Of a DNA stretch of 64,000 bases, positions 1-64,000 are shown piece by piece. The notes under the pieces were generated by a model. That model worked only from the letters and a program-made list of their open reading frames with translations, was not told where the DNA came from and ran no database searches. The stretch's first letter is position 1. Every line of letters begins with the position of its first letter. The translations under genes were made by a program, and so were the position numbers. The stretch comes from Deltaproteobacteria bacterium (GTDB lineage Bacteria > Desulfobacterota > Binatia > HRBIN30 > CADEER01), in assembly GCA_029262455.1 (NCBI GenBank), contig JAJCZJ010000090.1, positions 1-64,000 on the forward strand, in the 5' to 3' direction.

Positions 1-56
1 CCCGTACCCCGTACCCCGTACCCCGTACCCCGTACCCCGTACCCCGTACCCCGTAC
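1..56. repeat. Heptamer tandem array (CCCGTAC)n, cut by window edge
   Basis: Eight perfect head-to-tail copies of the 7-bp unit CCCGTAC run from the first base of the window and stop 8 bases before the stop codon of the minus-strand TonB receptor. The true length is unknown because the array continues past the left edge. The same unit recurs at 4516-4560, 6474-6620 and, inverted, at 25852-25977. Confidence 0.95.
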
Positions 57-64
57 CCGGCGCA

Positions 65-2359
65 TTAGAATCGCAGACTGACGGCCACACCGACTCGGCG
101 CTTGTATGTGTACGCCAGGGTGTGAGCTCGATTGATGCCGACGACGTCCAGCGGAATTGCACCGGTTTCGTAGAACGTGTCGAAGAGGTTTTTGGCGAAC
201 ACCTGGATCGAGTAGCGCCCGTCGAAGCCGTTTAGGCCAAGGTTCAGATCCATCAGGCCGTAGGAATCAATCCTGGTGCGCGGGCTGCCGGTCAAACCGG
301 CCAGCATCGTGTCCTGCCAGTTGTAGGACCCCAAGGCGAAGGCGTTGACGTCGGGCGTAATCGGAATCCAGTAGTTGCCTCCGACGGTGAACGACCAGTC
401 GGGCGACTGACCGAGTTGGACGCCCGAGAGATCCTGCGCCACGTCGCCGGGCTGGTCTTCGATGCAGCCGGTATCCGCCGTCTGTCCCTGATAGCAGGGC
501 GCGCCGGTGTACTTGCCGAACGTCGCGTCGATGTATGCCGCGACGAAATTGAGCGTGAGGTTGGGTAGTGGCTGCCCGACGATGTCGAGCTCGACTCCGT
601 GTGTGTCGAGTCGCTCGGCATTTGCGAGAAAGAAGCCGAGGTTTTCGGTAATCGGGTCGATGCGCGTGGCGGCGGCCTGGAAGTCGCGGAACTGGGTGAA
701 GAAGACGCTGGTGTTCAAGCGCAGTCGTCGATCGAACCACTCCGACTTCACTCCGACTTCGAAGCTCGTGGGGATCTCAGGATCGATGATCGGCTCGATC
801 GCCCGAAAGCCGGTGGTGAGAGTGTTCGCCGCCGGTCCTTTGTAGCCCTGTCCGGCACTGGCGTATGCCATTGCGTCTTCGGTGACGTCGAATTGACCCG
901 AAACCCGCCAAGAGATGCCGTGGTCGTCCCGTCGTGCGTCGACCGTGCTGGGGTTCTCCTGGATCGCCGCTTCGGGGAGGGTATTCGGGAAGACATCTGG
1001 GTTGAATCCGACAGCCTGCCGGAATCGTACGTCGTCGTAGTTCCAACGCGCACCGGCGGTGATACTCGCGCGGTCGGTAAGGTTGAACGTAAGGTTTCCG
1101 AACAGCGCGACGGACGTGTTCAAGTAGCGCACCGAATTCGTCAGCGAGAAGCCAGACTGCCCCGGTGCTCTCCCAGGTGCGGGTGGGGCGAGGTAAAAGG
1201 CGTCGGTGTTTCGCTTGAGCTCGAAAGATTCCCTCTTGTCGTAGTAGTAGGCGCCGGCGATCCACTCGAGAAACTCCCCCGCCGGCGAGGTGAGGCGAAG
1301 CTCTTGGGTGATCAGGGCGGTGTCCGAAACGGCGACGTTCGGATTCAGAAAGGTCTCGGAAGGGAAGGGGAAGATCAGTCTGACATCTGCTCCGGCGTAG
1401 CCGTCCGTGTACGCGGAGATCGACGAGAGGGTGTAGTCACCGATCTCCCAGTTGGCGTCGAGTATATAGGTATTCAGGCGGGTCACGTTGTTCGACTCGG
1501 CGGCGTTGTTGATGGTGTCATTGTGCGGACCGGTTGGTGTCCCGGCGAGGTCGGCGATTCCCCCTTCGGCGACTTCTACAGCTGGGCTTCCGCAGCAAAG
1601 TGGGCTGCGCTCCGAATGGGCGTAGGTGAAGAGAACGTTGAGCTCGTCGATCGGGCGCCATTCGAACTTGCTTCGCAGCGCCCACTCGTCTCGGTCGTTG
1701 TGGTCTCGCCCGGCTAGGTTCTTGATGTAGGGGTCTTGTTTGTTGCGGAAGAACGAAATTCGGCCAGCGAGTGTGTCGGACAGGGGGCCGGACAGAAATC
1801 CGCTCACTTTGATTTCGTTGCCGTCCGCCCAGCTCGTGTTGAGGCCGGCCTCGAAGTCCCAGGTGGGGCGTCGTGTCGTGATGTTGATCAAACCGGCGGA
1901 CGCGTTCTTTCCAAACAGCATGCCTTGCGGCCCGTTCAGTACCTGGATGTTCTCGACATCGCCGAAATCGAGCAACGAAGCCGCGAGTGTATCTGAGACG
2001 ACGCCGTCGATGGCTGTGCCGACGGATTGCTCGACACCGCGGCTGAACGTGTTTGTCCCGACACCGCGAATGGTGATGCTGCGCGCGACATCGCTCCCAG
2101 AGTCGACGAAGCGGAAGCTCGGCACGAATTTGCTCAGGCGCGAGAGTTCGTTTTCCTGGGCGAGATCGAGCGCGTTGCCGCTGACCACATTCACCGAAAT
2201 TGGGACGTCCTGCAGGCTCTCGATGCGGCGCCTCGCTGTGACGACGATTTCCTCGAGTTGGTTCTTCTTGCCAACGGCTTCTTCGGCGATCGCCGCGCTG
2301 CCGGTTGCAAGCACGAGTGCGGCAAGGCCGGTGTATCCCGCGAGCCTCTGGATCGTCAT
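65..2359 (-). CDS. TonB-dependent outer-membrane receptor
   Basis: 764 residues, the usual size for this family. A signal peptide covers about residues 1-25 and ends AIAEE. It is followed by a TonB-box-like stretch LEEIVVTARRR (about 35-45) and a plug domain containing DVPISVNVVSG, IRGVGTN and GPQGMLFGKNASAGLINITT. The rest is a barrel rich in alternating aromatic and polar residues, and the protein ends in the terminal phenylalanine (VSLRF) typical of outer-membrane barrels. It would take up a large substrate across the outer membrane using TonB/ExbBD energy. The plug resembles receptors often annotated as siderophore or terpenoid/steroid-type transporters, but the substrate cannot be read from sequence. 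The gene stands alone, with a heptamer array directly beyond its stop. Confidence 0.93.
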   Translation of the reverse strand: MTIQRLAGYTGLAALVLATGSAAIAEEAVGKKNQLEEIVVTARRRIESLQDVPISVNVVSGNALDLAQENELSRLSKFVPSFRFVDSGSDVARSITIRGVGTNTFSRGVEQSVGTAIDGVVSDTLAASLLDFGDVENIQVLNGPQGMLFGKNASAGLINITTRRPTWDFEAGLNTSWADGNEIKVSGFLSGPLSDTLAGRISFFRNKQDPYIKNLAGRDHNDRDEWALRSKFEWRPIDELNVLFTYAHSERSPLCCGSPAVEVAEGGIADLAGTPTGPHNDTINNAAESNNVTRLNTYILDANWEIGDYTLSSISAYTDGYAGADVRLIFPFPSETFLNPNVAVSDTALITQELRLTSPAGEFLEWIAGAYYYDKRESFELKRNTDAFYLAPPAPGRAPGQSGFSLTNSVRYLNTSVALFGNLTFNLTDRASITAGARWNYDDVRFRQAVGFNPDVFPNTLPEAAIQENPSTVDARRDDHGISWRVSGQFDVTEDAMAYASAGQGYKGPAANTLTTGFRAIEPIIDPEIPTSFEVGVKSEWFDRRLRLNTSVFFTQFRDFQAAATRIDPITENLGFFLANAERLDTHGVELDIVGQPLPNLTLNFVAAYIDATFGKYTGAPCYQGQTADTGCIEDQPGDVAQDLSGVQLGQSPDWSFTVGGNYWIPITPDVNAFALGSYNWQDTMLAGLTGSPRTRIDSYGLMDLNLGLNGFDGRYSIQVFAKNLFDTFYETGAIPLDVVGINRAHTLAYTYKRRVGVAVSLRF

Positions 2360-2447
2360 GTCCCCCCCCTTACCTGCCGCTTCCCCTTAGCGTTTTTGCG
2401 GCGGGCTCAACTCAGCGAACCTGAAGACGATTGTCAAAGCCGGGTGT

Positions 2448-3485
2448 CTAGGCGAAGTAGGTGTGCGATGTGGCAGCGGCGGCGAAGTTCTCGCGCAGGT
2501 GTTCGATCGACTGACTGTCGGCGTTCACCGCGTCGAGGCCGTGCGCGAGGACGAAGGCATAGCTGCGCTGAAACGGCGACAGCGGTGCCTTCTTGAACTT
2601 CGCGTCGTAGTGGTCGTCGAATGCCTTGGGGCGGTCGGGCCCGAAGCCCATCCACCGACCGGCCATGTAGCGCGCCGCCTTCATTCCGATCAGGCCGATG
2701 CCCGCGGCGCGGGCACTGTCGAGGGTGGGGCGGATTTGTTGCATTGGCGGCGAATCGGGAATCACGGCTCCCTCGGTCCAGTCGTACCATCCGCCTGGGG
2801 TGATCGCGATTTGAGCGAGGGAGTACCAGCCCGTATCGGCCATGGCTTCGAGTACGGCCTTGGCGTTTTGGTGCGTGCTGATTCCCCAGTGGTCCACCTT
2901 GCCGGCCTTCTTGGCGGCGAGAAACGCCTCGTGCATTTCCTCGCTGCGAACCACGGACACGTTGTTGGTCGCCATCACGTAGTAGGCGTTGACGTGCTCA
3001 GTGCCGAGATCCTTGAGGCTCTTATCCATCGCGGCGGTCCAGTTTCGCGCCGCAGTCTTGCTTTTTGCGGCGCTCAATTCGTCGCCCGGAGCAATGTCGA
3101 GGCCGACGAGTCCCTTTGAGATCAGAAAGATCTTGTCGCGGCGCTGCTTGGCAAACGCTGCGAGGTTTGCCTCTGCGTTTCTGTAGTAGTCACTGGTCCC
3201 GACGTCGAAGACGTTGACGCCGTGATCGAAGGCCTGGTTGAGGAGATCGTCTTTGCCGTAAAACATCAGCGCCGCGCCGCAGCCAAACACCAGCCGACTG
3301 CCATTGAAACCGGTGCGCCCGAGTGTGCGGTAGGCCATTTCTGGCCAAACTTCATCGGCACGGCCGGCCGATTCGGCGAGCGCGCCGGCGGCCCGACCGA
3401 GCTCAGCGGCCCCGAGGCCGAGGAGCCCCATGAGTTGAAGTGTACGTCTGCGGGTAGCCGGGAATGCGCGCTCGAGTACGGTCAT
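2448..3485 (-). CDS. Tat-exported aldo/keto reductase family protein
   Basis: 345 residues. The N terminus has a twin-arginine signal (TRRRTLQLMG, residues 11-20) and an alanine-rich hydrophobic stretch, so export by Tat is likely. The aldo/keto reductase barrel starts near residue 50 (MAYRTLGRTGFNGSRLVFG). The conserved Asp (D94 in NVFDVGTS), Tyr (Y100 or Y101) and Lys (K124 in LISKG) are present. The position that normally carries the catalytic His (after strand 4, here NAYYVMATNN) has no His, so NAD(P)H-dependent carbonyl reduction may be altered. It lies 88 bp upstream of the TonB receptor start on the same strand and could be co-transcribed with it. The physiological substrate is unknown. 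Confidence 0.85.
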   Translation of the reverse strand: MTVLERAFPATRRRTLQLMGLLGLGAAELGRAAGALAESAGRADEVWPEMAYRTLGRTGFNGSRLVFGCGAALMFYGKDDLLNQAFDHGVNVFDVGTSDYYRNAEANLAAFAKQRRDKIFLISKGLVGLDIAPGDELSAAKSKTAARNWTAAMDKSLKDLGTEHVNAYYVMATNNVSVVRSEEMHEAFLAAKKAGKVDHWGISTHQNAKAVLEAMADTGWYSLAQIAITPGGWYDWTEGAVIPDSPPMQQIRPTLDSARAAGIGLIGMKAARYMAGRWMGFGPDRPKAFDDHYDAKFKKAPLSPFQRSYAFVLAHGLDAVNADSQSIEHLRENFAAAATSHTYFA

Positions 3486-3585
3486 TGAGTCTCTCCTGTG
3501 AATTGCGGTGTGTCCGTTTGTAGCGCTTTGGCGATTTTGGTGAAAGCTTTACCCGGGAGGCGTGTTGAAGATTCGCGGGAGTTTG

Positions 3586-4515
3586 ATGAGGATTGGATTG
3601 GCGGTAGGTGAGATGGCTGGCCGGGCAGCGACGGTGGACGACCTCGTCGCTCAGGTACAGCTTGCGGAGCGGGATGGGTTTGCGACCGCTCATATCGCCA
3701 ATATCTTCGGCTTCGATGCACTGACGGGTGCGGCATTGGCCGGGCGAGAAACCACCACAATCGAGCTGATGACGTCGGTGGTGCCGACGTTTTCGCGCCA
3801 TCCTCTCTACATGGCGCAGCAGGCACTCTCGACCAATGCGGCGTGTGGCGGCCGCTTTTCGCTTGGCATCGGCCTTTCTCACATCGTCGTGATCGAAAGC
3901 GTCCTCGGCCTGTCGTTCGAGAAGCCGTTTACGCACATGAGCGAGTACGTCGAGGTGCTCGCTCCACTGCTGCGGCAAGAGGCGGTTTCGTTCGAAGGCG
4001 AGCAGTATCGGGTCAACGCGGAAGTGACGGTCGTCGGTGCGACGAAGCCGCAGCTGATTCTGGCGGCTCTGGCACCGCGTATGCTGCGTCTCTGCGGGTC
4101 GAAGGCAGATGGTACGATTACGTGGATGACCGGCCCGAAGACGCTACGCCATTTTACGATACCGCGAATCAACGAGGCCGCGATGGCGGCGGGCCGACCA
4201 ACACCGCGGGTGATTGCCGGACTGCCGATTGCGGTGTGTGATGATCCGGCGGCCGCACGCGAGCGCGCGGCGCGAGCGTTTTCGTTGTATCCCAGTATGC
4301 CGTCCTACCGAGCGATGCTCGACAGGGAAGGTGCCGGAGGGCCAGAAGACATCGTAATCGTCGGTGACGAGGCCAGCGTCAGCGACCAACTCGACCATCT
4401 CGAAGAGATTGGTGTGACCGACTTTCTAGCGCCAATCTTCCCCGTCGGCAGCGACAGAGACGCCTCCATCGAGCGAACACGCAACCTACTAGTAGAAAGA
4501 GTAAGCAACCAGTAG
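3586..4515 (+). CDS. LLM-class flavin-dependent oxidoreductase (luciferase-like)
   Basis: 309 residues from ATG 3586, chosen because MRIGLAVGE is the family's usual first strand and GGGAG lies a few bases upstream; an upstream TTG at 3562 is in frame but adds no family sequence. It has the bacterial-luciferase TIM-barrel layout: LAERDGFATAHIANIFGFDALT, the ELMTSVVPTFSRHPLYMAQQALS segment, GRFSLGIGLSH, and late segments typical of F420- or FMN-dependent members (GDEASVSDQLDHLEEIGVTDF). Cofactor (F420 versus FMN) cannot be settled. It is divergent from the aldo/keto reductase and upstream of the thiolase, consistent with a lipid or steroid degradation neighbourhood. A degenerate heptamer array follows the TAG stop immediately. 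Confidence 0.85.
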   Translation: MRIGLAVGEMAGRAATVDDLVAQVQLAERDGFATAHIANIFGFDALTGAALAGRETTTIELMTSVVPTFSRHPLYMAQQALSTNAACGGRFSLGIGLSHIVVIESVLGLSFEKPFTHMSEYVEVLAPLLRQEAVSFEGEQYRVNAEVTVVGATKPQLILAALAPRMLRLCGSKADGTITWMTGPKTLRHFTIPRINEAAMAAGRPTPRVIAGLPIAVCDDPAAARERAARAFSLYPSMPSYRAMLDREGAGGPEDIVIVGDEASVSDQLDHLEEIGVTDFLAPIFPVGSDRDASIERTRNLLVERVSNQ

Positions 4516-4560
4516 CCCGTACCCAGTACCCAGTACCCCGCCACTACACCCCGTACCCCA
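4516..4560. repeat. Short degenerate CCCGTAC-type heptamer array
   Basis: One CCCGTAC, two CCAGTAC, a broken unit (CCCGCCACTACA) and a last CCCCGTACCCC follow the TAG stop at 4513-4515 with no gap. This is a decayed or nascent relative of the arrays at 1-56, 6474-6620 and 25852-25977. The remaining bases up to the thiolase start at 4669 show no other feature. Confidence 0.8.
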
Positions 4561-4668
4561 ATTTGCACTGCAATTCCCAAACGAATACGAACCTTCCGAT
4601 CGCAAGCCAGTCGTTATCGCAAGCCGCCAGGCCGGCGCTCGTTGGAGTGACGGTAAGAAGGAACAGGA

Positions 4669-5892
4669 ATGAGTGGATCGAAGGCACAGATCGTTGGCGT
4701 TGGAGAATCCAAATACGCGCGCTGGGGCAAGATTGGCGATGTGACCGAGCACGCGTTGGCGTGCCAGGCGATTCAACGCGCGGTCGAAGATGCGGGGTTG
4801 TCGATGGACGATGTCGATGGCTTGGCGTCGTTTGCCGAGGATCGCAACGAGGCGGTCTTCATCGGAGCTGAGTTGGGCATCCCGCGCTTGCGATTCGGCA
4901 ATATGGTGTGGATGCCGGGCGGCGGTGGCGGTTGTGCCGCGGTGGCGAATGCTGCGATGGCGGTCGAGGCGGGTCAGGCCGAGGTCGTTGTTGTCTACCG
5001 CTCGCTGTGCCAAGGGCAATTCTTTCGATTCGGTAGCCCAGGAATGGATACATCAGGGGCGGCCGAGCCGGAAGCGCCCACGGTGAAGCAAGCCGACTCG
5101 TTGATGATCGCATCGATCGGCTTCGTGATGCCCTACGGAATGTTGATGGCCGCGGCGGCCTACGCCCTACCGACCCGCCGTCACATGCATCTCTACGGCA
5201 CGACCGGTGACCAGCTCGGCATGCTCGCGGTAACCTTTCGCGAGCATGCGAGTCGCAACCCGCGCGCTGTCATGGGTGGCCGGCCGATGACGCTCGACGA
5301 CTATCGAGCGTCGCCGATGATCGCCGATCCGCATCGTCTCTTCGACTGTTGTCTCGAAAGCGACGGCGCTTGCGCGGTCGTGGTGACGACGCCGGAGCGG
5401 GCGCGCGATCTCGCCAAGCAGCCGGTTGAGATTCTCGCCTCAGAGCAAGGGGCGCCGAAGGGGTATGGGTTCGGGACCTTCTCGAACGCCAACGTTCCCG
5501 ACGAGCTGTACGCTACCGGGGCCAACGAAGAGATGGCGAATCGCCTTTGGGGCAAGGCAGGCATTGGGCCGAATGATGTCGACGTCGCTCAGCTCTACGA
5601 CCACTTCACCGGTTGTGTGCTGATGCAGTTGGAGGACTACGGCTTCTGTAAGAGAGGCGAGGGCGGTCCGTTCATCGAGAGTGGCGCGCTGTCTTGGCAC
5701 GGAGGGAGTTTGCCGACCAATACCCACGGCGGCAGTCTGTCCGAGGCCTATATCCACGGGCTCAACCATGTCGTAGAGGGCGTACGCTCACTGCGTGGCG
5801 AGTCTACGAGTCCGGTCGAGAACGCCGAAGTCTGCCTGGTCACCAGTGCAGCGTGTGTTCCCTCAAGTGCAGTCTTATTGGGGCGAAAATGA
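4669..5892 (+). CDS. Thiolase family protein (SCP-x/Ltp2-like lipid-transfer thiolase)
   Basis: 407 residues starting MSGSKAQIVGVGESKYARWG, with an AGGAATG ribosome-binding context. The thiolase fold is visible as AIQRAVEDAGLSMDDVDGL, a glycine-rich stretch before Cys89 (PGGGGGCAAV, candidate nucleophile), and the C-terminal LPTNTHGGSLSEAYIHGLNHVVEGVRSLRG that supplies the active-site His. This branch acts in thiolytic or retro-aldol cleavage of CoA-activated lipid or steroid side chains, and members usually need a DUF35 partner. That partner is the next gene, whose ATG overlaps this stop codon (ATGA at 5889-5892), so the two are translationally coupled. Exact substrate unknown. Confidence 0.9.
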   Translation: MSGSKAQIVGVGESKYARWGKIGDVTEHALACQAIQRAVEDAGLSMDDVDGLASFAEDRNEAVFIGAELGIPRLRFGNMVWMPGGGGGCAAVANAAMAVEAGQAEVVVVYRSLCQGQFFRFGSPGMDTSGAAEPEAPTVKQADSLMIASIGFVMPYGMLMAAAAYALPTRRHMHLYGTTGDQLGMLAVTFREHASRNPRAVMGGRPMTLDDYRASPMIADPHRLFDCCLESDGACAVVVTTPERARDLAKQPVEILASEQGAPKGYGFGTFSNANVPDELYATGANEEMANRLWGKAGIGPNDVDVAQLYDHFTGCVLMQLEDYGFCKRGEGGPFIESGALSWHGGSLPTNTHGGSLSEAYIHGLNHVVEGVRSLRGESTSPVENAEVCLVTSAACVPSSAVLLGRK

Positions 5893-6311
5893 GCGAACGA
5901 TTTTTTCCTGACAGCATGCCGCCGCCGATGGCGGATGCCACTACATTGCCGTGGTGGAAGGAAGCCGCCAAGCACCGGCTGGTCGTGCAGCGGTGCACTT
6001 CCTGCCAGCACACTTGTCTGCCGCCGTCTCCGGTGTGCTCCGAATGCCGATCGACGGAGTCGGATTGGCAAGAGGTCTCGGGGCGCGGCGAGGTGTATAC
6101 GTTCACGCGGGTGCACCGCCCCGTTGCCGGGAATCAGGAGTTGCCGTTCGTGATCGCGGTGATCGCGCTGAAAGGCTCCGGCGGGGTGCGGATGATGTCG
6201 AACGTGGTCGGAGTCAAGCCCGAAGATGTCGAGATCGGGATGGCGGTCGAAGTGATTTGGGAAGATATGAGTGAGGAGCTGGCGGTACCGCGTTTTCGAC
6301 CGGTTGGGTAG
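5889..6311 (+). CDS. Zn-ribbon/OB-fold protein (DUF35), thiolase partner
   Basis: 140 residues from the ATG that overlaps the thiolase stop. Residues about 15-50 form the rubredoxin-like zinc ribbon (CTSCQHTCL then CSEC). The OB-fold follows (GRGEVYTFTRVHRPVAG, LPFVIAVIALKGSGGVRMMSNVVG, VGMAVEVIW-type end). DUF35 proteins bind Ltp2-type thiolases and form an acyl-CoA-cleaving complex in steroid side-chain degradation; here the pairing is inferred from the 4-bp overlap and family knowledge. A longer in-frame reading from 5694 lies inside the thiolase gene and is not a better start. Confidence 0.9.
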   Translation: MSERFFPDSMPPPMADATTLPWWKEAAKHRLVVQRCTSCQHTCLPPSPVCSECRSTESDWQEVSGRGEVYTFTRVHRPVAGNQELPFVIAVIALKGSGGVRMMSNVVGVKPEDVEIGMAVEVIWEDMSEELAVPRFRPVG

Positions 6312-6473
6312 GAGCGGTCGTCGGAGTTGGAAGACGAGGCTCGTGCCGGGCCCCTTCCATCGCGCGAACTGACGTCCAAGTCCCAACAATTCTCCTCTCC
6401 CGCATTGCGCGCGGGAGCGGGGAAAGCTTTCGGGTTTTCCGCTGTACTTCAGGTCGCGAATCATCTCTCTTTT
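6312..6473. repeat. Cassette flank, copy A (inverted copy at 25978-26072)
   Basis: The gene-free stretch 6312-6707 (396 bp) is filled by repeats. From about 6380 to 6473 it matches, as reverse complement, 25978-26072. The core containing GGGTTTTCCGCTGTACTTC differs at only about two positions in 78. It contains a hairpin (CTCCCGC ... GCGGGAG, about 6397-6418) and leads directly into the heptamer array. No coding potential is believable here. The first part (6312-6379) shows nothing I recognise. Confidence 0.85.
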
Positions 6474-6620
6474 CCGTACCCCGTACCCCGTACCCCGTAC
6501 CCCGTACCCCGTACCCCGTACCCCGTACCCCGTACCCCGTACCCCGTATCCCGTACCCCGTACCCCGTACCCCGTACCCCGTACCCCGTACCCCGTACCC
6601 CGTACCCCGTACCCCGTACC
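6474..6620. repeat. Long CCCGTAC heptamer array (21 units)
   Basis: About 21 head-to-tail 7-bp units (147 bp), perfect apart from one T variant near 6549 (CCCGTAT). It abuts the conserved flank at 6380-6473. Any open frame through it reads as a meaningless Pro-Tyr-Pro-Val-Pro-Arg-Thr repeat, so it is non-coding. The number of units is probably variable between strains through slippage. Confidence 0.95.
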
Positions 6621-6661
6621 GACAGCCTCCGGAGGTAGAGGGGAAGGCTTTCGGGCTTCCT

Positions 6662-6698
6662 GCGATCAGAGCTCGGGATTTGCCCGAGCTCTGATCGC
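6662..6698. terminator. Perfect 16-bp-arm hairpin between convergent genes
   Basis: Arms at 6662-6677 and 6683-6698 are perfectly complementary (GCGATCAGAGCTCGGG) around the loop ATTTG. It lies between the plus-strand DUF35 gene (ends 6311) and the minus-strand pectinacetylesterase-like gene (ends 6708), 10 bp from the latter's stop. That position fits a bidirectional terminator for the minus-strand gene. There is no clear T-tract, so a repeat or protein-binding palindrome is the alternative. Confidence 0.65.
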
Positions 6699-6707
6699 TA
6701 GGGTTGT

Positions 6708-8516
6708 TTACGGTGCGACCTCGCAGGGGTAGGGCTCGACGCCCGGGATTGCGTCGACGAAGTCGGCTTCTTCGACGCGACTCTGGAGCGTGTCGGGTTC
6801 GGTCACAGCCCGTAGGAACCAGTCGCGCATGGTTTCGCCGTCCACTTCGCCTTCGTACAGTTCTTGGCTCAGCGAGACGACGTGAACGCTCTCGTCGGAA
6901 ACGCTGGTGTAGTAATACTTGATGCCGTTGAGGTCGCGTGTGTCACAGTAACTTTGCCTCATGGTGTTGATCCAGAAAGGCCGATCGTTTTGGAAGAAGG
7001 CGTCGTTCAGTTGCGTGTCGTCCAACGGATTGCTCAAGATCAGCATCTGTTGCTCGGGGACTTGTCTCAGCCGCGGAGAGATTGCTTCATAGATGACGGG
7101 GCCCACCGCGCACTCCCCAGCGAAACAGTAGGGAGGCAGATTTGGTAGGGTGCCCCACGCGGGGATCTTGACCAGGCCCAGCCCTCGCACGCCGAGGTCG
7201 GAGCCGTTGTCGAGTGCTCCGCCAGCATCCGGGAAAGCTGCCGTGCGGGGCCACTGGAGGTCATCGATGAGCCAGTGGTAGTTGTAGAGGGCGCCGTAAC
7301 CACCGGCCGACCAGCCGCCGAAGAGAGCTATGATCTCATCGGGACGAAAGCCGGGGCCTTCTTCTGCGTCCATTAGCTTCCAGATGACGTCTCTCGACAT
7401 TTGGATGGCCGCTCGCAGATTGACGCCTCCGAAGCGCGGCACATCGATCTCGTCGAATTCTTCGGTGACTCCGCCGCCTGTGAAGACGTCCTGGTTGCAA
7501 TACGGCAGGTAGATCTTCGTCCAATTTGCGAAGGGGCTTTCTTCTGGATCGTTGGAGGCGATACCGACTCCGAGCGGTTCGTCGTCCGTGGCCATGAAGA
7601 GCTCTGGATTGTTTTCGAAACGCGAGCTGCAGTCGCTTCCGAAGAGACAAACGCCACCACCCTGTAAACCGATGATGATGCGGTCGAGCGGTTCGCCTTC
7701 GGGGGCGAGACGAATCTGGAATGCGAAGGGCGAGCCATCGCCGCACATCGTGCCCCACTTGTCTCCGTCGACGACGACCTGCATGTACTCGCCGCGCGGT
7801 GGGTCGAACTCGGCGTTCGAAGGCCCGCAAGAGAGCGCGACTGAACCGGTGTCCTGGTGTGCTGTGGCGGTGACGCAGTCGATTTGGGCTGCGGCGCGAT
7901 CGACGTAGAGGGCGGGATCGAGCGCGATCAATTCACTCAATGCGTCACAGGCTCCGGAGATTTCGTCCGTCGCCGCCTGGGCCATTGTTTGGCGTTCGGT
8001 TTCGATGTTCGAGCAGTCTCCGTTGTCGAGACAGTTGTTGATCGCGCCCAGGGTGTCGTCGACCAGCGCCATCGCCGAAGAGTGGGCTGCATCGAGGCAT
8101 GCTTTCTCGTCTGAGCTAGCCTCCGGCCAGACAGCTCCCTGCGGGCCGCCAAAGGTACGCCAGGCTAGGGACGACGCTTCCGATGAACACGAATTGCTCA
8201 GTCGGCTGGCGAGCGCATCGCGCGCGAGCAATCCAAAGTCTCCGTCGGAGCAGCTCGCTACTACATCACCTTCGAGCTTGTTGAGGGCCGCGCCGAGGGC
8301 GGCGTGATTCGTGGCGCAGGGAGCGTCGGTGTCTAGATAGCAAGCGGCGATCGCGGCGCTGAACTCGTTGATGCAGGTGCGCAGCGATTCAGGTGCGGCT
8401 CTGAGGCAGGTGGCCTGGGTGTTGACGACCCCGGAGTCATCCGAGGAGCAGCCGACAGCGCCGAGCGCGAAAGCGATAGAGAGTGGGACGAGGATCAATT
8501 GTTCGATTTTTCGCAT
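6708..8516 (-). CDS. Pectinacetylesterase/Notum-like lipoprotein
   Basis: 602 residues. The N terminus is a lipoprotein signal with lipobox ending at Cys23 (GAVGC), followed by SSDDSG. Residues about 35-210 are a Cys-rich helical region of unknown role. The hydrolase domain follows: [27 protein letters not shown] (oxyanion-hole region), the nucleophile elbow [16 protein letters not shown] with Ser in GWSAGG, and the late DESVHVVS carrying the likely His. This pattern is that of the pectinacetylesterase/Notum alpha/beta hydrolases, which remove acyl groups from polysaccharide or protein. A lipid anchor would hold it at the cell envelope. The 5-residue stretch after the lipobox Cys is the same as in the xylanase lipoprotein at 32929. 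Confidence 0.82.
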
Positions 8517-8580
8517 GGCGGGACCTTAACAAGTGGCCCGGGGTCGGTCCATGCGGTGCGGGCGGTTCTTTTCTTGTCAA

Positions 8581-8641
8581 GGCTCCGCCCGAGCCGCGAT
8601 CCAGCTTGTAGCGCGGCTCGGGCGGAGCCTCGCCCTCCAAG
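8581..8641. repeat. REP-like palindrome R1
   Basis: Perfect 18-bp arms at 8581-8598 and 8612-8629 (GGCTCCGCCCGAGCCGCG and its complement) with a 13-nt loop, followed by CTCGCCCTCCA. Related palindromes or half-palindromes occur at 11147-11250, 14956-15015, 58260-58460 and 60784-60825, always between genes. It lies between divergent genes here, so it is a dispersed repeat rather than a terminator. Confidence 0.85.
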
Positions 8642-8717
8642 AAATTCTCGACGTTTCCGCGACGCAGGAATCCTTCGGCGTTTGCATCTGCTCGTGGTTG
8701 TCGTCCATCCTCCCGGG

Positions 8718-9146
8718 ATGAGTGATGGCTCTGCAGTATCGATCCGACCTTGGTGGGCTAATGTCCTGCTGGTGTTCTGTTTGTTTATGACGTTCGTTTA
8801 CACTCCCTGGGACTTTTTCATGAAGCCCGTCGCGGAAGATCAGGAAGTATGGTTTGGCCTGGTTCTAACTGGGTGGGCGGCGAAGGCGACGGAGCCTTTG
8901 CATTGGCTCATCTACGGAGCGTTCGCCTACGGGTTGTGGAAGATGCGGCCGTGGATGCGGTTGTGGGGAAGTGTCTACTTCGCGCAAGTAACCATCGCGA
9001 TGGTTGTGTGGGGCCTGACGGACGAGAGGGGGTCGTGCGCCGCGGCGAATGTTAGCGGGGTGGTTTTCAGTGGTTTGACGGTTCTGTACTGGCGGGCCGG
9101 TACGGTGTTCGAGACTCCGCAACTATCGGCCGCGGCGAAAACGTGA
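8718..9146 (+). CDS. Small membrane protein, function unknown
   Basis: 142 residues from ATG 8718 (MSDGSAVSIRPWWANVLL). About four hydrophobic segments are visible: 14-30 (VLLVFCLFMTFVYTPWDF), 59-75 (LHWLIYGAFAYGLW), 80-98 (LWGSVYFAQVTIAMVVWG) and 110-126 (VVFSGLTVLYW). I do not recognise the family. The stop overlaps nothing, but the following hydrolase begins within 13 bases, so the two are probably one transcript. The in-frame extension upstream to 8499 runs through the palindrome R1 and is not likely coding. Confidence 0.7.
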   Translation: MSDGSAVSIRPWWANVLLVFCLFMTFVYTPWDFFMKPVAEDQEVWFGLVLTGWAAKATEPLHWLIYGAFAYGLWKMRPWMRLWGSVYFAQVTIAMVVWGLTDERGSCAAANVSGVVFSGLTVLYWRAGTVFETPQLSAAAKT

Positions 9147-9158
9147 TTGAGCAGGGTG

Positions 9159-10319
9159 ATGCCTTTGTCGAATTTCAGGATGATTTTGCTCGGTTTTGTT
9201 GCGGTGTCGGTGATCGCTTGCGGAGGGGATGACGATGCTGCGCAGCCTGTCGACGCTCCCGATCAGTTGGGGTCGTTTGGGGTCGGCCATGTCGGGTTCA
9301 CCGCTGTAGACTCAACGCGGAATGATCGACCTTTGGCGGTTGATGTTTGGTACCCGAGTGACCAGCTCGACGTATCGGCTTTTCCGTCAACGACGTATCC
9401 ACTGGCGGCGGGAATTGGTCTCGAGTCGATGGTTGCGCTGGACGGTGTACCGGTTGCAGACGGTGGGCGGCGCAATCTACTGATCTTCTCCCACGGATTT
9501 GGCGGAATTCGAACGCAGTCCGTTGAATTGGTCGAGGCTTTGGCGAGCCACGGTTTCGTCGTCGTCTCGCCCGAGCACACTGGCAACTCGCAAGCTTCAA
9601 TGGAGGACTCGTTCGATCAAGCAGCGGCGAACCGGGTTCCGGACGTGAGCTTTCTGATCGATGCGATGCTGGCGCGATCGGCGGATCCGGCGGACCTCTT
9701 TTTCGACCGGATCGCCGAGCAGGGTGTGGGTGTCGTGGGCCATTCGTTCGGTGGCATGACGGCGGTGGGCGCGGCCGCTGGATGGGCCGGCGCAGACGCC
9801 GACCCGCGGGTTGGGGCGATCGTGCCGATCTCGGCGGTCATCGACGCGGAGTTGCAGAGCGACGAACGCGACAGTCCGAACGCCGGCTTTTCCGCGGCGC
9901 AGCTCGCGTCCATTCGAATTCCGGTGATGCTGATCGGCGGAACCGAGGACGTAAACGTCTTTATCGAGAACAACGCCATCGCCTTCGAACAGATCACCGG
10001 CGCACCGCGCGTTTACAAAGTCGATATTGCCGGGGCGAATCACACGCACTTCGCGAACGTCTGTGCGATCGGTGATCTGCTGATCGAGCTCGGGCTCGGT
10101 CAGGACGCTTGGCCGAGTGTCGGTGCCGAGGCGCTACTCGATCCCTACAATGCGACTTGTACCCCGGACGTATTTCCGATTGCCGAAGCAACGCGTTTGC
10201 AGAATCTCTACGCGGTAGCCTTCTTCAAGCGTCACCTTTTGGGCCAAGTCGGCTACGAGTCCTTTCTTTCGGTCGGGTTTGCCGAAACCGAGCCGGCGAT
10301 CTCGCTGGCGGTCAAATAG
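9159..10319 (+). CDS. Secreted alpha/beta hydrolase (PAF-acetylhydrolase/dienelactone hydrolase-like), lipoprotein
   Basis: 386 residues from ATG 9159 (a TTG at 9147 is possible). Signal peptide with lipobox VSVIAC at about residues 15-21. The catalytic domain shows RPLAVDVWYPSD, the oxyanion segment LLIFSHGFGGIRTQS, the nucleophile elbow VVGHSFGGMTAVGAA (Ser in GHSFG), a later Asp (GGTEDVNVF) and His (ANHTHFANVC). This is the layout of platelet-activating-factor acetylhydrolase-like esterases. It follows the small membrane protein closely and precedes an MBL-fold lipoprotein by 15 bp, suggesting an envelope-located hydrolase operon. Substrate unknown. Confidence 0.85.
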   Translation: MPLSNFRMILLGFVAVSVIACGGDDDAAQPVDAPDQLGSFGVGHVGFTAVDSTRNDRPLAVDVWYPSDQLDVSAFPSTTYPLAAGIGLESMVALDGVPVADGGRRNLLIFSHGFGGIRTQSVELVEALASHGFVVVSPEHTGNSQASMEDSFDQAAANRVPDVSFLIDAMLARSADPADLFFDRIAEQGVGVVGHSFGGMTAVGAAAGWAGADADPRVGAIVPISAVIDAELQSDERDSPNAGFSAAQLASIRIPVMLIGGTEDVNVFIENNAIAFEQITGAPRVYKVDIAGANHTHFANVCAIGDLLIELGLGQDAWPSVGAEALLDPYNATCTPDVFPIAEATRLQNLYAVAFFKRHLLGQVGYESFLSVGFAETEPAISLAVK

Positions 10320-10334
10320 GACGCGGGGGACCTG

Positions 10335-11108
10335 ATGAGGAGTGCTCGGATGCTGCGCCGCCGCGGACTGGTCTCCCTCGCCGCTGTCTTCCTTGCAGGG
10401 TGTGCGGCGGATCCGGCTGTGGTCTTTGAGTCGGCCGCTCTGAAGATTCAGTCGGTAGGCATCGGTCCGGCAAATGTGTTCGTGATCGATCGTTCCGGAA
10501 AGCGGTTGATGATCGACAGCGGCAATCCTGGGGAAGAAGCGGAGATCGAGGAGCGTATGCGACAGCTCGGAATCGAGCCGTCGAGTATCGACTACCTGAT
10601 CGTGACGCATGGGCACATCGATCATGCCGGCACCGCGGCATACTTTCAAAAGCAGCACGGCGTGAAGGTAGTCGGGGGGCGCGCCGATCTGCCGATCATC
10701 GAACGGGCAGGGCGCGCCGCGTTGTGCCCGACCAGCACATTGGCGCGAGCGATTCGTTGGTTGCGTAGTGGGATGACTTACACTCCGTTCAGCCTCGACG
10801 TTCCGATCGACGGAGACTACGACCTCAGCGCCTTGGGGGTGGACGGGCAGATCTACTCGATGCCGGGGCATACCCCGGGCTCTTTGGTGGTCGCCTTTGA
10901 CGATCAGGTTTTCGTCGGCGACTTGATCCGCGGTGGTATTGTCTCCGCGGAGACTCCTACGACGCATTTCTACCAGTGTGACCTCGCGGACAACCGCGCC
11001 AAGATTCGCAGCCTGGTGGATCGGCGTGAATTGCGCAGGTGGTACCCAGGGCATTTCGGGCCGTTCGCGGTGGACGATGTCGAAGCGTATCTGGCGGACC
11101 TCGATTGA
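10335..11108 (+). CDS. MBL-fold metallo-hydrolase, lipoprotein
   Basis: 257 residues. N-terminal lipobox SLAAVFLAGC (Cys near 24). The metallo-beta-lactamase fold is shown by VFVIDRSGKRLMIDSGNPG and the metal motif HGHIDHAG (HxHxDH), then MPGHTPGSLVV (third His), FVGDLIRGG (bridging Asp) and the C-terminal RRWYPGHFGPF (last His). It binds two metal ions and hydrolyses an ester, lactone or similar bond in the periplasm; the family is too broad for a substrate. It sits 15 bp after the alpha/beta hydrolase, in the same direction. Confidence 0.87.
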   Translation: MRSARMLRRRGLVSLAAVFLAGCAADPAVVFESAALKIQSVGIGPANVFVIDRSGKRLMIDSGNPGEEAEIEERMRQLGIEPSSIDYLIVTHGHIDHAGTAAYFQKQHGVKVVGGRADLPIIERAGRAALCPTSTLARAIRWLRSGMTYTPFSLDVPIDGDYDLSALGVDGQIYSMPGHTPGSLVVAFDDQVFVGDLIRGGIVSAETPTTHFYQCDLADNRAKIRSLVDRRELRRWYPGHFGPFAVDDVEAYLADLD

Positions 11109-11146
11109 TCTGCTGGTACGGGTGACTCTCTGCGGAGGGCGAAGCG

Positions 11147-11250
11147 CCTGCCGAGCCGCGCTGCGGTGAACCTCTTCATCTCCAACCACACCAACCGAAC
11201 ATCTTGGATGTTCGTCTACCCGCTAGCGCGGCTCGGCAGGAGCCTCTCCC
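11147..11250. repeat. REP-like palindrome R2 with long spacer
   Basis: Arms CCTGCCGAGCCGCGC (11147-11161) and its exact complement (11226-11240), followed by AGCCTCTCCCTCC. The 64-bp spacer contains a second small palindrome (CCGAACATCTTGGATGTTCG, about 11194-11213). It lies between the convergent MBL-fold and AI-2E-type genes, so it could also act as a transcription barrier. Confidence 0.8.
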
Positions 11251-11291
11251 TCCATGGGTTGCTGGTGAACGTGGCGAGGTGAGTGTGACCT

Positions 11292-12368
11292 TCAGTCGGC
11301 TGGTAGGACGTCGGCGAAGGCGGAGCGGTAGAGGCCCAGAACCGTCATGAAGAGGGCGGCTACGATTGGGCCGACGATGAAGCCGATGGCGCCGAAGAAG
11401 CCGAGACCTCCGAGTGTGCTCAGTAGGATCAGCAGATCGGGCATCTTTGTATCCTGGCCGACGAGGCGTGGCCGCAGGACGTTGTCGACCGAGCCGACGA
11501 CGAGGGCACACCAAATAGTCAGGGCGATCGCGGTCGTTACTTTGCCGACGATGAATAGATAGATGGCTGCGGGGACCCAAACCAACGCGACGCCGATTCC
11601 TGGGATCAGGGAGGTGATTGCCATGACCGTCGCCCAAAACACCGGCCCCTCGATCCCCGCCAACGAGAAGGCGATGCCGGCGAGTGTGCCCTGGAGTGCG
11701 CCGATGACGAGGGATCCCTTGATCATCGCGCGCGTGACCGACATGCCGCGTTCGATCATCAGCTCCTGGTCCTTGCGTGCCATCGGGATCGAGCGCAGGA
11801 CCGTGTTGCCGATCGCAGAGCCGTTGGTGAGGAAGAAGAACATCGCGTAGAGCATGATGAACAGGTCGAGGAGAAAGCTGGCGGTGCCTTGGGTCGCTGC
11901 GGACAGGCTCTTGATCAGGAAGCCGCCGGCTTTGGTCGTGGCTTCGCCGAGCTTCTCGGTGATTTGGGTTCGGTAGGGGAGGATCTGATCGCGGAAAGGG
12001 AACCACTCCGGAATTCGCGACTCGAGGGTCTGTGGGTCGGCGAGTTGCTGTCGCACCAATGGTACGACGGTCCCGGTAACCTGTCTCGCTTCACTGACCA
12101 GAACTCCGAGGAAGATCGTGAGCGGTACGACGATGATGGCGATCGCGGTGGTCAAAGTAATCAAGCCTGCAAGGACTTCGCGTCCGCGTAGCCAGCGGAC
12201 CAATCGCTGGTAGACGGGTGCCATCAACCCGCTGAAGATCGCCGCCAAGAACAGAGGAGCGATGAAGTCGTTGATCATCCAGACAAAGAGCAGCGTGATG
12301 GCCAGCACTAGGCCAACCACAAACCGCCTTTCGACGACACTGCGTTCTTCGCTCATGCGTCTGCCCAT
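11292..12368 (-). CDS. AI-2E family transporter (membrane permease)
   Basis: 358 residues; a second start at 12356 (MSEERSVVERR) is equally plausible. Hydrophobic segments match the family's arrangement: two near the N terminus (FVVGLVLAITLLFVWMI, LAGLITLTTAIAIIVVPL), a central soluble stretch, and five or so in the C-terminal half (IKSLSAATQGTASFLLDLFIML, GSLVIGALQGTLAGIAFSLAG, VMAITSLIPGIGVALVWVPAAIYL, TAIALTIWCALVVGSVDNVLRP). The GxxQGTLAGIAF and LIPGIGVALVW signatures are characteristic. The family includes autoinducer-2 exporters and Na+/H+ antiporters, so the cargo here is open. Single gene, convergent with the MBL-fold operon. Confidence 0.88.
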   Translation of the reverse strand: MGRRMSEERSVVERRFVVGLVLAITLLFVWMINDFIAPLFLAAIFSGLMAPVYQRLVRWLRGREVLAGLITLTTAIAIIVVPLTIFLGVLVSEARQVTGTVVPLVRQQLADPQTLESRIPEWFPFRDQILPYRTQITEKLGEATTKAGGFLIKSLSAATQGTASFLLDLFIMLYAMFFFLTNGSAIGNTVLRSIPMARKDQELMIERGMSVTRAMIKGSLVIGALQGTLAGIAFSLAGIEGPVFWATVMAITSLIPGIGVALVWVPAAIYLFIVGKVTTAIALTIWCALVVGSVDNVLRPRLVGQDTKMPDLLILLSTLGGLGFFGAIGFIVGPIVAALFMTVLGLYRSAFADVLPAD

Positions 12369-12477
12369 AGCACCGATCGAAGAAATCTCCGAGGACTCCC
12401 CTAGAGGTTTTCGAGGTTCTGCGGGGTGCGCTGCGCGTCGTTCGTCGGCGGAAGCCTACCGCAACCCGGAAGTAGTG

Positions 12478-13146
12478 CTAGTCGCTCTCGGTGGCGTTTG
12501 CGAGCAGTCCCTGGAGGAGTAGCTCGGTGATGGCGTTTGCGGTTTCGTCCGGCGAGGCACGGGCGATTTCGGCGACGTCTGGGTGTGCGAACTCGCGACC
12601 CAGTCCACCGAGGACGTATGCAACCGCGGCGGTGTCGACGGGCGCGATCTGGCCTTCGGAGACGGCCCGGTCGAGCAGGCTCTGGGTGACGGCGATGACG
12701 TAGGCTTCGTGTGAGGCAAGCAGCCGTTTCGCGCCGGCGACCTTGACGAGGTCGTCGGACATGGCAACTGCCTCCGGTTGCACTGCCTTGTTGGCCGAGC
12801 GCAGGTAGGCGCGCAACGCCTCGAGCGGCGACAGCGAGGCGTCGAGTCGTTCGATTGCGCCGCGGCCGATGCGGCGCAGTCGTCGGTCGACCGCGGTTAG
12901 TAAGAGCTCGTCCTTGGTCGGAGCGATGCCGTACAGAGTGCGCAAGGAGCAGTTCGCCCGCGCCGCGATCTCGGCCATCGTGAGGTCGGCGACACCATCG
13001 TCGCCAGCTAATTGTTCCAACTCGTCGAGGACGGCGAGCTGTCGCGGACTGAGCTTGCGCTCGGCCTCGGGCGAAAGCAGAGGCTTTGGTGCGCGAACCC
13101 CCGGAAAGCGCAGTCGGGCCGCGCTCTTATCGGCGACGGTGCTCAA
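12478..13146 (-). CDS. TetR/AcrR-family transcriptional regulator
   Basis: 222 residues if translation begins at the TTG at 13146, which overlaps the stop of the AtuA-type gene (TTGA). The DNA-binding helix-turn-helix is at about residues 55-85 (LTMAEIAARANCSLRTLYGIAPTKDELL), the TetR pattern, with a C-terminal helical ligand-binding domain. It is the last gene of the acyl-CoA carboxylase/AtuA operon, so it likely controls that operon in response to an acyl-CoA or terpenoid intermediate. The non-ATG start is supported by the overlap and the absence of a later good start before the HTH. Confidence 0.85.
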   Translation of the reverse strand: MSTVADKSAARLRFPGVRAPKPLLSPEAERKLSPRQLAVLDELEQLAGDDGVADLTMAEIAARANCSLRTLYGIAPTKDELLLTAVDRRLRRIGRGAIERLDASLSPLEALRAYLRSANKAVQPEAVAMSDDLVKVAGAKRLLASHEAYVIAVTQSLLDRAVSEGQIAPVDTAAVAYVLGGLGREFAHPDVAEIARASPDETANAITELLLQGLLANATESD

Positions 13147-14900
13147 GGCAGGAGCGCCTCGGGTAGATCGACGACGCGTGCGCGCAACCACTCGCCCAGG
13201 CTCTTTGCCTGTGGGTCTTGGCGGGTGGATGAGGCGACGCCTTGCTCTAGAAGTTCGTGCAGAACGAAGTTGACCGAACGAATTGCCGGTAGCGGATAGC
13301 GGTCGACCTTCAGTGGCGCCGCCTCGGGGAGTAGCTCCTTGAGCTTGGCGGTGGTGAGGAACTCGTCGAGCCACGCCCAGGCTTCATCGCTGCGTGCGAA
13401 TATGCCGAGATTCGCGTTGCCACCCTTGTCGCCAGAACGCGCACCATAGATGGTGCCGAGCGGCACGCGTTTGGTAGGACCCGCGGGTGCTGTGGCGCTC
13501 GGGGCAGGAGGGGGGACGATGTCGACCGCTTCGGGTTCGATGACCGAGGAGACTTGCCGCGGCGCGCCGTCTTGTACCACGACCTCTTGCGGCACGATCT
13601 CTGCCGGGACGCGAGCGGGCTCGTAGACTCCGAACGGCCGGCCGTTGCCGGGTCCGCCGCCTACGGTAAAGAAGCCGGGAATGCTGGCGAGCGCGAGCTC
13701 GATGACTGCGTTCGAGAACGCCCGACCAACCTTCTGTTGGTCAGGGTCCTTTACACTGATTCGCATGACGGCGACGGCCTGCTCGTTGCTGGTTGGGTCG
13801 TCGTGTTCGGTACGCAGGATTTTCTTCGATACGAATGCGAAGTCGTCAGGACCGTACGGACACGCGTCCCAGAATGCGTCTTCGATCACTTTGGCCTTCT
13901 CCTCGATGTCGATCCCGGTCAGTGCAACGCTCATGTCGTTGCGGAATCCGCCGGGTCGGTTGATGCAGACCTTGAGCGAGCTCGGTGGTGGTTCGCCCTG
14001 GATGCCATACATGCGCACCCGGTCGGGCGCTTCCTGGCTCAGCTGGATGGTGTCGAAGCGCGTCGTGACATCCGGACCGAAGTACTCGGGGCCACCGATT
14101 TCGTAGAGTAACTGGGAGGTGACGGTGCCGATGGAAACTTGCCCGCCGGTGCCGTCGTGCTTGCCGATGACCGAGGAACCGTCGGCGGCGATGTCGGCCC
14201 ACGGGAAGCCGACGCGATTCATTCCGGGGACTTCCGTGAAGAAGGAGTAGTTGCCGCCGGTGGCTTGCGTGCCGCACTCGATGACGTGGCCTGCTGTCAC
14301 GGCGCCGGCGAGGGCGTTCCAATCGTTGCGCTGCCAGCCGTGGTGCCACGCAGCCGGGCCGCAGACGACGGCAGCGTCCGTGGTGCGACCGGTAATGACG
14401 ATGTCGGCTCCGTTGTTGAGAGCATCGACGATCCCCCAGCAGCCGAGGTAGGCGTTGGCGGTGAGGAACTCGGACGCGTCGGTGATTGGGGCGTCGGAGT
14501 CGAAGCGCAGCAACTGCTTGTTGGCGATGAGGTCGTTCATGCGGGGAAGCAGGTCGTCGCCGCGCACGTAGGCGATGCATGGGCTCAGGCCGAGCTGTTT
14601 GGCGACGCCGGCAACGGCGTCGGCACATTCCTTAGGCGCGAGGCCGCCCGCATTGGTGACGACCTTGATCCCCTTGTCGAGGCAGGTTCCCATCACTTGC
14701 TCCATTTGCGTGACGAAGGTGCGCGCATAGCCCCCGGTCGGATGCTTGAGACGGGTGCGGGCCAAGATCAACATGGTCAGCTCGGCGAGCCAGTCGCCGG
14801 TCAATACGTCGATCGGTCCGTCTTCGACCATCTCTTTGGCGGCTGACAAGCGGTCGCCGAAGAAGCCGGAGCAGTTAGCGATGCGGATCGGGTCGGTCAT
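13143..14900 (-). CDS. atuA: Acyclic terpene utilisation AtuA-family protein (two AtuA domains fused)
   Basis: 585 residues. Residues about 1-450 are the DUF1446/AtuA core (RIANCSGFFGDRLSAAKEMVEDGPIDVLTGDWLAE, the family's hallmark opening, and GADIVITGRTTDAA). About 480-580 form the second small domain (PLGTIYGARSGDKGGNANLGIFAR). In Pseudomonas, AtuA is part of citronellol/geraniol degradation, but its reaction is not established. The fused two-domain form is common outside Pseudomonas. A good Shine-Dalgarno (AGGAGT) precedes ATG 14900. It is separated from the upstream biotin carboxylase gene only by palindrome R3, and overlaps the TetR gene by 4 bp. Confidence 0.88.
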   Translation of the reverse strand: MTDPIRIANCSGFFGDRLSAAKEMVEDGPIDVLTGDWLAELTMLILARTRLKHPTGGYARTFVTQMEQVMGTCLDKGIKVVTNAGGLAPKECADAVAGVAKQLGLSPCIAYVRGDDLLPRMNDLIANKQLLRFDSDAPITDASEFLTANAYLGCWGIVDALNNGADIVITGRTTDAAVVCGPAAWHHGWQRNDWNALAGAVTAGHVIECGTQATGGNYSFFTEVPGMNRVGFPWADIAADGSSVIGKHDGTGGQVSIGTVTSQLLYEIGGPEYFGPDVTTRFDTIQLSQEAPDRVRMYGIQGEPPPSSLKVCINRPGGFRNDMSVALTGIDIEEKAKVIEDAFWDACPYGPDDFAFVSKKILRTEHDDPTSNEQAVAVMRISVKDPDQQKVGRAFSNAVIELALASIPGFFTVGGGPGNGRPFGVYEPARVPAEIVPQEVVVQDGAPRQVSSVIEPEAVDIVPPPAPSATAPAGPTKRVPLGTIYGARSGDKGGNANLGIFARSDEAWAWLDEFLTTAKLKELLPEAAPLKVDRYPLPAIRSVNFVLHELLEQGVASSTRQDPQAKSLGEWLRARVVDLPEALLP

Positions 14901-14955
14901 TGGGGACTCCTGGGGATGCGCTCGTCGGTGCGCGTTCAGTGCTGAAGGCAGGGGG

Positions 14956-15015
14956 GGCGAGGCTCCTGCCGAGCCGCCGACCAGAATCGATGCACGGCTC
15001 GGCGTGAGCCTCGCC
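14956..15015. repeat. REP-like palindrome R3 inside an operon
   Basis: Arms GGCGAGGCTCCTGCCGAGCC(G) at 14956-14976 and 14995-15015, 19 of 21 positions complementary, with an 18-nt loop. It lies in the 156-bp gap between the biotin carboxylase and AtuA-type genes of one operon, where such a hairpin could stabilise the upstream mRNA or cause partial termination. Confidence 0.82.
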
Positions 15016-15056
15016 TTGCCTGGGGTTTGTTCGCGCGGTGTTCATTTCGGTCGTTG

Positions 15057-16991
15057 CTACGCGTCCCCGCTTGGTTCGAAGACGAGCAGTTGTGCTCCTG
15101 CCTCGACCTGGTCGCCTTCGGCGACCAGGACCTCGGTGATCGTGCCGTCCTCTTTCGCGCGCAAAGGGTGTTCCATCTTCATTGCTTCGAGGACGAGCAG
15201 GGTGTCTCCGGCACTGACTGAATCGCCCGATTTCACGCGCAGCTCGATCACCTTGCCCGGCATCTTGGCGACGAAGCCGCCGGCGTCATCATCGCTGCCG
15301 GGGAGCTTGAAGCGCGGTTGTTCATGGAACGTCAGGTCGCCGTCCGGGCCGTGGACGATGATTTGGTCTTGGTTGCGCGTGACTTGTGCGTTGCTGCGGT
15401 GTCCGCCGATTTCGACGTCGATGCCGTCGGCGCGACAGCTATGAACCCTGGCCACGGTTGCGTCATCGAAGACGAAAGAGCCGTCGCGTTGCGAGCGGTA
15501 TTGAACGACGAAAGTGTTCTCTTCGAGATCGAGGACGAGTTTTTGAAACGGCATCCGCGCGTTGCGCCAGCCGGTGGGGGCCGACCCGAGTGCTTGTGCG
15601 GCGGCGCGGTTGCACCCCTGAATCCAGAGCGCTGCAACCCGCGCGCTCCGCATGCATTTCTCTTCCGTTGGCTTTAGCGATCTGGCTGGCTTCACTCGGT
15701 CAATGAAGTCCGTTGTAGTTTCGCCGGCCAGGAACTCCTCGGTCCTCAGCGTTGAAACCAGAAAGTCCCGATTGGTGACGACGCCGCCGAGGTGTGTTCT
15801 GGTAAGCGCCAAAGCGAGTTGCCCGGCGGCCTCCTGCCTGGTCTCGGCGTAGCTGATCACCTTTGCCAGCATCGGGTCGAAGTCGGTGCCGATGACCGAG
15901 CCCTGTACCACGCCGGAGTCCCACCGGACCTCGGGTGTCGTCGCCGGTACGAAGGCGGCGAGTGTCCCGATGGCGGGAAGGAACTCGTTGGCCGGGTCTT
16001 CGGCATAGAGCCGGGCTTCGATCGCGTGACCTTCGAAGTCGATATCGGCCTGGGTGTAACCGAGTTCTTCACCGGCCGCGATGCGGAGTTGTTCGCGAAC
16101 GAGGTCTACGCCGGTGACCATTTCGGTCACTGGATGTTCGACTTGCAGGCGCGTGTTGACCTCGAGAAAAAAGAACTCGCCCGAATCGTCGTCGACCAGG
16201 AATTCGACCGTGCCGGCCGATTCGTAACCCAACTCACGGGCCAGGCTGAGGGCCGCCGCACCCATTGCGTCGCGCATGGACGCATCGATCCGCGGCGACG
16301 GAGATTCCTCGATGATCTTCTGGTGGCGCCGCTGGATCGAACATTCGCGCTCGCCGAGGTGGACCAGATTGCCGTGGCTGTCGCCGAGGATTTGGATCTC
16401 TACGTGGCGGGCGCGGGCGACGTATCGCTCGAGGAAAACGCGGTCGTCGCCAAACCCACTCAGCGCCTCGCGTTTCGCCGCGGTGACGGACTCCGCCAAA
16501 ATGTCAGCGGATGGTACGATACGCATCCCTTTCCCGCCGCCGCCGGCGGCGGCTTTGACGAGTAGGGGGTATCCGACACTGTCGCCGGCGTCTGGATCGT
16601 CGCTGCCGGGCAGGATCGGAACGTTGGATTTTTCCGCCAGTCGTTTGGCGGCCAACTTGTCGCCCATTTGCTCGATCGCCTGCGGCGAGGGGCCGACCCA
16701 GGTGATTCCTGCAGCGATGGCATCGGCGGCGAAGCCAGCGTTCTCAGAGAGGAAACCGTACCCAGGATGGATCGCAGTCGCGCCGGTTTGGCGAGCCGCC
16801 TCGAGAACCGCGGCGTCGTCGAGATAGCTCGTCTCCAGGCGCACCGCTTCGTCGGCGTCTTGCACGAAGGGTGCGTTGGCGTCGGCGTCGACGTAAACCG
16901 CGACACAGTGGATGCCCATCTCGTGTGCGCTATCGATGATGCGGCGCGCGATCTCGCCGCGATTTGCGATCAGTAGCTTGGTGAAGCTCAC
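15057..16991 (-). CDS. Acyl-CoA carboxylase alpha subunit (biotin carboxylase + biotin carrier)
   Basis: 644 residues from the GTG at 16991, which overlaps the stop of the beta subunit (GTGA). The biotin carboxylase domain (about 1-450) opens FTKLLIANRGEIARRII and shows IHPGYGFLSENAGFA, the ATP-grasp glycine loop KAAAGGGGKGMRIV, and ERECSIQRRHQKIIEE. A middle BT-type region follows. The C-terminal biotinyl domain has the carrier lysine in VLEAMKMEHPLRA (about residue 605). Together with the beta subunit it carboxylates an acyl-CoA. The AtuA-type neighbour points to geranyl-CoA or 3-methylcrotonyl-CoA carboxylase, but sequence alone does not decide this. Confidence 0.92.
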   Translation of the reverse strand: MSFTKLLIANRGEIARRIIDSAHEMGIHCVAVYVDADANAPFVQDADEAVRLETSYLDDAAVLEAARQTGATAIHPGYGFLSENAGFAADAIAAGITWVGPSPQAIEQMGDKLAAKRLAEKSNVPILPGSDDPDAGDSVGYPLLVKAAAGGGGKGMRIVPSADILAESVTAAKREALSGFGDDRVFLERYVARARHVEIQILGDSHGNLVHLGERECSIQRRHQKIIEESPSPRIDASMRDAMGAAALSLARELGYESAGTVEFLVDDDSGEFFFLEVNTRLQVEHPVTEMVTGVDLVREQLRIAAGEELGYTQADIDFEGHAIEARLYAEDPANEFLPAIGTLAAFVPATTPEVRWDSGVVQGSVIGTDFDPMLAKVISYAETRQEAAGQLALALTRTHLGGVVTNRDFLVSTLRTEEFLAGETTTDFIDRVKPARSLKPTEEKCMRSARVAALWIQGCNRAAAQALGSAPTGWRNARMPFQKLVLDLEENTFVVQYRSQRDGSFVFDDATVARVHSCRADGIDVEIGGHRSNAQVTRNQDQIIVHGPDGDLTFHEQPRFKLPGSDDDAGGFVAKMPGKVIELRVKSGDSVSAGDTLLVLEAMKMEHPLRAKEDGTITEVLVAEGDQVEAGAQLLVFEPSGDA

Positions 16992-18643
16992 AGTCGAAAT
17001 ACTCCGTATCCTTCGGCGCCCCGTACGTCTCGATTGCGTACGACGGACAAACAAATGCCGAGCACAGTGCGCGTGTCGCGCGGGTCGATGATGCCGTCAT
17101 CACTGATGGCGCCGCTGGCCTCGAGGGCGACGGATCCCTTTTCTTGAATCTCCTCGACCGCGGCCGCGATCTGGGCGTCGACCTCCTCGTCGAAGGGCTC
17201 GCCTTTTCTTGCGGCTTGACCGCGGCGCACGATCGACATGACCCCGGCGATTTGTTTGCCACCCATGACCGCGATCTTTGCGCTCGGCCAGATGAAGGTG
17301 AAGCGGTTGTTGAAGGCGCGGCCGGACATTGCGTAGGTACCCGCGCCGTAGGAAGCGCCGACGATGACGGTCAAGTGCGGCACGGTCGAGTTCGTGACGG
17401 CGTTGATGAGTTGAGAACCCTTTTTGATGATCCCGGCCTGTTCGACCGCTTGGCCGACGATGAAGCCGGTGAGATTTTGGAAGAACACCAACGGCAAGTC
17501 GATTTGGTTGCAAAGTTGAATGAAGTGGGCGGCCTTTTCGGCGGACTCCGGATAGATGACGCCGTTGTTACCGAGGATGCCGACCGGGTAGCCGTCAATC
17601 GAGGCGAAGCCACAAGCCAGGGTCTGGCCATAGCGCGGTTTGAAATCCTCGAAGCGAGAACCGTCGACGACGCGCCCGATGATGTCGCGAATTTCGACCG
17701 GTCGCCGCAGGTCCGGGTCGATGGTGCCGAGCAGCTCTTCGGGGTCGAGCTTGGGTGGGTCGGGGCGCAGGGAAGGCGGCGGGCCGGGTTTGCGCCAGTT
17801 GAGATGAGAGATGACCTCCCGACAAAGACGCAGTGCGTCCGGTTCGTCTTCGGCGAGATATTCACCGAGGCCGGAAATGTCGGCGTGCATTTGCGCGCCG
17901 CCCAAGGTCTCGTCGTCGGAGTCTTCGCCGGTCGCCATCTTCACGAGAGGCGGGCCGGCAAGAAAGATTTTCGACTGCTTTTTGATGACGATGTTGTAGT
18001 CGGACATACCGGGTTGATAAGCGCCGCCTGCCGTCGAAGAGCCGAAGACGACGCAAACAGTCGGGATGTCCATCTTCGAAAGCTCGATCATCTCGTAGAA
18101 GAAGCGGCCGGTTTCGGCGAAGTGATTGGTCTTGGCGGGGCGCCGACGTTTCTTGCCGTCGTCGTCGCGCGGCTCCATGCGCAGGTCGGCGCCGGCGGAT
18201 TCGACGAAGCTGACATAGGGGATGCGGTTGTCGCGAGCGATCTCGAGAGCGCGCATCCATTTCTTGGCAACGTAGGGAGTGAGCGCGCCGCCAAGAACGG
18301 TCGGGTCGTTCGCGAAAATCACGCACTCAACACCTGCGATGATGCCGATGCCGATGATGGCGCCACCGCCGATGACGTAGTCGGAGTTGTAGGCGGCGAG
18401 TGAGCTGATTTCGAGAAACGGACTGTCCGGATCGAGCGCCAGGGCGATTCGTTCGCGGACTGGCAGCTTGCCGCGTTTCGCCAGGCGCTCGTGGTGATAG
18501 GTGCCGCCGCCGAGCTCGGCTTCGTCGAGCAGCCCCTCGAGAGTCGCCAGCTTCTCCAGCATGGCGGCCCGATTTTCCTGGAACTCGGGGCTGCGAGGGT
18601 CGAGGGTAGACGGGAGCGGCGGAGCAAGCATTGTAGGTTGCAT
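16988..18643 (-). CDS. Acyl-CoA carboxylase beta subunit (carboxyltransferase)
   Basis: 551 residues, typical for 3-methylcrotonyl-/geranyl-CoA carboxylase beta chains. N-terminal carboxyltransferase half: ERIALALDPDSPFLEISSLAAYN, GGAIIGIGIIAGVECVIFANDPTVLGG, YVSFVESAGADL. C-terminal half: LPLVFFQNLTGFIVGQAVEQAGIIKKGSQLINA, the oxyanion turn ASYGAGTYAMSGRAFNNRF and IAVMGGKQIAGVM. It transfers the carboxyl group from biotin to the acyl-CoA. ATG 18643 has AGGAGA upstream and is the first gene of the four-gene operon running to 12478. Substrate (geranyl-, 3-methylcrotonyl- or other acyl-CoA) is unresolved. Confidence 0.92.
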   Translation of the reverse strand: MQPTMLAPPLPSTLDPRSPEFQENRAAMLEKLATLEGLLDEAELGGGTYHHERLAKRGKLPVRERIALALDPDSPFLEISSLAAYNSDYVIGGGAIIGIGIIAGVECVIFANDPTVLGGALTPYVAKKWMRALEIARDNRIPYVSFVESAGADLRMEPRDDDGKKRRRPAKTNHFAETGRFFYEMIELSKMDIPTVCVVFGSSTAGGAYQPGMSDYNIVIKKQSKIFLAGPPLVKMATGEDSDDETLGGAQMHADISGLGEYLAEDEPDALRLCREVISHLNWRKPGPPPSLRPDPPKLDPEELLGTIDPDLRRPVEIRDIIGRVVDGSRFEDFKPRYGQTLACGFASIDGYPVGILGNNGVIYPESAEKAAHFIQLCNQIDLPLVFFQNLTGFIVGQAVEQAGIIKKGSQLINAVTNSTVPHLTVIVGASYGAGTYAMSGRAFNNRFTFIWPSAKIAVMGGKQIAGVMSIVRRGQAARKGEPFDEEVDAQIAAAVEEIQEKGSVALEASGAISDDGIIDPRDTRTVLGICLSVVRNRDVRGAEGYGVFRL

Positions 18644-18742
18644 GGATGGTTCTCCTGGGAGGCCGAAATATTCAGATTGTCGTTGTGGCCGCTAGGTTAA
18701 TTTGCCGCAGCGGTAACAAGCGCGGTAATGGAAGTCAATTCG

Positions 18743-18761
18743 AATTACCGGTATCGTAATT
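18743..18761. promoter_or_regulatory. Inverted repeat, candidate operator in divergent promoter region
   Basis: AATTAC (18743-18748) and GTAATT (18756-18761) form a perfect 6-bp inverted repeat with a 7-bp spacer, inside an otherwise relatively AT-rich gap between the divergent carboxylase operon and the GH3 gene. Size and symmetry fit a TetR-type operator, and the operon encodes a TetR regulator. Binding is inference only. Confidence 0.4.
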
Positions 18762-18817
18762 GGATTGTTCGTCCACTCGGTAGTGCTGATAGGGACGCTG
18801 GATCGAATCGATAGGAG

Positions 18818-21325
18818 ATGTGTGGTGGGTTTAGAACGATGAGTGCGGGGATTGCGCAGAATGACAGTGCGCCGGTGAATGTTCCGTTTTCGAAGTTGAC
18901 GGAAGCGGCGGCGCTGGTCGCGGAGATGACCCTCGAAGAGAAAGCTGAGCTCTGCTCGGGCGGTGGGTTTTGGCACACCAAAAAGTGTGAACGACTCGGC
19001 GTGCCACGCATCATGATGACCGACGGCCCGCATGGCCTTCGCAAGCAGCAGGGATCGAGCGACCACGTGGGGCTGGGCAAGAGTGTGCCGGCGACGTGTT
19101 TCCCGACCGCGAGTGCTCTTGCCTCGTCGTGGGATGTTGGCCTGCTGCACGAGATTGGCGTTGGGCTCGGTGAGACCTGCACCGAGGAACGGGTGTCGGT
19201 CATTCTCGGGCCGGGGATGAACATCAAGCGCCATCCGCTATGTGGTCGCAACTTCGAGTACTTCTCGGAGGATCCGCTGCTGAGTGGTTCGATGGCTGCG
19301 GCGTTGATTGACGGAGTCCAGTCTCGAGGGGTTGGCACTTCGATCAAGCACTTCGCGGTCAACAATCAGGAATCGTGTCGGATGTTCGCCGACGCGATCA
19401 TCGACGAACGCACGATGCGAGAGATCTACTTGCGTGGATTCGAGATAGCCGTGCGGCGAGCGCAGCCGTGGACGATCATGTGCGCGTACAATCGGATCAA
19501 CGGTACGTACTGTAGTGACCACCAATGGCTGCTGTCGGATGTCTTGCGCGACGAGTGGGGCTTCGAAGGGTTGGTGGTGACTGACTGGGGCGCGATGAAC
19601 GACCGGGTACAGGGGATCCGCGCGGGGCTGGATCTCGAAATGCCGTCGAGCGCTGGATTGAATGATCGGCTCATTGTCGCGGCGGTGCGTGCCGGCGAAC
19701 TCGATGAGTCTCTCGTCGATCGGTGTGTTGCGCGGGTCGTCGCTTTGATACTTTCCGCGGCAGAGCGGCCCGAGGGGGTGGTTGCAGACAAGGACGCGCA
19801 ACATCAGTTGGCACGGCGGGCGGCCGCTGAATCTGCGGTGCTGCTGAAGAACGATGGCGGACATCTGCCGCTGCAAAGAAAGCAGCGCATTGCGGTCATC
19901 GGGGCATTCGCCGTCAGTCCCCGCTACCAGGGCGCTGGGAGCTCGCAGATCGTGCCGACGCAGCTCGACAACGCGCGCGATGCGATCGAGGCCGCTGTTG
20001 GGGCGTCGGGCGAGGTGTCGTACGCGGCGGGTTACGACCCGGAACGTACCGACATGGACGAAGGTTTGATTGCCGAAGCCGTGGAAGTTGCGAAAGGCGC
20101 CGAAACCGTCGTGTTGTTTGTCGGCTTGCCGTCGATCTACGAGTCCGAAGGGTTCGATCGCGATCACATGCGGCTGCCAGAACAGCACGATCGGCTGGTC
20201 GAAGCGGTCTGTGCAGTCAATCCTGCGACAACGGTGGTGTTGTCGAACGGAGCCCCGGTCGAGATGCCGTGGATCGAGCGACCGGCTGCGGTGCTCGAGG
20301 GATATCTCGCAGGGCAGGCGGGAGGCACCGCGGTTGCGGATCTGCTTTTTGGTGACGTCAACCCGAGTGGCAAGCTCGCGGAGACGTTCCCGCTCGAGCT
20401 GAGTGATGTCGCCGCCGACCAATGGTTCGCCGTGACGAATCGGCAAGTGCACTACCGCGAGGGACTGTTGGTCGGCTACCGCGACTTCGACACCCTAGGC
20501 AAGGAAGTTCGTTTCCCGTTTGGCCACGGCCTCTCCTACACCCGATTTGCATACGACAATTTGGACGCGGGTAGAACACTTGCGGCGGATCAAGACGCAT
20601 TGATCGTGCGCCTGGACGTATCGAACGTCGGAGAAGTGGCCGGCGCCGAGGTGGTGCAGGTCTATGTTCACCACGAAAGCAGCGCGGTGCCGCGTCCGGA
20701 GCAGGCCCTCGTCGGGTTTGCGAAAGTGCGGTTGCAGCCGGGCGAATCACGGGCCGTCGAGATCGCCGTGCCGCGTTCGTCATTCGCCCACTACGCAATC
20801 GATCGCCATGGTTGGGTCGTCGATGGAGGCCGGTGCGAGATCCGCGTGGGAGCCAGCAGTCGCGACATACGACTGCGAGCGATGGTCGAGGTCGAAGCCG
20901 ATGCCGGCGCGGCGAGTTCCGTAGCGGCGGCGGCGACGGCGACGGCCTCGGCGCTCGCGTCTACCGACGAAGCCTTCGCTGCGTTGTTGGGCCGGCCGAT
21001 TCCGGCGCCGGAATCGCCGCGCCCCTTTCACGCCAACTCGAGCCTCGGCGAGGTCGCTACGACCATGGTCGGTCGTCGGTTTCGCGCTGTCATCGAGAAG
21101 CAGATGAGTCAGCAGGCCGGGGGGTCTGCTGAGATGAGTGAGACGAACCGCAAGATGATGAAGCGCATGGTCGACGAGTCGCCGTTGCGATCGTTGGCGC
21201 TGTTTTCGGGAGGCAGGCTCGACTTTCGCGCGGTGAACCTGTTGGTGGCAGTCCTGAACCGAAGCTGGGGCGAGGTGTGGCGGACCCTTCGGAAGAAGGA
21301 CAGCGAGGGAGGCGGAGAGCGATGA
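18818..21325 (+). CDS. Glycoside hydrolase family 3 (beta-glucosidase-like)
   Basis: 835 residues (start 18818, or 18839 at MSAGIAQND). GH3 TIM barrel: MTLEEKAELCSGGGFW, GVPRIMMTDGPHGLR, ATCFPTASALASSWD, IKHFAVNNQE, and the nucleophile Asp256 in GLVVTDWGAMND. The alpha/beta sandwich (LARRAAAESAVLLKNDGGHLPL; AVLEGYLAGQAGGTAVADLLFGDVNPSGKL) and fibronectin-like domain (FGHGLSYTRFAYDNL; VQVYVH) follow. No signal peptide is visible, so it is likely cytoplasmic. A tail of about 140 residues beyond the fibronectin-like domain, with an alanine-rich linker and then SLRSLALFSGG-type sequence, is not part of the basic architecture. The stop overlaps the enoyl-CoA hydratase start (ATGA). Confidence 0.93.
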   Translation: MCGGFRTMSAGIAQNDSAPVNVPFSKLTEAAALVAEMTLEEKAELCSGGGFWHTKKCERLGVPRIMMTDGPHGLRKQQGSSDHVGLGKSVPATCFPTASALASSWDVGLLHEIGVGLGETCTEERVSVILGPGMNIKRHPLCGRNFEYFSEDPLLSGSMAAALIDGVQSRGVGTSIKHFAVNNQESCRMFADAIIDERTMREIYLRGFEIAVRRAQPWTIMCAYNRINGTYCSDHQWLLSDVLRDEWGFEGLVVTDWGAMNDRVQGIRAGLDLEMPSSAGLNDRLIVAAVRAGELDESLVDRCVARVVALILSAAERPEGVVADKDAQHQLARRAAAESAVLLKNDGGHLPLQRKQRIAVIGAFAVSPRYQGAGSSQIVPTQLDNARDAIEAAVGASGEVSYAAGYDPERTDMDEGLIAEAVEVAKGAETVVLFVGLPSIYESEGFDRDHMRLPEQHDRLVEAVCAVNPATTVVLSNGAPVEMPWIERPAAVLEGYLAGQAGGTAVADLLFGDVNPSGKLAETFPLELSDVAADQWFAVTNRQVHYREGLLVGYRDFDTLGKEVRFPFGHGLSYTRFAYDNLDAGRTLAADQDALIVRLDVSNVGEVAGAEVVQVYVHHESSAVPRPEQALVGFAKVRLQPGESRAVEIAVPRSSFAHYAIDRHGWVVDGGRCEIRVGASSRDIRLRAMVEVEADAGAASSVAAAATATASALASTDEAFAALLGRPIPAPESPRPFHANSSLGEVATTMVGRRFRAVIEKQMSQQAGGSAEMSETNRKMMKRMVDESPLRSLALFSGGRLDFRAVNLLVAVLNRSWGEVWRTLRKKDSEGGGER

Positions 21326-22158
21326 GCAGTGAAGTAGTTTTGGTAGACGATCCCGCTCCGCAAGTGAGGCGGGTTACGTTGAATCGCCCGGAGAAGCGCA
21401 ATGCCCTCAATCATGCGCTGCGAGGTGGGATCCTCGAGGCGTTGCGCGCGGCGGACGCCGATCCGGACGTGCGGGTGATGATCGTGCGCGGCGCCGGCAA
21501 GTGCTTTTCGGCGGGCTACGACCTCGGCGGCGGCAACGAAGGGCAGGAGTACCCGTGGCATACGGCGGGTGGCGATGGTCACTGGCCGCGTCACGTCACG
21601 CAAGGGTGGATGAGCATCTGGGAGTTGGCCAAGCCGGTCCTCGCGCAGGTGCACGGGTACTGCCTCGCAGGCGGCAGTGAGTTGGCGACGTGTTGTGACT
21701 TGGTGTACATGGCGGAAGACGCAGCGATGGGATACCCGGCCGTGCGTTTTGGAGTACCGGACAATCACTTCCACGCCTGGTTCGTCGGAATGCGCAAGGC
21801 GATGGAGATGATGCTGACGGGCGATTCGTTGTCGGGAGAGGAGTGTGTACGTCTCGGCTGGGCGAACGATTGCTTTCCGGCAGAGCAGCTCGAATCGAAA
21901 GTTCTGGAAGTCGCGCAGCGGATTGCGTCGGTCCCGGCAGATCTCGTGCAGCTCAACAAGCGCGTGGTTCATCGGCAGATGGAGATCATGGGACTGCACA
22001 CGGGGATTCGTGCCGGTTCCGAACTCTGCGCGCTCGGCACACATCAGAAAAGCATGCACGAGTTCCTTGCCAACACCAAAAGCAAAGGGCTGAAGGGCGC
22101 GTTGCAGGACCGGGATTCACCGTTTGGAGACTATCGGACCAAGTCCGAGGAAGACTAA
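21322..22158 (+). CDS. Enoyl-CoA hydratase/isomerase family protein
   Basis: 278 residues from the ATG overlapping the GH3 stop. Crotonase fold: VRRVTLNRPEKRNALNHALRGGIL, IVRGAGKCFSAGYDLGG (oxyanion hole), AQVHGYCLAGGSELATCCDLVYMAEDAAMGYPAVRFGVP. The position of the first hydratase glutamate is Ser/Glu (GGSELAT), so hydratase activity is possible but not certain. Translational coupling to a glycosidase is unusual and suggests the pair acts on one glycosylated or sugar-derived substrate, or merely shares regulation. Confidence 0.88.
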   Translation: MSSEVVLVDDPAPQVRRVTLNRPEKRNALNHALRGGILEALRAADADPDVRVMIVRGAGKCFSAGYDLGGGNEGQEYPWHTAGGDGHWPRHVTQGWMSIWELAKPVLAQVHGYCLAGGSELATCCDLVYMAEDAAMGYPAVRFGVPDNHFHAWFVGMRKAMEMMLTGDSLSGEECVRLGWANDCFPAEQLESKVLEVAQRIASVPADLVQLNKRVVHRQMEIMGLHTGIRAGSELCALGTHQKSMHEFLANTKSKGLKGALQDRDSPFGDYRTKSEED

Positions 22159-22258
22159 GGCACCGCACCCGTTAGGTTGGCTTGACGTTTGTCAATGGGA
22201 TTCGTCTTGACCACCAGGACCCCGCGTGCTCGAGTCGCCCGAACAAGGGGGACTCATC

Positions 22259-24067
22259 ATGGGCAAGGTCAGGTTGGTATTTCTCGGATTGTGCGCTCTC
22301 GGTTGCGCGTCTTCTGCGGCTCTCGCTTTTCAGGTCAATGAGTTCTCTGACGGTGACCAGACACCGGAGGATGTTGCAGTCGGCGATGACGGCTTCATCG
22401 TCGTTTGGCGAAACGGTCAAGGCGGCAGCCAACCCGCGGGGGTGTACGCCCAACGCTATGACGCGGGCGGCGTGTCGCTGGGCTCTGCCTTTCAGGTGAC
22501 CGCCCCGGGATCTGGCGCGCAGCGCGACGGCGTGGTCAGCATTGCGGCGGACAACGCGTTCGTCATCGCGTGGGAAGATGTTTCGACCGTCCCTCCCGAC
22601 AACGATGAAGGCTCGATCCGCGTGCAGCGCTACGACAGCCTCGGTGTTCCGGTCGGGACGTCCGTGGTGGTCAACACCTTCACGGCGGGACATCAGTCGG
22701 CCCCAGTGATTGCGCACGATGCCACCGGCAACTTTACCGTGGCTTGGACTTCGGCAAACCAGGACGGCGACTCCAGCGGCGTGTTTGCGCAACGCTTCGA
22801 CTCGACGGCCTCACCGCTCGGGACGGAGTTTCAGGTAAACACCTACACAACCGGCGGGCAGGCCAGCGACAGGCTGGCAATCGCTGCTGCTCCGGGTGGC
22901 AGTTTCGTGATTACCTGGCATAGCCGCGCACAAGACGACGGCGATCCATCAGTCAGTGGCGGCGGCGTGTATGCGCAGTTGTACGATTCGGCCGGGGCGC
23001 CGGTCGGCGGAGAGTTTCAGGTCAATACGTCTACTGCGGGAGCTCAGGGCTTGGGTGGAGTCGATGCCGCCATGGACGCGGCCGGCAATTTCGTTTTGGC
23101 GTGGAATGACAACAACGAGGGGCCCCCATTCTTCCTCCCCGGCGGCGATATCGTTGCCCAGCGATATGACAGCAGTGGTGCTCCGATCGGAGGAGAAATC
23201 GCCGTGAATACGGATACGGGCGGTCCGCAATTCGGACCTTCGATCGCAATGACCGGATCTGGCGACTTCGTCGTCGCCTTTCAGACGCCGGACTTCGACC
23301 GCAACGGCATTTCTGGCAGGAGCTTTGCCTCCGACGGAACAGCGATCGGCGACGAGTTCGTGGTTAGCTTGCAATCGCGGGGCGAGCAAGATGGACCCGT
23401 TGCCGGAGGCAGCTCTGACGGCCACTTTGTGGTCGCTTGGGGAAGCGAGTGCCGATCGTTCAACACGCGATGCGACGAGGACGAAGACGGCGACGGCAAG
23501 GGCGTGTTTGCTCGCCGTTTCGATACGGCGGTGCCGGTCTGTGGTGCTGCTCCCCTCACCGGCTGCTTCGACGCCGGCAAGAGTCGGCTGGCGTTGTTGG
23601 GCACTGGGAGCGGGAAGCTAAAGTGGACGTGGGGAGGCGGTCCTGCCTTCGATGGTGAGAACTTTGGTGTTCCGACGGTGGGGCTGACGAACTACGTGTT
23701 TTGCTTGTACCACGAGGACGGTGGCGCGCCGGCGCTGATCATGGAGGCTGCGATCCCAAGCGGCGGGTTGTGTGACGAGGATACAAAGCCCTGTTGGAAA
23801 CATCCCAAGGCTCAAACCAGAGTGAAGTACAAAGACGTGGATGAACTGTCCGACGGAATCGCGAAGGTCGCCATCCGTGGTGGTCGTGATGGCCACGGCA
23901 AGATCAGCGTCAAAGGCCGTGGACCGCTTCTGCCGCTGCCGACCTTTCCGATTGGGCCGTTTACCACGGTCACCGGGCAACTGGTCAACGGCAACGGCGA
24001 GTGCTGGCAAACCGAGCACACCGAAGCCCAAGCCAACACGGATAAGAAATTCAAGTCAAAATTCTAA
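22259..24067 (+). CDS. Secreted beta-repeat protein with C-terminal KFKSKF module
   Basis: 602 residues from ATG 22259. Signal peptide to about residue 22 (LGCASSAALAFQ). Residues about 22-410 hold six or so repeats of roughly 60 residues with the pattern FQVNT-x-TxGxQ ... GNFVVAW ... GVFAQRFDSxGxPLG, as in beta-propeller-like surface proteins. After a cysteine-bearing linker, residues about 430-602 form a module with YVFCLY, KPCWKH, VKYKDVD, DGIAKVAI, KGRGP, ECWQTE and the last residues KFKSKF. The same module ends the unrelated protein at 34131-35498. Likely exported; no enzyme motif is visible. I do not recognise a named family. Confidence 0.75.
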   Translation: MGKVRLVFLGLCALGCASSAALAFQVNEFSDGDQTPEDVAVGDDGFIVVWRNGQGGSQPAGVYAQRYDAGGVSLGSAFQVTAPGSGAQRDGVVSIAADNAFVIAWEDVSTVPPDNDEGSIRVQRYDSLGVPVGTSVVVNTFTAGHQSAPVIAHDATGNFTVAWTSANQDGDSSGVFAQRFDSTASPLGTEFQVNTYTTGGQASDRLAIAAAPGGSFVITWHSRAQDDGDPSVSGGGVYAQLYDSAGAPVGGEFQVNTSTAGAQGLGGVDAAMDAAGNFVLAWNDNNEGPPFFLPGGDIVAQRYDSSGAPIGGEIAVNTDTGGPQFGPSIAMTGSGDFVVAFQTPDFDRNGISGRSFASDGTAIGDEFVVSLQSRGEQDGPVAGGSSDGHFVVAWGSECRSFNTRCDEDEDGDGKGVFARRFDTAVPVCGAAPLTGCFDAGKSRLALLGTGSGKLKWTWGGGPAFDGENFGVPTVGLTNYVFCLYHEDGGAPALIMEAAIPSGGLCDEDTKPCWKHPKAQTRVKYKDVDELSDGIAKVAIRGGRDGHGKISVKGRGPLLPLPTFPIGPFTTVTGQLVNGNGECWQTEHTEAQANTDKKFKSKF

Positions 24068-24136
24068 TCGACAGTGCATTCCGGTCCTGGCGATGCGGCG
24101 ATCGAAGATCTGGCGCTCAACCGCCGAACAGTGATT

Positions 24137-24321
24137 GTCAGGCTGAAGCCTGACCTACGCCAGTGGCGGTACGTCGTCGCCTGATTCACCGGGCAGCGTA
24201 CGGTAGGCTTTAGCCTACCGATTTCGACTGATTCACCAGGCCGCGTAGGGTAGGCTTTAGCCTACCGATTTCGCCTGATTCACCAGGCCGCGTAGGGTAG
24301 GCTTTAGCCTACCGAATTCGA
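24137..24321. repeat. Single hairpin plus 3 tandem 47-bp hairpin repeats
   Basis: First a palindrome GTCAGGCTGAAGCCTGAC (24137-24154). Then three tandem 47-bp units starting at 24181, 24228 and 24275, each with CTGATTCACC and the hairpin GGTAGGCTTTAGCCTACC. Units two and three are nearly identical; unit one differs by a few bases. They fill the 282-bp gap between the convergent secreted-protein and SGNH genes and probably fold as serial hairpins, with a possible terminator effect. There are too few units and no unique spacers for a CRISPR. Confidence 0.9.
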
Positions 24322-24349
24322 CTACGGCAATTCGCCCAGCGTTCCCCCG

Positions 24350-25588
24350 TTAGGGCAACGCCACAATGACCTCGCGCGCCGCTTCTGCCATGCGGGCGTA
24401 TCCGGCGTCGCCCGGGTGTAAGCCGTCACCGCTGTCGTATTCCGCCAGCATTTGGGTCGGCAGGTCTGGGTCCTGAACCGCCGCGTCGAAGTCGATGACG
24501 GCGTCGAACGTGCCGCTGTTGCGAATCCAATCGTTGACTGCGGCGCGGGTTGCTTCTCCATCCGGGATCAGCGCGTCGAGCGCGGGGTAGGGCAGTATCG
24601 TGCCGCCGACGACCGACAGCCCGGCGCTGTGAGCGCGATCGACCAGGTCTCGGATTCCGTCGATCAAGTCCTGACTGCTGACCAACGGCGAGGGGGGATC
24701 GTCTCCGAAGATATTCGGGACCGCGGGAGCTTGCAGGTCGTTAATCCCCTCGAGGATGACAAGCGTCGTCGCTCCAGATTGTTGAAGGACATCGCGTTCG
24801 AATCGATTCTGAGCGCTCGGTCCAAATGGAAGATTGCCTTCCCGCAAAACGCGGTTGCCGGAAATTCCGGCGTTGACAACGGCGGTTTCGCCGTCGAGAA
24901 GCACAGCCAGTCGCTCCGGCCAACTGCCGCCGATCTCTCGCGCGCCAAAACCGTCGGTAATCGAGTCTCCGAGGGTAACAACGGCGCGGGGCTGCGCTGT
25001 GGTCGAGACCTCCAATGCGGACACCACATACCAAGAGCCGACGGTGGAACCGACGGACAGTCGCTCCGACGATGTCTGATCGCCACCACCGGTGAAGGCG
25101 GGCCGCAGCGCGATCGTGTGCAGTGACTTTATGGTGACTCGATCTGAGAAGTAGAGGCTGACCGCCACTTCTTGCAACGGGCCCAAGACGAGATCGATCG
25201 GATCGCTCAGGACTTCCTCTCCGGGCGCGATGTCAATCGTTTGGGAGCCATTGTACTCGATGCCCCGAAGAGAGCTCGGGTCGATCGAGTCGCCGCCGTT
25301 TGCGGAGATGGCGATGGAGGCTGCCGTGATTCGGACGGGTTCGGTGCCCAACGCATTCGATAGTCGTACGCGGATCAGGTCTCCGCCGATGCTCAAGGGC
25401 ATGACCTGCCGCAAGGTGGTATCCTCGATGACCCGACCGGGGTCGATCGAGTGCACTGCGGCACCCCATGACCCGACCCAGCGGCGCTCAGTGCCGCTGC
25501 CACACCCGAGCGTGAGACAGAGCGAGATCAGCAGTACGAGAGCTGCGGCCTTGGGTCGTCGAGCGAGAGCGGCTGTGATTATTCTCAT
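24350..25588 (-). CDS. SGNH/GDSL hydrolase, lipoprotein
   Basis: 412 residues from ATG 25588 (the in-frame extension to 25666 adds no signal-like sequence). Lipoprotein signal: AAALVLLISLCLTLGC, lipobox Cys near 31. N-terminal beta-sandwich about 40-200 (VRLSNALGTEPVRI). SGNH blocks: nucleophile GDSITDGFGAR, block II AGISGNRVL, block III LEGINDL, and catalytic Asp/His in DGLHPGDAGYARMAE. Such enzymes de-esterify polysaccharides or lipids. The arrangement of N-terminal sandwich and catalytic domain is that of GDSL-family carbohydrate esterases. It would face the periplasm or surface. Confidence 0.87.
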   Translation of the reverse strand: MRIITAALARRPKAAALVLLISLCLTLGCGSGTERRWVGSWGAAVHSIDPGRVIEDTTLRQVMPLSIGGDLIRVRLSNALGTEPVRITAASIAISANGGDSIDPSSLRGIEYNGSQTIDIAPGEEVLSDPIDLVLGPLQEVAVSLYFSDRVTIKSLHTIALRPAFTGGGDQTSSERLSVGSTVGSWYVVSALEVSTTAQPRAVVTLGDSITDGFGAREIGGSWPERLAVLLDGETAVVNAGISGNRVLREGNLPFGPSAQNRFERDVLQQSGATTLVILEGINDLQAPAVPNIFGDDPPSPLVSSQDLIDGIRDLVDRAHSAGLSVVGGTILPYPALDALIPDGEATRAAVNDWIRNSGTFDAVIDFDAAVQDPDLPTQMLAEYDSGDGLHPGDAGYARMAEAAREVIVALP

Positions 25589-25675
25589 CGCGCGCTCTAT
25601 ACCAAATTCCGAGGGGCGATCCATGGGATGCCCCCCTGCTGTGGGGAATGAACCCTCACCTTTCATCCTCTCACG

Positions 25676-25728
25676 CTGAGCATGCGGGAGCGGAGATTTT
25701 GTTGGGCGTTGCGCGTCGATTTGGTGCT
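25676..25728. repeat. Partial third copy of the cassette end
   Basis: The stretch from about 25680 (ATGCGGGAGCGGAGATTTTG...) resembles 26047-26090 in sequence and order, including the following TTGTTGGGCG. It lies on the same strand as copy B, 370 bp upstream of it, so the heptamer array is bracketed by two related ends. The whole gap 25589-26128 (540 bp) is repeats with no believable gene. Confidence 0.65.
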
Positions 25729-25851
25729 GCGGAAACGAGTACTTGCCGAAAACCTGAGAGCCTTCCCCTCTCCCTCCGGGAGAGGGTTAAGGGTGAGGAG
25801 GTCGAAATGCCAGCTTCCTTCTTGCCCTTGTGCCGCAGTGCTTTCGCGTCC

Positions 25852-25977
25852 GGGGTACAGGGTGCGGGGTACAGGGTGCGGGGTACGGGGTACAGGGTAC
25901 GGGGTACGGGGTACAGGGTACGGGGTACAGGGTACGGGGTACGGGGTACAGGGTACGGTACGGGGTACGGGGTACGG
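25852..25977. repeat. Heptamer array, reverse orientation, mixed units
   Basis: About 18 units of GGGTACG/GGGTACA type, the reverse complement of the arrays at 1-56 and 6474-6620. Two early units have GGGTGC and one unit is shortened near 25956 (GGGTACGGTACGG). Units are more diverse than at 6474-6620, suggesting an older or less homogenised array. Confidence 0.92.
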
Positions 25978-26072
25978 AAAAGAGAGATGATTCGCGACCT
26001 GAAGTACAGCGGAAAACCCGAAAGCCTTCCCCGCTCCCGCGTGCAATGCGGGAGCGGAGGTTCTGTTGGGCG
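25978..26072. repeat. Cassette flank, copy B (inverted copy of 6380-6473)
   Basis: Begins directly at the end of the heptamer array (AAAAGAGAGATGATTCGCGA) and contains the hairpin GCTCCCGC-GTGCAAT-GCGGGAGC at about 26031-26053. The first 78 bases are nearly identical to the reverse complement of 6396-6473. The array plus flank therefore behaves as one unit that exists in both orientations in the genome. Confidence 0.88.
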
Positions 26073-26128
26073 TCGCCCGTCATTTCGAGATAATCGACAG
26101 TCTCTGTGTGAGGCGGGTTGCGGAGATG

Positions 26129-26644
26129 TCAGGACGGGTGCCCGGTGTGAGCGTGGCGTCTGCGGAGGTACCCTCGATATCTCAAGTACGGCAGCCAGGC
26201 GTGCGGTCGAATCAGCGTGGTCAGGAAGAAGCGAAGCGAATCGAAATAGGCTTCGCGTTCGGCGATGACATTGTTGCGTACGATGATCCGATCGACGATG
26301 CGAAGCTCGTAGGGGCTGCCGCCGAGGGTAAACCCGAGTCTCCAGGCGATCATGATGGTGTCACCCGACGCACTCCATGAATCGACAGTGCCGCGAAGAT
26401 CGGGCAGCCAATCGAGCAACCTCGTGAACTCCCGAGCGGCCGCCTCTCGGCCATGGGTCGTCGGAGTGACTGGCTGCGTCAGTCGGACATCTGAAGCGAG
26501 CATCGCGACGAACGTCGGGACGTTCGGATGGTCCCAAGCCTTGGCGAAACGTTCGACAAAATCGCTGGCGTCGAAGGGTTCGTGGGTATGGACCTCTTTC
26601 TCGGTGTGAGTCTCTTCCTGATTTGAACGATTCTTTGGCTGCAT
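26129..26644 (-). CDS. SnoaL-like/NTF2-fold protein
   Basis: 171 residues from ATG 26644 (MQPKNRSNQEETHTEKEV). Cone-like NTF2 fold: DFVERFAKAWDHPNVPTFVAMLASDVRLTQPVTPTTHGREAAAREFTRLL, DLRGTVDSWSASGDTIMIAWRLGF, IVDRIIVRNNVIAEREAYFDSLRFFLTTLI. This fold hosts isomerases, dehydratases and non-enzymatic members, so the function is open. It is divergent from, and its start nearly abuts, the region upstream of the selenoprotein gene. Confidence 0.75.
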   Translation of the reverse strand: MQPKNRSNQEETHTEKEVHTHEPFDASDFVERFAKAWDHPNVPTFVAMLASDVRLTQPVTPTTHGREAAAREFTRLLDWLPDLRGTVDSWSASGDTIMIAWRLGFTLGGSPYELRIVDRIIVRNNVIAEREAYFDSLRFFLTTLIRPHAWLPYLRYRGYLRRRHAHTGHPS

Positions 26645-26800
26645 GTGTCTGATTTGCCGGTCGTTGCAGGGTTTGGGAAGAACCACTCGTCGTCTTCGCG
26701 ACAGGGCCGGTTTCCGTGGCGGGGAAGGGGCGTCTTTTTGAAGCCATGCGGCGGCGGACAGTTGCTATTCGCTTGGGCGGCATGGTTTGACCGACATCTG

Positions 26801-28033
26801 ATGGACTACTTCGACTATTCGAAACGAGCGGACCCGATTCGCGACGATCTCGTGGCGGCTCATCGCCGTACTTGGGAACACATCGGTGTAGCGGGGACGT
26901 GGCTCAACGGCGTCGAGCGCGTCGCCATCGCCGATGAGACGCGGAGAGCGAGAGGCTGCGCTCTCTGCGCTGAGCGCAAGGCCGCGCTGTCACCCTTTGC
27001 CGTTGCTGGGGAGCATGATCACGCCGGCGTGCTGGCCGGGCCGTTGGTGGACGTAGTTCATCGTGTCACGACGGATGCCGGACGGCTGACGGAGTCGTGG
27101 TACAAATCGGTGTTGTCCTCCGGCATATCGGCGGAATCTTACGTCGAAGCGGTCGGGGTGGCGGTGCTTGTGATCAGCGTGGACGCCTTTCACGATGCGA
27201 TGGGGATCCCGTTCGAGCCGCTGCCGGAGCCGAAGCCCGGTGAGCCGACGCGCCAACGTCCGGCTGGTGCTCGGGTGGAAGAGGGGGTCGCCTGGGTTCC
27301 GGTTCTCGGGCCGTCCACCTGCGGACCCGAAGACGCCGATTTGTTTGCGGGGTTACCGCCCGGGCCGGCGCCGAATGTCATTCGTGCTCTTTCGTTGGTT
27401 CCGTCCGAGGTGCGCGCTTGGCACGACCTGGCGGCGGCGCAGTATCTCTCTGCCAGGCAAATGCAGGATCCGGTTTCTCCGCGGGCGATCGATCGGGCTC
27501 AGATCGAACTTCTGGCCGGTCGGGTGTCTGCGTTGAATGAGTGCTTTTACTGAACTGCGTCGCACGCTGTGATGCTCCGTGCGAGCATCGAGTACCAAGG
27601 GAACGAAGCAGACGTCAGCGCCGTCGCCGGGGGCGCTGAATCTGAAGGCAACAACCCGGTCGTGCACGGTAGGGAGCTGGTGGCGTTCGCCGAGGCGGCG
27701 GTGCAGGGCGATCCGGCGAGCCTGGAGTCGGCGCGCGATGCCTTGCGCGAGGTTGTCGGATCGGCCGGCTTGGTCGATGCGGCGGGAGTCGTCGCCAACT
27801 TTCAACGCATGGTGCGCATCGCGGACGGTGCGGGAATCGCCCTCGATACTTCGGTCGGCATGTTGGCCGAGGATCTGCGCGAGGACCTTGGCCTAGATCG
27901 CTTCGAATCGGCCGGGCGATCAGGTGATCTCGGTCCCGTGCAGCGAGCACTGTCACCTGTGCTGCGGCGTTTGGCGCACTTCGGGTTTCGAATGATGGGC
28001 CGTCGCGCACGGAAAAGAAGCGCTGTAAGTTGA
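26801..28033 (+). CDS. Alkylhydroperoxidase (AhpD)-related selenoprotein, in-frame TGA = Sec251
   Basis: 410 residues from ATG 26801 when the TGA at 27551-27553 is read as selenocysteine. Domain 1 (about 1-165) has ERVAIADETRRARGCALCAERK (C53, C56) and an extended helical AhpD-like fold. Domain 2 (about 195-360) carries RAQIELLAGRVSALNECFY, then TGA, then TASHAVMLR. C248 and residue 251 with the His four residues later make CxxU-x3-H, the peroxidatic motif of AhpD with Sec in place of the second Cys. Downstream sequence stays family-like (GLVDAAGVVANFQRMVRIADGAGIALD). It likely reduces peroxides using a thiol donor, and glutathione reductase lies 192 bp downstream. Ordinary gene calling would split this into two ORFs (stop at 27553, restart near 27569); a nonsense mutation is the alternative. 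An extension to GTG 26645 is possible. Confidence 0.87.
27571..27589 (+). promoter_or_regulatory. Candidate bacterial SECIS hairpin
   Basis: GATGCTC (27571-27577) and GAGCATC (27583-27589) form a perfect 7-bp stem around the loop CGTGC, with G at loop position two; a T-G pair can extend it. The loop starts 24 nt after the TGA. Bacterial SECIS elements are small hairpins inside the coding sequence just after UGA, with a short apical loop having a G among its first two bases. A competing 7-bp stem (TCGCACG 27560-27566 with CGTGCGA 27578-27584) overlaps it. Confidence 0.65.
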
Positions 28034-28225
28034 ACTCGCCGCAACGGCTTGCCCACTCGCAGCAGCCTGAACACAGCGGGCCCGCCCTTGTATGTGAAGA
28101 AGGACCGGGATCGACCCTGCATTAGATTTATGTAGTTCCTGGTATTTGCACCGCAAGTTATTGTTTTTATGCCTAATTAGCCCGTGTTGATGCAAAGTCT
28201 GATCTGATCGCAAAAGGAACCCTGC
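28034..28225. promoter_or_regulatory. AT-rich leader/promoter region of glutathione reductase gene
   Basis: A 192-bp gap markedly more AT-rich than its surroundings between about 28120 and 28200. A TTGCAC (28146-28151) and TATGCC (28168-28173) pair with 16-bp spacing is a weak sigma-70-like promoter. AAAAGGAA just before ATG 28226 is a good ribosome-binding site. No tRNA, riboswitch or terminator hairpin is evident. Confidence 0.35.
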
Positions 28226-29590
28226 ATGACCGAATACGACTACGATCTTTTCACCATTGGTGCCGGTTCGGGCGGGGTCCGCGCCAGCCGAATTTCTGCC
28301 TCGTACGGCGCCCGCGTCGCGGTGGCCGAAGAGCGCTATCTCGGCGGGACTTGTGTCAACGTCGGGTGCATTCCGAAGAAGCTGTTCGTTTACGCGTCGG
28401 CTTTTGAGGAGGAGTTTTCGGATGCGCAGGGTTTTGGATGGACGGTGGGTGAGCGATCGCATGCGTGGCGGTCGCTCATGGAGAACAAGGATCGGGAGAT
28501 TGACCGGTTGAACGGCATCTACGCGCGGCTCCTCGACCAGGCCGGTGTCGACCGCATCGAGGGGCGCGCTCGTATCGTCGATGATCACACAGTCTCGGTC
28601 GGCGACCGGAAGATCACAGCCAAACACATTCTGGTCGCGGTTGGCGGTTGGCCTTGGGTTCCTGAAATCCCGGGAATCGAGCATGCGATTACCTCGAACG
28701 AGGCGTTCCACCTGGAGACGTTTCCCGAGCGAGTGGTGATTGTTGGAGGAGGCTACATCGCGGTGGAGTTCGCCGGCATCTTCCACGGGCTCGGTGCTGA
28801 GGTCACGCAGCTTTATCGGGGAGAGCTGTTCTTGCGCGGTTTCGACGACGATCTGCGCGCCGCGCTCGCGGTCGAGATGCGCAAGACGGGTATTGACGTT
28901 CGTTTCGGCTCGAACCCGGCGACGATTGAAAAGGCGGCCAATGGCGACCTTCTAGTGACGCTCGAAGACGGCACTCGGATCGACGCAGATGTTGTGATGT
29001 ACGCGACCGGACGTGCCCCCTTGACGGCGGACCTCGGTCTCGAAGATGCCAATGTCGCACTCGGTCCGTCTGGCGAGATCCTCGTAGACGAGTACTCTCG
29101 AACCTCGGTTGAGAGCATCTGGGCCATTGGCGACGTGACCGACCGTGTGCAGCTGACCCCGGTCGCGATTCACGAGGGCATGTGTCTGGCGGCGACGCTG
29201 TTCAAGGGCGAGCCGACAAAACCAGATCACGAGAACATCGCGAGCGCGGTGTTCAGCCAGCCGCCGTTGGCCACCGTCGGCCTGACCGAGGCCGCGGCGC
29301 GTGAGCACTACGACGCCGTCGATGTGTATCGATCGACGTTCCGCGAGCTCAAGCACACGCTGTCAGGGCGCGACCAAAAGACGACGATGAAGCTCGTCGT
29401 CGATGCCGAGAGCGATCGCGTGCTCGGTGCGCACATGGTCGGAGCGCACGCGGCAGAGATTATTCAGGGGATCGCGATCGCGGTGAAGTGTGGAGCCACG
29501 AAAGCTCACTTCGATGCGACGATCGGGATCCACCCGACTTCGGCGGAAGAGTTCGTGACGATGCGTGAGCCGGTTTCCTCCGGGGGGTGA
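28226..29590 (+). CDS. gor: Glutathione-disulfide reductase
   Basis: 454 residues, the usual size. FAD-binding [25 protein letters not shown], redox disulfide [13 protein letters not shown] (C43, C48), NADPH domain [24 protein letters not shown] segment [22 protein letters not shown], and the C-terminal catalytic His in [13 protein letters not shown]. It reduces GSSG to GSH with NADPH. The residues after the NADPH glycine motif include two arginine-rich positions consistent with NADP preference, though this is not proved. It lies downstream of the selenoprotein and convergent with a GST gene, suggesting a glutathione-based oxidant defence region. Confidence 0.92.
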
Positions 29591-29636
29591 GAGTTCCCCC
29601 CGCGGCGGGCTTCCGATCCGTGTACGGGTATTAATC

Positions 29637-30305
29637 CTATGCTCGGGCCGCCGCCTCCGGCGAGAGCCCGCCGTAGATAGAGACTTCCTCGGCGAAGATC
29701 TCTGCGATCGTTGGCCGGTTGATGATCGCGTCGGCGTATCTCTTGAAGTTGGGATGCGCATCGCCGTCGACCTCGAGACCTGTGTGGCGGTAGTTGATGA
29801 GCGGGCTGGCGATTGCGATGTCGGCGATTGTCAGCGAGTCCCCCACCATGAAATCGCGCTTGCCGATGGTTTCGTCGAGATGGCCGAACAAACCCGGCAG
29901 CCGTTCTAGTGCTTTGCCGACGACCTTTTCATTGGTCGGCTGTCCGAGGACGAGGGGGTAGGCGACCTTCTGAAGGAAGACCGTCGCTATTGTCGCCGAC
30001 AAGGCGTCGTCGGCGAACTCTTCGAGGAATGCGGCGCGTGCGAAGTGAATCGGATCTTCGGGGACCAGCCGTGGCTTTGGATTCACCTTGTCGAGGTACG
30101 CGACGATGACCGATGAATCTGGAATGTTCTCGCCCTCGTCGGTTGTCCACACCGGAATCTTGCGCAACGGGTGAAGCTTCTCGAAACCGTCGGGCAGATC
30201 GAAATGGACGATGGGATTGAGTTCGTAGGGGATCCCTTTTTCGGCGAGAGCGATTCGAACCTTGCGGACGTACGGTGAGAGATGGGTTCCATGAAGTGTC
30301 GGCAT
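29637..30305 (-). CDS. Glutathione S-transferase
   Basis: 222 residues. Thioredoxin-like N-terminal domain opening MPTLHGTHLSPYVRKVRIALAEKGIPYEL with Ser10 as the likely glutathione-activating residue (SPYVRKV), RKIPVWTTDEGENIPDSSVIVAYLDKV for the gamma-glutamyl-binding SS motif, then an all-helical C-terminal domain (VGDSLTIADIAIASPLINYRHTGLEVDGDAHPNFKRYADAI). It conjugates or reduces electrophiles with GSH. Convergent with gor. Its stop is 46 bp from that of gor, and a separate plus-strand ORF over it is a shadow. Confidence 0.88.
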   Translation of the reverse strand: MPTLHGTHLSPYVRKVRIALAEKGIPYELNPIVHFDLPDGFEKLHPLRKIPVWTTDEGENIPDSSVIVAYLDKVNPKPRLVPEDPIHFARAAFLEEFADDALSATIATVFLQKVAYPLVLGQPTNEKVVGKALERLPGLFGHLDETIGKRDFMVGDSLTIADIAIASPLINYRHTGLEVDGDAHPNFKRYADAIINRPTIAEIFAEEVSIYGGLSPEAAARA

Positions 30306-30347
30306 GGAGATTTCCTCCTGTTGGTAGCGCGTTTGAGAGTTGGGCGC

Positions 30348-31541
30348 TCACGACGAGCGCGGCAAGCCGAGGTGATGCTCTGCGACGAAGTTCAGCATCA
30401 CGGGTGTGCTGACCGGTGTGGATTTGAAGACCTGCACCATCTGCGCGAAGCCGAGCAGGCCGATCTCGGGGTCGAAACCGTGAGAACCGAGAGCGGTTCC
30501 GGCGGCGTTCAACGCCGCTTCGGCGACCTCGACGGCGGCGAATCGCGCCGCGGCCGTGGGCAGGGAGACTTCGAAGGGATTCGCTCCGGAATCGTAGGAA
30601 GTGGTGGCGTGTTCGAGCAGCCGTCGCAATCCCTGCGCCTTGAGGAACGTTTCGGCGAGCGGATGTTGCACGGCTTGGTAGCGCCCGAGCGGGACATCGC
30701 CGAATACGCAGCGGTCCTTAGCGTGTTGAATCGAGACATCGAGGATCCAACGCGTGGCTCCCAGGATCAGGGCAGGGATCAGAATGCGTTCGACGTTGAG
30801 TGCGTCGAGGACGGGTAGGGCGCCGAATCCGCGCGCCCCGACCATGTTCGCACCCGAAACTCTGACACCCTCTAGCTCGACCGTGTACTGGGTGACGCTG
30901 CGAAAGCGCGGCAGCGTCATGCGCTTCCAGCGCAGCCCCGGCGTGTCGCGATCGACGAGAAACAGCGACAGTCCGGCCGATTCGTCGAGGCCTTTGCGCC
31001 GGCAGTCCTCGACCGATGTCGTGCGCGCGAGGATCAGGATCGCGTCAGCCAGGTCGACGGCGGAGATGTAGTCCTTTGTGCCGGTGAGGATGAAGTCGTC
31101 GCCGTCGGCCGATGCTTGGGTTTTCGCTGCGAAGACATTCGATCCGGCGTCTCGCTCGGTCACGGCAAAGACCAGTCGCCGTTCACCGGTCGCCACTGCC
31201 GGCAAGATCGACTGCTTGAGGGCGTCCGCCGCGTGGTTGACGAGCGGGACGGCGACCATGGCATTCAGCACCGGAACCATGTCCCCGATGTCGGCTGCAG
31301 CGAGTTCCTCGATGACCGCTGCAATTCCGGCGAGGCCGAGACCGAGTCCGCCATACTCGGTTGGGATGGCGGCGCCGATGGCGTTGCCCTGCTTCACGGC
31401 TTGCCAGATCGCTTCGGGGTAGTGCCCGTCGGCTTCGTCGCGGGCCCCCCTGATCTCGATTCCGTGGTTCGCCGCGACGGACTCAAATCGCGTACGTACT
31501 TCAGACCGGAGGTTGTCGAGGGCATCGTATCGACTAGTCAT
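30348..31541 (-). CDS. Acyl-CoA dehydrogenase
   Basis: 397 residues. Helical N-terminal domain (QAVKQGNAIGAAIPTEYGGLGLGLAGIAAVIEEL), central beta domain with FAD-binding FAVTERDAGSNVFAAKTQASADGDDFILTGTKDYISAVDLADAIL, then the C-terminal helices (LNVERILIPALILGATRWILDVSIQHAKDRCVFGDVPLGRYQAVQHPLAE). The family's catalytic base in the C-terminal domain is not identifiable with confidence. Oxidises an acyl-CoA thioester with FAD; chain specificity unknown. Upstream of the GST on the same strand with a 42-bp gap, so possibly one transcript. Confidence 0.9.
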   Translation of the reverse strand: MTSRYDALDNLRSEVRTRFESVAANHGIEIRGARDEADGHYPEAIWQAVKQGNAIGAAIPTEYGGLGLGLAGIAAVIEELAAADIGDMVPVLNAMVAVPLVNHAADALKQSILPAVATGERRLVFAVTERDAGSNVFAAKTQASADGDDFILTGTKDYISAVDLADAILILARTTSVEDCRRKGLDESAGLSLFLVDRDTPGLRWKRMTLPRFRSVTQYTVELEGVRVSGANMVGARGFGALPVLDALNVERILIPALILGATRWILDVSIQHAKDRCVFGDVPLGRYQAVQHPLAETFLKAQGLRRLLEHATTSYDSGANPFEVSLPTAAARFAAVEVAEAALNAAGTALGSHGFDPEIGLLGFAQMVQVFKSTPVSTPVMLNFVAEHHLGLPRSS

Positions 31542-31744
31542 TCGAATTCTCCCGCGGACCTAGCCACCTGCGGGCTGGTCCGGTCGCGTGGCGGCCTTCG
31601 GCTCAGTGTGTGCGATCCTCTCATTGCAAGGATTGTCGTCACTGGCGCCGTTCGGCGCGAGGGTGGATCGCGACGTGGGTCGGGCTGATTGCGCCAAAAC
31701 ACGGCGACAAAGTGGATCTGCCCTGGTGTGGGGCAGCCGTTGAA

Positions 31745-32755
31745 CTACCGGGAGTAGCCGAAGCGGCTTCGATACTCACCGGGAGAGATACCGGTCTGCT
31801 TGCGAAAGAGTCTGCGGAAGGAGCGAGTGTCCTCGTACCCACACTGGTAGGTGATCTCTTCGATCGACAGGTTCGTCGACTCCAGGTCTTTCATGGCAGC
31901 CTCGACCCGCAGTCGTTGCAGGTATTGGCGCGGCGACTCTCCCGTAGCCGTGCGGAATCGGCGCAGGAAAGTCCTCTCCCCGAGTCCCGCGACACCAGCG
32001 AGGGATTCCGTGTCGCACGCTTTGGTGAGATTCTGCGCGATCCACTGCTCGACTTTGCGGACCTCTTCGTCGGGGTGTTCCGGTGTCGGCCGTGGCAGCA
32101 GGAACGGTTGCTGCGAGCGTGGGTTCGGGTCCGTCGATAGGACCCGCGCCGTTTCCAGCGCGATCCGGGGGCCGAGTGCTCGCCCGATCAACGCAAGTGC
32201 CAGGTCGAGGTAGGAAGTGGTTGCACCGGCCGTGACGACGGCGCCTTCGTCGACGATGCGCAGCGATGTCCGCAGGTGGACTTCGGGAAACCGCTGTTTG
32301 AACAGCTCTCGGAAGAGCGGGGTCGTGGTGGCGCGGCGGCCGTTGAGCACACCGGTTTCGGCCACGAGGAAGGTTCCGGTACAGGTCGCGGCGGTAATCG
32401 CTCCTCGATCGACGGCGCTGCCGAGGCAATCGACCACCGCGGCGTTGTCGGAAGCCAACTCTTCCGGGCTGCCGATGATCGGTGGAATGACGATGACGCT
32501 GGCGTGCTGTAGGTCTTCGAGGCGGGCGGTGCATGGAATCTCGAATCCGCCGAAGCCAGTAACCGAATCTTGGGATGGTCCGGCTACTACGACGTTCAAC
32601 TTCGGCCCTTCGCCGGCTCGGAGGGCATCGGCGATCGCGAAGGCTTCGAGGCTGCCGAAGACAGCCGACGTCATGCATCCCGGAACGGCGACCAGGGCGA
32701 AGGTCCAGTCCTTTGTTCTGGTCTCAGCGCTGCGTTCTGGGCCCGGATCGCTCAT
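31745..32755 (-). CDS. GlxA-family AraC-type transcriptional regulator
   Basis: 336 residues. N-terminal DJ-1/PfpI-like amidotransferase fold (FALVAVPGCMTSAVFGSLEAFAIADALRAG, LQHASVIVIPPIIGSPEEL, ITAATCTGTFLVAETGVLNGRRATTTPLFRELFKQRFP). C-terminal AraC double helix-turn-helix from about 235 (VEQWIAQNLTKACDTESLAGVAGLGERTFLRRFRTATGESPRQYLQRLR and SIEEITYQCGYEDTRSFRRLFRKQTGISPGEYRSRF). Such regulators sense small ligands and activate nearby genes. The neighbours are a divergent xylanase and an acyl-CoA dehydrogenase, so either may be the target. Confidence 0.92.
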   Translation of the reverse strand: MSDPGPERSAETRTKDWTFALVAVPGCMTSAVFGSLEAFAIADALRAGEGPKLNVVVAGPSQDSVTGFGGFEIPCTARLEDLQHASVIVIPPIIGSPEELASDNAAVVDCLGSAVDRGAITAATCTGTFLVAETGVLNGRRATTTPLFRELFKQRFPEVHLRTSLRIVDEGAVVTAGATTSYLDLALALIGRALGPRIALETARVLSTDPNPRSQQPFLLPRPTPEHPDEEVRKVEQWIAQNLTKACDTESLAGVAGLGERTFLRRFRTATGESPRQYLQRLRVEAAMKDLESTNLSIEEITYQCGYEDTRSFRRLFRKQTGISPGEYRSRFGYSR

Positions 32756-32928
32756 GCCCTGTCCGATCTAACACCTGCAATCAAGATTGGCGATGCAGAG
32801 AAGGCTTCGCGCCTGATGCGACTCGAATTCGAGAGCGCGAGGCGGTACCTTGCTGCCATGAGTGACATCGAATGCGAGACGGGCCTGTGAACAACAGAGT
32901 GATTGAGCAGAGCAGTGGTGGGGGCCGG

Positions 32929-34068
32929 ATGCGATCCCTTCGGGCGAGTTCTCTGTTGGTCGTTATGGCAGTGTGTTGGGTCTCGGCGGGCTGTTCTTCT
33001 GATGACTCGGGCGTGAACTGTGCCGAGGTTGAGTGCACACTCGCGCAAGCTGCGCGCCAGGCGGGCCGCTTTGTCGGCACCACGTCGGAGCGACGCGGCT
33101 GGACGATGGACCCGGAAGGGGATCTGGTTCGAACGCACTTCACGTCCGTCACCAGCCAGAACGAGCTCAAGTGGGGACCTCTCTCCAACGCAGAAGGTGT
33201 CTACGACTTCAGCCATGCCGATGAGACGGTCGAATTCGCCGTGACCAACGGCATGCGCATGCGTGGCCACGTGCTGTTCTGGCATCGCTTCAACGCGGTA
33301 CCGGAATGGGTGCGGCAAGCGGTCGCCGACGCCAGCGATCCAGAAGCGCGACTGCGTGACATCATGACCGAGCATGTCCAGACGGTCGTCGGCCGATACA
33401 AAGGGCGCATCGAGACTTGGGATGTCGTCAATGAGCCGCTCGCGTTTCTGAGCGACGCCATCGATCCCGAGAGCATCTTCTTTCAGGTTTTCGAACGCTA
33501 CGAGGATTTCCTCGATCACGCCTTTCACTTGGCACGAGCAGCCGACCCGGACGCGAAGCTGTTCATCAACGAAGTGTTCCCGAGCTTTCGAGACAGTACG
33601 TTCGAAGGGTTGTTCCGATTGGTCAGCGGCATGGTCGAGCGCGGCACGCCGATCGACGGCGTCGGTTTTCAGGGCCATTACGTTGTGGGCCTGCCGAACC
33701 GTGAGGTTTTGATCGAGCGCCTGCAGGCCTTCGCCGATCTCGGGCTGCTGGTAGAGATCACCGAACTCGATGTCTCACTGCCCTTGCTGCGGGAAGAACC
33801 GGACCCGTTCGCGGCGCAGGCCGAAGTGTACCGCGATGTGTTCGAGGCGTGCCTCGAGGTGGATGCATGCGTCGGGGTTACGATGTGGAATTCCCACGAC
33901 GGAGCGACGTGGCTCGACGTCGACGCCGGCTTCGGTCCGCTCGGACCGCATTTCCCGACGCTTTTCGATGAGCAGTTGCGCCCAAAGCCCGCTTACGATG
34001 CGGCACGGGATGCGTTGTTGACTGGAAGATCATCGCGGCGTAGCCGCGATACGCCTTTGAACAATTGA
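32929..34068 (+). CDS. GH10 endo-1,4-beta-xylanase, lipoprotein
   Basis: 379 residues from ATG 32929. Lipobox ends at Cys22 (VSAGC) followed by SSDDSG. GH10 barrel: GTTSERRGW, FTSVTSQNELKWGPLSNAEGVYDFSHADETVEFA, MRMRGHVLFWHRFNAVPEWV, the acid/base Glu169 in WDVVNEPLAF, GLFRLVSGMVERGTPIDGVGFQGHYV, and the nucleophile Glu279 in VEITELDV. Both catalytic residues and the conserved His/Trp are present, so it should cut xylan internally. It would be anchored to the envelope. It ends within 3 bases of the next reading frame's start region but the next gene's own start is 34131. Confidence 0.93.
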   Translation: MRSLRASSLLVVMAVCWVSAGCSSDDSGVNCAEVECTLAQAARQAGRFVGTTSERRGWTMDPEGDLVRTHFTSVTSQNELKWGPLSNAEGVYDFSHADETVEFAVTNGMRMRGHVLFWHRFNAVPEWVRQAVADASDPEARLRDIMTEHVQTVVGRYKGRIETWDVVNEPLAFLSDAIDPESIFFQVFERYEDFLDHAFHLARAADPDAKLFINEVFPSFRDSTFEGLFRLVSGMVERGTPIDGVGFQGHYVVGLPNREVLIERLQAFADLGLLVEITELDVSLPLLREEPDPFAAQAEVYRDVFEACLEVDACVGVTMWNSHDGATWLDVDAGFGPLGPHFPTLFDEQLRPKPAYDAARDALLTGRSSRRSRDTPLNN

Positions 34069-34130
34069 TTGCGTTAGCGGTGCAAACGGCTACCGTGAAA
34101 ATTTACAGGAATACTGCTTGGAGGTGTACG

Positions 34131-35498
34131 ATGGGGATGCGCGGGTATTTGGAGTGGGTGGGATTGGTCGTATTTGCGGGTTCTCTCGCCTTCGGTTCTC
34201 GTGCAGCGGCCGTTCAATTGGAGCCGGGCGACCTGGTTGTCGCGTCCCAATTCAACAATTCCATCGTGCATGTCGATCCGGTCAGCGGGATTCAAACCCT
34301 GATCACTGCAGGTGGCTTTCTCAGCACTCCGAAGTCGGTCGTCGTGGACGCTCAGGGGGCTGTCTTTGTATGTAACTCGAACCACGGAGATATTATTGAA
34401 GTCGATCCGCTCACCGGCGCCCAGAGCGTGTTGAATGCCGGGGGCCTCGGAATGTCTTCGACGGTCGGAATCGCGGTGGATGGATCGGGCAACGTGGTGA
34501 CGACAGACGACAATCAAACGGTCGTGCGGGTGAACCGCCAGACGGGCGTGGAACAGGCGGTTTCCATCGGTGGTGGGCTGTCGAACCTGACGGACGTTGC
34601 TATCGAAGCGAGCGGGCAGCTTTTGGCGGTCAATTTTGCCAACGAGGTGCATCGTGTCGACCCGACGACTGGAGGGCAGACGCTGATCGGGGCCGGATTG
34701 GGTTTGTTCTCGCTCGCGGTCGAGAGCCCGACGAGCGCGTTTGGTGGGGATGTCAACGCGAATACCCTGGTGCGTGTCGATTTGACGACGGGGACCAGCA
34801 CGGTCCTGGTGTCAGATCCGCCTATTGTTGGCGTCGGGGTGGCGTTCGATGAGGCCGCCGGCTTCGTTTACGTGGCGACTACCGAAGACAATGTGTTCCG
34901 CTATGATGTCTCGACTGGAGCGGTAGGGCTTGTGTCGACCGGCGGGATGCTCGGCGGCGTTTTTGATGTCGCGGTCGTTCCGCAGCGCGGCTGTCCTGCT
35001 GTGCCTGCCTCTGCGTGCTCATCGGGAGGCAAGGGGACAATCAGGCTCAAGAAGGGTTCGGACTCGTCGCGTGACTCGATGACCTGGAAGCTCAAGAAGG
35101 GCAGCTTTGGCGTTGCCGATTTCGGTTCGCCAGACGTCGATACAAATACGGCCTTCTGCTTGTACGCCAACGATGTGCTGGTGATGAGCGCGGCAGTAGG
35201 TGCCGCCGGGACCTGTGATGGAAAGCCGTGCTGGAAGCCGCTTGGCTCGCGCGGGTTCAAGTACAAGAATCGCGATGGCAATGCGGCCGGCATCACCAAG
35301 ATCAATCTGAAGGACGGAACCGGGAACGCCTCGATCTTGATCAAGGGCAAGGGTGCGAATCTAGCGCCGCCGCTGCCGCTCACGTTTGGTTCAGGCGTCC
35401 GGGCGCAGCTGATTCGCTTCGACAGCGCTCAGTGTTGGGAGTCGGAATTTCCGACCTTCCTGAAGAGCGATGACGACTCGTTCAAGGCTAAGTTCTGA
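34131..35498 (+). CDS. Secreted beta-propeller-like protein with C-terminal KFKAKF-type module
   Basis: 455 residues from ATG 34131, with GGAGGT seven bases upstream. Signal peptide to about residue 25 (GSLAFGSRAAA). Residues about 28-290 are repeats such as SQFNNSIVHVDPVSGIQTLI, GAVFVCNSNHGDIIEVDPLTGAQSVL and GNVVTTDDNQTVVRVNRQTG, the NHL/propeller pattern. Residues about 300-455 are the module shared with 22259-24067: AFCLY, KPCWKP, FKYKNRDG, GITKINLKDG, IKGKGAN, QCWESEF and a final FKAKF. No catalytic motif is visible. Likely exported; transcribed after the xylanase. Confidence 0.75.
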   Translation: MGMRGYLEWVGLVVFAGSLAFGSRAAAVQLEPGDLVVASQFNNSIVHVDPVSGIQTLITAGGFLSTPKSVVVDAQGAVFVCNSNHGDIIEVDPLTGAQSVLNAGGLGMSSTVGIAVDGSGNVVTTDDNQTVVRVNRQTGVEQAVSIGGGLSNLTDVAIEASGQLLAVNFANEVHRVDPTTGGQTLIGAGLGLFSLAVESPTSAFGGDVNANTLVRVDLTTGTSTVLVSDPPIVGVGVAFDEAAGFVYVATTEDNVFRYDVSTGAVGLVSTGGMLGGVFDVAVVPQRGCPAVPASACSSGGKGTIRLKKGSDSSRDSMTWKLKKGSFGVADFGSPDVDTNTAFCLYANDVLVMSAAVGAAGTCDGKPCWKPLGSRGFKYKNRDGNAAGITKINLKDGTGNASILIKGKGANLAPPLPLTFGSGVRAQLIRFDSAQCWESEFPTFLKSDDDSFKAKF

Positions 35499-35621
35499 GG
35501 CGGGCGTTAACGCTGCAGTGGTCGGGAGAGATCTCGTTCGCCAGCTGCTGACTGCGCTCCGCGATATGCCGGTTCGACTAGCAGCGGGGTCGAAGTGACT
35601 TTTGTCCGATTTGGATCGAAC

Positions 35622-35650
35622 CAAGGATCAGAACCGCTCTGATTCTTGGC
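35622..35650. terminator. Hairpin between convergent genes
   Basis: CCAAGGATCAGA (35622-35633) and TCTGATTCTTGG (35639-35650) are complementary apart from one G-T pair, with a 5-nt loop. It lies between the plus-strand propeller gene (ends 35498) and the minus-strand giant gene (ends 35662). A bidirectional terminator is likely, but no T-tract follows on either strand. Confidence 0.55.
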
Positions 35651-35661
35651 TCGAGATTACA

Positions 35662-38600
35662 TCACGGGCCTTGTCGTCCCCAAGGGTTCTGGCCAGGGTT
35701 CTGGCCGCGGAGCCTCACTAAGGCCACGAAGGCGAGCCCAGCCAGGGCCAGGGCCATGGCGAAGTGGGAGAGCGCCGGGGCGGGCGAGATCGCAAGCTCG
35801 GCGTCGGTGAAGCACTGCCCGAGCAGCGGCCCGATAGGTCCGGGGCGACCGCATGCCGACTGACATGAGATGGGACTACCGTCGGGGTTGGATGATGCGA
35901 TGTTGACGCCGACGAGAAACGCGTCGGAACGATCGAAGGTCTCGTCGAAGCGGATCCTCGGGGTCGAGCTGCTCGGGTCGTCAAACTCGATCCCCGGCAC
36001 AGTCGCGATCCACTGAAAGCTCAGGGGGTTGGCCGTGCCGGCTACCCGCGCGCGGACGTCGATCTCGGTGACTGGGCCATCTTCATTGATGATTTCGATG
36101 ACTTCGATGCCGCAGGCTAGCCGGCTCGCAGTCGCCAGTCCGATATTGGTCGAGAAGGTTTGGCATACGCTTCCCCCATCGTCGTCAGTGACGCACACCT
36201 CGCCGATGTAAGAGCCCTCTCGTTCGTACGCGTGCTCGCCCTCGGCGAACCCGAGGGCTCCGCCGGTGGCGCCCGGCGGGCCGAATACGTTCTCTGTAAC
36301 GACGAGGCTTTCCGAACTCCCGTCCCCCCAGCGAACCGTCGCGGTATGTGTGTCGGCAGACCCTGCGTCCGCAAAGGTGACTACGAGAGCGAGCGGAGCC
36401 GTCGAGTCACCCACCGTGGGGAAAGAGATCGATTCGATGGTTGGCGCAGCGTTACTGACCGTCACGTCGAAATTGCCGCTTACCATCCCGCCGGCCAGGG
36501 ACGTTGCTGAAACCGAAACAGTGTAGGTGCCGTTGTCGGCGAAGACGTGCTGTGCAGAGACGGTTGTTGGGGCACCGGTTGCGCTCAGCGAAGCCGTTGA
36601 GTTGAGCGAACCCTGTTCACTGGTCCCGTCCCCCCAATCGACATTCACCGCGCCATCGGTCGAGGCGGCAGCTGTCACGGTCGCCAGGACGCCTCCTACA
36701 CTTTCGCCCTCGGCAGCCGATTGTCCGTTGGTTGGAAGGATCTCCGGGTTGCCAATGTTGAGAACGACTCGTGCCTGCGCGCTGTTGCCGGCCTTGTCCA
36801 GGGCAGTGCCCTCTTCGGTGATTCCGAAGCCGGCAGCCGGTAGAATCGATACGCCAGGGCAGAGATCGATTCCGGAGAGTGAGTCGTTGCAGACGAAAGC
36901 TACCGATACCGGTGGTTCGGTCACTCCATTGCCGCCGGCCGGTGGGGAAGCGGTGGCGCTGACTGTCGGCGGTGTCGCGTCGATGCTCGTTGTGGTCGCG
37001 GTACTGGCCTGATTGCCCGCCAGATCGGTTGTTGTCCCGTTGGTCACCTGGCCGGCGCCCTCGGTGTTCCGCACCACTGTGGCCGGGCAGCTTTGGACTC
37101 CCGAGAGGGCGTCGTCGCAGACAAACGAGATGTCGACGGCAGTGTTGTTCCACCCGGCCGCATTGGGCGCTGGCATCGAGGCGCTCGCGATGGAGGGTGG
37201 CGTCTTGTCGATATTGATATTGGCGACAGTCGCCGTAGCCTCGAGTCCGGCCTGATTGCGTGCGGTGCCGGTACGCGACTGCCCGGCCCCTTCTGCCGAG
37301 AGAACTTGTTGAGGTGAGCAGCTGGCGATGCCCGAAACGGCATCGCCGCAAGCGAACGAGACTGTGACGTCGCTGTTGTTCCAGCCGTTTGCATTGGCGG
37401 CGGTCCGGGTTCCGATGATCGTTGGTGGAGTCTTGTCGATCTTGGCGCTGGCGGTCGTCGTCGCCTGGTTGCCGGCCTCGTCCGTGGCGACTCCAATGAC
37501 GGCTGTGCTGATTCCTTCCTGGCTGATCACGGTAGGCCCGGTGCACCCGGTGATGCCCGAGAGACTGTCGGTGCAGCTGAACGAGATCGACACGTCCGAT
37601 GTGTGCCAGCCGTTGTCGCCTAGAGTGCCGGTCTTTGTGGCGGCGATCGTCGGCGCGGCGGTGTCTCGTTTGATCGTCACACTCTCGGTCGTTGTAAGCA
37701 TCTGCATGTTCGCGGCAGTGTGTGTCGCAGTGCACGTGAAGGTGACCCCCGCAGTGTCGGAGGTGACCGTACTCTGTGTGCACCCGACAGTTGAGGTGAT
37801 CGGAGAATCTGGGTCGAACACGTCCCAATCGACGATTACGTCGGATACGTACCAGCCGGCTTCGCCGAGTGTTCCTGTAATGATCGGTGTTACGGAAGGC
37901 GGAGTCAGGTCTTGGCCGCAGACGCCCTGGGGCGCGACCGACGTATCGTGTACGTCGACTGCGGTGTTGTTCCCAAGTATTGGGTCGATGGCGTTTCCGT
38001 CGACCATCGCTGTATTGGTGAGCTCGACGGACACGAATGGGTCGGTGTTGAGGACGCAGCCGACGCGGGCGAGAATCTCGACCCCGGCCGACTCGCCGCT
38101 GCCGAGTGTTCCGAGTCCGCAGGTGACGGTGCCCGGAGGACGGTGCTCGCAGATCTTGAATTCGAACACGCCACCGAGGTCGCCGAGGGAACCGCCGGGT
38201 CCAAAGTCGTCGAACAGCGGAGCTCCGGCGTAGACGACCTCACCGGCGACGTCCACCCCGGCTCCGAGGAAGTCGGAGAGAGTCCCGACCGACGGAGTCA
38301 GTGCGCTCTCCTGCCGCCAGATCCCGTCTTCCCGGAGAAAGAGAAAGGCGGCGCCGGGGACATCTTCGTGCAGCACCTTGGGTGACTGCGCCAGCGGTAT
38401 GCTGGCGTCGAACAAGTAGCCGCCGACGACGAGCGAGTCGCCATTCAGCTCGATGTCTTGCGTCGCTAGTTCGCCGAGGCCGATCAATGCGAAGATTCCA
38501 CCCTGTGGCACCAGGAAGGCAGCCTGTGCCCAAGTTCCTGCGGTGCGTTCGAAGATCGCTACCGAGCCCGGCGCCTCGCCCAAATCGAACCCGACTTCAC

Positions 38601-41600
38601 CCGACGCGATTGCCAGGCGATCGCCGTCGAGCGAAACTCCTACCTGCGCGAAGGACAGCGATGGCAAGAGGGTGCCTGTGGGGAGCGTCACGTCGGCTGC
38701 GGTTAGTGTTGCCTGTTCAAGCCAGCCGCCGCCGTTGCGGACAAAGATGGTAACCTTGCCGGCCACACCGTTGCCGATGAAACCACCACTGGTGACGGCG
38801 ATGGTGTCGCCGCTGATGGCGACGAATTGTCCGAACTTTTGATCTGATGTCGATGGTGTTTCCGTCAGTACCGACGCTTCGTCCCAGGTGTCGTCGAGTG
38901 GATCGTTGGGTGTGGTCGCGTCGTCGCGCTCCACGACCAGAACAACTCCGGCATTGCTGTTTTCATCGCGCCCTGAGAGGACGACAGTGTCGTCAGCCAT
39001 ATCGATCTTGCGGTGCGCCACCTGTAGGGCTGACGAGGTGATATTGACGGTCAGTGCGGTCCAAGCGCCGCCGTCGCGGGTGAACACATGAAGCGGCGTG
39101 CTTTCAGCGGTAACCGCCAGGGTTTGTTCATCGGAGCTCAACGCTACGCCACCACCGAATTTGTCGAAGCCGCCGGGGACGAGATGCTTTTCCTGAATCC
39201 AGTCTTCGCCCGAGCGAGCGAAGACGTAGGCGGACTCTTCGTCGATCCCCGCCGTGCCGACGGCCATGGTGTCTCCGACGACGTCGAGACCTATGCCGTA
39301 CCGCACTTCCCCCAGCATGGGGTTGGCCGGTGGAATCTTGAGTTCGCTGTTGCCGTTTCCGCCTCGCTTGGCGGAGAGCAATTCCACAGCCAAGCCGCCG
39401 AGATGACGAGGTAGCGTGTCGACCAGCTCGACCATGTCGACCGAGTCGGGTCCTTTGTTGGTGATCGTATAGGTGTAGCGGATGTTCGTTCCGGCCCCTA
39501 CGGGGCCTGGGGGAGTCGGGTCGACGACGCTGACCACTTCGAGATCCGCCTCTGGCACGACGAGATTGTCTTTCCGGGCGCATGTCTCGGCGCCGTCGTC
39601 GTCTTCTACGCACACCTGTACGGGGTAGGTTCCCCTGGTGTCGTAGTTGTGAGTCAGGGAATCGGAGACGACTCCCAGTGCTCCGCTGGTGAGTCCGGGA
39701 GGCCCGGACGGCATCTCGATTACCGTCGCGGGGTCCGACATAGAATCTCCCCAGTCGATTCGCGCGGTGTGCGTGTCCAGGGTGCCTTGATCGGCGAACG
39801 GCGCGACGAATCGGCATGTTACGTCGAGACTCTCGCCGAGATTGATGACGTCGAACGTGGTTTCGAAATTGCTGACTGTGATGGTCGGCGCTACATTTGA
39901 GATCGTCGTTTGGAGACTGCCGCAATCCTGGGCTCCGTCATCGTCTTCGACGCAGAAGTCGACGGTGTATACGCCGTTGTCGGCGTAGGTGTGCTGGTCG
40001 GTGATCTCTGTCGAGGCAGCGGGGAAAGACGTCAGCTGTGGGGGCGAGCCGTCACCCCAGTCGAAGGTGGCGGCGAAGGTGTCGAGGAATCCCGGGTCGA
40101 GCAGGTCGATGCTCACGCCGACGAGGTCGCCTTCGTTGTTCACCGGTGAGGGGAAAGACGACAATATCGGCCCTACATTGAGGATCGTGACCTCGACGGA
40201 TGTGGGTACCGGGTCGCGAAAACCGTCGCTGGCAAACACGGTTGTCGTGTAGGTTCCGTTGTCGCCGTAGCGGTGGTCGACGGTTTCTCCCGTCGTCGGC
40301 CCGATGCCGGTGCCGCTGTCGCCGAAATCATACGCGTATGTCAGAAAGTCGCCGTCGGGGTCGGTGGACATGGCGGCGCTGAACGCAGCGATGGATCCCT
40401 CGTCTACCGGAACGGTCGGTCCTTCCAGGACTGGGATCGGGAAGAAGTTCGGGTTGAGGTTCAGCGGTGCACGGGTTGTTTGGGCGAACCCCTGCATCAG
40501 CCAGGGGGGACGCTGGCGATCGAGCAAACTCGAGTCGCGGAACACCTTGGTCGGGACGGTAAGGCTGAAGAGTGGGCCGAGGCCGAAATTGACTGATGGC
40601 GAGCTCAAGCAAGAGTCACAACAACAACCCCATGGCGAGCATATTCGAGGTGAACACACCAAGTTGATGCCACCCAGGCCGAATTGCGCTTGCATGATGC
40701 GCTCTTCGATTGTCTGATCGATCGTGAGCTCGGTGTTGTTCTCGAACGAATTGTTCATGGTGAAGGTCGGCACCATGTCGATCACTGCTTCGGGGGCGAT
40801 GATGTCGACGACTTCGCCTACGGCGAAGGTCACGCTGGTACCGAGGCCGTGCACCGGTTCGCCCAAGCCGCTCTTGATGTAGGAGATCAGAGTCGGGAAG
40901 TTCAGGGTGATCAAGATATTGGGATTGAATCTCAGCACGTGCGACAGCGTGAATCGATGATCGAGATCGACGTCGAGAGCGTCCGCAGACACTTGGCCGG
41001 CGCGGAAGTTTTTCGCGACACCGAACCTTGGTGCACCTGGGATTTTCGAAACCCAATTGTCGAGATCGAGACTGATGAACATGAACTGGTCAGCGCCGGT
41101 CGCCAGCAGACTCTGGCCAGGGCCGACCGAGGTAGCGGTCGCGAACGAAGGGGCGCCGAAACAGCCGCTCACGCCGGTCTTCTGTGCCAGTCCGCTGGTC
41201 GGAGGAATTGCGATCTGATCGGCGTCGCAGTTGCCCGGACCATTGTTTTCGATCAACAGGCTCGCCGGGCCGACACTAGCCCCAGAGATTGAAGCCATCG
41301 GAATCCGGGCAACCGGGAGCTCGGGTGGCCGAAAGTTGAGATTCAGGAGTGGGAAAGACGAGCAGCTAAAGACACAGGCTTCGGCGCCGACGTTGGCGGC
41401 CATTCCGAATTGCGCAGACAAGGTGAGAGATCCCGTCGTCGGTGCGCTGGTTGTGATGTTGGCGCCCGGAAGAAGAACGTGGCTGGCTGAGATGCGGACC
41501 AAGTCCCCTGGGCGAAAGTTGTCTGGGTCCGGATGAAAGATCGAAACTCGCGTCGGGTAGGTCACACCCACTGCACCGGTGCCGAAGTCCCTCGTGCCGA

Positions 41601-41871
41601 ACGATGTGCGAATCGTTCCGTTGGTCGATGCGGAGATACTGCCGCCGAAGTCGCCGAAGCCGCCGACGTGACGCTTGCTTCCGGCCGACCCGCCCTCGTT
41701 CCAACCTTGATTCAGTATGTTCACCTTCGCCGGCCCGGGGCGCTCGGCTCCGGGTCCCCAGAGGCTCTGGCCACTGGTTGCGAACGTGATGTCGTTATTG
41801 GTCTGGAATGCAGACGCCGACGTGACGAGAAGGCAAAAGCAGGCGAGAGCACCGGCTGCGCCGATCTTCAT
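35662..41871 (-). CDS. Giant secreted PKD/Ig-like surface protein with C-terminal anchor
   Basis: 2069 residues from ATG 41871 (TTG at 41877 also in frame). Signal peptide 1-22. Residues about 25-480 are unique and Cys-poor. Three PKD domains follow (about 485-775; YDFGDSGTG, FDWGDGSPP, IDWGDSMSD), then a DUF11-type domain (about 775-840; AGTNIRYTYTITNKGPDSV), and a beta-propeller/FG-GAP-like region (about 860-1230). Five Ig-like repeats with SGI-x2-C, EGAGQ and DKTPP occupy about 1320-1705, then two more PKD-type domains. The end is a hydrophobic helix APALSHFAMALALAGLAFVALV followed by RLRGQ (about 2033-2059), like IPTL/PEP-type C-terminal sorting signals. Probable cell-surface or biofilm protein; no enzymatic motif. 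Confidence 0.82.
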   Translation of the reverse strand: MKIGAAGALACFCLLVTSASAFQTNNDITFATSGQSLWGPGAERPGPAKVNILNQGWNEGGSAGSKRHVGGFGDFGGSISASTNGTIRTSFGTRDFGTGAVGVTYPTRVSIFHPDPDNFRPGDLVRISASHVLLPGANITTSAPTTGSLTLSAQFGMAANVGAEACVFSCSSFPLLNLNFRPPELPVARIPMASISGASVGPASLLIENNGPGNCDADQIAIPPTSGLAQKTGVSGCFGAPSFATATSVGPGQSLLATGADQFMFISLDLDNWVSKIPGAPRFGVAKNFRAGQVSADALDVDLDHRFTLSHVLRFNPNILITLNFPTLISYIKSGLGEPVHGLGTSVTFAVGEVVDIIAPEAVIDMVPTFTMNNSFENNTELTIDQTIEERIMQAQFGLGGINLVCSPRICSPWGCCCDSCLSSPSVNFGLGPLFSLTVPTKVFRDSSLLDRQRPPWLMQGFAQTTRAPLNLNPNFFPIPVLEGPTVPVDEGSIAAFSAAMSTDPDGDFLTYAYDFGDSGTGIGPTTGETVDHRYGDNGTYTTTVFASDGFRDPVPTSVEVTILNVGPILSSFPSPVNNEGDLVGVSIDLLDPGFLDTFAATFDWGDGSPPQLTSFPAASTEITDQHTYADNGVYTVDFCVEDDDGAQDCGSLQTTISNVAPTITVSNFETTFDVINLGESLDVTCRFVAPFADQGTLDTHTARIDWGDSMSDPATVIEMPSGPPGLTSGALGVVSDSLTHNYDTRGTYPVQVCVEDDDGAETCARKDNLVVPEADLEVVSVVDPTPPGPVGAGTNIRYTYTITNKGPDSVDMVELVDTLPRHLGGLAVELLSAKRGGNGNSELKIPPANPMLGEVRYGIGLDVVGDTMAVGTAGIDEESAYVFARSGEDWIQEKHLVPGGFDKFGGGVALSSDEQTLAVTAESTPLHVFTRDGGAWTALTVNITSSALQVAHRKIDMADDTVVLSGRDENSNAGVVLVVERDDATTPNDPLDDTWDEASVLTETPSTSDQKFGQFVAISGDTIAVTSGGFIGNGVAGKVTIFVRNGGGWLEQATLTAADVTLPTGTLLPSLSFAQVGVSLDGDRLAIASGEVGFDLGEAPGSVAIFERTAGTWAQAAFLVPQGGIFALIGLGELATQDIELNGDSLVVGGYLFDASIPLAQSPKVLHEDVPGAAFLFLREDGIWRQESALTPSVGTLSDFLGAGVDVAGEVVYAGAPLFDDFGPGGSLGDLGGVFEFKICEHRPPGTVTCGLGTLGSGESAGVEILARVGCVLNTDPFVSVELTNTAMVDGNAIDPILGNNTAVDVHDTSVAPQGVCGQDLTPPSVTPIITGTLGEAGWYVSDVIVDWDVFDPDSPITSTVGCTQSTVTSDTAGVTFTCTATHTAANMQMLTTTESVTIKRDTAAPTIAATKTGTLGDNGWHTSDVSISFSCTDSLSGITGCTGPTVISQEGISTAVIGVATDEAGNQATTTASAKIDKTPPTIIGTRTAANANGWNNSDVTVSFACGDAVSGIASCSPQQVLSAEGAGQSRTGTARNQAGLEATATVANINIDKTPPSIASASMPAPNAAGWNNTAVDISFVCDDALSGVQSCPATVVRNTEGAGQVTNGTTTDLAGNQASTATTTSIDATPPTVSATASPPAGGNGVTEPPVSVAFVCNDSLSGIDLCPGVSILPAAGFGITEEGTALDKAGNSAQARVVLNIGNPEILPTNGQSAAEGESVGGVLATVTAAASTDGAVNVDWGDGTSEQGSLNSTASLSATGAPTTVSAQHVFADNGTYTVSVSATSLAGGMVSGNFDVTVSNAAPTIESISFPTVGDSTAPLALVVTFADAGSADTHTATVRWGDGSSESLVVTENVFGPPGATGGALGFAEGEHAYEREGSYIGEVCVTDDDGGSVCQTFSTNIGLATASRLACGIEVIEIINEDGPVTEIDVRARVAGTANPLSFQWIATVPGIEFDDPSSSTPRIRFDETFDRSDAFLVGVNIASSNPDGSPISCQSACGRPGPIGPLLGQCFTDAELAISPAPALSHFAMALALAGLAFVALVRLRGQNPGQNPWGRQGP

Positions 41872-41938
41872 TGCCAAACCTACTAGTCAAATTGCTGCAT
41901 TGACTCAATAGACTGCTATACAAGTGACAAGCGAAGGC

Positions 41939-41946
41939 CAAAAAAG
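41939..41946. repeat. 8-bp target-site duplication, left
   Basis: CAAAAAAG directly before the left inverted repeat of the IS1595-family element. The identical 8 bases occur at 44497-44504 after its right end. Eight bases is the duplication length expected for this family. Confidence 0.85.
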
Positions 41947-41994
41947 GGTAAATATATATTTGACTAACCACGGCGTCCGGTGTAGCCAACCCGG

Positions 41995-43218
41995 ATGTGG
42001 ACGGAAGCCCCTTTCTGGCGATACCTCAAGGGATTCGCGACGGCCTTGGGGGCTTTGATGACTGCTATCGGCAGCATCACGCTCAAGCAGAATATCCAGG
42101 ACTGGGGCGACTTCCTGGGTAGCTTCAGTCTGCCAACGGAATACCCGGTCCAGTTCACGCTCATCGGGGTCGGGGTCGTGCTCATGCTCCCCACGATTAT
42201 TCCGTGGATCGTACGTCTCAAACAGCGACTATGGGGGGGGACATCCGGTAATGACGCCCTGGAGTATGTGATCCAGCCCACCCACGGGCTTCGAACCCTA
42301 GATCATCAGCCGGGGTCACCGACGTTGCATGAATCGAAGGTGATCTTGATCTTGAGCAATGATTCGTCCCAAGGGGACCAAGCCACACGTTGCCCCAACA
42401 TCTCCGTGAACATCACCTATTGCGATGAAGATGGTAGTGAGGTCGGCGGACCAGTCCGGGGGGCGTGGCTTCGCTCAACCTTCGAGGGGAATGAATATCT
42501 CGCCGATGAAAATATTGACCTCGCCCCAGGCCAGCATGAATCACTACTCTTGGCCGTTGTCTCCCGTGTCAACGAAATCACCTGGATCAACAGGGAGAGT
42601 ATCCGGTTCCGAAACTGGGAAAATCCGGCGCACGTTATGGAAGACACGTCCGGCAAGGTGTTTTTGGATTTCGAAGGCGACAACGTCCGCTTCCGTGTCC
42701 CGATCATCGTAGCCCAGGACCAAAATCATGAGTGGCCATGGCTCCGCGCCGAGGTGTTTGAGGTCGAGAGTTTGCAGCGACGGTCGGCCCTGCTCAAGCG
42801 CCTTATGAATTGGGGCGCTTGGCGAAACCCCGGCGAACTTGCGAATGATCTAGAAAGACTTACCGAGAAGATTGGTGAAACCCTCTTAGCTCTCTACGCT
42901 AGCGAGAGGGGCACCGTGGCACGAGGAGACGCCCTGAAGCGGGCGGAAGTCGTCAGAGCGAGCTTTAGGGAGCGTCTCAACGGGTCACAATCGCAATTAG
43001 AGGAAGATGCCTGCGAAATCGCAAACAGCTTCCTCATCACGTTGAACGGCGTGATTTCGAACTTTAGGGCTGCGAACAACAAGGCGGATAGCTTTGAGGC
43101 ACGGCAGTACGAAGCCGAAGCGAGGCGGCTAGGTTCCGTTCTGGGAGACCACCAAGGCGATACCGGAAAGCTCCGAGAATTTATTAACGCTCTTCGTCGC
43201 TCAAGGGGAAGGCGATGA
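41995..43218 (+). CDS. Passenger protein of the IS element, predicted membrane protein of unknown function
   Basis: 407 residues starting MWTEAPFWRYLKGFATALG, 26 bp inside the left inverted repeat. Two hydrophobic segments lie at about 13-30 and 54-72 (FTLIGVGVVLMLPTIIPWI), then a soluble part with a beta-rich stretch (SVNITYCDEDGSEVGGPVRGAWLR, about 130-190) and a C-terminal helical region rich in charge (about 285-405; coiled-coil-like LTEKIGETLLALYASERG). I do not recognise the family. It is not needed for transposition as far as known from simple IS1595 elements, so it is a cargo gene, possibly a host-interaction or defence protein. Confidence 0.75.
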   Translation: MWTEAPFWRYLKGFATALGALMTAIGSITLKQNIQDWGDFLGSFSLPTEYPVQFTLIGVGVVLMLPTIIPWIVRLKQRLWGGTSGNDALEYVIQPTHGLRTLDHQPGSPTLHESKVILILSNDSSQGDQATRCPNISVNITYCDEDGSEVGGPVRGAWLRSTFEGNEYLADENIDLAPGQHESLLLAVVSRVNEITWINRESIRFRNWENPAHVMEDTSGKVFLDFEGDNVRFRVPIIVAQDQNHEWPWLRAEVFEVESLQRRSALLKRLMNWGAWRNPGELANDLERLTEKIGETLLALYASERGTVARGDALKRAEVVRASFRERLNGSQSQLEEDACEIANSFLITLNGVISNFRAANNKADSFEARQYEAEARRLGSVLGDHQGDTGKLREFINALRRSRGRR

Positions 43219-43225
43219 CTGCGCC

Positions 43226-43408
43226 CTACGCCCGAGAACGGCGACTTGTGCCTCCCGGCTTCCCCTTCCGCTCGTCAGTTTCGATGCGCTCGTCTAGTTC
43301 CTTTTTCGGAACCGACAAGAGCTTGCGCATGAGATTATCGAATCGCCTATACTGCGTAGTCCCGCCTGGGTCGATCGACCCAGGCGGGATCGCCTTCTCT
43401 TTGCTCAT
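43226..43408 (-). CDS. Small transposon-encoded protein overlapping the transposase
   Basis: 60 residues (MSKEKAIPPGSIDPGGTTQ). Its ATG overlaps the transposase stop by 4 bp (ATGA at 43405-43408), so it is translationally coupled. The middle has FDNLMRKLLSVPKKELDERI, a short amphipathic helix pattern common in small proteins next to such transposases. Likely a transposition accessory factor, but no activity is shown by the sequence. Confidence 0.75.
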   Translation of the reverse strand: MSKEKAIPPGSIDPGGTTQYRRFDNLMRKLLSVPKKELDERIETDERKGKPGGTSRRSRA

Positions 43409-44448
43409 TTTAGCTTCCCTCGCTTGCCGCGACGTTGCCTCTTCGCGTTTACGCCAGCGTCGCGGCGGCGGGTGGACTCGCCGCCTTGCCGGTCAGTTGC
43501 TTGTAGGTGAGGCGACGTCCCACAGACTTCCGAGACGACTTCCTTAAAACGTCCCGCGTCGCCGTCTTCGTGCTTGCGCTCATTGAAGCGGAATGCCTGC
43601 TCGTCGAGATAGCGAAACAGATGGAAGGGCTCGACCGATACGTAGGTGCCCTTGAGCCCACGCTTGAGCAGGCTCCAGAAGTTCTCCATCCCGTTCGTAT
43701 GGACGTTCCCGCGAACATACTCTTCGGCGTGGTTTACGAACTCATGGACGTAGTCCTCATCGAGTCCAAGGTACGAGGCCAGTTCGTCAGTGAACACTTC
43801 GGCCCCGGCTTCGACGTTGGCGCGAATCTCGCCCTGCAAAGTCTTGCGCTTGCGGTTGGTGAGATGCTTCACGCGGACCTTGCCGGACTCGCGATCCAGC
43901 AGGCCCATCACCAACTCTTTGCCCGCACCACCCGTGCCTGTGATCTTCTCAGCACGCTTGTGCTTGTGCATGTTGCGGGACTTGCCACCGATGAACGTCT
44001 CGTCAGCCTCGATCGGTCCGCCACCGCCACCCATCTTCGTCTCGAAGGTCCCGTTCTGCATGGCGAGACGGATACGGTGGAGCATAAACCACGCCGTCTT
44101 CTGCGTGACGCCGATGGCGCGGTGCAGCTCCAGCGAGCTGACGCCGTTCTTGCAGTTCGAGATGAGCCACACTGCCGGCAGCCACTTGGTGAGCGACAGC
44201 GGAGAATCCTCAAAGATCGTTCCGACCTTGATGGAGAACTGCTGCTTGGGGTGCTTGGTGCGGCATTTCCAGCGGCGCTGGTTGCTCAGGTAGTTGACTT
44301 CGGCGCTGTCGCAGGAAGGGCAGCGGACTTCGCCGTCGGGCCAGCGGATGGCCGCGACGTAGTCGATGCAAGCCTGTTCATCCGAGAAGAAACGGATGGC
44401 ACCGGCAAGGGTTTTCGGGGTGTTTGTCTCGCTGATGTTCTTGGCCAT
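43405..44448 (-). CDS. IS1595-family transposase (ISXO2-like)
   Basis: 347 residues. N-terminal zinc ribbon (CPSCDSAEVNYL ... WKCRTKHP) after a helical start, then the catalytic DDE-like core: IEADETFIGGKSRN (first Asp), EVFTDELASYLGL (second Asp) and VHTNGMENFWSLLKRGLKGTY (Asn/Glu position and helix). This is the IS1595 superfamily pattern DD(E/N). ATG 44448 lies 26 bp inside the right inverted repeat. Plus-strand ORFs of more than 400 residues overlapping it are shadows. Confidence 0.93.
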   Translation of the reverse strand: MAKNISETNTPKTLAGAIRFFSDEQACIDYVAAIRWPDGEVRCPSCDSAEVNYLSNQRRWKCRTKHPKQQFSIKVGTIFEDSPLSLTKWLPAVWLISNCKNGVSSLELHRAIGVTQKTAWFMLHRIRLAMQNGTFETKMGGGGGPIEADETFIGGKSRNMHKHKRAEKITGTGGAGKELVMGLLDRESGKVRVKHLTNRKRKTLQGEIRANVEAGAEVFTDELASYLGLDEDYVHEFVNHAEEYVRGNVHTNGMENFWSLLKRGLKGTYVSVEPFHLFRYLDEQAFRFNERKHEDGDAGRFKEVVSEVCGTSPHLQATDRQGGESTRRRDAGVNAKRQRRGKRGKLK

Positions 44449-44496
44449 GCAGGGAAGCTATCCCGGATGGTCAGGTTAGTCAAGTATATATTTACC

Positions 44497-44504
44497 CAAA
44501 AAAG
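44497..44504. repeat. 8-bp target-site duplication, right
   Basis: CAAAAAAG, identical to 41939-41946. It begins right after the right inverted repeat and ends 3 bp before the CoA-transferase stop codon at 44507. Confidence 0.85.
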
Positions 44505-44506
44505 GG

Positions 44507-46900
44507 TCAAAGGCCGACCGGCCGGGTGCCGACGATATGGTCCTCGGCAAGCTCGTCGAGTTCGGCGTCGGTCAGGCCGAGCCATCCTTGGAGAATGTCA
44601 CGGTTGTCGCCGCCCAGTGTTGGCGCCGGTGTTCGCAACCAGCGCTCGACGCTTTGGTAGCGGAAGGGAAGCGACGGCAGAACGACTTTACCGACGGTCG
44701 GGTGATCGGGGCTTTCGAAGAAGCCGCGCTCGACCATTTGTGGATGGAGGTGAATCGATCTCGGATCGTTGACGGTACCGGCAGGAATTCCGGCGGCGAC
44801 TAGCTGGGCGACGAGCTCTCTTCTGTCTCGCTTGCCGAAGAACTGGTTCAGACTTTTGTCGATCCGCTCGCGTGCCTTTCGCCTTCCGGCGAACGTCCGC
44901 AGGTCTCGGTCGCGTTTCCAGGACGATTCGCCGACGATCTCTACCAGGCTCTGCCACTGCGAGTCGGTGTTGATCGACAGGGCCATCCACTTCTCGTTGC
45001 CGGGCTCGCTGCCGAGGCACTGGTAGAGTCCTTCTGGTGCGGCGTCTGGTCCGCGGTTCCCGTCGCGGTGCATGAGGTTGCCGTACGCGGTGTATTCGAT
45101 GACCTGCTCGGCTGCGGCGTTGAGCGCGCCTTCGACCATCGTGCACTCGACGTGCACCGCTTCGCCGCGCTGTTTGCGTTCCTCGAGTGCGACCAAAAGA
45201 GCGAAGGCGGCGTGCATTCCTGCGAGTGGGTCGCAGGGGCCGCGTTGGATGCGCGGCTGGTCGTCGCGATGACCGGTCATCCAGGCGAGCCCTGACAACT
45301 GCTCCATGGTCTGAGCGAAGCCGGTGTTGTCACGCCAGGGCCCGTCGAGTCCGAAGGCGGGCATACGCACCATCGTGCATTGAGGGTTGATCTCGTGGAT
45401 GAGATCCCACGTCAGACCGAACCCGTCGAGAACGCGCGGTGTGAAGTTCTCGACCAGCGCGTCGGCGCCGACCAGGAGTCGCTTCATCAGGTTCATGCCG
45501 CGCTCGTCCGTCAGATGCAGGGTCAGATCGCGTTTGTTCGCATTCGTATGGAGAAAAAACTGACTGCATTCCCACCAGTCGTCGTAGGTGCCGGCGAGCA
45601 TGCCGCCGATCATGCGCATTCCGTCCGGCCGGTGCGTGGACTCGATGTGGATCACTTCGGCGCCGAGGCAGGCAAGCATCAGGGTCGCAGAGGGTCCGGC
45701 CCACCAGTTCGTGCAATCGAGAATTCGCAGCCCCGCTAGAGGTAGCGGCGCGGTCTTTGTACCGGTTCTGGACTCGGCCTTCGGTCGTTGCGGTCGGCGC
45801 GCCTCGATCTGTCCCGAATGTTCGCCCAGAGTCGGTGCTGCGGTTGGGGCGGGCGGCTCGCTGCCGTTGATGAGATAGGGAGGCCGTGGGTATTCGAAGG
45901 CGCCGTTTGGAGCGGAGCGATAGACGCCGCGGGCCTGTACTTGTTCGTGGTCGCGCACCGACGATCCGTCGAGGACCGGGGCGACCGGGATTCGGAAGGC
46001 CGAGGCGCGCTCGACGATCTCAGCGGTCGTGTGAGTAGACGTCCAGGAGTTGACGATCGCCTGCCACTCTTCGAGTCGCGCAAAGCGCAGGCCGACGTTG
46101 GCCAACTCTTCGTCCTCCTGGAGTTCGGGTCGTTCGATCATCAGCAGGAAGTCGGAGAACTGTTGCCGGGTGTTGGTGCAGAACCCGACGAACCCGTCGA
46201 GGGTTTGCTCGATCGACGGGGTCTCGACGGTCGGCATGATGGCGCCATCGAGCTCAGCCGGTGCTTGAAACATCTGGAACAGCACCGACATATAGTTGGT
46301 CGTGGCGATGGTCATGGTCTCGAGCAAAGAGTAGTCGATCCACTCCCCGTGGCCGGTCGTTTGGGCGCGTTGAACAGCGGCGAGAGCCGCGACCGACGCG
46401 AAGGTTCCGCTGATCCAGTCGGTAATGCGACCGCCAGCCATGAATGGTTCACGCCCCGACAAGCCACGCGAGCCAATCGAACCGGCTTCGGCTTGGATCA
46501 CGAGATCCGAGCTAGGTCGGTTGGCCCAAGGGCCTCGCCGCCCATAGGGAGTGATCGAAAGCACGACGAGGCCTGGGTGCTTCTCCCCCATGCGTTCGGG
46601 GTCGATATCGTCTCGATCAGCGCTTTCGACAACCAAATCGGCGCTCGCGATCAGCTCCGTGAGTTCGCTCGAACCGTGTTCCGCGACCACCGAGCGTTTG
46701 GAAAAGTGCAAGAACTGGAACAGGGCGCTGTCGCTGCCGCCGAGGTCGGCGCCGGTTGCCGAGCGGTGCCGCAGCGGGTCACCTGCGCTGTCTTCAACTT
46801 TGATGACATCGGCGCCGGCGTCGGCCATGAGCTTGGTGCAGTAGGCGCCAGCAATACCTGCAGAGAGATCGACGACGCGGATCTTGCTCAGCGCGGACAT
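44507..46900 (-). CDS. Double-length CaiB/BaiF (family III) CoA-transferase I
   Basis: 797 residues from ATG 46900, chosen because AAGGA lies six bases upstream and MSALSKIRVVDLSAGIAGAY is the family start. Two CoA-transferase family III domains are joined. The first (about 1-380) has KIRVVDLSAGIAGAYCTKLMADAGADVIKVE. The second (about 400-790) has LAGLRILDCTNWWAGPSATLMLACLGAEVIHIES and QCTMVRMPAFGLDGPW, RGPCDPLAGMHAAFALLVALEERKQRGEAVHVE. Single-domain members are about 400 residues, so this is a natural tandem fusion. It moves CoA between organic acids; substrate unknown. Ends 3 bp before the IS duplication. Confidence 0.9.
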   Translation of the reverse strand: MSALSKIRVVDLSAGIAGAYCTKLMADAGADVIKVEDSAGDPLRHRSATGADLGGSDSALFQFLHFSKRSVVAEHGSSELTELIASADLVVESADRDDIDPERMGEKHPGLVVLSITPYGRRGPWANRPSSDLVIQAEAGSIGSRGLSGREPFMAGGRITDWISGTFASVAALAAVQRAQTTGHGEWIDYSLLETMTIATTNYMSVLFQMFQAPAELDGAIMPTVETPSIEQTLDGFVGFCTNTRQQFSDFLLMIERPELQEDEELANVGLRFARLEEWQAIVNSWTSTHTTAEIVERASAFRIPVAPVLDGSSVRDHEQVQARGVYRSAPNGAFEYPRPPYLINGSEPPAPTAAPTLGEHSGQIEARRPQRPKAESRTGTKTAPLPLAGLRILDCTNWWAGPSATLMLACLGAEVIHIESTHRPDGMRMIGGMLAGTYDDWWECSQFFLHTNANKRDLTLHLTDERGMNLMKRLLVGADALVENFTPRVLDGFGLTWDLIHEINPQCTMVRMPAFGLDGPWRDNTGFAQTMEQLSGLAWMTGHRDDQPRIQRGPCDPLAGMHAAFALLVALEERKQRGEAVHVECTMVEGALNAAAEQVIEYTAYGNLMHRDGNRGPDAAPEGLYQCLGSEPGNEKWMALSINTDSQWQSLVEIVGESSWKRDRDLRTFAGRRKARERIDKSLNQFFGKRDRRELVAQLVAAGIPAGTVNDPRSIHLHPQMVERGFFESPDHPTVGKVVLPSLPFRYQSVERWLRTPAPTLGGDNRDILQGWLGLTDAELDELAEDHIVGTRPVGL

Positions 46901-46949
46901 GTCGTCCTTGCAAGATGGGAGTGCGCGGATACTGCAATGCTCGCCCAAC

Positions 46950-49304
46950 TCATTCGAGCGCTCCAGATTCCTCGAGCCCGTCGAGTTCTGGAACAGTCAG
47001 GCCGAGGGCTTCTGACAAGACATCGCGTGAATGTTGTCCGAGGGTTGGGCTGGGCGCCGCGTAGCCACTGGGGGCGGCGCTCATTCGGAAGCCATTGTGT
47101 TCGTACACGGTCGCACCGAGAAGCGGGTGTTCCAGTTGGGCGTAATGTTTGCGGTGTGCGAGTTGTGGGTCTTCGAGCAGATCGCAGAAATCGAGCACTG
47201 GCACAGCTTCGATGCCGAGGTTTTGCAATTGTTCGGCTGCTTCCGCGCGCGTTTGCGTTGCCGTCCATGTGGCAACGATGGCTTCCGTCTCGTCGGCATT
47301 CTCGAGCCGCTCGGCGCTGGTGCGGAAGTTGTCGTCTTGTATGCCGATGACGCTGGCGAGACGCTGCCACTCCTCGTCGTTCCAGACTGCGATCGCGATC
47401 CATCGGTCGCCGACGGCGCCCTCGTCTTTGCATGGAAACACGCCGTGCGGCGCGCAGCGGCTCGAGCGGTTGCCCATGCGCGGGGTCATGACGCCGCTGT
47501 TGGCGAACTCGAGTAGTGCGGGGGCATTGCAGTAGAGACCGGCCTCGACCTGGGACAGGTCGAGGTGTACCCCTTTGCCGGTTCGCTCTCGATAGAGAAG
47601 CCCTGCGGCGAGCAGTGAGGCGGCGAAGCGTGGTGACAGGGAGTCGGTGATGGTTCCGTACGGCCCATTGGGCTCTCGGTCGGGCCAGCCGGTTAGATAG
47701 TTGAAGCACGCGAGGGCTGCGCCCTGCGCACCGAAGCCCGGGTAGTTGCGGTGTGGGCCGGTCTGGCCGTTGATACAAGAGGAGACCATGACCAGGTCGG
47801 GCTTGTCGCCGACGAGGTCTTGGTAGCTCAAGCCGAAGCCGGGCATGGCCTTGGGGGCAAAGTTTTCGAGGACGCCGTCGGCCCAATCGATGAGCCGTTT
47901 GGCGATTGCAGCGCCGTCGGGGTGTTTGAGGTTGATGCTGAGGCTGCGCTTGCCGACATTCAGCGTGTTGAACATGACCGAACCTTCGAGTCCGTGGGGG
48001 TTGTTCGGACCGAGGGCATAGATGCGCAGGAAGTCGGGACGCGACCGCGACTCCAGCTTGATGACGGTGGCGCCGTGTTCGACGAAGTAGCGGGTTGCGA
48101 TCGGGCCGGCAGCACCGGAGCCGAATTCGAGTAGCCGGGTGCCGTGCCAGGCGCCGGCAGTCTCGGAAGACGGCTTCCCGCCATTTCGCGCCTTCCACCA
48201 CGGGTCCTTACCGGTTTTCGGCAGGTCTTGAGCTCTAATACAGGGCGGGTCTGCGTCTGGGCTGGTGGTAAGCGCGATGCGGGTCGGGAATCCTTCGATG
48301 TCGCCGAGCCGGTCGAACATCTGGCGGTGGCGAAGCTGTGCGCTGCCGTAGACCTCCCGTGGCGAGGCGACGATGGCGAGCATGAGGTTGTATTCGTATG
48401 CGACGTCTTGCAACTCGCTCATCGTGTAGAGCTGGAAGAGCTCGATGAGCGGTGTTTCGATCTCGCGCATCTCGTCGTCCGTGGTTTCGTTCGGGTTCCA
48501 CTTCGCCCAGTCACGCTCCGTCCAAGCGGGACTCTCAATGCCCTTTTCGATCAGCATCTTCTTGATCAATTGGAGACTTGGCACGCGTGCCGGACCGCCG
48601 CGCAGGCCGAAGGTGACGAAGCCGTCTTGGCAGGCCCAAACTTCACGTGTGCGACCGATCTTGGCGCCGACGCGTTGGCCGCGGCGCCCCTGTAGGCCCA
48701 TCGAAGCTGCCGCTGCCATGTTGGCGACCTGGATGACCTCCTGCATGGCGACATCGACGATCTGCGGTCGGCCCGATGCGACGGCGCTGAGTACGGCGAA
48801 GACGGCTTCTGCTCCGGTGTGGGCGTAGGCCGTGGGCTCGCTGCAACGGACGGGGGCTCGGTCTGGCGAACCGGTGGCGAACATATTCCCCGAAGCCGCC
48901 ATCGCACCGAGGTCGCTGGCGCGCCACGCCGAGCGCGGCCCGTCGAGGCCGAAGGCCGTCACTCGGATCCAGCTCGCATGCGGTGCTCGCCGCGGATCAA
49001 TGTTGGGCGCTCCGGGCCAGCCCGGGGTGTCGATGACGACATCGGCGCGCTTCAGGAGATCGTCGAACTCGGCCGTCTCAGTCCCGAAGTAGGCGATGGT
49101 CTTGCCGGCGCTCCAGGCGGCGTGGCGCAGGGAGATCGGCCCGTCGGTAGTGTCGAGGAAGGGGCCGGCGGCGCGCAGCGGGTCGCCGTCCGGCGGCTCG
49201 ACGCGCACGACGGTGGCGCCGAGGTCGGCGAGGAGACGGCCGGTCATTGCCGCGGGTTCGCCGGCGAGGTCGACGACATGCAGCCCGGTGAGTAGCGTGC
49301 TCAT
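46950..49304 (-). CDS. Double-length CaiB/BaiF (family III) CoA-transferase II
   Basis: 784 residues. Same two-domain layout as the downstream gene: domain 1 opens LLTGLHVVDLAGEPAAMTGRLLADLGATVVRVEPPDGDPLR, and domain 2 has GTRLLEFGSGAAGPIATRYFVEHGATVIKLESRSRPDF and PDLVMVSSCINGQTGPHRNYPGFGAQGAALACFNYLTGW. The two paralogues are adjacent and co-directional (49-bp gap), so they probably act in the same pathway or form one complex. The shared double architecture suggests duplication of an already fused gene. Acyl specificity unknown. Confidence 0.9.
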   Translation of the reverse strand: MSTLLTGLHVVDLAGEPAAMTGRLLADLGATVVRVEPPDGDPLRAAGPFLDTTDGPISLRHAAWSAGKTIAYFGTETAEFDDLLKRADVVIDTPGWPGAPNIDPRRAPHASWIRVTAFGLDGPRSAWRASDLGAMAASGNMFATGSPDRAPVRCSEPTAYAHTGAEAVFAVLSAVASGRPQIVDVAMQEVIQVANMAAAASMGLQGRRGQRVGAKIGRTREVWACQDGFVTFGLRGGPARVPSLQLIKKMLIEKGIESPAWTERDWAKWNPNETTDDEMREIETPLIELFQLYTMSELQDVAYEYNLMLAIVASPREVYGSAQLRHRQMFDRLGDIEGFPTRIALTTSPDADPPCIRAQDLPKTGKDPWWKARNGGKPSSETAGAWHGTRLLEFGSGAAGPIATRYFVEHGATVIKLESRSRPDFLRIYALGPNNPHGLEGSVMFNTLNVGKRSLSINLKHPDGAAIAKRLIDWADGVLENFAPKAMPGFGLSYQDLVGDKPDLVMVSSCINGQTGPHRNYPGFGAQGAALACFNYLTGWPDREPNGPYGTITDSLSPRFAASLLAAGLLYRERTGKGVHLDLSQVEAGLYCNAPALLEFANSGVMTPRMGNRSSRCAPHGVFPCKDEGAVGDRWIAIAVWNDEEWQRLASVIGIQDDNFRTSAERLENADETEAIVATWTATQTRAEAAEQLQNLGIEAVPVLDFCDLLEDPQLAHRKHYAQLEHPLLGATVYEHNGFRMSAAPSGYAAPSPTLGQHSRDVLSEALGLTVPELDGLEESGALE

Positions 49305-49321
49305 CTCGAGTTTCGGAGCAC

Positions 49322-50182
49322 TCAGGTTTTGGGCCTGCCCCCGCGCAGAACATCGGCCCCAAATGCAGGCTCGGCGAACTCTGTAAAGTCGGGGCCGCGC
49401 CTGAGTGCATGACCGCCGTCTACGTTAATCGCGACGCCGGTGATCCAGCGAGATTCGGGGCCGATCAAGAATCGTGCGAGGTTCGCAACATCCTCCGGCT
49501 GCCCGACATCGGCCATGGGCGTGTTCTGAATGTACGAGTCGTAGATCGAGCTATCGCGCGGTATGGCTTCCATGATTTCTGTTGCGATGAAGCCGGGTCG
49601 GATCGAGTTGAAGCGGACGTTGCGCGCACCGAACTCGTCAGCGGCATTCTTCATCATCTCTTCTAGCCCGGCTTTGCCCACCGTGTACGCGCCAAAGTAG
49701 GGGTGCGTGACGTGGCCGGCGATTGATGACATGCCGATAAACGAACCGCCGCCGGCCTCGACCATGTACGGCGTCGTGTGTTTGACGCACAGCATCGTAG
49801 TGAGGACGTTGAGGTGCAGGATTCGGATGAACTCCGCGGTGTCCTGGACGTGGTAAGGGCCGAACCCGCCTCCGCCACCGGCGTTGGCGACGCAGCCGTC
49901 GAGGCTGCCGGTTGGTTGCGCAGCTTTGGCGACAACTTTCTCGACCGTGGCCTCGTCGGTGACGTCGCCGGCGATGAAGTGGACGCTGCCGCCGTGGCCG
50001 ACGCGGGAAGAGATCGTCTCTGCGGCGGCTTCGAGCTTGGATTCCGTGCGCCCGCAGATGGTGACGGCGGCACCGTCCGCAGCGAGACGCGCGGCGCAGG
50101 CCATTCCGATGCCGGTTCCGCCACCGGTCACGAGTACGGCGAGTCCCTCGAGACCGCCTGAGGGGATTGTTCCCTTTGCCAT
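49322..50182 (-). CDS. Short-chain dehydrogenase/reductase (FabG-like)
   Basis: 286 residues from ATG 50182 (MAKGTIPSGGLEGLAVLVTGGGTGIGMACAARLAADGA). Rossmann glycine motif TGGGTGIG, NNAG-equivalent CVANAGGGGGFGP, the catalytic Ser in FIGMSSIAGH and Tyr/Lys in YFGAYTVGKAGLEEM. NAD(P)H-dependent keto-reductase or alcohol dehydrogenase; substrate unknown. The in-frame extension to 50671 crosses the cupin gene's 5' region and is not coding. It sits 17 bp upstream of CoA-transferase II on the same strand. Confidence 0.9.
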   Translation of the reverse strand: MAKGTIPSGGLEGLAVLVTGGGTGIGMACAARLAADGAAVTICGRTESKLEAAAETISSRVGHGGSVHFIAGDVTDEATVEKVVAKAAQPTGSLDGCVANAGGGGGFGPYHVQDTAEFIRILHLNVLTTMLCVKHTTPYMVEAGGGSFIGMSSIAGHVTHPYFGAYTVGKAGLEEMMKNAADEFGARNVRFNSIRPGFIATEIMEAIPRDSSIYDSYIQNTPMADVGQPEDVANLARFLIGPESRWITGVAINVDGGHALRRGPDFTEFAEPAFGADVLRGGRPKT

Positions 50183-50350
50183 GGTTCTTGTGCTCCTTGC
50201 CTTGTGAGAGTTCAGGTCTGAACCGTGACCATAGTGAAATGACGAGAGCGGACCAAGCCAAGCGCTAGCAGCCCGTTGCGTCGCTTTGACTGGCGCATCG
50301 TCCGGTGATCTGCTTTTTGCTGATGTTGGGGAAATTGATTGGAGAGAGTG

Positions 50351-50809
50351 ATGGCTGTGGGAAGTGAGCCGTCGGCGGTTCATATTGGCGCCGACGAGTT
50401 GCCGTTCGTAGACATTGGCGACGGTAGTTTGTTGAAGGTATTGCAGGTCAAAACCGGTGAGGGCCTTTGGATTGTCGAGAATAGATTCAAGGCCGGTTGC
50501 GAGGTGCAGAAACACCGCCACACCGGGCCGGTTTTTGGCTACACCGTGTCGGGCGCCTGGAAATACAAAGAGTACGACTACGTCAATCGGGCCGGTTCGT
50601 TTCTCTACGAACCGGCGGGATCGGTTCACACCCTGCAATGTATCGAAGACGACACGCAGGTTTGGTTCCAAATCTACGGATCCAATCTGAACCTCGATGC
50701 CGAGGGCAACGTGGAGATGGTGATCGATGGCCAGGTCGCGTTGGAAGGCTACTACGCTCTATGCGAAGCACAGGGCTTGCCCCGTCCGAACGTCCTGGTC
50801 GAGGACTGA
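50351..50809 (+). CDS. Cupin protein, 2,4'-dihydroxyacetophenone dioxygenase-like
   Basis: 152 residues from ATG 50351 with GGAGAG upstream. Double-stranded beta-helix cupin: FKAGCEVQKHRHTGPVFGYTVSGAWKYKEY (His-x-His metal ligands) and SFLYEPAGSVHTLQCIEDD (second motif with His). The order of motifs and the length agree with the 2,4'-dihydroxyacetophenone dioxygenase group, which cleaves an aromatic ketone side chain with Fe. It is divergent from the SDR. Non-enzymatic cupins have the same fold, so the activity is a proposal. Confidence 0.8.
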   Translation: MAVGSEPSAVHIGADELPFVDIGDGSLLKVLQVKTGEGLWIVENRFKAGCEVQKHRHTGPVFGYTVSGAWKYKEYDYVNRAGSFLYEPAGSVHTLQCIEDDTQVWFQIYGSNLNLDAEGNVEMVIDGQVALEGYYALCEAQGLPRPNVLVED

Positions 50810-50817
50810 CCCCAACC

Positions 50818-50949
50818 GAGCGCGAAGCGCGTACGGGGGCAAAATTCACGATGAGCGAAGCGAGCCCAGCGGAGCGCGAAGCGCGTACGGGGGCAAAACT
50901 CATAATGTTTGCGAGCCCAGCGGAGCGCGTAGCGCGTACGGGGGCAAAA
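50818..50949. repeat. Three interspersed copies of a 27-bp motif
   Basis: GAGCGCGAAGCGCGTACGGG... occurs at 50818-50844, 50872-50898 and 50923-50949, with CGAGCCCAGCG before copies two and three. Spacing is 54 and 51 bp. Each contains a small palindrome GCGCGAAGCGC. The third copy has one T variant. They occupy the gap between the cupin stop and the SnoaL-like start and end 18 bp before its GTG. Confidence 0.9.
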
Positions 50950-50966
50950 CCCAAAACGGAGGAAGT

Positions 50967-51401
50967 GTGTCGATCGAACAAAATAGAAAAACAGTCTTGG
51001 CGATGTGGGAAGCTCTGAGTGCCAAGGACTGGGCGGCGATGAAGACCCACTTGCATGACGAAATTCACTACGAGGATGTGCCGACGGAAGACAACGGTGC
51101 GGTTGGTCCGGAGAACGTCGCCAAGCGGTTGGCGATCGCTTTCGACCATATCGTCAATCACGAACACACGATTCACCATCTCGTCTGCGAAGGCGATGTG
51201 GTGTTCCTCGATCATACCGAGGTGTGGACCTTCCGAACCGGTGAGATCGCGCGCAACCAATTTGCTACCATGCACGAGATGAGGGACGGCAAAGTTTCGA
51301 AGTGGAGCGACTACTGGGACGTTTCCGGATTTGTCGGGCAATTTCCGGCGTGGTTTCTCGAAGAGATGGCCAAGCATACCGAGGCCGATTTCTCAGAGTG
51401 A
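50967..51401 (+). CDS. SnoaL-like/NTF2-fold protein (limonene-1,2-epoxide hydrolase-like)
   Basis: 144 residues from GTG 50967, which has GGAGGA at 50958-50963 and begins MSIEQNRKTVLAMWEALSAKDWAAM. NTF2 fold: HLHDEIHYEDVPTEDNGAVGPENVAKRLAIAFDHIV, CEGDVVFLDHTEVWTFRTGEIARNQFATMHEMRDGKVSKWSDYWDVSGF. The placement of Asp and His residues resembles SnoaL and epoxide-hydrolase members. The extension upstream to 50727 reads through the repeats and the cupin gene. It is followed closely by the amidohydrolase. Confidence 0.8.
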   Translation: MSIEQNRKTVLAMWEALSAKDWAAMKTHLHDEIHYEDVPTEDNGAVGPENVAKRLAIAFDHIVNHEHTIHHLVCEGDVVFLDHTEVWTFRTGEIARNQFATMHEMRDGKVSKWSDYWDVSGFVGQFPAWFLEEMAKHTEADFSE

Positions 51402-51411
51402 GGTGATAACG

Positions 51412-53097
51412 ATGTACGACCTGGTAATCCGCGGCGGGCATGTCGTTGATGGAACGGGAATGCCGCGCTACACGGCGGACGTTGCGGTCCGCGATGGCCG
51501 CATCGAGCAGATCGGTCGCGTGGCGGCTTCCGGAAGTCGCGAGATCGATGCATCCGGCCTGATCGTCGCGCCGGGCTTCATTGATGTCCACACTCACTAT
51601 GATGTTCAGTTGGATTGGGATCCGCTGGCCTCGCCGGCTTGTCATCACGGCGTAACCACCGTCCTGACCGGCAACTGTGGCTTTACCGTTGCGCCGGCGA
51701 AGCCGGAGGATGTCTCGTGGCTCGCCGCGATGCTTTCCCGTGTCGAGGGGATGTCGAAACGAGCTCTGGCCGAGGGTTTCGATTTCGCCGGGGGTAGCTT
51801 CGCGGACTTTTGGTCGCGCCTCGAGGGACGTATCGGGGTCAATGCGGGTGGCTACGTCGGTCACTGTGCTGTGCGCCGCTGGGTGATGGGCGACGATGCA
51901 TCGGAGCGAGAGGCGACGGATGACGAGATCTCCGCGATGCAGTCACTGGTCCGCACGGCGATGGAGCAGGGCGCCCTTGGTCTGTCGACGTCGCAGATCG
52001 AGCTGCATGTCGGCGACGACGGGCGCGAGGTGCCTTCGAATCACGCGTCGCGGCAGGAAATCGTCGCCTTGGCATCGGTGCTTGCCGAGTTTCACAACGG
52101 AGCGATCGAGATTATCCCGCGCTCTTTTTCAATCGGTTACGACGAGGACGATCGCGCCATGCTCTATGAACTCTATCGGGTCAGTGGCAAGCCGATTGAG
52201 CTCAATATTCTGGTGCCGACGATTCAGAACCCCATGGGCTGGCAAACGACGCTCGAGTTTTGCAACCAGGCATTTGCTGACGGTGTTCGCTTGCATCCGC
52301 AGTTTGCCACCAACAAGCTCGAGCTGCACTTGAAGCTGTCGGATACGTTCGTTTTCGACGAGATGCGCACGTGGCGCGAGGTCTTGACGTCGCCGGAGCC
52401 CGCGCGGTCGAGCCGCTTGCGCGATCCGGAGTGGCGCGAGCGACTGCGTCAAGAATGGGGCAGCGACCCGAATCGGGCGGCTGCTTTCGAGATTGACGAG
52501 CTCGAAGTCGAAGCGGTTTGCGATGATCGGAATCGCTCGCTCGTGGGGCGCCTGTTGGGAGAGATTGCGAAGGAACGTGAGGTCGATTCGTTCGATTTGT
52601 TTCTCGACCTGGCGCTCTCCGAAAATCTCGAGATGAACTTTCGCACGCGCGCGTCGGAAGTTGCCAAAGAGTTCATTCACCACGTCGTCGAGGCGGGCGT
52701 GAAGGATCCGATCGTGATGGCGGGCTCGAGCGACGGCGGCGCCCACCTGGCGTCGTTTACCGGGGCCGACTACTCGACGCGTCTGTTGTCGGAATGGGTG
52801 CCGAACACATTGAGTTTGGAGCAGGCGGTGTGGCGCCTCACCGGAATGCCAGCGACGGTGCACGGACTGCGCGATCGAGGATTTCTGCGCGTCGGCGCTT
52901 GGGCCGACCTCGTCGTGTTTGACCACGCACGGCTTCGTGCGGGCGACGCGTACTTGTCGCGCGACTTTCCAGGTGACACCGAGCGATACGTGATTGATGC
53001 TGAGGGGTATCGGGCGTTGGTGGTCAACGGCGAGATTTTGATGGACGAAGGTCAGCACACCGGGGCACTGCCGGGTCACGTTTTGCGCGGTGCGTGA
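51412..53097 (+). CDS. Amidohydrolase family protein (N-acyl-D-amino-acid deacylase-like)
   Basis: 561 residues from ATG 51412, 11 bp after the SnoaL-like stop, with GAGGTGA upstream. Motif 1 is VAPGFIDVHTHYDVQ with metal ligands H60 and H62, followed by CHHGVTTVLTGNCGFTVAPAK. Then come the IEIIPRSFSIGYDEDDR segment, MAGSSDGGAHLASFTG (metal/active-site Asp and His) and the C-terminal GRLRVGAWADLVVFD-type strand. This is the D-aminoacylase/dihydroorotase-like amidohydrolase fold. Hydrolyses an amide or similar bond; the natural substrate is not deducible. Confidence 0.88.
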   Translation: MYDLVIRGGHVVDGTGMPRYTADVAVRDGRIEQIGRVAASGSREIDASGLIVAPGFIDVHTHYDVQLDWDPLASPACHHGVTTVLTGNCGFTVAPAKPEDVSWLAAMLSRVEGMSKRALAEGFDFAGGSFADFWSRLEGRIGVNAGGYVGHCAVRRWVMGDDASEREATDDEISAMQSLVRTAMEQGALGLSTSQIELHVGDDGREVPSNHASRQEIVALASVLAEFHNGAIEIIPRSFSIGYDEDDRAMLYELYRVSGKPIELNILVPTIQNPMGWQTTLEFCNQAFADGVRLHPQFATNKLELHLKLSDTFVFDEMRTWREVLTSPEPARSSRLRDPEWRERLRQEWGSDPNRAAAFEIDELEVEAVCDDRNRSLVGRLLGEIAKEREVDSFDLFLDLALSENLEMNFRTRASEVAKEFIHHVVEAGVKDPIVMAGSSDGGAHLASFTGADYSTRLLSEWVPNTLSLEQAVWRLTGMPATVHGLRDRGFLRVGAWADLVVFDHARLRAGDAYLSRDFPGDTERYVIDAEGYRALVVNGEILMDEGQHTGALPGHVLRGA

Positions 53098-53107
53098 CCG
53101 CGAGGTG

Positions 53108-53650
53108 TTACTTTTCGCCGAGCCGGCGGCGATGCGCGGTGTAAAACTCGTCGACCGGCATGAATCCGGCTTCTTTGCCGAATTGTTCTTCGGTGTTGGC
53201 GCGCAATTCTTCTTCCGTCATCGCTAGATCCCAAGGCTGGATCTGCGGCTGCTGGACGGCCCAGGGCGAGTCGCAGAATACCTCGAGTCCGTTGTCTTCG
53301 GGGTCTTTGAAGTAGATCGACCAGGCGTTGCCGTGATTGACCGCGTGCAGTCCGGTGGCGCGCCCGTCGGCGGTCAGCTTTTCGGCCATTGCCTTGACCT
53401 CGGCCAAGTTGTCGACGCGAAAGGCCATGTGGTCGAGTGTCGTCGATGGGCCGTCTCCGCGCACCGCGGCGAAAGCGATTTGATGGTGGTCGGAACCGAC
53501 CTGCGAGAGGAAGGCGATCTCCGGCGACGAGTTGTTTGGGTCGAGCTCACCGCGGTCGCTGACCTGGAAGCCAAGGGCGTCGGTGTAGAAGGAGACCATT
53601 TCGTTGAGATCGCGCACGTAGATGACGGCGTGGGACCAGCGAAGTTTCAT
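53108..53650 (-). CDS. VOC-family protein (extradiol dioxygenase/glyoxalase-like)
   Basis: 180 residues from ATG 53650 with GGAGGT upstream; the long in-frame extension to 54256 lies antisense to the FAH-type gene. Paired beta-alpha-beta-beta-beta modules: RWSHAVIYVRDLNEMVSFYTDALGFQ, HHQIAFAAVRG, LDHMAFRVDNLAEVKAMAEKL, NAWSIYFKDPEDNGLEVFCDSPW. His7, the His in LDHMAF and the Glu in GLEVF fit the 2-His-1-carboxylate site of extradiol dioxygenases. Likely ring cleavage or a related reaction. Convergent with the amidohydrolase, divergent from the FAH-type gene. Confidence 0.85.
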   Translation of the reverse strand: MKLRWSHAVIYVRDLNEMVSFYTDALGFQVSDRGELDPNNSSPEIAFLSQVGSDHHQIAFAAVRGDGPSTTLDHMAFRVDNLAEVKAMAEKLTADGRATGLHAVNHGNAWSIYFKDPEDNGLEVFCDSPWAVQQPQIQPWDLAMTEEELRANTEEQFGKEAGFMPVDEFYTAHRRRLGEK

Positions 53651-53749
53651 TGATGGGACCTCCTCGGACGATGCGATTTGTGCGGGTTGCAGCGCGACGA
53701 CAATTGCACGACAACCATGCAGATTGCGAACTGTCAAAAGGAGAGTCGG

Positions 53750-54589
53750 ATGCCATTTCAACTTGCGAGTGTCGATGACCGAGCTGTGCTGATCGCCAAC
53801 GACGGCGTATACGATCTCGAAAGGCACAGTGATGGGCGCTTCACGTCGGACCCGATGCAGGCGCTGGCCAATCACGCGGGGCTTCACGACGTCGCCAAAG
53901 GGCTGGGCTCTCAGCCGGACAGTCTCTTGAGCGACGTATCTCTCGGTGTCTGCGTGCCGCGGCCGCAAAAGGTTTTTGGCATCGGGCTGAACTACAAGTC
54001 CCACATTGAAGAGTCCGGCATGGAGCCCCCGAAATCTCCCGTAGTCTTCACAAAATTCCCGAGTTGCCTCACCGGTCCAGAAGGTGACATCGTGATTTTC
54101 GGACCGACGACCGATTGGGAGGTTGAGCTGGTGGTGGTCATCGGTACGCGCGCACGGGATATTCCGGCAGCCGATGCCTGGGGAGCCGTAGCCGGTTTGA
54201 CTTGTGGCCAGGACGTGTCTGAGCGAACCACCCAGTTCGCCGCCAAGCCGCCGCATTTCGATTTGGCAAAGTCCTTCGACAGCTACGGGCCGATCGGTCC
54301 AGCCGTGGTGTCGTTGGACAGTTTTGCGAACTCGGCGGACTTGGCGTTGTCCTGTGACGTCAATGGCGAGCGCAAGCAGGAGGCTCGCACCAGCGACTTG
54401 CTGTTCGATGTTCCGGCTTTGATTACGTACTTGTCGGGGATCTGTACCCTGCAGCCTGGGGATATGATCTTCACCGGGACACCGTCCGGAGTCGGAGCGA
54501 CGTCGGGGACGTTCTTGAAGCCGGGTGACGAAGTGGTGTCGACGATTGAGGGGATCGGCACGATGACGAATCGCTGCGTTGAAAGGTGA
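53750..54589 (+). CDS. Fumarylacetoacetate hydrolase-family protein
   Basis: 279 residues from ATG 53750 with AAAGGAGA upstream. The FAH core appears as KVFGIGLNYKSHIEESGMEPPKSPVVFTKFPSCLTGPEGDIVI, DWEVELVVVIGTRARDIPAADAWGAVAGLTCGQDVS, FAKSFDS-type segment and GDMIFTGTPSGVGATSGTFLKPGDEV. Glu/Glu/Asp metal ligands are in the usual places. Members hydrolyse C-C bonds of ring-fission products or act as hydratases/decarboxylases. A divergent VOC dioxygenase next door makes a ring-cleavage product a likely substrate. Confidence 0.9.
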   Translation: MPFQLASVDDRAVLIANDGVYDLERHSDGRFTSDPMQALANHAGLHDVAKGLGSQPDSLLSDVSLGVCVPRPQKVFGIGLNYKSHIEESGMEPPKSPVVFTKFPSCLTGPEGDIVIFGPTTDWEVELVVVIGTRARDIPAADAWGAVAGLTCGQDVSERTTQFAAKPPHFDLAKSFDSYGPIGPAVVSLDSFANSADLALSCDVNGERKQEARTSDLLFDVPALITYLSGICTLQPGDMIFTGTPSGVGATSGTFLKPGDEVVSTIEGIGTMTNRCVER

Positions 54590-54647
54590 GGGCGCCGCTC
54601 GTTTCGAGGTTCCGTGGAGTGGATTAGTTCCGGCGAGATCGCGGTTG

Positions 54648-55442
54648 CTAAGCCTCCTCGTTGTCTGAACTTTCCGGTTTCTTTGCCGCGGGCTGGATCT
54701 CGACCGTGTCGATCCAAACGTTGCGCGGCTTGGTGACGACGTCGAGCGTCGCGAGCGCTACTTCCTCAGCGGGCAGGAGTTGTCCGGCAAGTCGGGCATC
54801 GCGCAGCCCGACTTGTCGCCAGCGCGCGAGAACTCGTTTGAAGTCGGAGAAGTCCCACTCTGATCCGAACTCGGTTGCTGTCGGCCCGATGCGGATTTTC
54901 GATACCCGGATGTCCGTGCCCTCGAGCTCGAGGGCGAGGCCGGACGCGAAGTTTTCAATTCCGGCCTTGGCGGCGCCGTAGAGGGTTTGATTCGGGCGCG
55001 GCCGGTGCACGGAATCGCTGCTCATGAACACGATGTCTCCGCCGCTGCGTTCACGCAGGAGTGTTTGCAGTGCACGCCGGGTAACCAGGATGGGGCCGAC
55101 GAAGTTGATTGCCGCCTCGGATTGCACCGCCTCGATGTTGTACTCATGTAGGAGGGCCGGTTCTGACGCGCCTGCGTTGTTGACGACGATGTCCGCGGTG
55201 CCGACAGCGGACTCGCTGTCGTCGAAGAACTGGTTGATCGAGTCGCTGACGGCGACGTCGAGCCGGCCGCTATGAACACGGACCCCGAAGGCGCGCGCGC
55301 TCTCGGCGACAGGTTCGAGTCGATCGGCCCGCCGGGCCCCGATCGACAAGTCGAACCCGGCCTGCGCGAAGGCGAGGGCGGTGGCAGCCCCGATCCCGGT
55401 CGAAGCTCCGGTAATCATGGCGGTGCGGGGCTTTTCTGTCAT
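54648..55442 (-). CDS. Short-chain dehydrogenase/reductase
   Basis: 264 residues from ATG 55442 (MTEKPRTAMITGASTGIGAATALAFAQAGF). Cofactor motif TGASTGIG, NNAG (VVNNAGASEPA), catalytic Ser (DIVFMSSDSVHR) and YGAAK (LYGAAKAGIENF). Residues after the glycine motif (GARRADR) suggest NADP. Substrate unknown. The extension to 56420 runs antisense through the HAD-PlsC gene and is a shadow. Confidence 0.88.
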   Translation of the reverse strand: MTEKPRTAMITGASTGIGAATALAFAQAGFDLSIGARRADRLEPVAESARAFGVRVHSGRLDVAVSDSINQFFDDSESAVGTADIVVNNAGASEPALLHEYNIEAVQSEAAINFVGPILVTRRALQTLLRERSGGDIVFMSSDSVHRPRPNQTLYGAAKAGIENFASGLALELEGTDIRVSKIRIGPTATEFGSEWDFSDFKRVLARWRQVGLRDARLAGQLLPAEEVALATLDVVTKPRNVWIDTVEIQPAAKKPESSDNEEA

Positions 55443-55613
55443 CGCGGTCTTCGCTTGTTGGGTGACATTCCGGTCCCATAGGCCGTCATCGTAGTGCTTG
55501 GCAAGGACGAGTACATTCTTCGATTGCCGGTTCGCAGGACCTGGAGATATTGGATACGACTCTGGGGCGGCAAGCCCTATGACTTGAGTACCGCGCACCT
55601 CCGGGGAGGCAGG

Positions 55614-57032
55614 ATGAGTTTGCATGACAGATTGACGGCGGACATTCGCGAGGGGCCCTCTGGCCCTGGGGTCGGAGCGTTTTTCGACCTCGATCGCACT
55701 CTGCTGGCTGGATTCTCGGCGACGTCTTTCTTCACGGAGCGAATCGTATCGGGCCGGGTGGGGCCGCGCGAGCTTGCCGAATCGCTGATCGGATCGCTTG
55801 GCTTTCTCGTTGGCCGCACTGGCTTTTCCGGGCTGATGTCGGCGTCGACTGCCGCCTACCGCGGACTGGCCGAGTATGTTCTCGACGAGGTTGGCGAAGA
55901 CGTCTTTCGCAAGCACCTGGCGACGCAGATCTACCCGGAGTCGCGAGCTTTGGTGCGAGCCCATCAGGCGATGGGACATACGGTCGCCATTGTTTCCTCG
56001 GCAACGCGTTACCAAGCAGGCCCTTTGGCGCGCGATATGGGTATCGAGCATGTCTTGTGTACAGAGCTCGAGGTCGTCGACGGCGTGTTTACCGGACGGG
56101 TGGTCAAACCGACCTGCTACGGCGAAGGTAAGGCGGAGGCGGGGCGGAAACTGGCGGCGGCGCACGATCTGGATTTGGAGCAGAGCTACTTCTACACCGA
56201 TAGCGACGAGGATCTGCCGTTGTTGGATTTGGTCGGACACCCCTGTCCGTTGAATCCAAACCGGCGCCTGGCGCAGATCGCCAAGGAGCGGCAGTGGCGC
56301 GTACATCGCTTCTATAGCCGCGGAGTTCCGACCGCCGGTGACGTTGTTCGCACCGCAATGGTCTATGGCAGTATGGTTCCATCCTTGTGGGCGGGGGTAG
56401 CCGCCGGTGTGGTGAATCAATCGTGGCGTGAGGGAGTCAATGTCGCCGGCGCCTTGTGGTCTGATCTGGCGACGTCCCTGGCGGGTGTGGATTTACGGGT
56501 CGAGGGCGAAGAGCACTTGTGGTCGCACCGACCCGCAGTGTTCATTTTCAATCATCAGAGCGGCTTTGACCCGATTTTGCTGTTTAAGATGTTGCGCCGC
56601 AATCTCACCGGGGTCGGCAAGCAGGAGATTCTGCACAACCCGATCTTTGGACCGGTGTTTGCCGCTGCGGGGGTGGTATTTGTCGACCGTGCCGACGGGA
56701 AAAAGGCCATCAAGGCGCTCGAGCCCGCGGTGCAAGCGCTGCGCGAAGGAGTATCGCTGGCCATAGCGCCGGAGGGGACGCGGTCTCTGACGCCGCGCTT
56801 GGGCCGGTTCAAGAAAGGGGCGTTCCACATTGCCATGCAGGCTGGGGTCCCGATCGTGCCGATCGTTTTCCGCAATGTGTTGGATGCCTTGCCGAAAGAC
56901 GCGATGGTCGTACGCCCGGCGACGGTCGAGGCCGTGGTGTTGTCGCCGATTGATACATCGAAGTGGACGGTGCGCAATCTCGACGCGAAGATCGAGGCTG
57001 TGCGCAAGAAGTTTGAGAAAGTGTTAACGTGA
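55614..57032 (+). CDS. HAD-IB phosphatase fused to 1-acylglycerol-3-phosphate acyltransferase (PlsC)
   Basis: 472 residues from ATG 55614 (GGGGAGG upstream). Residues about 15-215 are a SerB-like HAD-IB domain: FFDLDRTLL (catalytic DxDxT-type), AIVSSATRYQA, YFYTDSDEDLPLLDLVG. Residues about 260-470 are PlsC: FIFNHQSGFDPI (H-x4-D), GVVFVDRADGKKA, AIAPEGTRSLTPRLGRFKKGAFHIAMQAGVPIVPIVFRN. Such fusions occur in other bacteria and could make diacylglycerol by acylating then dephosphorylating, or act on other lysophospholipids. It is followed by an iron alcohol dehydrogenase 4 bp after the stop. Confidence 0.92.
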   Translation: MSLHDRLTADIREGPSGPGVGAFFDLDRTLLAGFSATSFFTERIVSGRVGPRELAESLIGSLGFLVGRTGFSGLMSASTAAYRGLAEYVLDEVGEDVFRKHLATQIYPESRALVRAHQAMGHTVAIVSSATRYQAGPLARDMGIEHVLCTELEVVDGVFTGRVVKPTCYGEGKAEAGRKLAAAHDLDLEQSYFYTDSDEDLPLLDLVGHPCPLNPNRRLAQIAKERQWRVHRFYSRGVPTAGDVVRTAMVYGSMVPSLWAGVAAGVVNQSWREGVNVAGALWSDLATSLAGVDLRVEGEEHLWSHRPAVFIFNHQSGFDPILLFKMLRRNLTGVGKQEILHNPIFGPVFAAAGVVFVDRADGKKAIKALEPAVQALREGVSLAIAPEGTRSLTPRLGRFKKGAFHIAMQAGVPIVPIVFRNVLDALPKDAMVVRPATVEAVVLSPIDTSKWTVRNLDAKIEAVRKKFEKVLT

Positions 57033-57036
57033 TCCG

Positions 57037-58236
57037 ATGCACGCACTGAACAGAACCATGCACAATGTCGCCGTCGCGGTTGGACGCGTAGGCGCGAAGT
57101 TCTTGCCCGATCGGGTGCCGGTTACGTTTGTCGGCGACGGAGCGGTGGCCGAGCTCTGCGAGTCGATCGCCCATAGCGGGGTCGACCGCGCCCTGATCGT
57201 GACCGACGCGATGCTGGTCGAGCTGGGCATCGTCGGCCAGATCGTCGATGCTCTGCAAGCGGTCGGTGTTGCCAGCTCGGTTTTTTCAGGCGTCGAGCCC
57301 GACCCGACATTCCCCCAAGTCGAGGCGGGGTTGGTGCAACTCGAGGCCGATCATTGTGGGGCCGTCGTCGCCGTTGGTGGTGGTTCGCCGATGGATGCGG
57401 CGAAGATGATTGCGGCACTGGCGACCAACGGTCGACCGTTGGACAAGCTGGAGGGCATGTTCAAGTTGGGCAAGGCGCCGCTGCCGGTGTATGCGGTGCC
57501 AACCACAGCGGGTACGGGTTCGGAAGTCACGGTCGCCGCCGTACTGTCCGATCCCGACAGTCACGAGAAGAAGTTTTACCTCGACCCGAAGCTGATGCCA
57601 GTGATGGCGGCGCTCGATCCTGGATTGATGACCGGACTGCCGCCGGCGATCACCGCAGCGACGGGGATGGATGCGCTGACACACGCCGTCGAGTCGTTCA
57701 TCGCCAAGACGGCGACCCCACAGAGTAAGGCCTACGCGACGATCGCCGTGCGGTTGGTCTTCCGCAATTTGCCGAAGGCTTTTTCCGACGGCAGCGACAG
57801 AGCAGCGCGCAAGGCGATGGCGTTGGCGTCCTACTATGCGGGCCTGGCGTTCACGCGTACCAGCGTTGGGTACGTCCATGCGATCGCTCACGCGTTTGGC
57901 AGGTACTACCGAACGCCGCACGGTCTGGCGAACGCGATCGCCCTGCCGCACGTACTGGAACTCTCAAAGGTCGAGGCCGAGGGGCCCTTGGCACGCTTGG
58001 CTGAGATCATAGGGCTCGAAGCCGCTTCGGACAGCGAGCGCGCCGCGGCCTTCATCCAAGCGGTGCGCGACCTGATGCAGAAGATCGACATCCCCTCTAC
58101 GTTGAAGGACCTGCGGACGGAAGACATCGCAACGATCGCCGAGCAAGCGCGCGCCGAAGTGCACCTCAACTACCCGGTGCCACGCTACATCAGCCAGGAC
58201 GAGTGCGTCGCTCTGCTGCATCGGATTGTCGCCTGA
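57037..58236 (+). CDS. Iron-containing alcohol dehydrogenase
   Basis: 399 residues. The family pattern is visible: VAVGGGSPMDAAKMIAAL (NAD-binding), VPTTAGTGSEVTVAAVL, AATGMDALTHAVESFIAKTATPQSKAYA (first metal ligands), and YVHAIAHAFGRYYRTPHGLANAIALPHVLE (the last His ligands). Reduces an aldehyde or oxidises an alcohol with NAD(P). Start ATG 57037 lies 4 bp after the HAD-PlsC stop, so they are probably co-transcribed; the joint role may be in lipid-derived alcohol metabolism, which is inference. Confidence 0.92.
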   Translation: MHALNRTMHNVAVAVGRVGAKFLPDRVPVTFVGDGAVAELCESIAHSGVDRALIVTDAMLVELGIVGQIVDALQAVGVASSVFSGVEPDPTFPQVEAGLVQLEADHCGAVVAVGGGSPMDAAKMIAALATNGRPLDKLEGMFKLGKAPLPVYAVPTTAGTGSEVTVAAVLSDPDSHEKKFYLDPKLMPVMAALDPGLMTGLPPAITAATGMDALTHAVESFIAKTATPQSKAYATIAVRLVFRNLPKAFSDGSDRAARKAMALASYYAGLAFTRTSVGYVHAIAHAFGRYYRTPHGLANAIALPHVLELSKVEAEGPLARLAEIIGLEAASDSERAAAFIQAVRDLMQKIDIPSTLKDLRTEDIATIAEQARAEVHLNYPVPRYISQDECVALLHRIVA

Positions 58237-58259
58237 CGCGTTGTCGACCCGATCCAGGC

Positions 58260-58460
58260 AATCGGGCCGGCTGAGATAGCCGTTGGAGGGAGAGGCTCCT
58301 GCCGAGCCGCGCAGCAATTCGGCCGGCTGAGATAGCCGTTGGAGGGAGAGGCTCCTGCCGAGCCGCGCAGCAATCGGGCCGGCTGAGATAGCCGTTGGAG
58401 GGAGAGGCTCCTGCCGAGCCGCGCAGCAATCGGGGCAGCGGCTCAAGCCTCTCTCTCCAA
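58260..58460. repeat. Three tandem 56-bp units of the REP-like family
   Basis: Units begin at 58260, 58316 and 58372. Each holds TGAGATAGCCGTTGG, GGGAGAGGCTCCTGCCGAGCC and GCGCAGCAAT. A degenerate inverted half (GGGGCAGCGGCTCAAGCCTCTCTCTCC) closes the array at about 58433-58459. It fills the gap between the alcohol dehydrogenase stop and the minus-strand protein ending at 58468. Tandem growth of an otherwise single palindrome is the notable feature. It is not a CRISPR, since no unique spacers exist. Confidence 0.9.
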
Positions 58461-58467
58461 CCAAACT

Positions 58468-58932
58468 CTACGCAGGTCGGTACAGCTTGGGTCGCTTTTG
58501 CACCGTCTCGAGGAGCGCGTCGTCGAACGGCTCCATTTCGTAGCCCTCCGGGTGTGGCGGACGTGGCGGGATCCCGAGGGCCTCTTGTACTTCGGGCTTC
58601 TGGTAGTAGCTGATGTAGGCGTGGAAGGTCAGAGTCGGAAGCAACGCCGGTTGCTGAGATTGTAGTTCGGCTACCAAGGTAGCGAGCTGCTCGGGAGCCA
58701 GGTCGTCGATCCTACCGGCACTAGCGCTGGTCAGGAGCGACTGAAACGCAGCCAGGCCCGGCTCGACCACGAGCCTCAGCTCGGGGGAAGTCGCGAAGCT
58801 CGTTTCGATGTCTGCGCCAACCCCCGCTTCTCCCGCTCCGGGAAGCGAACGCTCGGGGCAGGAGGGAATGATCTGGTTGAGCAACGCCGCGAAGTTGCGG
58901 CGCTGTTCGTCAGTGAGAACGTCTTTCGTCAT
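58468..58932 (-). CDS. Gluconate 2-dehydrogenase subunit 3-like small protein
   Basis: 154 residues (MTKDVLTDEQRRNFAALLNQIIPSCPERSLPGAGEAGVG). The opening LTDEQRRNFAALLNQIIP and the later LVAELQSQQPALLPTLTFHAYISYYQKPEVQEALG resemble the small subunit found beside GMC-type membrane dehydrogenases. It lies 68 bp downstream of a GMC oxidoreductase on the same strand, the usual context. No Tat signal is visible here. It may help assemble or stabilise the GMC partner; this is based on family and position. Confidence 0.75.
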   Translation of the reverse strand: MTKDVLTDEQRRNFAALLNQIIPSCPERSLPGAGEAGVGADIETSFATSPELRLVVEPGLAAFQSLLTSASAGRIDDLAPEQLATLVAELQSQQPALLPTLTFHAYISYYQKPEVQEALGIPPRPPHPEGYEMEPFDDALLETVQKRPKLYRPA

Positions 58933-59000
58933 GTCAGGACCGTTTCGCCTGAGCCCCGCCTTTGCCTGTGCCTTTGCCGACGAGCGCAGCGAGTTCCAAC

Positions 59001-60611
59001 CTAGTCATCGAAAAGAGTGGCCAACCGTTCCTTGATCGTATCGGCGATGTGGAGAGTCAATGCCTGAATCGTGTTGGTCGGGTTCACGCCGCCCGCTGTC
59101 ACGAAGATGCTGCCGTCGATGATGAACAGATTGCGCACGTCATGGCTGCGGCCCCAGCTGTTGACGACTGAACGTTCGGGATCGTCGCCCATGCGCGCCG
59201 TTCCCATCAAATGCCATCCGGCCGGTTGGAGCGGCGCTTCGGTCATGCAGTCGATCGCCCCGGCGGCCTCGAGGACTTCGCGACCGCGCGCGACTCCGTG
59301 ATCGAGCATGGCGCGGCTATTCTCGCTGAGGCGGTAGTTGACCTTCGGCGCCGGGATGCCGTTTGAGTCTTTGAGATCCGGGTCGAGGGTGATGCTGTTC
59401 GATTCCTCGGGCAGATCTTCACAGATCACGACCATGCCGGCGGTACGGTCGAACAACTGCGCGTAGCCATCGTGATGCTGCGCGCCGATCGGGATATGCC
59501 CGGATCCCATGCCGCTGAGCGCGGTAAAGACCGGACCCATGCCGCGCAGCATTTCGAAAGAGTAGCCGCGTTTGAAGCCGCGCGCGGTATCCGTCTCGTA
59601 GAACTCTTTGCTGATGATGCAGCAGCCCGTCGCCCCTTTGTATCCCTCGAGAGGCTCCTCGAAAATGCCGCGTACGAGGCCGTAGGGATGAAACATGAGG
59701 TTTTTGCCGACCAGGCCGCTGCGGTTGGCAAGGCCGTTGGGGAACTGTTTCGACACGGAATTGAGCAAGAGGCGAGGCGTGCCGATGCCGTTGCAGGCCA
59801 TGACCACGATCTCGGCGCGCTGGCGCTGCTCGTTGCCGTCGGCGTCGTAGTAGATCACCGAGTCGGCCATACCGTTTTCATCGACGGTGATTTCGCGCAC
59901 TCGGCAGTGCGTCTTGATGCGAACGCCTTGTCGGATGGCGTCGGGCCAGTACGTCACGTCGCTGCTGCCCTTGGCGCCGTGCGGGCAGCCGACCAGGCAG
60001 GTGCCGGCGTTGATACAGCCGGCGCGACCCTCGTAGTCTTGGCTGGCGATGGCGCTATCGGAAGGCCACCAGTGCCAGCCGAGCTTGTTGAAGCCGCCGG
60101 CGAGTGTTTCGCCGAGTTTGCCCAGTGGTAGCGGCGGTAGCGGTGGCGGCGTCTTCGCGGGGTAAGCGGGGTCGCCGGCCAATCCGGAGACGCCCATCAT
60201 GCGTTCGTTCGTATCGTAATACGGGGCCAGCTGCTGGTAGTCGATCGGCCAATCTTCGCCGACGCCGTCGAGTGTCTTGGTGCGAAAGTCGGAAGGGTGC
60301 AGGCGCGGAAAGTGCGCGGCGTAGAGAATGGTGCTGCCGCCGACGGCGTTGAACATCGAAGTGTGGATCGGTGATTCGCTGTCGTTGACGGGGTAGTCCT
60401 CGTCGCGACCGCGCTGATTTGGACTGAAGCCGAAATCCGTGAACTGGCGAGCTTCCCAATCGTCGCCGCTGCCGGGATAGTCTTCGGCTTTGACCCAGTC
60501 TCCCTGCTCGAGGCAGAGGATGTTCATCTTGGTATCGGCCAGACTCCAGGCGAGGGCGGCACCGGAGGCGCCGGCCCCGATGATCACTACGTCTACGGGA
60601 GCTTCTGACAT
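59001..60611 (-). CDS. GMC-family oxidoreductase
   Basis: 536 residues from ATG 60611 (MSEAPVDVVIIGAGASGAALAWSLADTKMNILCLEQG). FAD-binding GAGASGAALA, the GMC signature GGSTILYAAHFPRL, CINAGTCLVGCPHGAKGSSDVTYWPDAI (a Cys-rich segment seen in the gluconate/sorbitol dehydrogenase group), and the C-terminal active-site HLMGTARMGDDPERSVVN, then FIIDGSIFVTAGGVNPTNTIQALTLHIADTI. It oxidises a sugar, polyol or other alcohol, passing electrons to a partner. The downstream small protein is the expected subunit. No N-terminal export signal is visible. Confidence 0.92.
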   Translation of the reverse strand: MSEAPVDVVIIGAGASGAALAWSLADTKMNILCLEQGDWVKAEDYPGSGDDWEARQFTDFGFSPNQRGRDEDYPVNDSESPIHTSMFNAVGGSTILYAAHFPRLHPSDFRTKTLDGVGEDWPIDYQQLAPYYDTNERMMGVSGLAGDPAYPAKTPPPLPPLPLGKLGETLAGGFNKLGWHWWPSDSAIASQDYEGRAGCINAGTCLVGCPHGAKGSSDVTYWPDAIRQGVRIKTHCRVREITVDENGMADSVIYYDADGNEQRQRAEIVVMACNGIGTPRLLLNSVSKQFPNGLANRSGLVGKNLMFHPYGLVRGIFEEPLEGYKGATGCCIISKEFYETDTARGFKRGYSFEMLRGMGPVFTALSGMGSGHIPIGAQHHDGYAQLFDRTAGMVVICEDLPEESNSITLDPDLKDSNGIPAPKVNYRLSENSRAMLDHGVARGREVLEAAGAIDCMTEAPLQPAGWHLMGTARMGDDPERSVVNSWGRSHDVRNLFIIDGSIFVTAGGVNPTNTIQALTLHIADTIKERLATLFDD

Positions 60612-61078
60612 CGGCGGCACCTTAGCGAAACACGGGTGCCCTGAGCAATGTGTTTCCGATTCGATCTTTTTCAGACCGGCCAATGCCGGAACCAAACCGC
60701 CGATGAACGCAGGTGAACGATGATGAGGCAAAGGCTGGCGCTCGCTGCGCTGGTTACTGACGTCGGCGGAGCTACGTCGAGAAAAATGGAGGGCGAGGCT
60801 CCGCCCGAGCCGCGTAGCGGATCTGGTTATCTCGGATCAAGCCCGCTTTTGGTACTACTCCCGTACGCACTAGGCACTCCGCTGACCGCTGCGCTCCAGA
60901 CGGCTGAAGGCTCTTCTTTTGATCCACCGATGGCCGCAGATGACCGATGTTGATCCGAAAAACCCATGGCGGCTCCGTCCGAGTCACCAATCACCAATCA
61001 CCAGTCACCAATCGCCAATCACCAATCACCAGTCACCAATCGCGCCGCGCAGAAACGAGATGCTTGTTACACGGACCG
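60612..61078. repeat. Gene-free stretch: REP-like half-palindrome and TCACCAA heptamers
   Basis: 467 bp without a believable gene. A single arm of the REP-like family lies at about 60784-60820 (GGAGGGCGAGGCTCCGCCCG, then AGCCGCG), with no matching second arm. At 60984-61039 there are eight heptamers of TCACCAA type in the order A-B-A-C, A-B-A-(C), giving a 28-bp higher-order period. The rest shows nothing recognisable. Confidence 0.8.
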
Positions 61079-62359
61079 CTAGTAGCCGAACAGCCGAGGG
61101 AGCCAGAGCGACACAGCCGGCACGAAGGTTACGATCAGGAGCGTCGCTATCGTCGCTACGAAGAGGGGGAGCAAATGGGGTAGGACCGATTTCAACTTGG
61201 TGTTGGCGACGCCGATACCGACGAAGAGAACACTCCCCAACGGCGGCGTGCAAAGCCCGATGCACAAATTCATCACCATCATGATGCCGAAGTGGATCGG
61301 ATCCATGCCAAAGCTGGTCACGACCGGCAAGAAGATCGGCGTGAAAATGAGCACCGCCGGGGTCATGTCGATAAAGGTCCCCACCACCAGTAGGATAAAG
61401 TTGATCACCAGCAGGATCGCGACGGGGTGGCCTACGGTTGCCAGCAGCGCGCCCGCGACACGCTGCGGTACTTGTTCGTAGGCGAGTAACCAGGACAGGG
61501 CCACGGAAGTGGCGATCAGAAACATCACCACGCCGGCGGTTATCGCTGCGTCGGCGAAGACTTTCGGCAGTTGGTTGCGAGGCATCTCGCCGTAGGCGAG
61601 CGCGAGGCCGAGTGCGTAGACGACGGCGACCGCTGAAGCTTCGGTCGGCGTGAAGACGCCGGAGACGATGCCGCCCATGACGACGACTGGAAGTCCGAGA
61701 CTCGGGAGGGCGGCTGCGAGGAGTGCCGCGGTCTTGTTTTGCGACGCGACGATGATGATGCCGCCGCGACGATTGGACGAGAAGGCGGCCGCCACGACCA
61801 TGAGCGCGAGACCCATGAGGATGCCGGGCAGGTAGCCGGCGACGAAAAGCGCGGCGATCGACGTGCCGCCGGACGCCAAGGAGTACACGATGAGAACGTT
61901 GCTCGGCGGAATCACCAGGCCCGTAGTCGAAGCGGTGATGTTGATCGCCGCGGTGAAGTCCCTGTCGTAGCCGCGAGAGACCATGCGGGGGCCCATGAGC
62001 GAGCCGATGGCTGAGGCGGTGGCGACAGCCGAGCCAGAGATGGCGCCGAAGAGCATCGAGGCGGTGATGTGGACATGGGCCAAGGCGCTGGGCAGGGGGC
62101 TGAGCAATGCTGCGGCGAAGTCGACCAAGCGCCGCGCGCTGCCACCGTGGTTCATGAGGCTGCCGGCGAGAATGAAGAACGGGATTGCCAGGAGAGTGAA
62201 CGAGTCGAGGCTGGTGGCGATCCGCTGCGCGACCGTCACTAAGGTCGGGTCGAGCGACATGTGCTGCGCCATGGCGAGGAGGGTGGACAATCCAACGGCG
62301 AACGCGACCGGTACGCCGATTGCCAGAAAGAGGGCCAGCGTGAGGAGCAGGACGAACAC
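61079..62359 (-). CDS. dctM: TRAP transporter large permease (DctM)
   Basis: 426 residues from the GTG at 62359. About 12 hydrophobic segments. Family motifs include GVPVAFAVGLSTLLAM, IPFFILAGSLMNHGGSARRLVDFA, SAVATASAIGSLMGPRM, ITASTTGLVIPPSNVLIVYSLASGG and the C-terminal NLCIGLCTPPLGSVLFVGIGVANTKLKSVLPHLLPLF. This is the Na+-coupled permease of a periplasmic-binding-protein-dependent TRAP system. Its start follows the small permease stop with no gap (TGA-GTG), so the three genes form one operon. Substrate unknown. Confidence 0.92.
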   Translation of the reverse strand: MFVLLLTLALFLAIGVPVAFAVGLSTLLAMAQHMSLDPTLVTVAQRIATSLDSFTLLAIPFFILAGSLMNHGGSARRLVDFAAALLSPLPSALAHVHITASMLFGAISGSAVATASAIGSLMGPRMVSRGYDRDFTAAINITASTTGLVIPPSNVLIVYSLASGGTSIAALFVAGYLPGILMGLALMVVAAAFSSNRRGGIIIVASQNKTAALLAAALPSLGLPVVVMGGIVSGVFTPTEASAVAVVYALGLALAYGEMPRNQLPKVFADAAITAGVVMFLIATSVALSWLLAYEQVPQRVAGALLATVGHPVAILLVINFILLVVGTFIDMTPAVLIFTPIFLPVVTSFGMDPIHFGIMMVMNLCIGLCTPPLGSVLFVGIGVANTKLKSVLPHLLPLFVATIATLLIVTFVPAVSLWLPRLFGY

Positions 62360-62830
62360 TCAGGAGCCCCGCGGCGCTGCCAGTGCGAACAGGCTGTAGG
62401 CGATCATCAACAGCCCGCTGACCGGTACGGCCAGGTAGACGTAGCCGAGTGGAACTCCAAGGGCAGCGGAGTTCTGGCCGAGTTCGAGAGTCAGTAGCGA
62501 AAGGCGAGCGCCGCCGTAGACCAGTACGCCTGCGGCGAATAGCGCGATGAGGAGATGAGTCGTGTGGGAGACTGCCGTGTGCAGCCAACCCGGCAAGCGG
62601 TCGACAAGCGCGGTAATACCGACGTGTGCTCGGCTTCCAACAGCGCGGGCGGCGCCGAGGAGGCCGAGCCAGATGAGGAGGAAACGGGCGGCCTCGTCGG
62701 TTGCCGCACTGGGTTGGCTGAGAAGAAAGCGTGTGAAGACTTGCCAGCATACGTTGCCGACGGCCAGCGCCATCAGTGCTGCGAGGGTCGCGTCGAGGGC
62801 GCGATCGAGCGCCGACCGAAGCGCGTTCAT
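62360..62830 (-). CDS. dctQ: TRAP transporter small permease (DctQ)
   Basis: 156 residues from ATG 62830, whose first bases overlap the stop of the binding protein (ATGA). Four hydrophobic segments (ALMALAVGNVCWQVFTRFLL, FLLIWLGLLGAARAVG, SHTTHLLIALFAAGVLVYGG, VYLAVPVSGLLMIAYSLFAL) and the family hallmark EAARFLLIWLGLLGAARAVGSRAHVGI. It links the binding protein to DctM. Confidence 0.9.
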   Translation of the reverse strand: MNALRSALDRALDATLAALMALAVGNVCWQVFTRFLLSQPSAATDEAARFLLIWLGLLGAARAVGSRAHVGITALVDRLPGWLHTAVSHTTHLLIALFAAGVLVYGGARLSLLTLELGQNSAALGVPLGYVYLAVPVSGLLMIAYSLFALAAPRGS

Positions 62831-63315
62831 TGGGTTGCCACGATGCGTTCGACGAGCTCTCCGACGACGGTGTCTGGGGGGTATCCTCGCCGCAGGTCCG
62901 AGACTCGTTGGACGAACGGCTCCTTGGGCGGTCTCGTCACGTCGACTCCTGCCGCTTGCACCGCGGCGAGAGCTTCGGTCGTGGCCTTCTGCCACAGGGT
63001 GCGTTGGAAGATGACAGAGTCGCGGATCGAAGCCGAAAGCCAGCCTCGTTCCTCGGAGGACAGTTGATCCCAAGCGCGGGTTCCGATCAGGAGAACATCG
63101 GGAACAGCCGTGTGTTCGTCGAGCGAAAAGTGCGGCGCGACTTCGTGTCGGCCCGAGGATCTTTGCGACAGATCGGCGCCGAGGTGTTCGAGGGCAAAGT
63201 GGACCGGGTGTGGCGTGTCCAGCCCATGGGCCATTCTCAGGACACGCGCCTCTCCTGCGCTGTCACAACCGATCAGGCTGAGACACACCGCCGCCCCTAG
63301 GTACCGAGATCGCAC
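62827..63315 (-). CDS. dctP: TRAP solute-binding protein (DctP), internally deleted
   Basis: 162 residues from GTG 63315; normal DctP proteins are about 320-340. Residues 1-17 are a lipobox signal (LSLIGC). Residues about 26-56 (VLRMAHGLDTPHPVHFALEHLG) match the DctP start. Residues about 60-162 match the DctP C-terminal lobe (HFSLDEHTAVPDVLLIGTRAWDQLSSEERGWL). The central part that would hold most of the ligand-binding fold, roughly 160-170 residues, is absent although the frame is intact. So substrate binding is probably lost. A recent in-frame deletion, rather than a divergent family, is the simplest reading. Overlaps the DctQ start. Confidence 0.75.
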   Translation of the reverse strand: MRSRYLGAAVCLSLIGCDSAGEARVLRMAHGLDTPHPVHFALEHLGADLSQRSSGRHEVAPHFSLDEHTAVPDVLLIGTRAWDQLSSEERGWLSASIRDSVIFQRTLWQKATTEALAAVQAAGVDVTRPPKEPFVQRVSDLRRGYPPDTVVGELVERIVATQ

Positions 63316-63450
63316 CGTAGCGACTTATGGCAACGCTCGCACCCTCGCAAGCAAAGGACCTGGAAACTCTCGGTAGGCCTCTCGTCTGGCGTGGTAAGTC
63401 CGCGGAGGAAGTTGCTGCGGTACGACTCGTCTCCGTGCCTTGGGTGTCGG

Positions 63451-64000
63451 CTAGAACCCGAGGTGTTTCGCCAGGTAGTGCAGCATGGTTTCTTCGGAGC
63501 CGCCTCCGATCGTTCCGACCCTTGTATCGACGAAGGCGCGGCCGGCCATGCTTTCCTTCATGAAGCCGAAGCCGCCGTGTAGTTGGACGCACTCGTCGGC
63601 AACGGATGTTGCGACGCGGCAGCAGTGGATTTTTGCCATCGTGATTTTTTCGGTGGCGTCCTTGCCTTGGACCAGTTGCTCGACGCAGGCGTCGATGAAT
63701 TCCTTGGCGATGGCGATCTGCATCCACATGTCGGCCATCTTGAACTGGGTGTTTTGCATCTTCGATAGAGGCTTGCCGAAGAGGATCCTTTGGTCGGTCC
63801 ACTTCTTGGTCTCTTCCCAGAGGTGCAGCGAGCTGGCGATCAACGTGACGCATGCGACCATGCGCTCGTCTTGGAACTGCATCATTTGCTGTTGAAAGCC
63901 ACGACCGACCTCGCCGATGGTGTTTGCCACTGGCACGCGCACGTCTTCGAAGAAGAACTGCCCGGTGTCCGACCCCCAGAGCCCGATCTTGTCGAGCAGG
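63451..64000 (-). CDS. Acyl-CoA dehydrogenase, 5' part beyond window
   Basis: The C-terminal 183 residues are present and the reading frame runs off the right edge. The start of the visible part is LLDKIGLWGSDTGQFFFEDVRVPVANTIGEVGRG. It continues ERMVACVTLIASSLHLWEETKKWTDQRILFGKPLSKMQNTQFKMADM, and ends with VQLHGGFGFMKESMAGRAFVDTRVGTIGGGSEETMLHYLAKHLGF. The Q-LHGGFGF segment and the GGGSEE end are characteristic of the family. Oxidises an acyl-CoA. Separate from the TRAP operon by 135 bp. Confidence 0.9.
   Translation of the reverse strand, partial: LLDKIGLWGSDTGQFFFEDVRVPVANTIGEVGRGFQQQMMQFQDERMVACVTLIASSLHLWEETKKWTDQRILFGKPLSKMQNTQFKMADMWMQIAIAKEFIDACVEQLVQGKDATEKITMAKIHCCRVATSVADECVQLHGGFGFMKESMAGRAFVDTRVGTIGGGSEETMLHYLAKHLGF

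Follow-up and report, generated by a model that had tools for sequence, protein, structure and literature searches.

A very probable selenoprotein of the AhpD-related family NF041238 with a predicted sestrin-like two-domain build

Described relatives of the window gene

A 2005 study reported four sequences of a "hypothetical protein 1" sharing a conserved CXXU, and its account of the protein offers no functional evidence (PMC1088965). The corresponding row of its table reads "4 7 0 5", probably the counts of Sec and Cys forms (PMC1088965). A table in a 2026 review lists the NCBIfam family NF041238 with CxxU and identifies it with the "hypothetical protein 1" described from the Sargasso Sea metagenome (PMC13188914). 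An earlier note on the DNA analysed here, made from the sequence alone, called the gene described below unannotated-looking; this does not hold, as its family is already named and listed in that review. The family has thus been on record, as a predicted selenoprotein, for twenty years.

Fused bacterial AhpD dimers with a sestrin-like layout have also been described, namely YciW, a Rokubacteria CMD protein and a Corynebacterium protein, in a paper whose main text does not mention selenocysteine (PMC11429811). Our literature search found no paper joining "alkylhydroperoxidase-related" with "selenoprotein". Sestrin, selenocysteine and AhpD were found together in an article whose subject is p53 and chemical-induced oxidative stress (PMC7066401).

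The window, by which we mean the whole stretch of 64,000 nucleotides analysed (contig JAJCZJ010000090.1 of assembly GCA_029262455.1, from a deltaproteobacterium), carries a gene on its forward strand whose product aligns with the entire NF041238 profile (positions 1 to 357 of 357, residues 13 to 370). It has the CFYUT motif and, as reported for the family in the sources cited above, CxxU with a stem-loop after the UGA. No feature was found that sets it apart from the family, and its source genome has two copies. The product just passes the cut-off of 23 bits for the Pfam CMD family (PF02627), falls below that of TIGR01926 (35.3 bits against 81.8) and lies far from AhpD proper (TIGR00777, 17.4 bits against 191.95).

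With the single-domain AhpD and peroxidase-related proteins (TIGR01926; structures 6k40, 2oyo, 3c1l and 2prr, and Mycobacterium tuberculosis AhpD, 1knc) the window protein shares the fold of its C-terminal half and the sequence of the centre; these have a single domain per chain, with Cys at the position where Sec is predicted here. Sestrins resemble it in having two AhpD-like domains per chain in the same order, one active and one altered. Human Sestrin2 has its active site in the N-terminal half, Sesn-A, with Cys125 as first Cys and the second replaced by Leu128 (PMC4674687), whereas in the window protein the active half would be the C-terminal one, with Sec as the second residue. YciW is, like the window protein as we read it, a fused AhpD-like dimer (PMC11429811). 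A YciW-related family, NF053654 (GroundWater_YciW, "YciW-related (seleno)protein"), gave a weak match in two of 53 aligned members of our family (best E 3.4e-5), and the window protein itself did not match it at E <= 0.001.

Reading frame and conservation of the active-site TGA

The gene translates as a single frame of 411 codons, in which the stops are a TGA at codon 251 and the closing TGA (28031-28033); the product has 410 residues when the former is counted as a residue. The start at 26801 (MDYFDYSK) agrees with the starts of relatives (F/x-Y-S), and a GTG farther upstream at 26645 opens the same frame. The features are as follows.

26801 to 28033, + strand: very probable selenoprotein gene of family NF041238 (AhpD_rel_CFYUT); translation, and NCBIfam match of 467.1 bits against a cut-off of 175
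26801 to 27286, + strand: predicted N-terminal AhpD-like domain, residues 1 to 162 as modelled; model pLDDT 94.7, best fold rows AhpD/CMD-type
26957 to 26968, + strand: C53-A-L-C56 motif of the N-terminal half, aligned with the CxxU of the C-terminal half by profile comparison (hhalign)
27281 to 27880, + strand: predicted C-terminal AhpD/CMD domain with the active site, about residues 161 to 360; 6k40_A with Z 14.3, PF02627 with 24.1 bits
27542 to 27553, + strand: CFYU redox motif, C248 to U251, with the TGA at 27551-27553; residues 248 and 251 invariant, TGA in 62 of 62 genes
27563 to 27565, + strand: codon of H255, the invariant His of CxxU-x3-H; 53-row alignment
27571 to 27589, + strand: SECIS-like hairpin; synonymous-codon test, same columns in 59 aligned genes

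The surroundings of the TGA read ALNECFY-U-TASHAVML, that is, C248-x-x-U251-x3-H255. The earlier note had described this arrangement accurately: two open reading frames lie in the same frame, split by nothing except TGA 27551-27553; the TGA replaces the second Cys of a CxxC-x3-H motif (NECFY-U-TASH); and the 159 codons beyond it are open, the other in-frame stop being solely the terminal one. In a 53-row alignment of the family E236, C248, residue 251 and H255 were all invariant.

ORF calling with table 11 splits the gene into 26645-27553 and 27569-28033, and this division speaks for the TGA as an ordinary stop, the gene being then a nonsense mutant or the source of a 250-residue N-terminal product alone. 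The note had argued that such a split would cost half of the active-site domain. It would indeed drop the Sec centre together with the final 159 residues, so annotation as a selenoprotein is called for; the part before the TGA, however, is predicted to comprise a whole AhpD-like domain and the start of a second, more than half of one domain.

Conservation of the site was assessed by tblastn (E <= 1e-20) over the collected loci, using queries with Cys at the position. TGA was found at this one column in all 62 distinct homologous genes reaching the site, far more often than chance would give; the motif is CFYU in 60 of them, CRYU in one and CFFU in one, and these Cys-bearing queries retrieved no Cys form among those 62 full-length genes. 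This agrees with the note's view that the TGA is not a random nonsense mutation, and it stands against an ordinary stop, as the protein downstream is conserved. The family's name, "(seleno)protein", and perhaps the table row cited above, suggest that Cys forms of NF041238 exist elsewhere. At the column that the note proposed to inspect, all full-length relatives retrieved thus have TGA, and single-domain relatives have either TGA or Cys. All 53 aligned members matched NF041238 (E <= 0.001) and PF02627 (E <= 5). The paralogue in the same genome (C88:100180-101271) is 44% identical and carries TGA at the same site.

Three surveys with the family model, which overlap with the 62-gene set and give the number of TGAs rather than their place, yielded the same picture. 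Among 148 genomes of the class there were 40 over-cut-off matches in 28 genomes; three end before the site, and all 37 that extend over it contain TGA, one of them (G885:C13) together with two TAG. Matches extending over the site contained TGA in eight of eight cases in the phylum (395 genomes) and in six of six in the phylum of genome G395 (400 genomes).

Several copies depart from the usual form. Three further genes are without the site: two are open frames ending before it (L135 and L136), and the third (L165, the same gene as L137) has an internal deletion. In this last gene (L165:6248-6748; G865:C13, about 17247-17747) 205 residues are gone in frame, between residues 76 and 282 of the single full-length counterpart compared (L069), and its product joins the CxxC part of the N-terminal half to the last helices of the C-terminal half, without the Sec centre; it looks as if the two repeats had merged back into one domain. 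The deletion may be genuine or an artefact of assembly. The note had also named frameshifts elsewhere in the 3' half in close relatives as evidence against its reading. The window gene has no other in-frame stop; elsewhere one copy (L166; G885:C13, about 3066-4166) is broken by further internal stops, although its TGA site and hairpin are kept, and its genome has other family copies. Two TGA copies (L162, G802:C1:612881-613609, and L163, G885:C10:79056-79775) match only from about profile position 100, so their N-terminal halves are short or unlike. At Chloroflexota-type loci (L054-L063, e.g. L055:5995-8195) two NF041238 genes stand in tandem; each carries the TGA, and neither has the CxxC of the N-terminal half. 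At L064 only one family copy was found in the stretch examined. TGA likewise takes the place of the second redox residue in many single-domain AhpD-like genes about 200 codons long (L085-L111, and the class survey).

SECIS-like hairpin and selenocysteine machinery

Bacterial SECIS elements are described as stem-loops immediately downstream of the UGA whose small apical loop includes a G (PMC1088965). By inspection, the window hairpin fits these features in its position and its small G-containing loop: a 7-bp stem (27571-27577 paired with 27583-27589) closes the loop CGUGC (27578-27582), and 17 nt separate the TGA from the stem.

Since this DNA is also coding, each gene was compared with 100 synonymous-codon recodings of itself; the genes are related, so the trials are not independent. 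Over 60 genes the best hairpin averaged -8.33 kcal/mol, against -4.23 kcal/mol for the synonymous shuffles. The window gene reached -9.8, and one of its 100 shuffles was at least as stable. Individually, 27 of the 60 genes were at or below the 5% level; among the 33 above it are the first-copy Chloroflexota-type genes without exception (11 of 11), and in two second-copy genes no good hairpin was found by this measure (-0.3). For part of the family the hairpin test is therefore weak. The single-domain relatives served for comparison: those with TGA averaged -8.34 against -4.40 for their shuffles (5/31 at or below 5%), and those with Cys, the control, -4.49 against -4.40 (0/14). The hairpins of the single-domain TGA genes differ in shape and spacing.

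Across an alignment of 59 distinct stretches, 92.0% of the cells in the same stem columns form standard pairs. In 15 cells both sides had changed, compared with 3.1 in shuffled data (0/500); these cells were located in the two outer pairs. These two outermost pairs are unpaired in 18/59 and 13/59 sequences, two inner pairs of the stem never vary, and two of the 59 sequences have a mismatch inside the stem. Two other measures were unremarkable (221/500 for pairs changed on both sides, 51/500 for further pair types). RNAalifold by itself predicted just the five inner pairs, none of them changed on both sides, and the single RNA fold of the window stretch was not unusual against dinucleotide shuffles (z -0.56).

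The source genome (G000; 7.34 Mb in 127 contigs) was found to contain the full set of components for which the note had proposed a search. Matches over the curated cut-offs were obtained for selA (561.8 bits) beside selB (375 bits), for selD (271.6 bits) and for one clear tRNA-Sec (74.9 bits, the runner-up match scoring 41.7). The selD lies inside a 720-residue ORF (L074:6662-8824, on G000:C11) whose first part is NADH dehydrogenase-like by eye; this ORF is probably a fusion of the Ndh-SelD kind, a name taken from PMC2398784. Its SelD part reads CGGCAAK, with Cys rather than Sec.

In the wider class, co-occurrence with selA was uninformative, selA being over cut-off in 25 of 28 family genomes and in 98 of 120 others. 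Three family genomes are without a full selA (G848, G852 and G887). In G852 and G887 the family gene is present and no selA was detected, yet their tRNA-Sec matches are strong (81.4 and 70.2 bits); in G848 selA is represented by a fragment (114.5 bits), and the tRNA-Sec match there, at 41.3 bits, is not a clear one. Our guess is that the absence of selA from these genomes reflects assembly gaps. Thirteen genomes with neither selA nor an over-cut-off family match were used as a comparison set for tRNA-Sec; none scored above 51.8 bits, and five were barely above the Rfam gathering score of 47 (47.0 to 51.8).

The invariant TGA, the hairpin excess and the Sec machinery all favour the selenoprotein reading put forward by the note. 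An ordinary stop, and with it a pseudogene, was rejected on the 62/62 TGA, on the excess of hairpin stability over synonymous recodings, on the absence of such an excess in the Cys relatives and on the presence of the machinery; we give it hardly any probability. General reassignment of TGA was set aside because across the wider superfamily the column holds Cys or TGA, and because the Sec machinery is present. Judged from sequence, this is very probably a selenoprotein gene whose in-frame TGA is recoded as selenocysteine in the active site. SelB, the selenocysteine tRNA and the hairpin after the UGA would together recode UGA 27551-27553. That the TGA is recoded, that the gene belongs to NF041238 and that the protein has the two-domain build described below is, taken jointly, a reading in which we place very high confidence.

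Domain architecture, the N-terminal CxxC and probable chemistry

The predicted structure of the whole chain, with Sec modelled as Cys, had a pLDDT of 95.5 and a pTM of 0.94. Fold comparison with VIA-align 2, which re-examines only Foldseek's own list, gave human Sestrin2 (5dj4_B) as the best full-length match (Z 16.7, rmsd 3.2 over 238 residues, model residues 1-347); Deinococcus radiodurans AhpD (6k40_A), with the Z given above, aligned with model residues 161-357 (rmsd 2.6 over 179 residues). Foldseek alone returned nothing at E <= 0.001 for the whole-chain or the N-half model, and its sestrin match was weak (9lvj_U, E 0.87). For the N-terminal half folded on its own, the top 15 rows by Z (8.8 to 5.9) were all AhpD/CMD-type and the next row had a Z of 3.6; values of 8.8 or less lie in the tool's "possibly common arrangement" range and are weak alone for a helical protein. 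Comparison of the two halves by hhalign covered 122 columns (E 4.3e-4, with a probability of just 34%) and placed C53-x-x-C56 on C248-x-x-U251. With the fold matches of both halves and the hhalign result taken together, the family reads as a fused AhpD dimer, with an AhpD-like N-terminal half and an AhpD/CMD C-terminal half bearing the predicted Sec centre. Two AhpD-type helical domains would then be fused and laid out like the sestrin pseudo-dimer.

The N-half CxxC was present in 30 of the 53 aligned members, mostly followed by the consensus R-K-x-x-L-S-P. The remaining 23 rows are all 17 Chloroflexota-type sequences and six from the window's class, so the motif cannot be needed by the whole family. 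In a FastTree tree built without the CxxC segment, one split (support 0.758) separates the 30 members with the motif from all the others, which fits one change of CxxC state; the tree has no outgroup and gives no direction, whether gain or loss. The window protein and its paralogue both have the CxxC and fall in different subclades.

Downstream of the gene lie a pyridine nucleotide-disulfide reductase (Pyr_redox_2, 28226-29590) and a glutathione S-transferase (GST, 29637-30305). The reductase would be an attractive redox partner. A general functional link to these two genes was rejected, however: when ORFs of 32 other loci with unequal flanks were compared (E <= 1e-5), the reductase gave no hit and the GST one weak hit. 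Clustering over the 33 loci revealed no widely conserved neighbour that might hint for or against a peroxidase. Besides the family gene and its antisense frames, neighbours were shared mainly among the Chloroflexota-type loci; one cluster, by eye a luciferase-like oxidoreductase, occurred in 5/33 loci, including the neighbour of the genome's own paralogue (L071:10336-11373), another in 6/33, mostly Chloroflexota-type, and others in three or four. A tandem repeat of the 7-bp unit CGGGGTA (18.4 copies, 25851-25977) lies between two genes of the window.

AhpD chemistry depends on a nucleophile, a resolving Cys and a Glu/His relay. By analogy, the C-terminal domain, which would hold a complete centre of E236, C248, Sec251 and H255, would most likely use Sec251 as the nucleophile that attacks either an oxidised partner or an organic hydroperoxide; a Glu/His relay would activate Sec251, and C248 would resolve it as a selenenylsulfide. 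Sec-dependent reduction of peroxides or disulfides is, on this analogy, the likely chemistry. In the subfamily of the window protein the CxxC of the degenerate N-terminal domain, at a guess, may supply the Sec centre with reducing equivalents.

Two alternatives bear on this chemistry, and leave recoding, family and two-domain build unaffected. The recoding could be real and the protein a reductive dehalogenase or another thiol or selenol reductase, in the manner of the AhpD-fold debrominase Bmp8, which shares the AhpD-type fold (6ohi_A, Z 12.9 over 178 residues, near the AhpD rows) and has a different chemistry according to its PDB title. The matches by sequence, however, were AhpD or peroxidase-related proteins (6k40_A, 3.3e-15; 2oyo_A, 1.9e-12), and Bmp8 was absent from the 13 matches of the profile search of PDB sequences; we consider a non-peroxidase of this kind unlikely.

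The protein could also be mainly a redox sensor or partner binder, as sestrins partly are, its Sec centre signalling rather than detoxifying. The best full-length fold match is after all a sestrin, and in sestrins alkylhydroperoxide reduction is reported for one domain, GATOR2 binding for the other (PMC4674687). Against this, the complete centre is invariant in 53/53 rows, which favours catalysis. Furthermore, the 12 Pfam families matched by the 53 members (E up to 5) did not include the sestrin family (PA26), though HMMER filters can hide weak matches; nor did the profile search of PDB sequences return a sestrin. A predominantly sensory role appears improbable, and catalysis by the Sec centre remains our preferred reading. 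Sestrins bind GATOR2 through an acidic motif, such as DDYDY, on a hinge in the second domain; by eye this string does not occur in the window protein, whose model has helices 232-245 and 249-265 there.

A more far-reaching proposal, which we advance as speculative and rather doubtful, is that NF041238 represents a bacterial, selenium-using counterpart of the sestrin architecture, with its domains working as one unit; in one subfamily the N-half CxxC would feed electrons to the peroxidatic Cys/Sec pair of the C-terminal half, and the chain would be its own reductase relay. Both the Sec-bearing double domain of sestrin-like layout and the subfamily with CxxC seem little explored and deserve a specialist's attention. 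The fused-dimer reading would give the family a testable chemistry, and would add a Sec-containing case to the origin of the two-domain design of sestrins.
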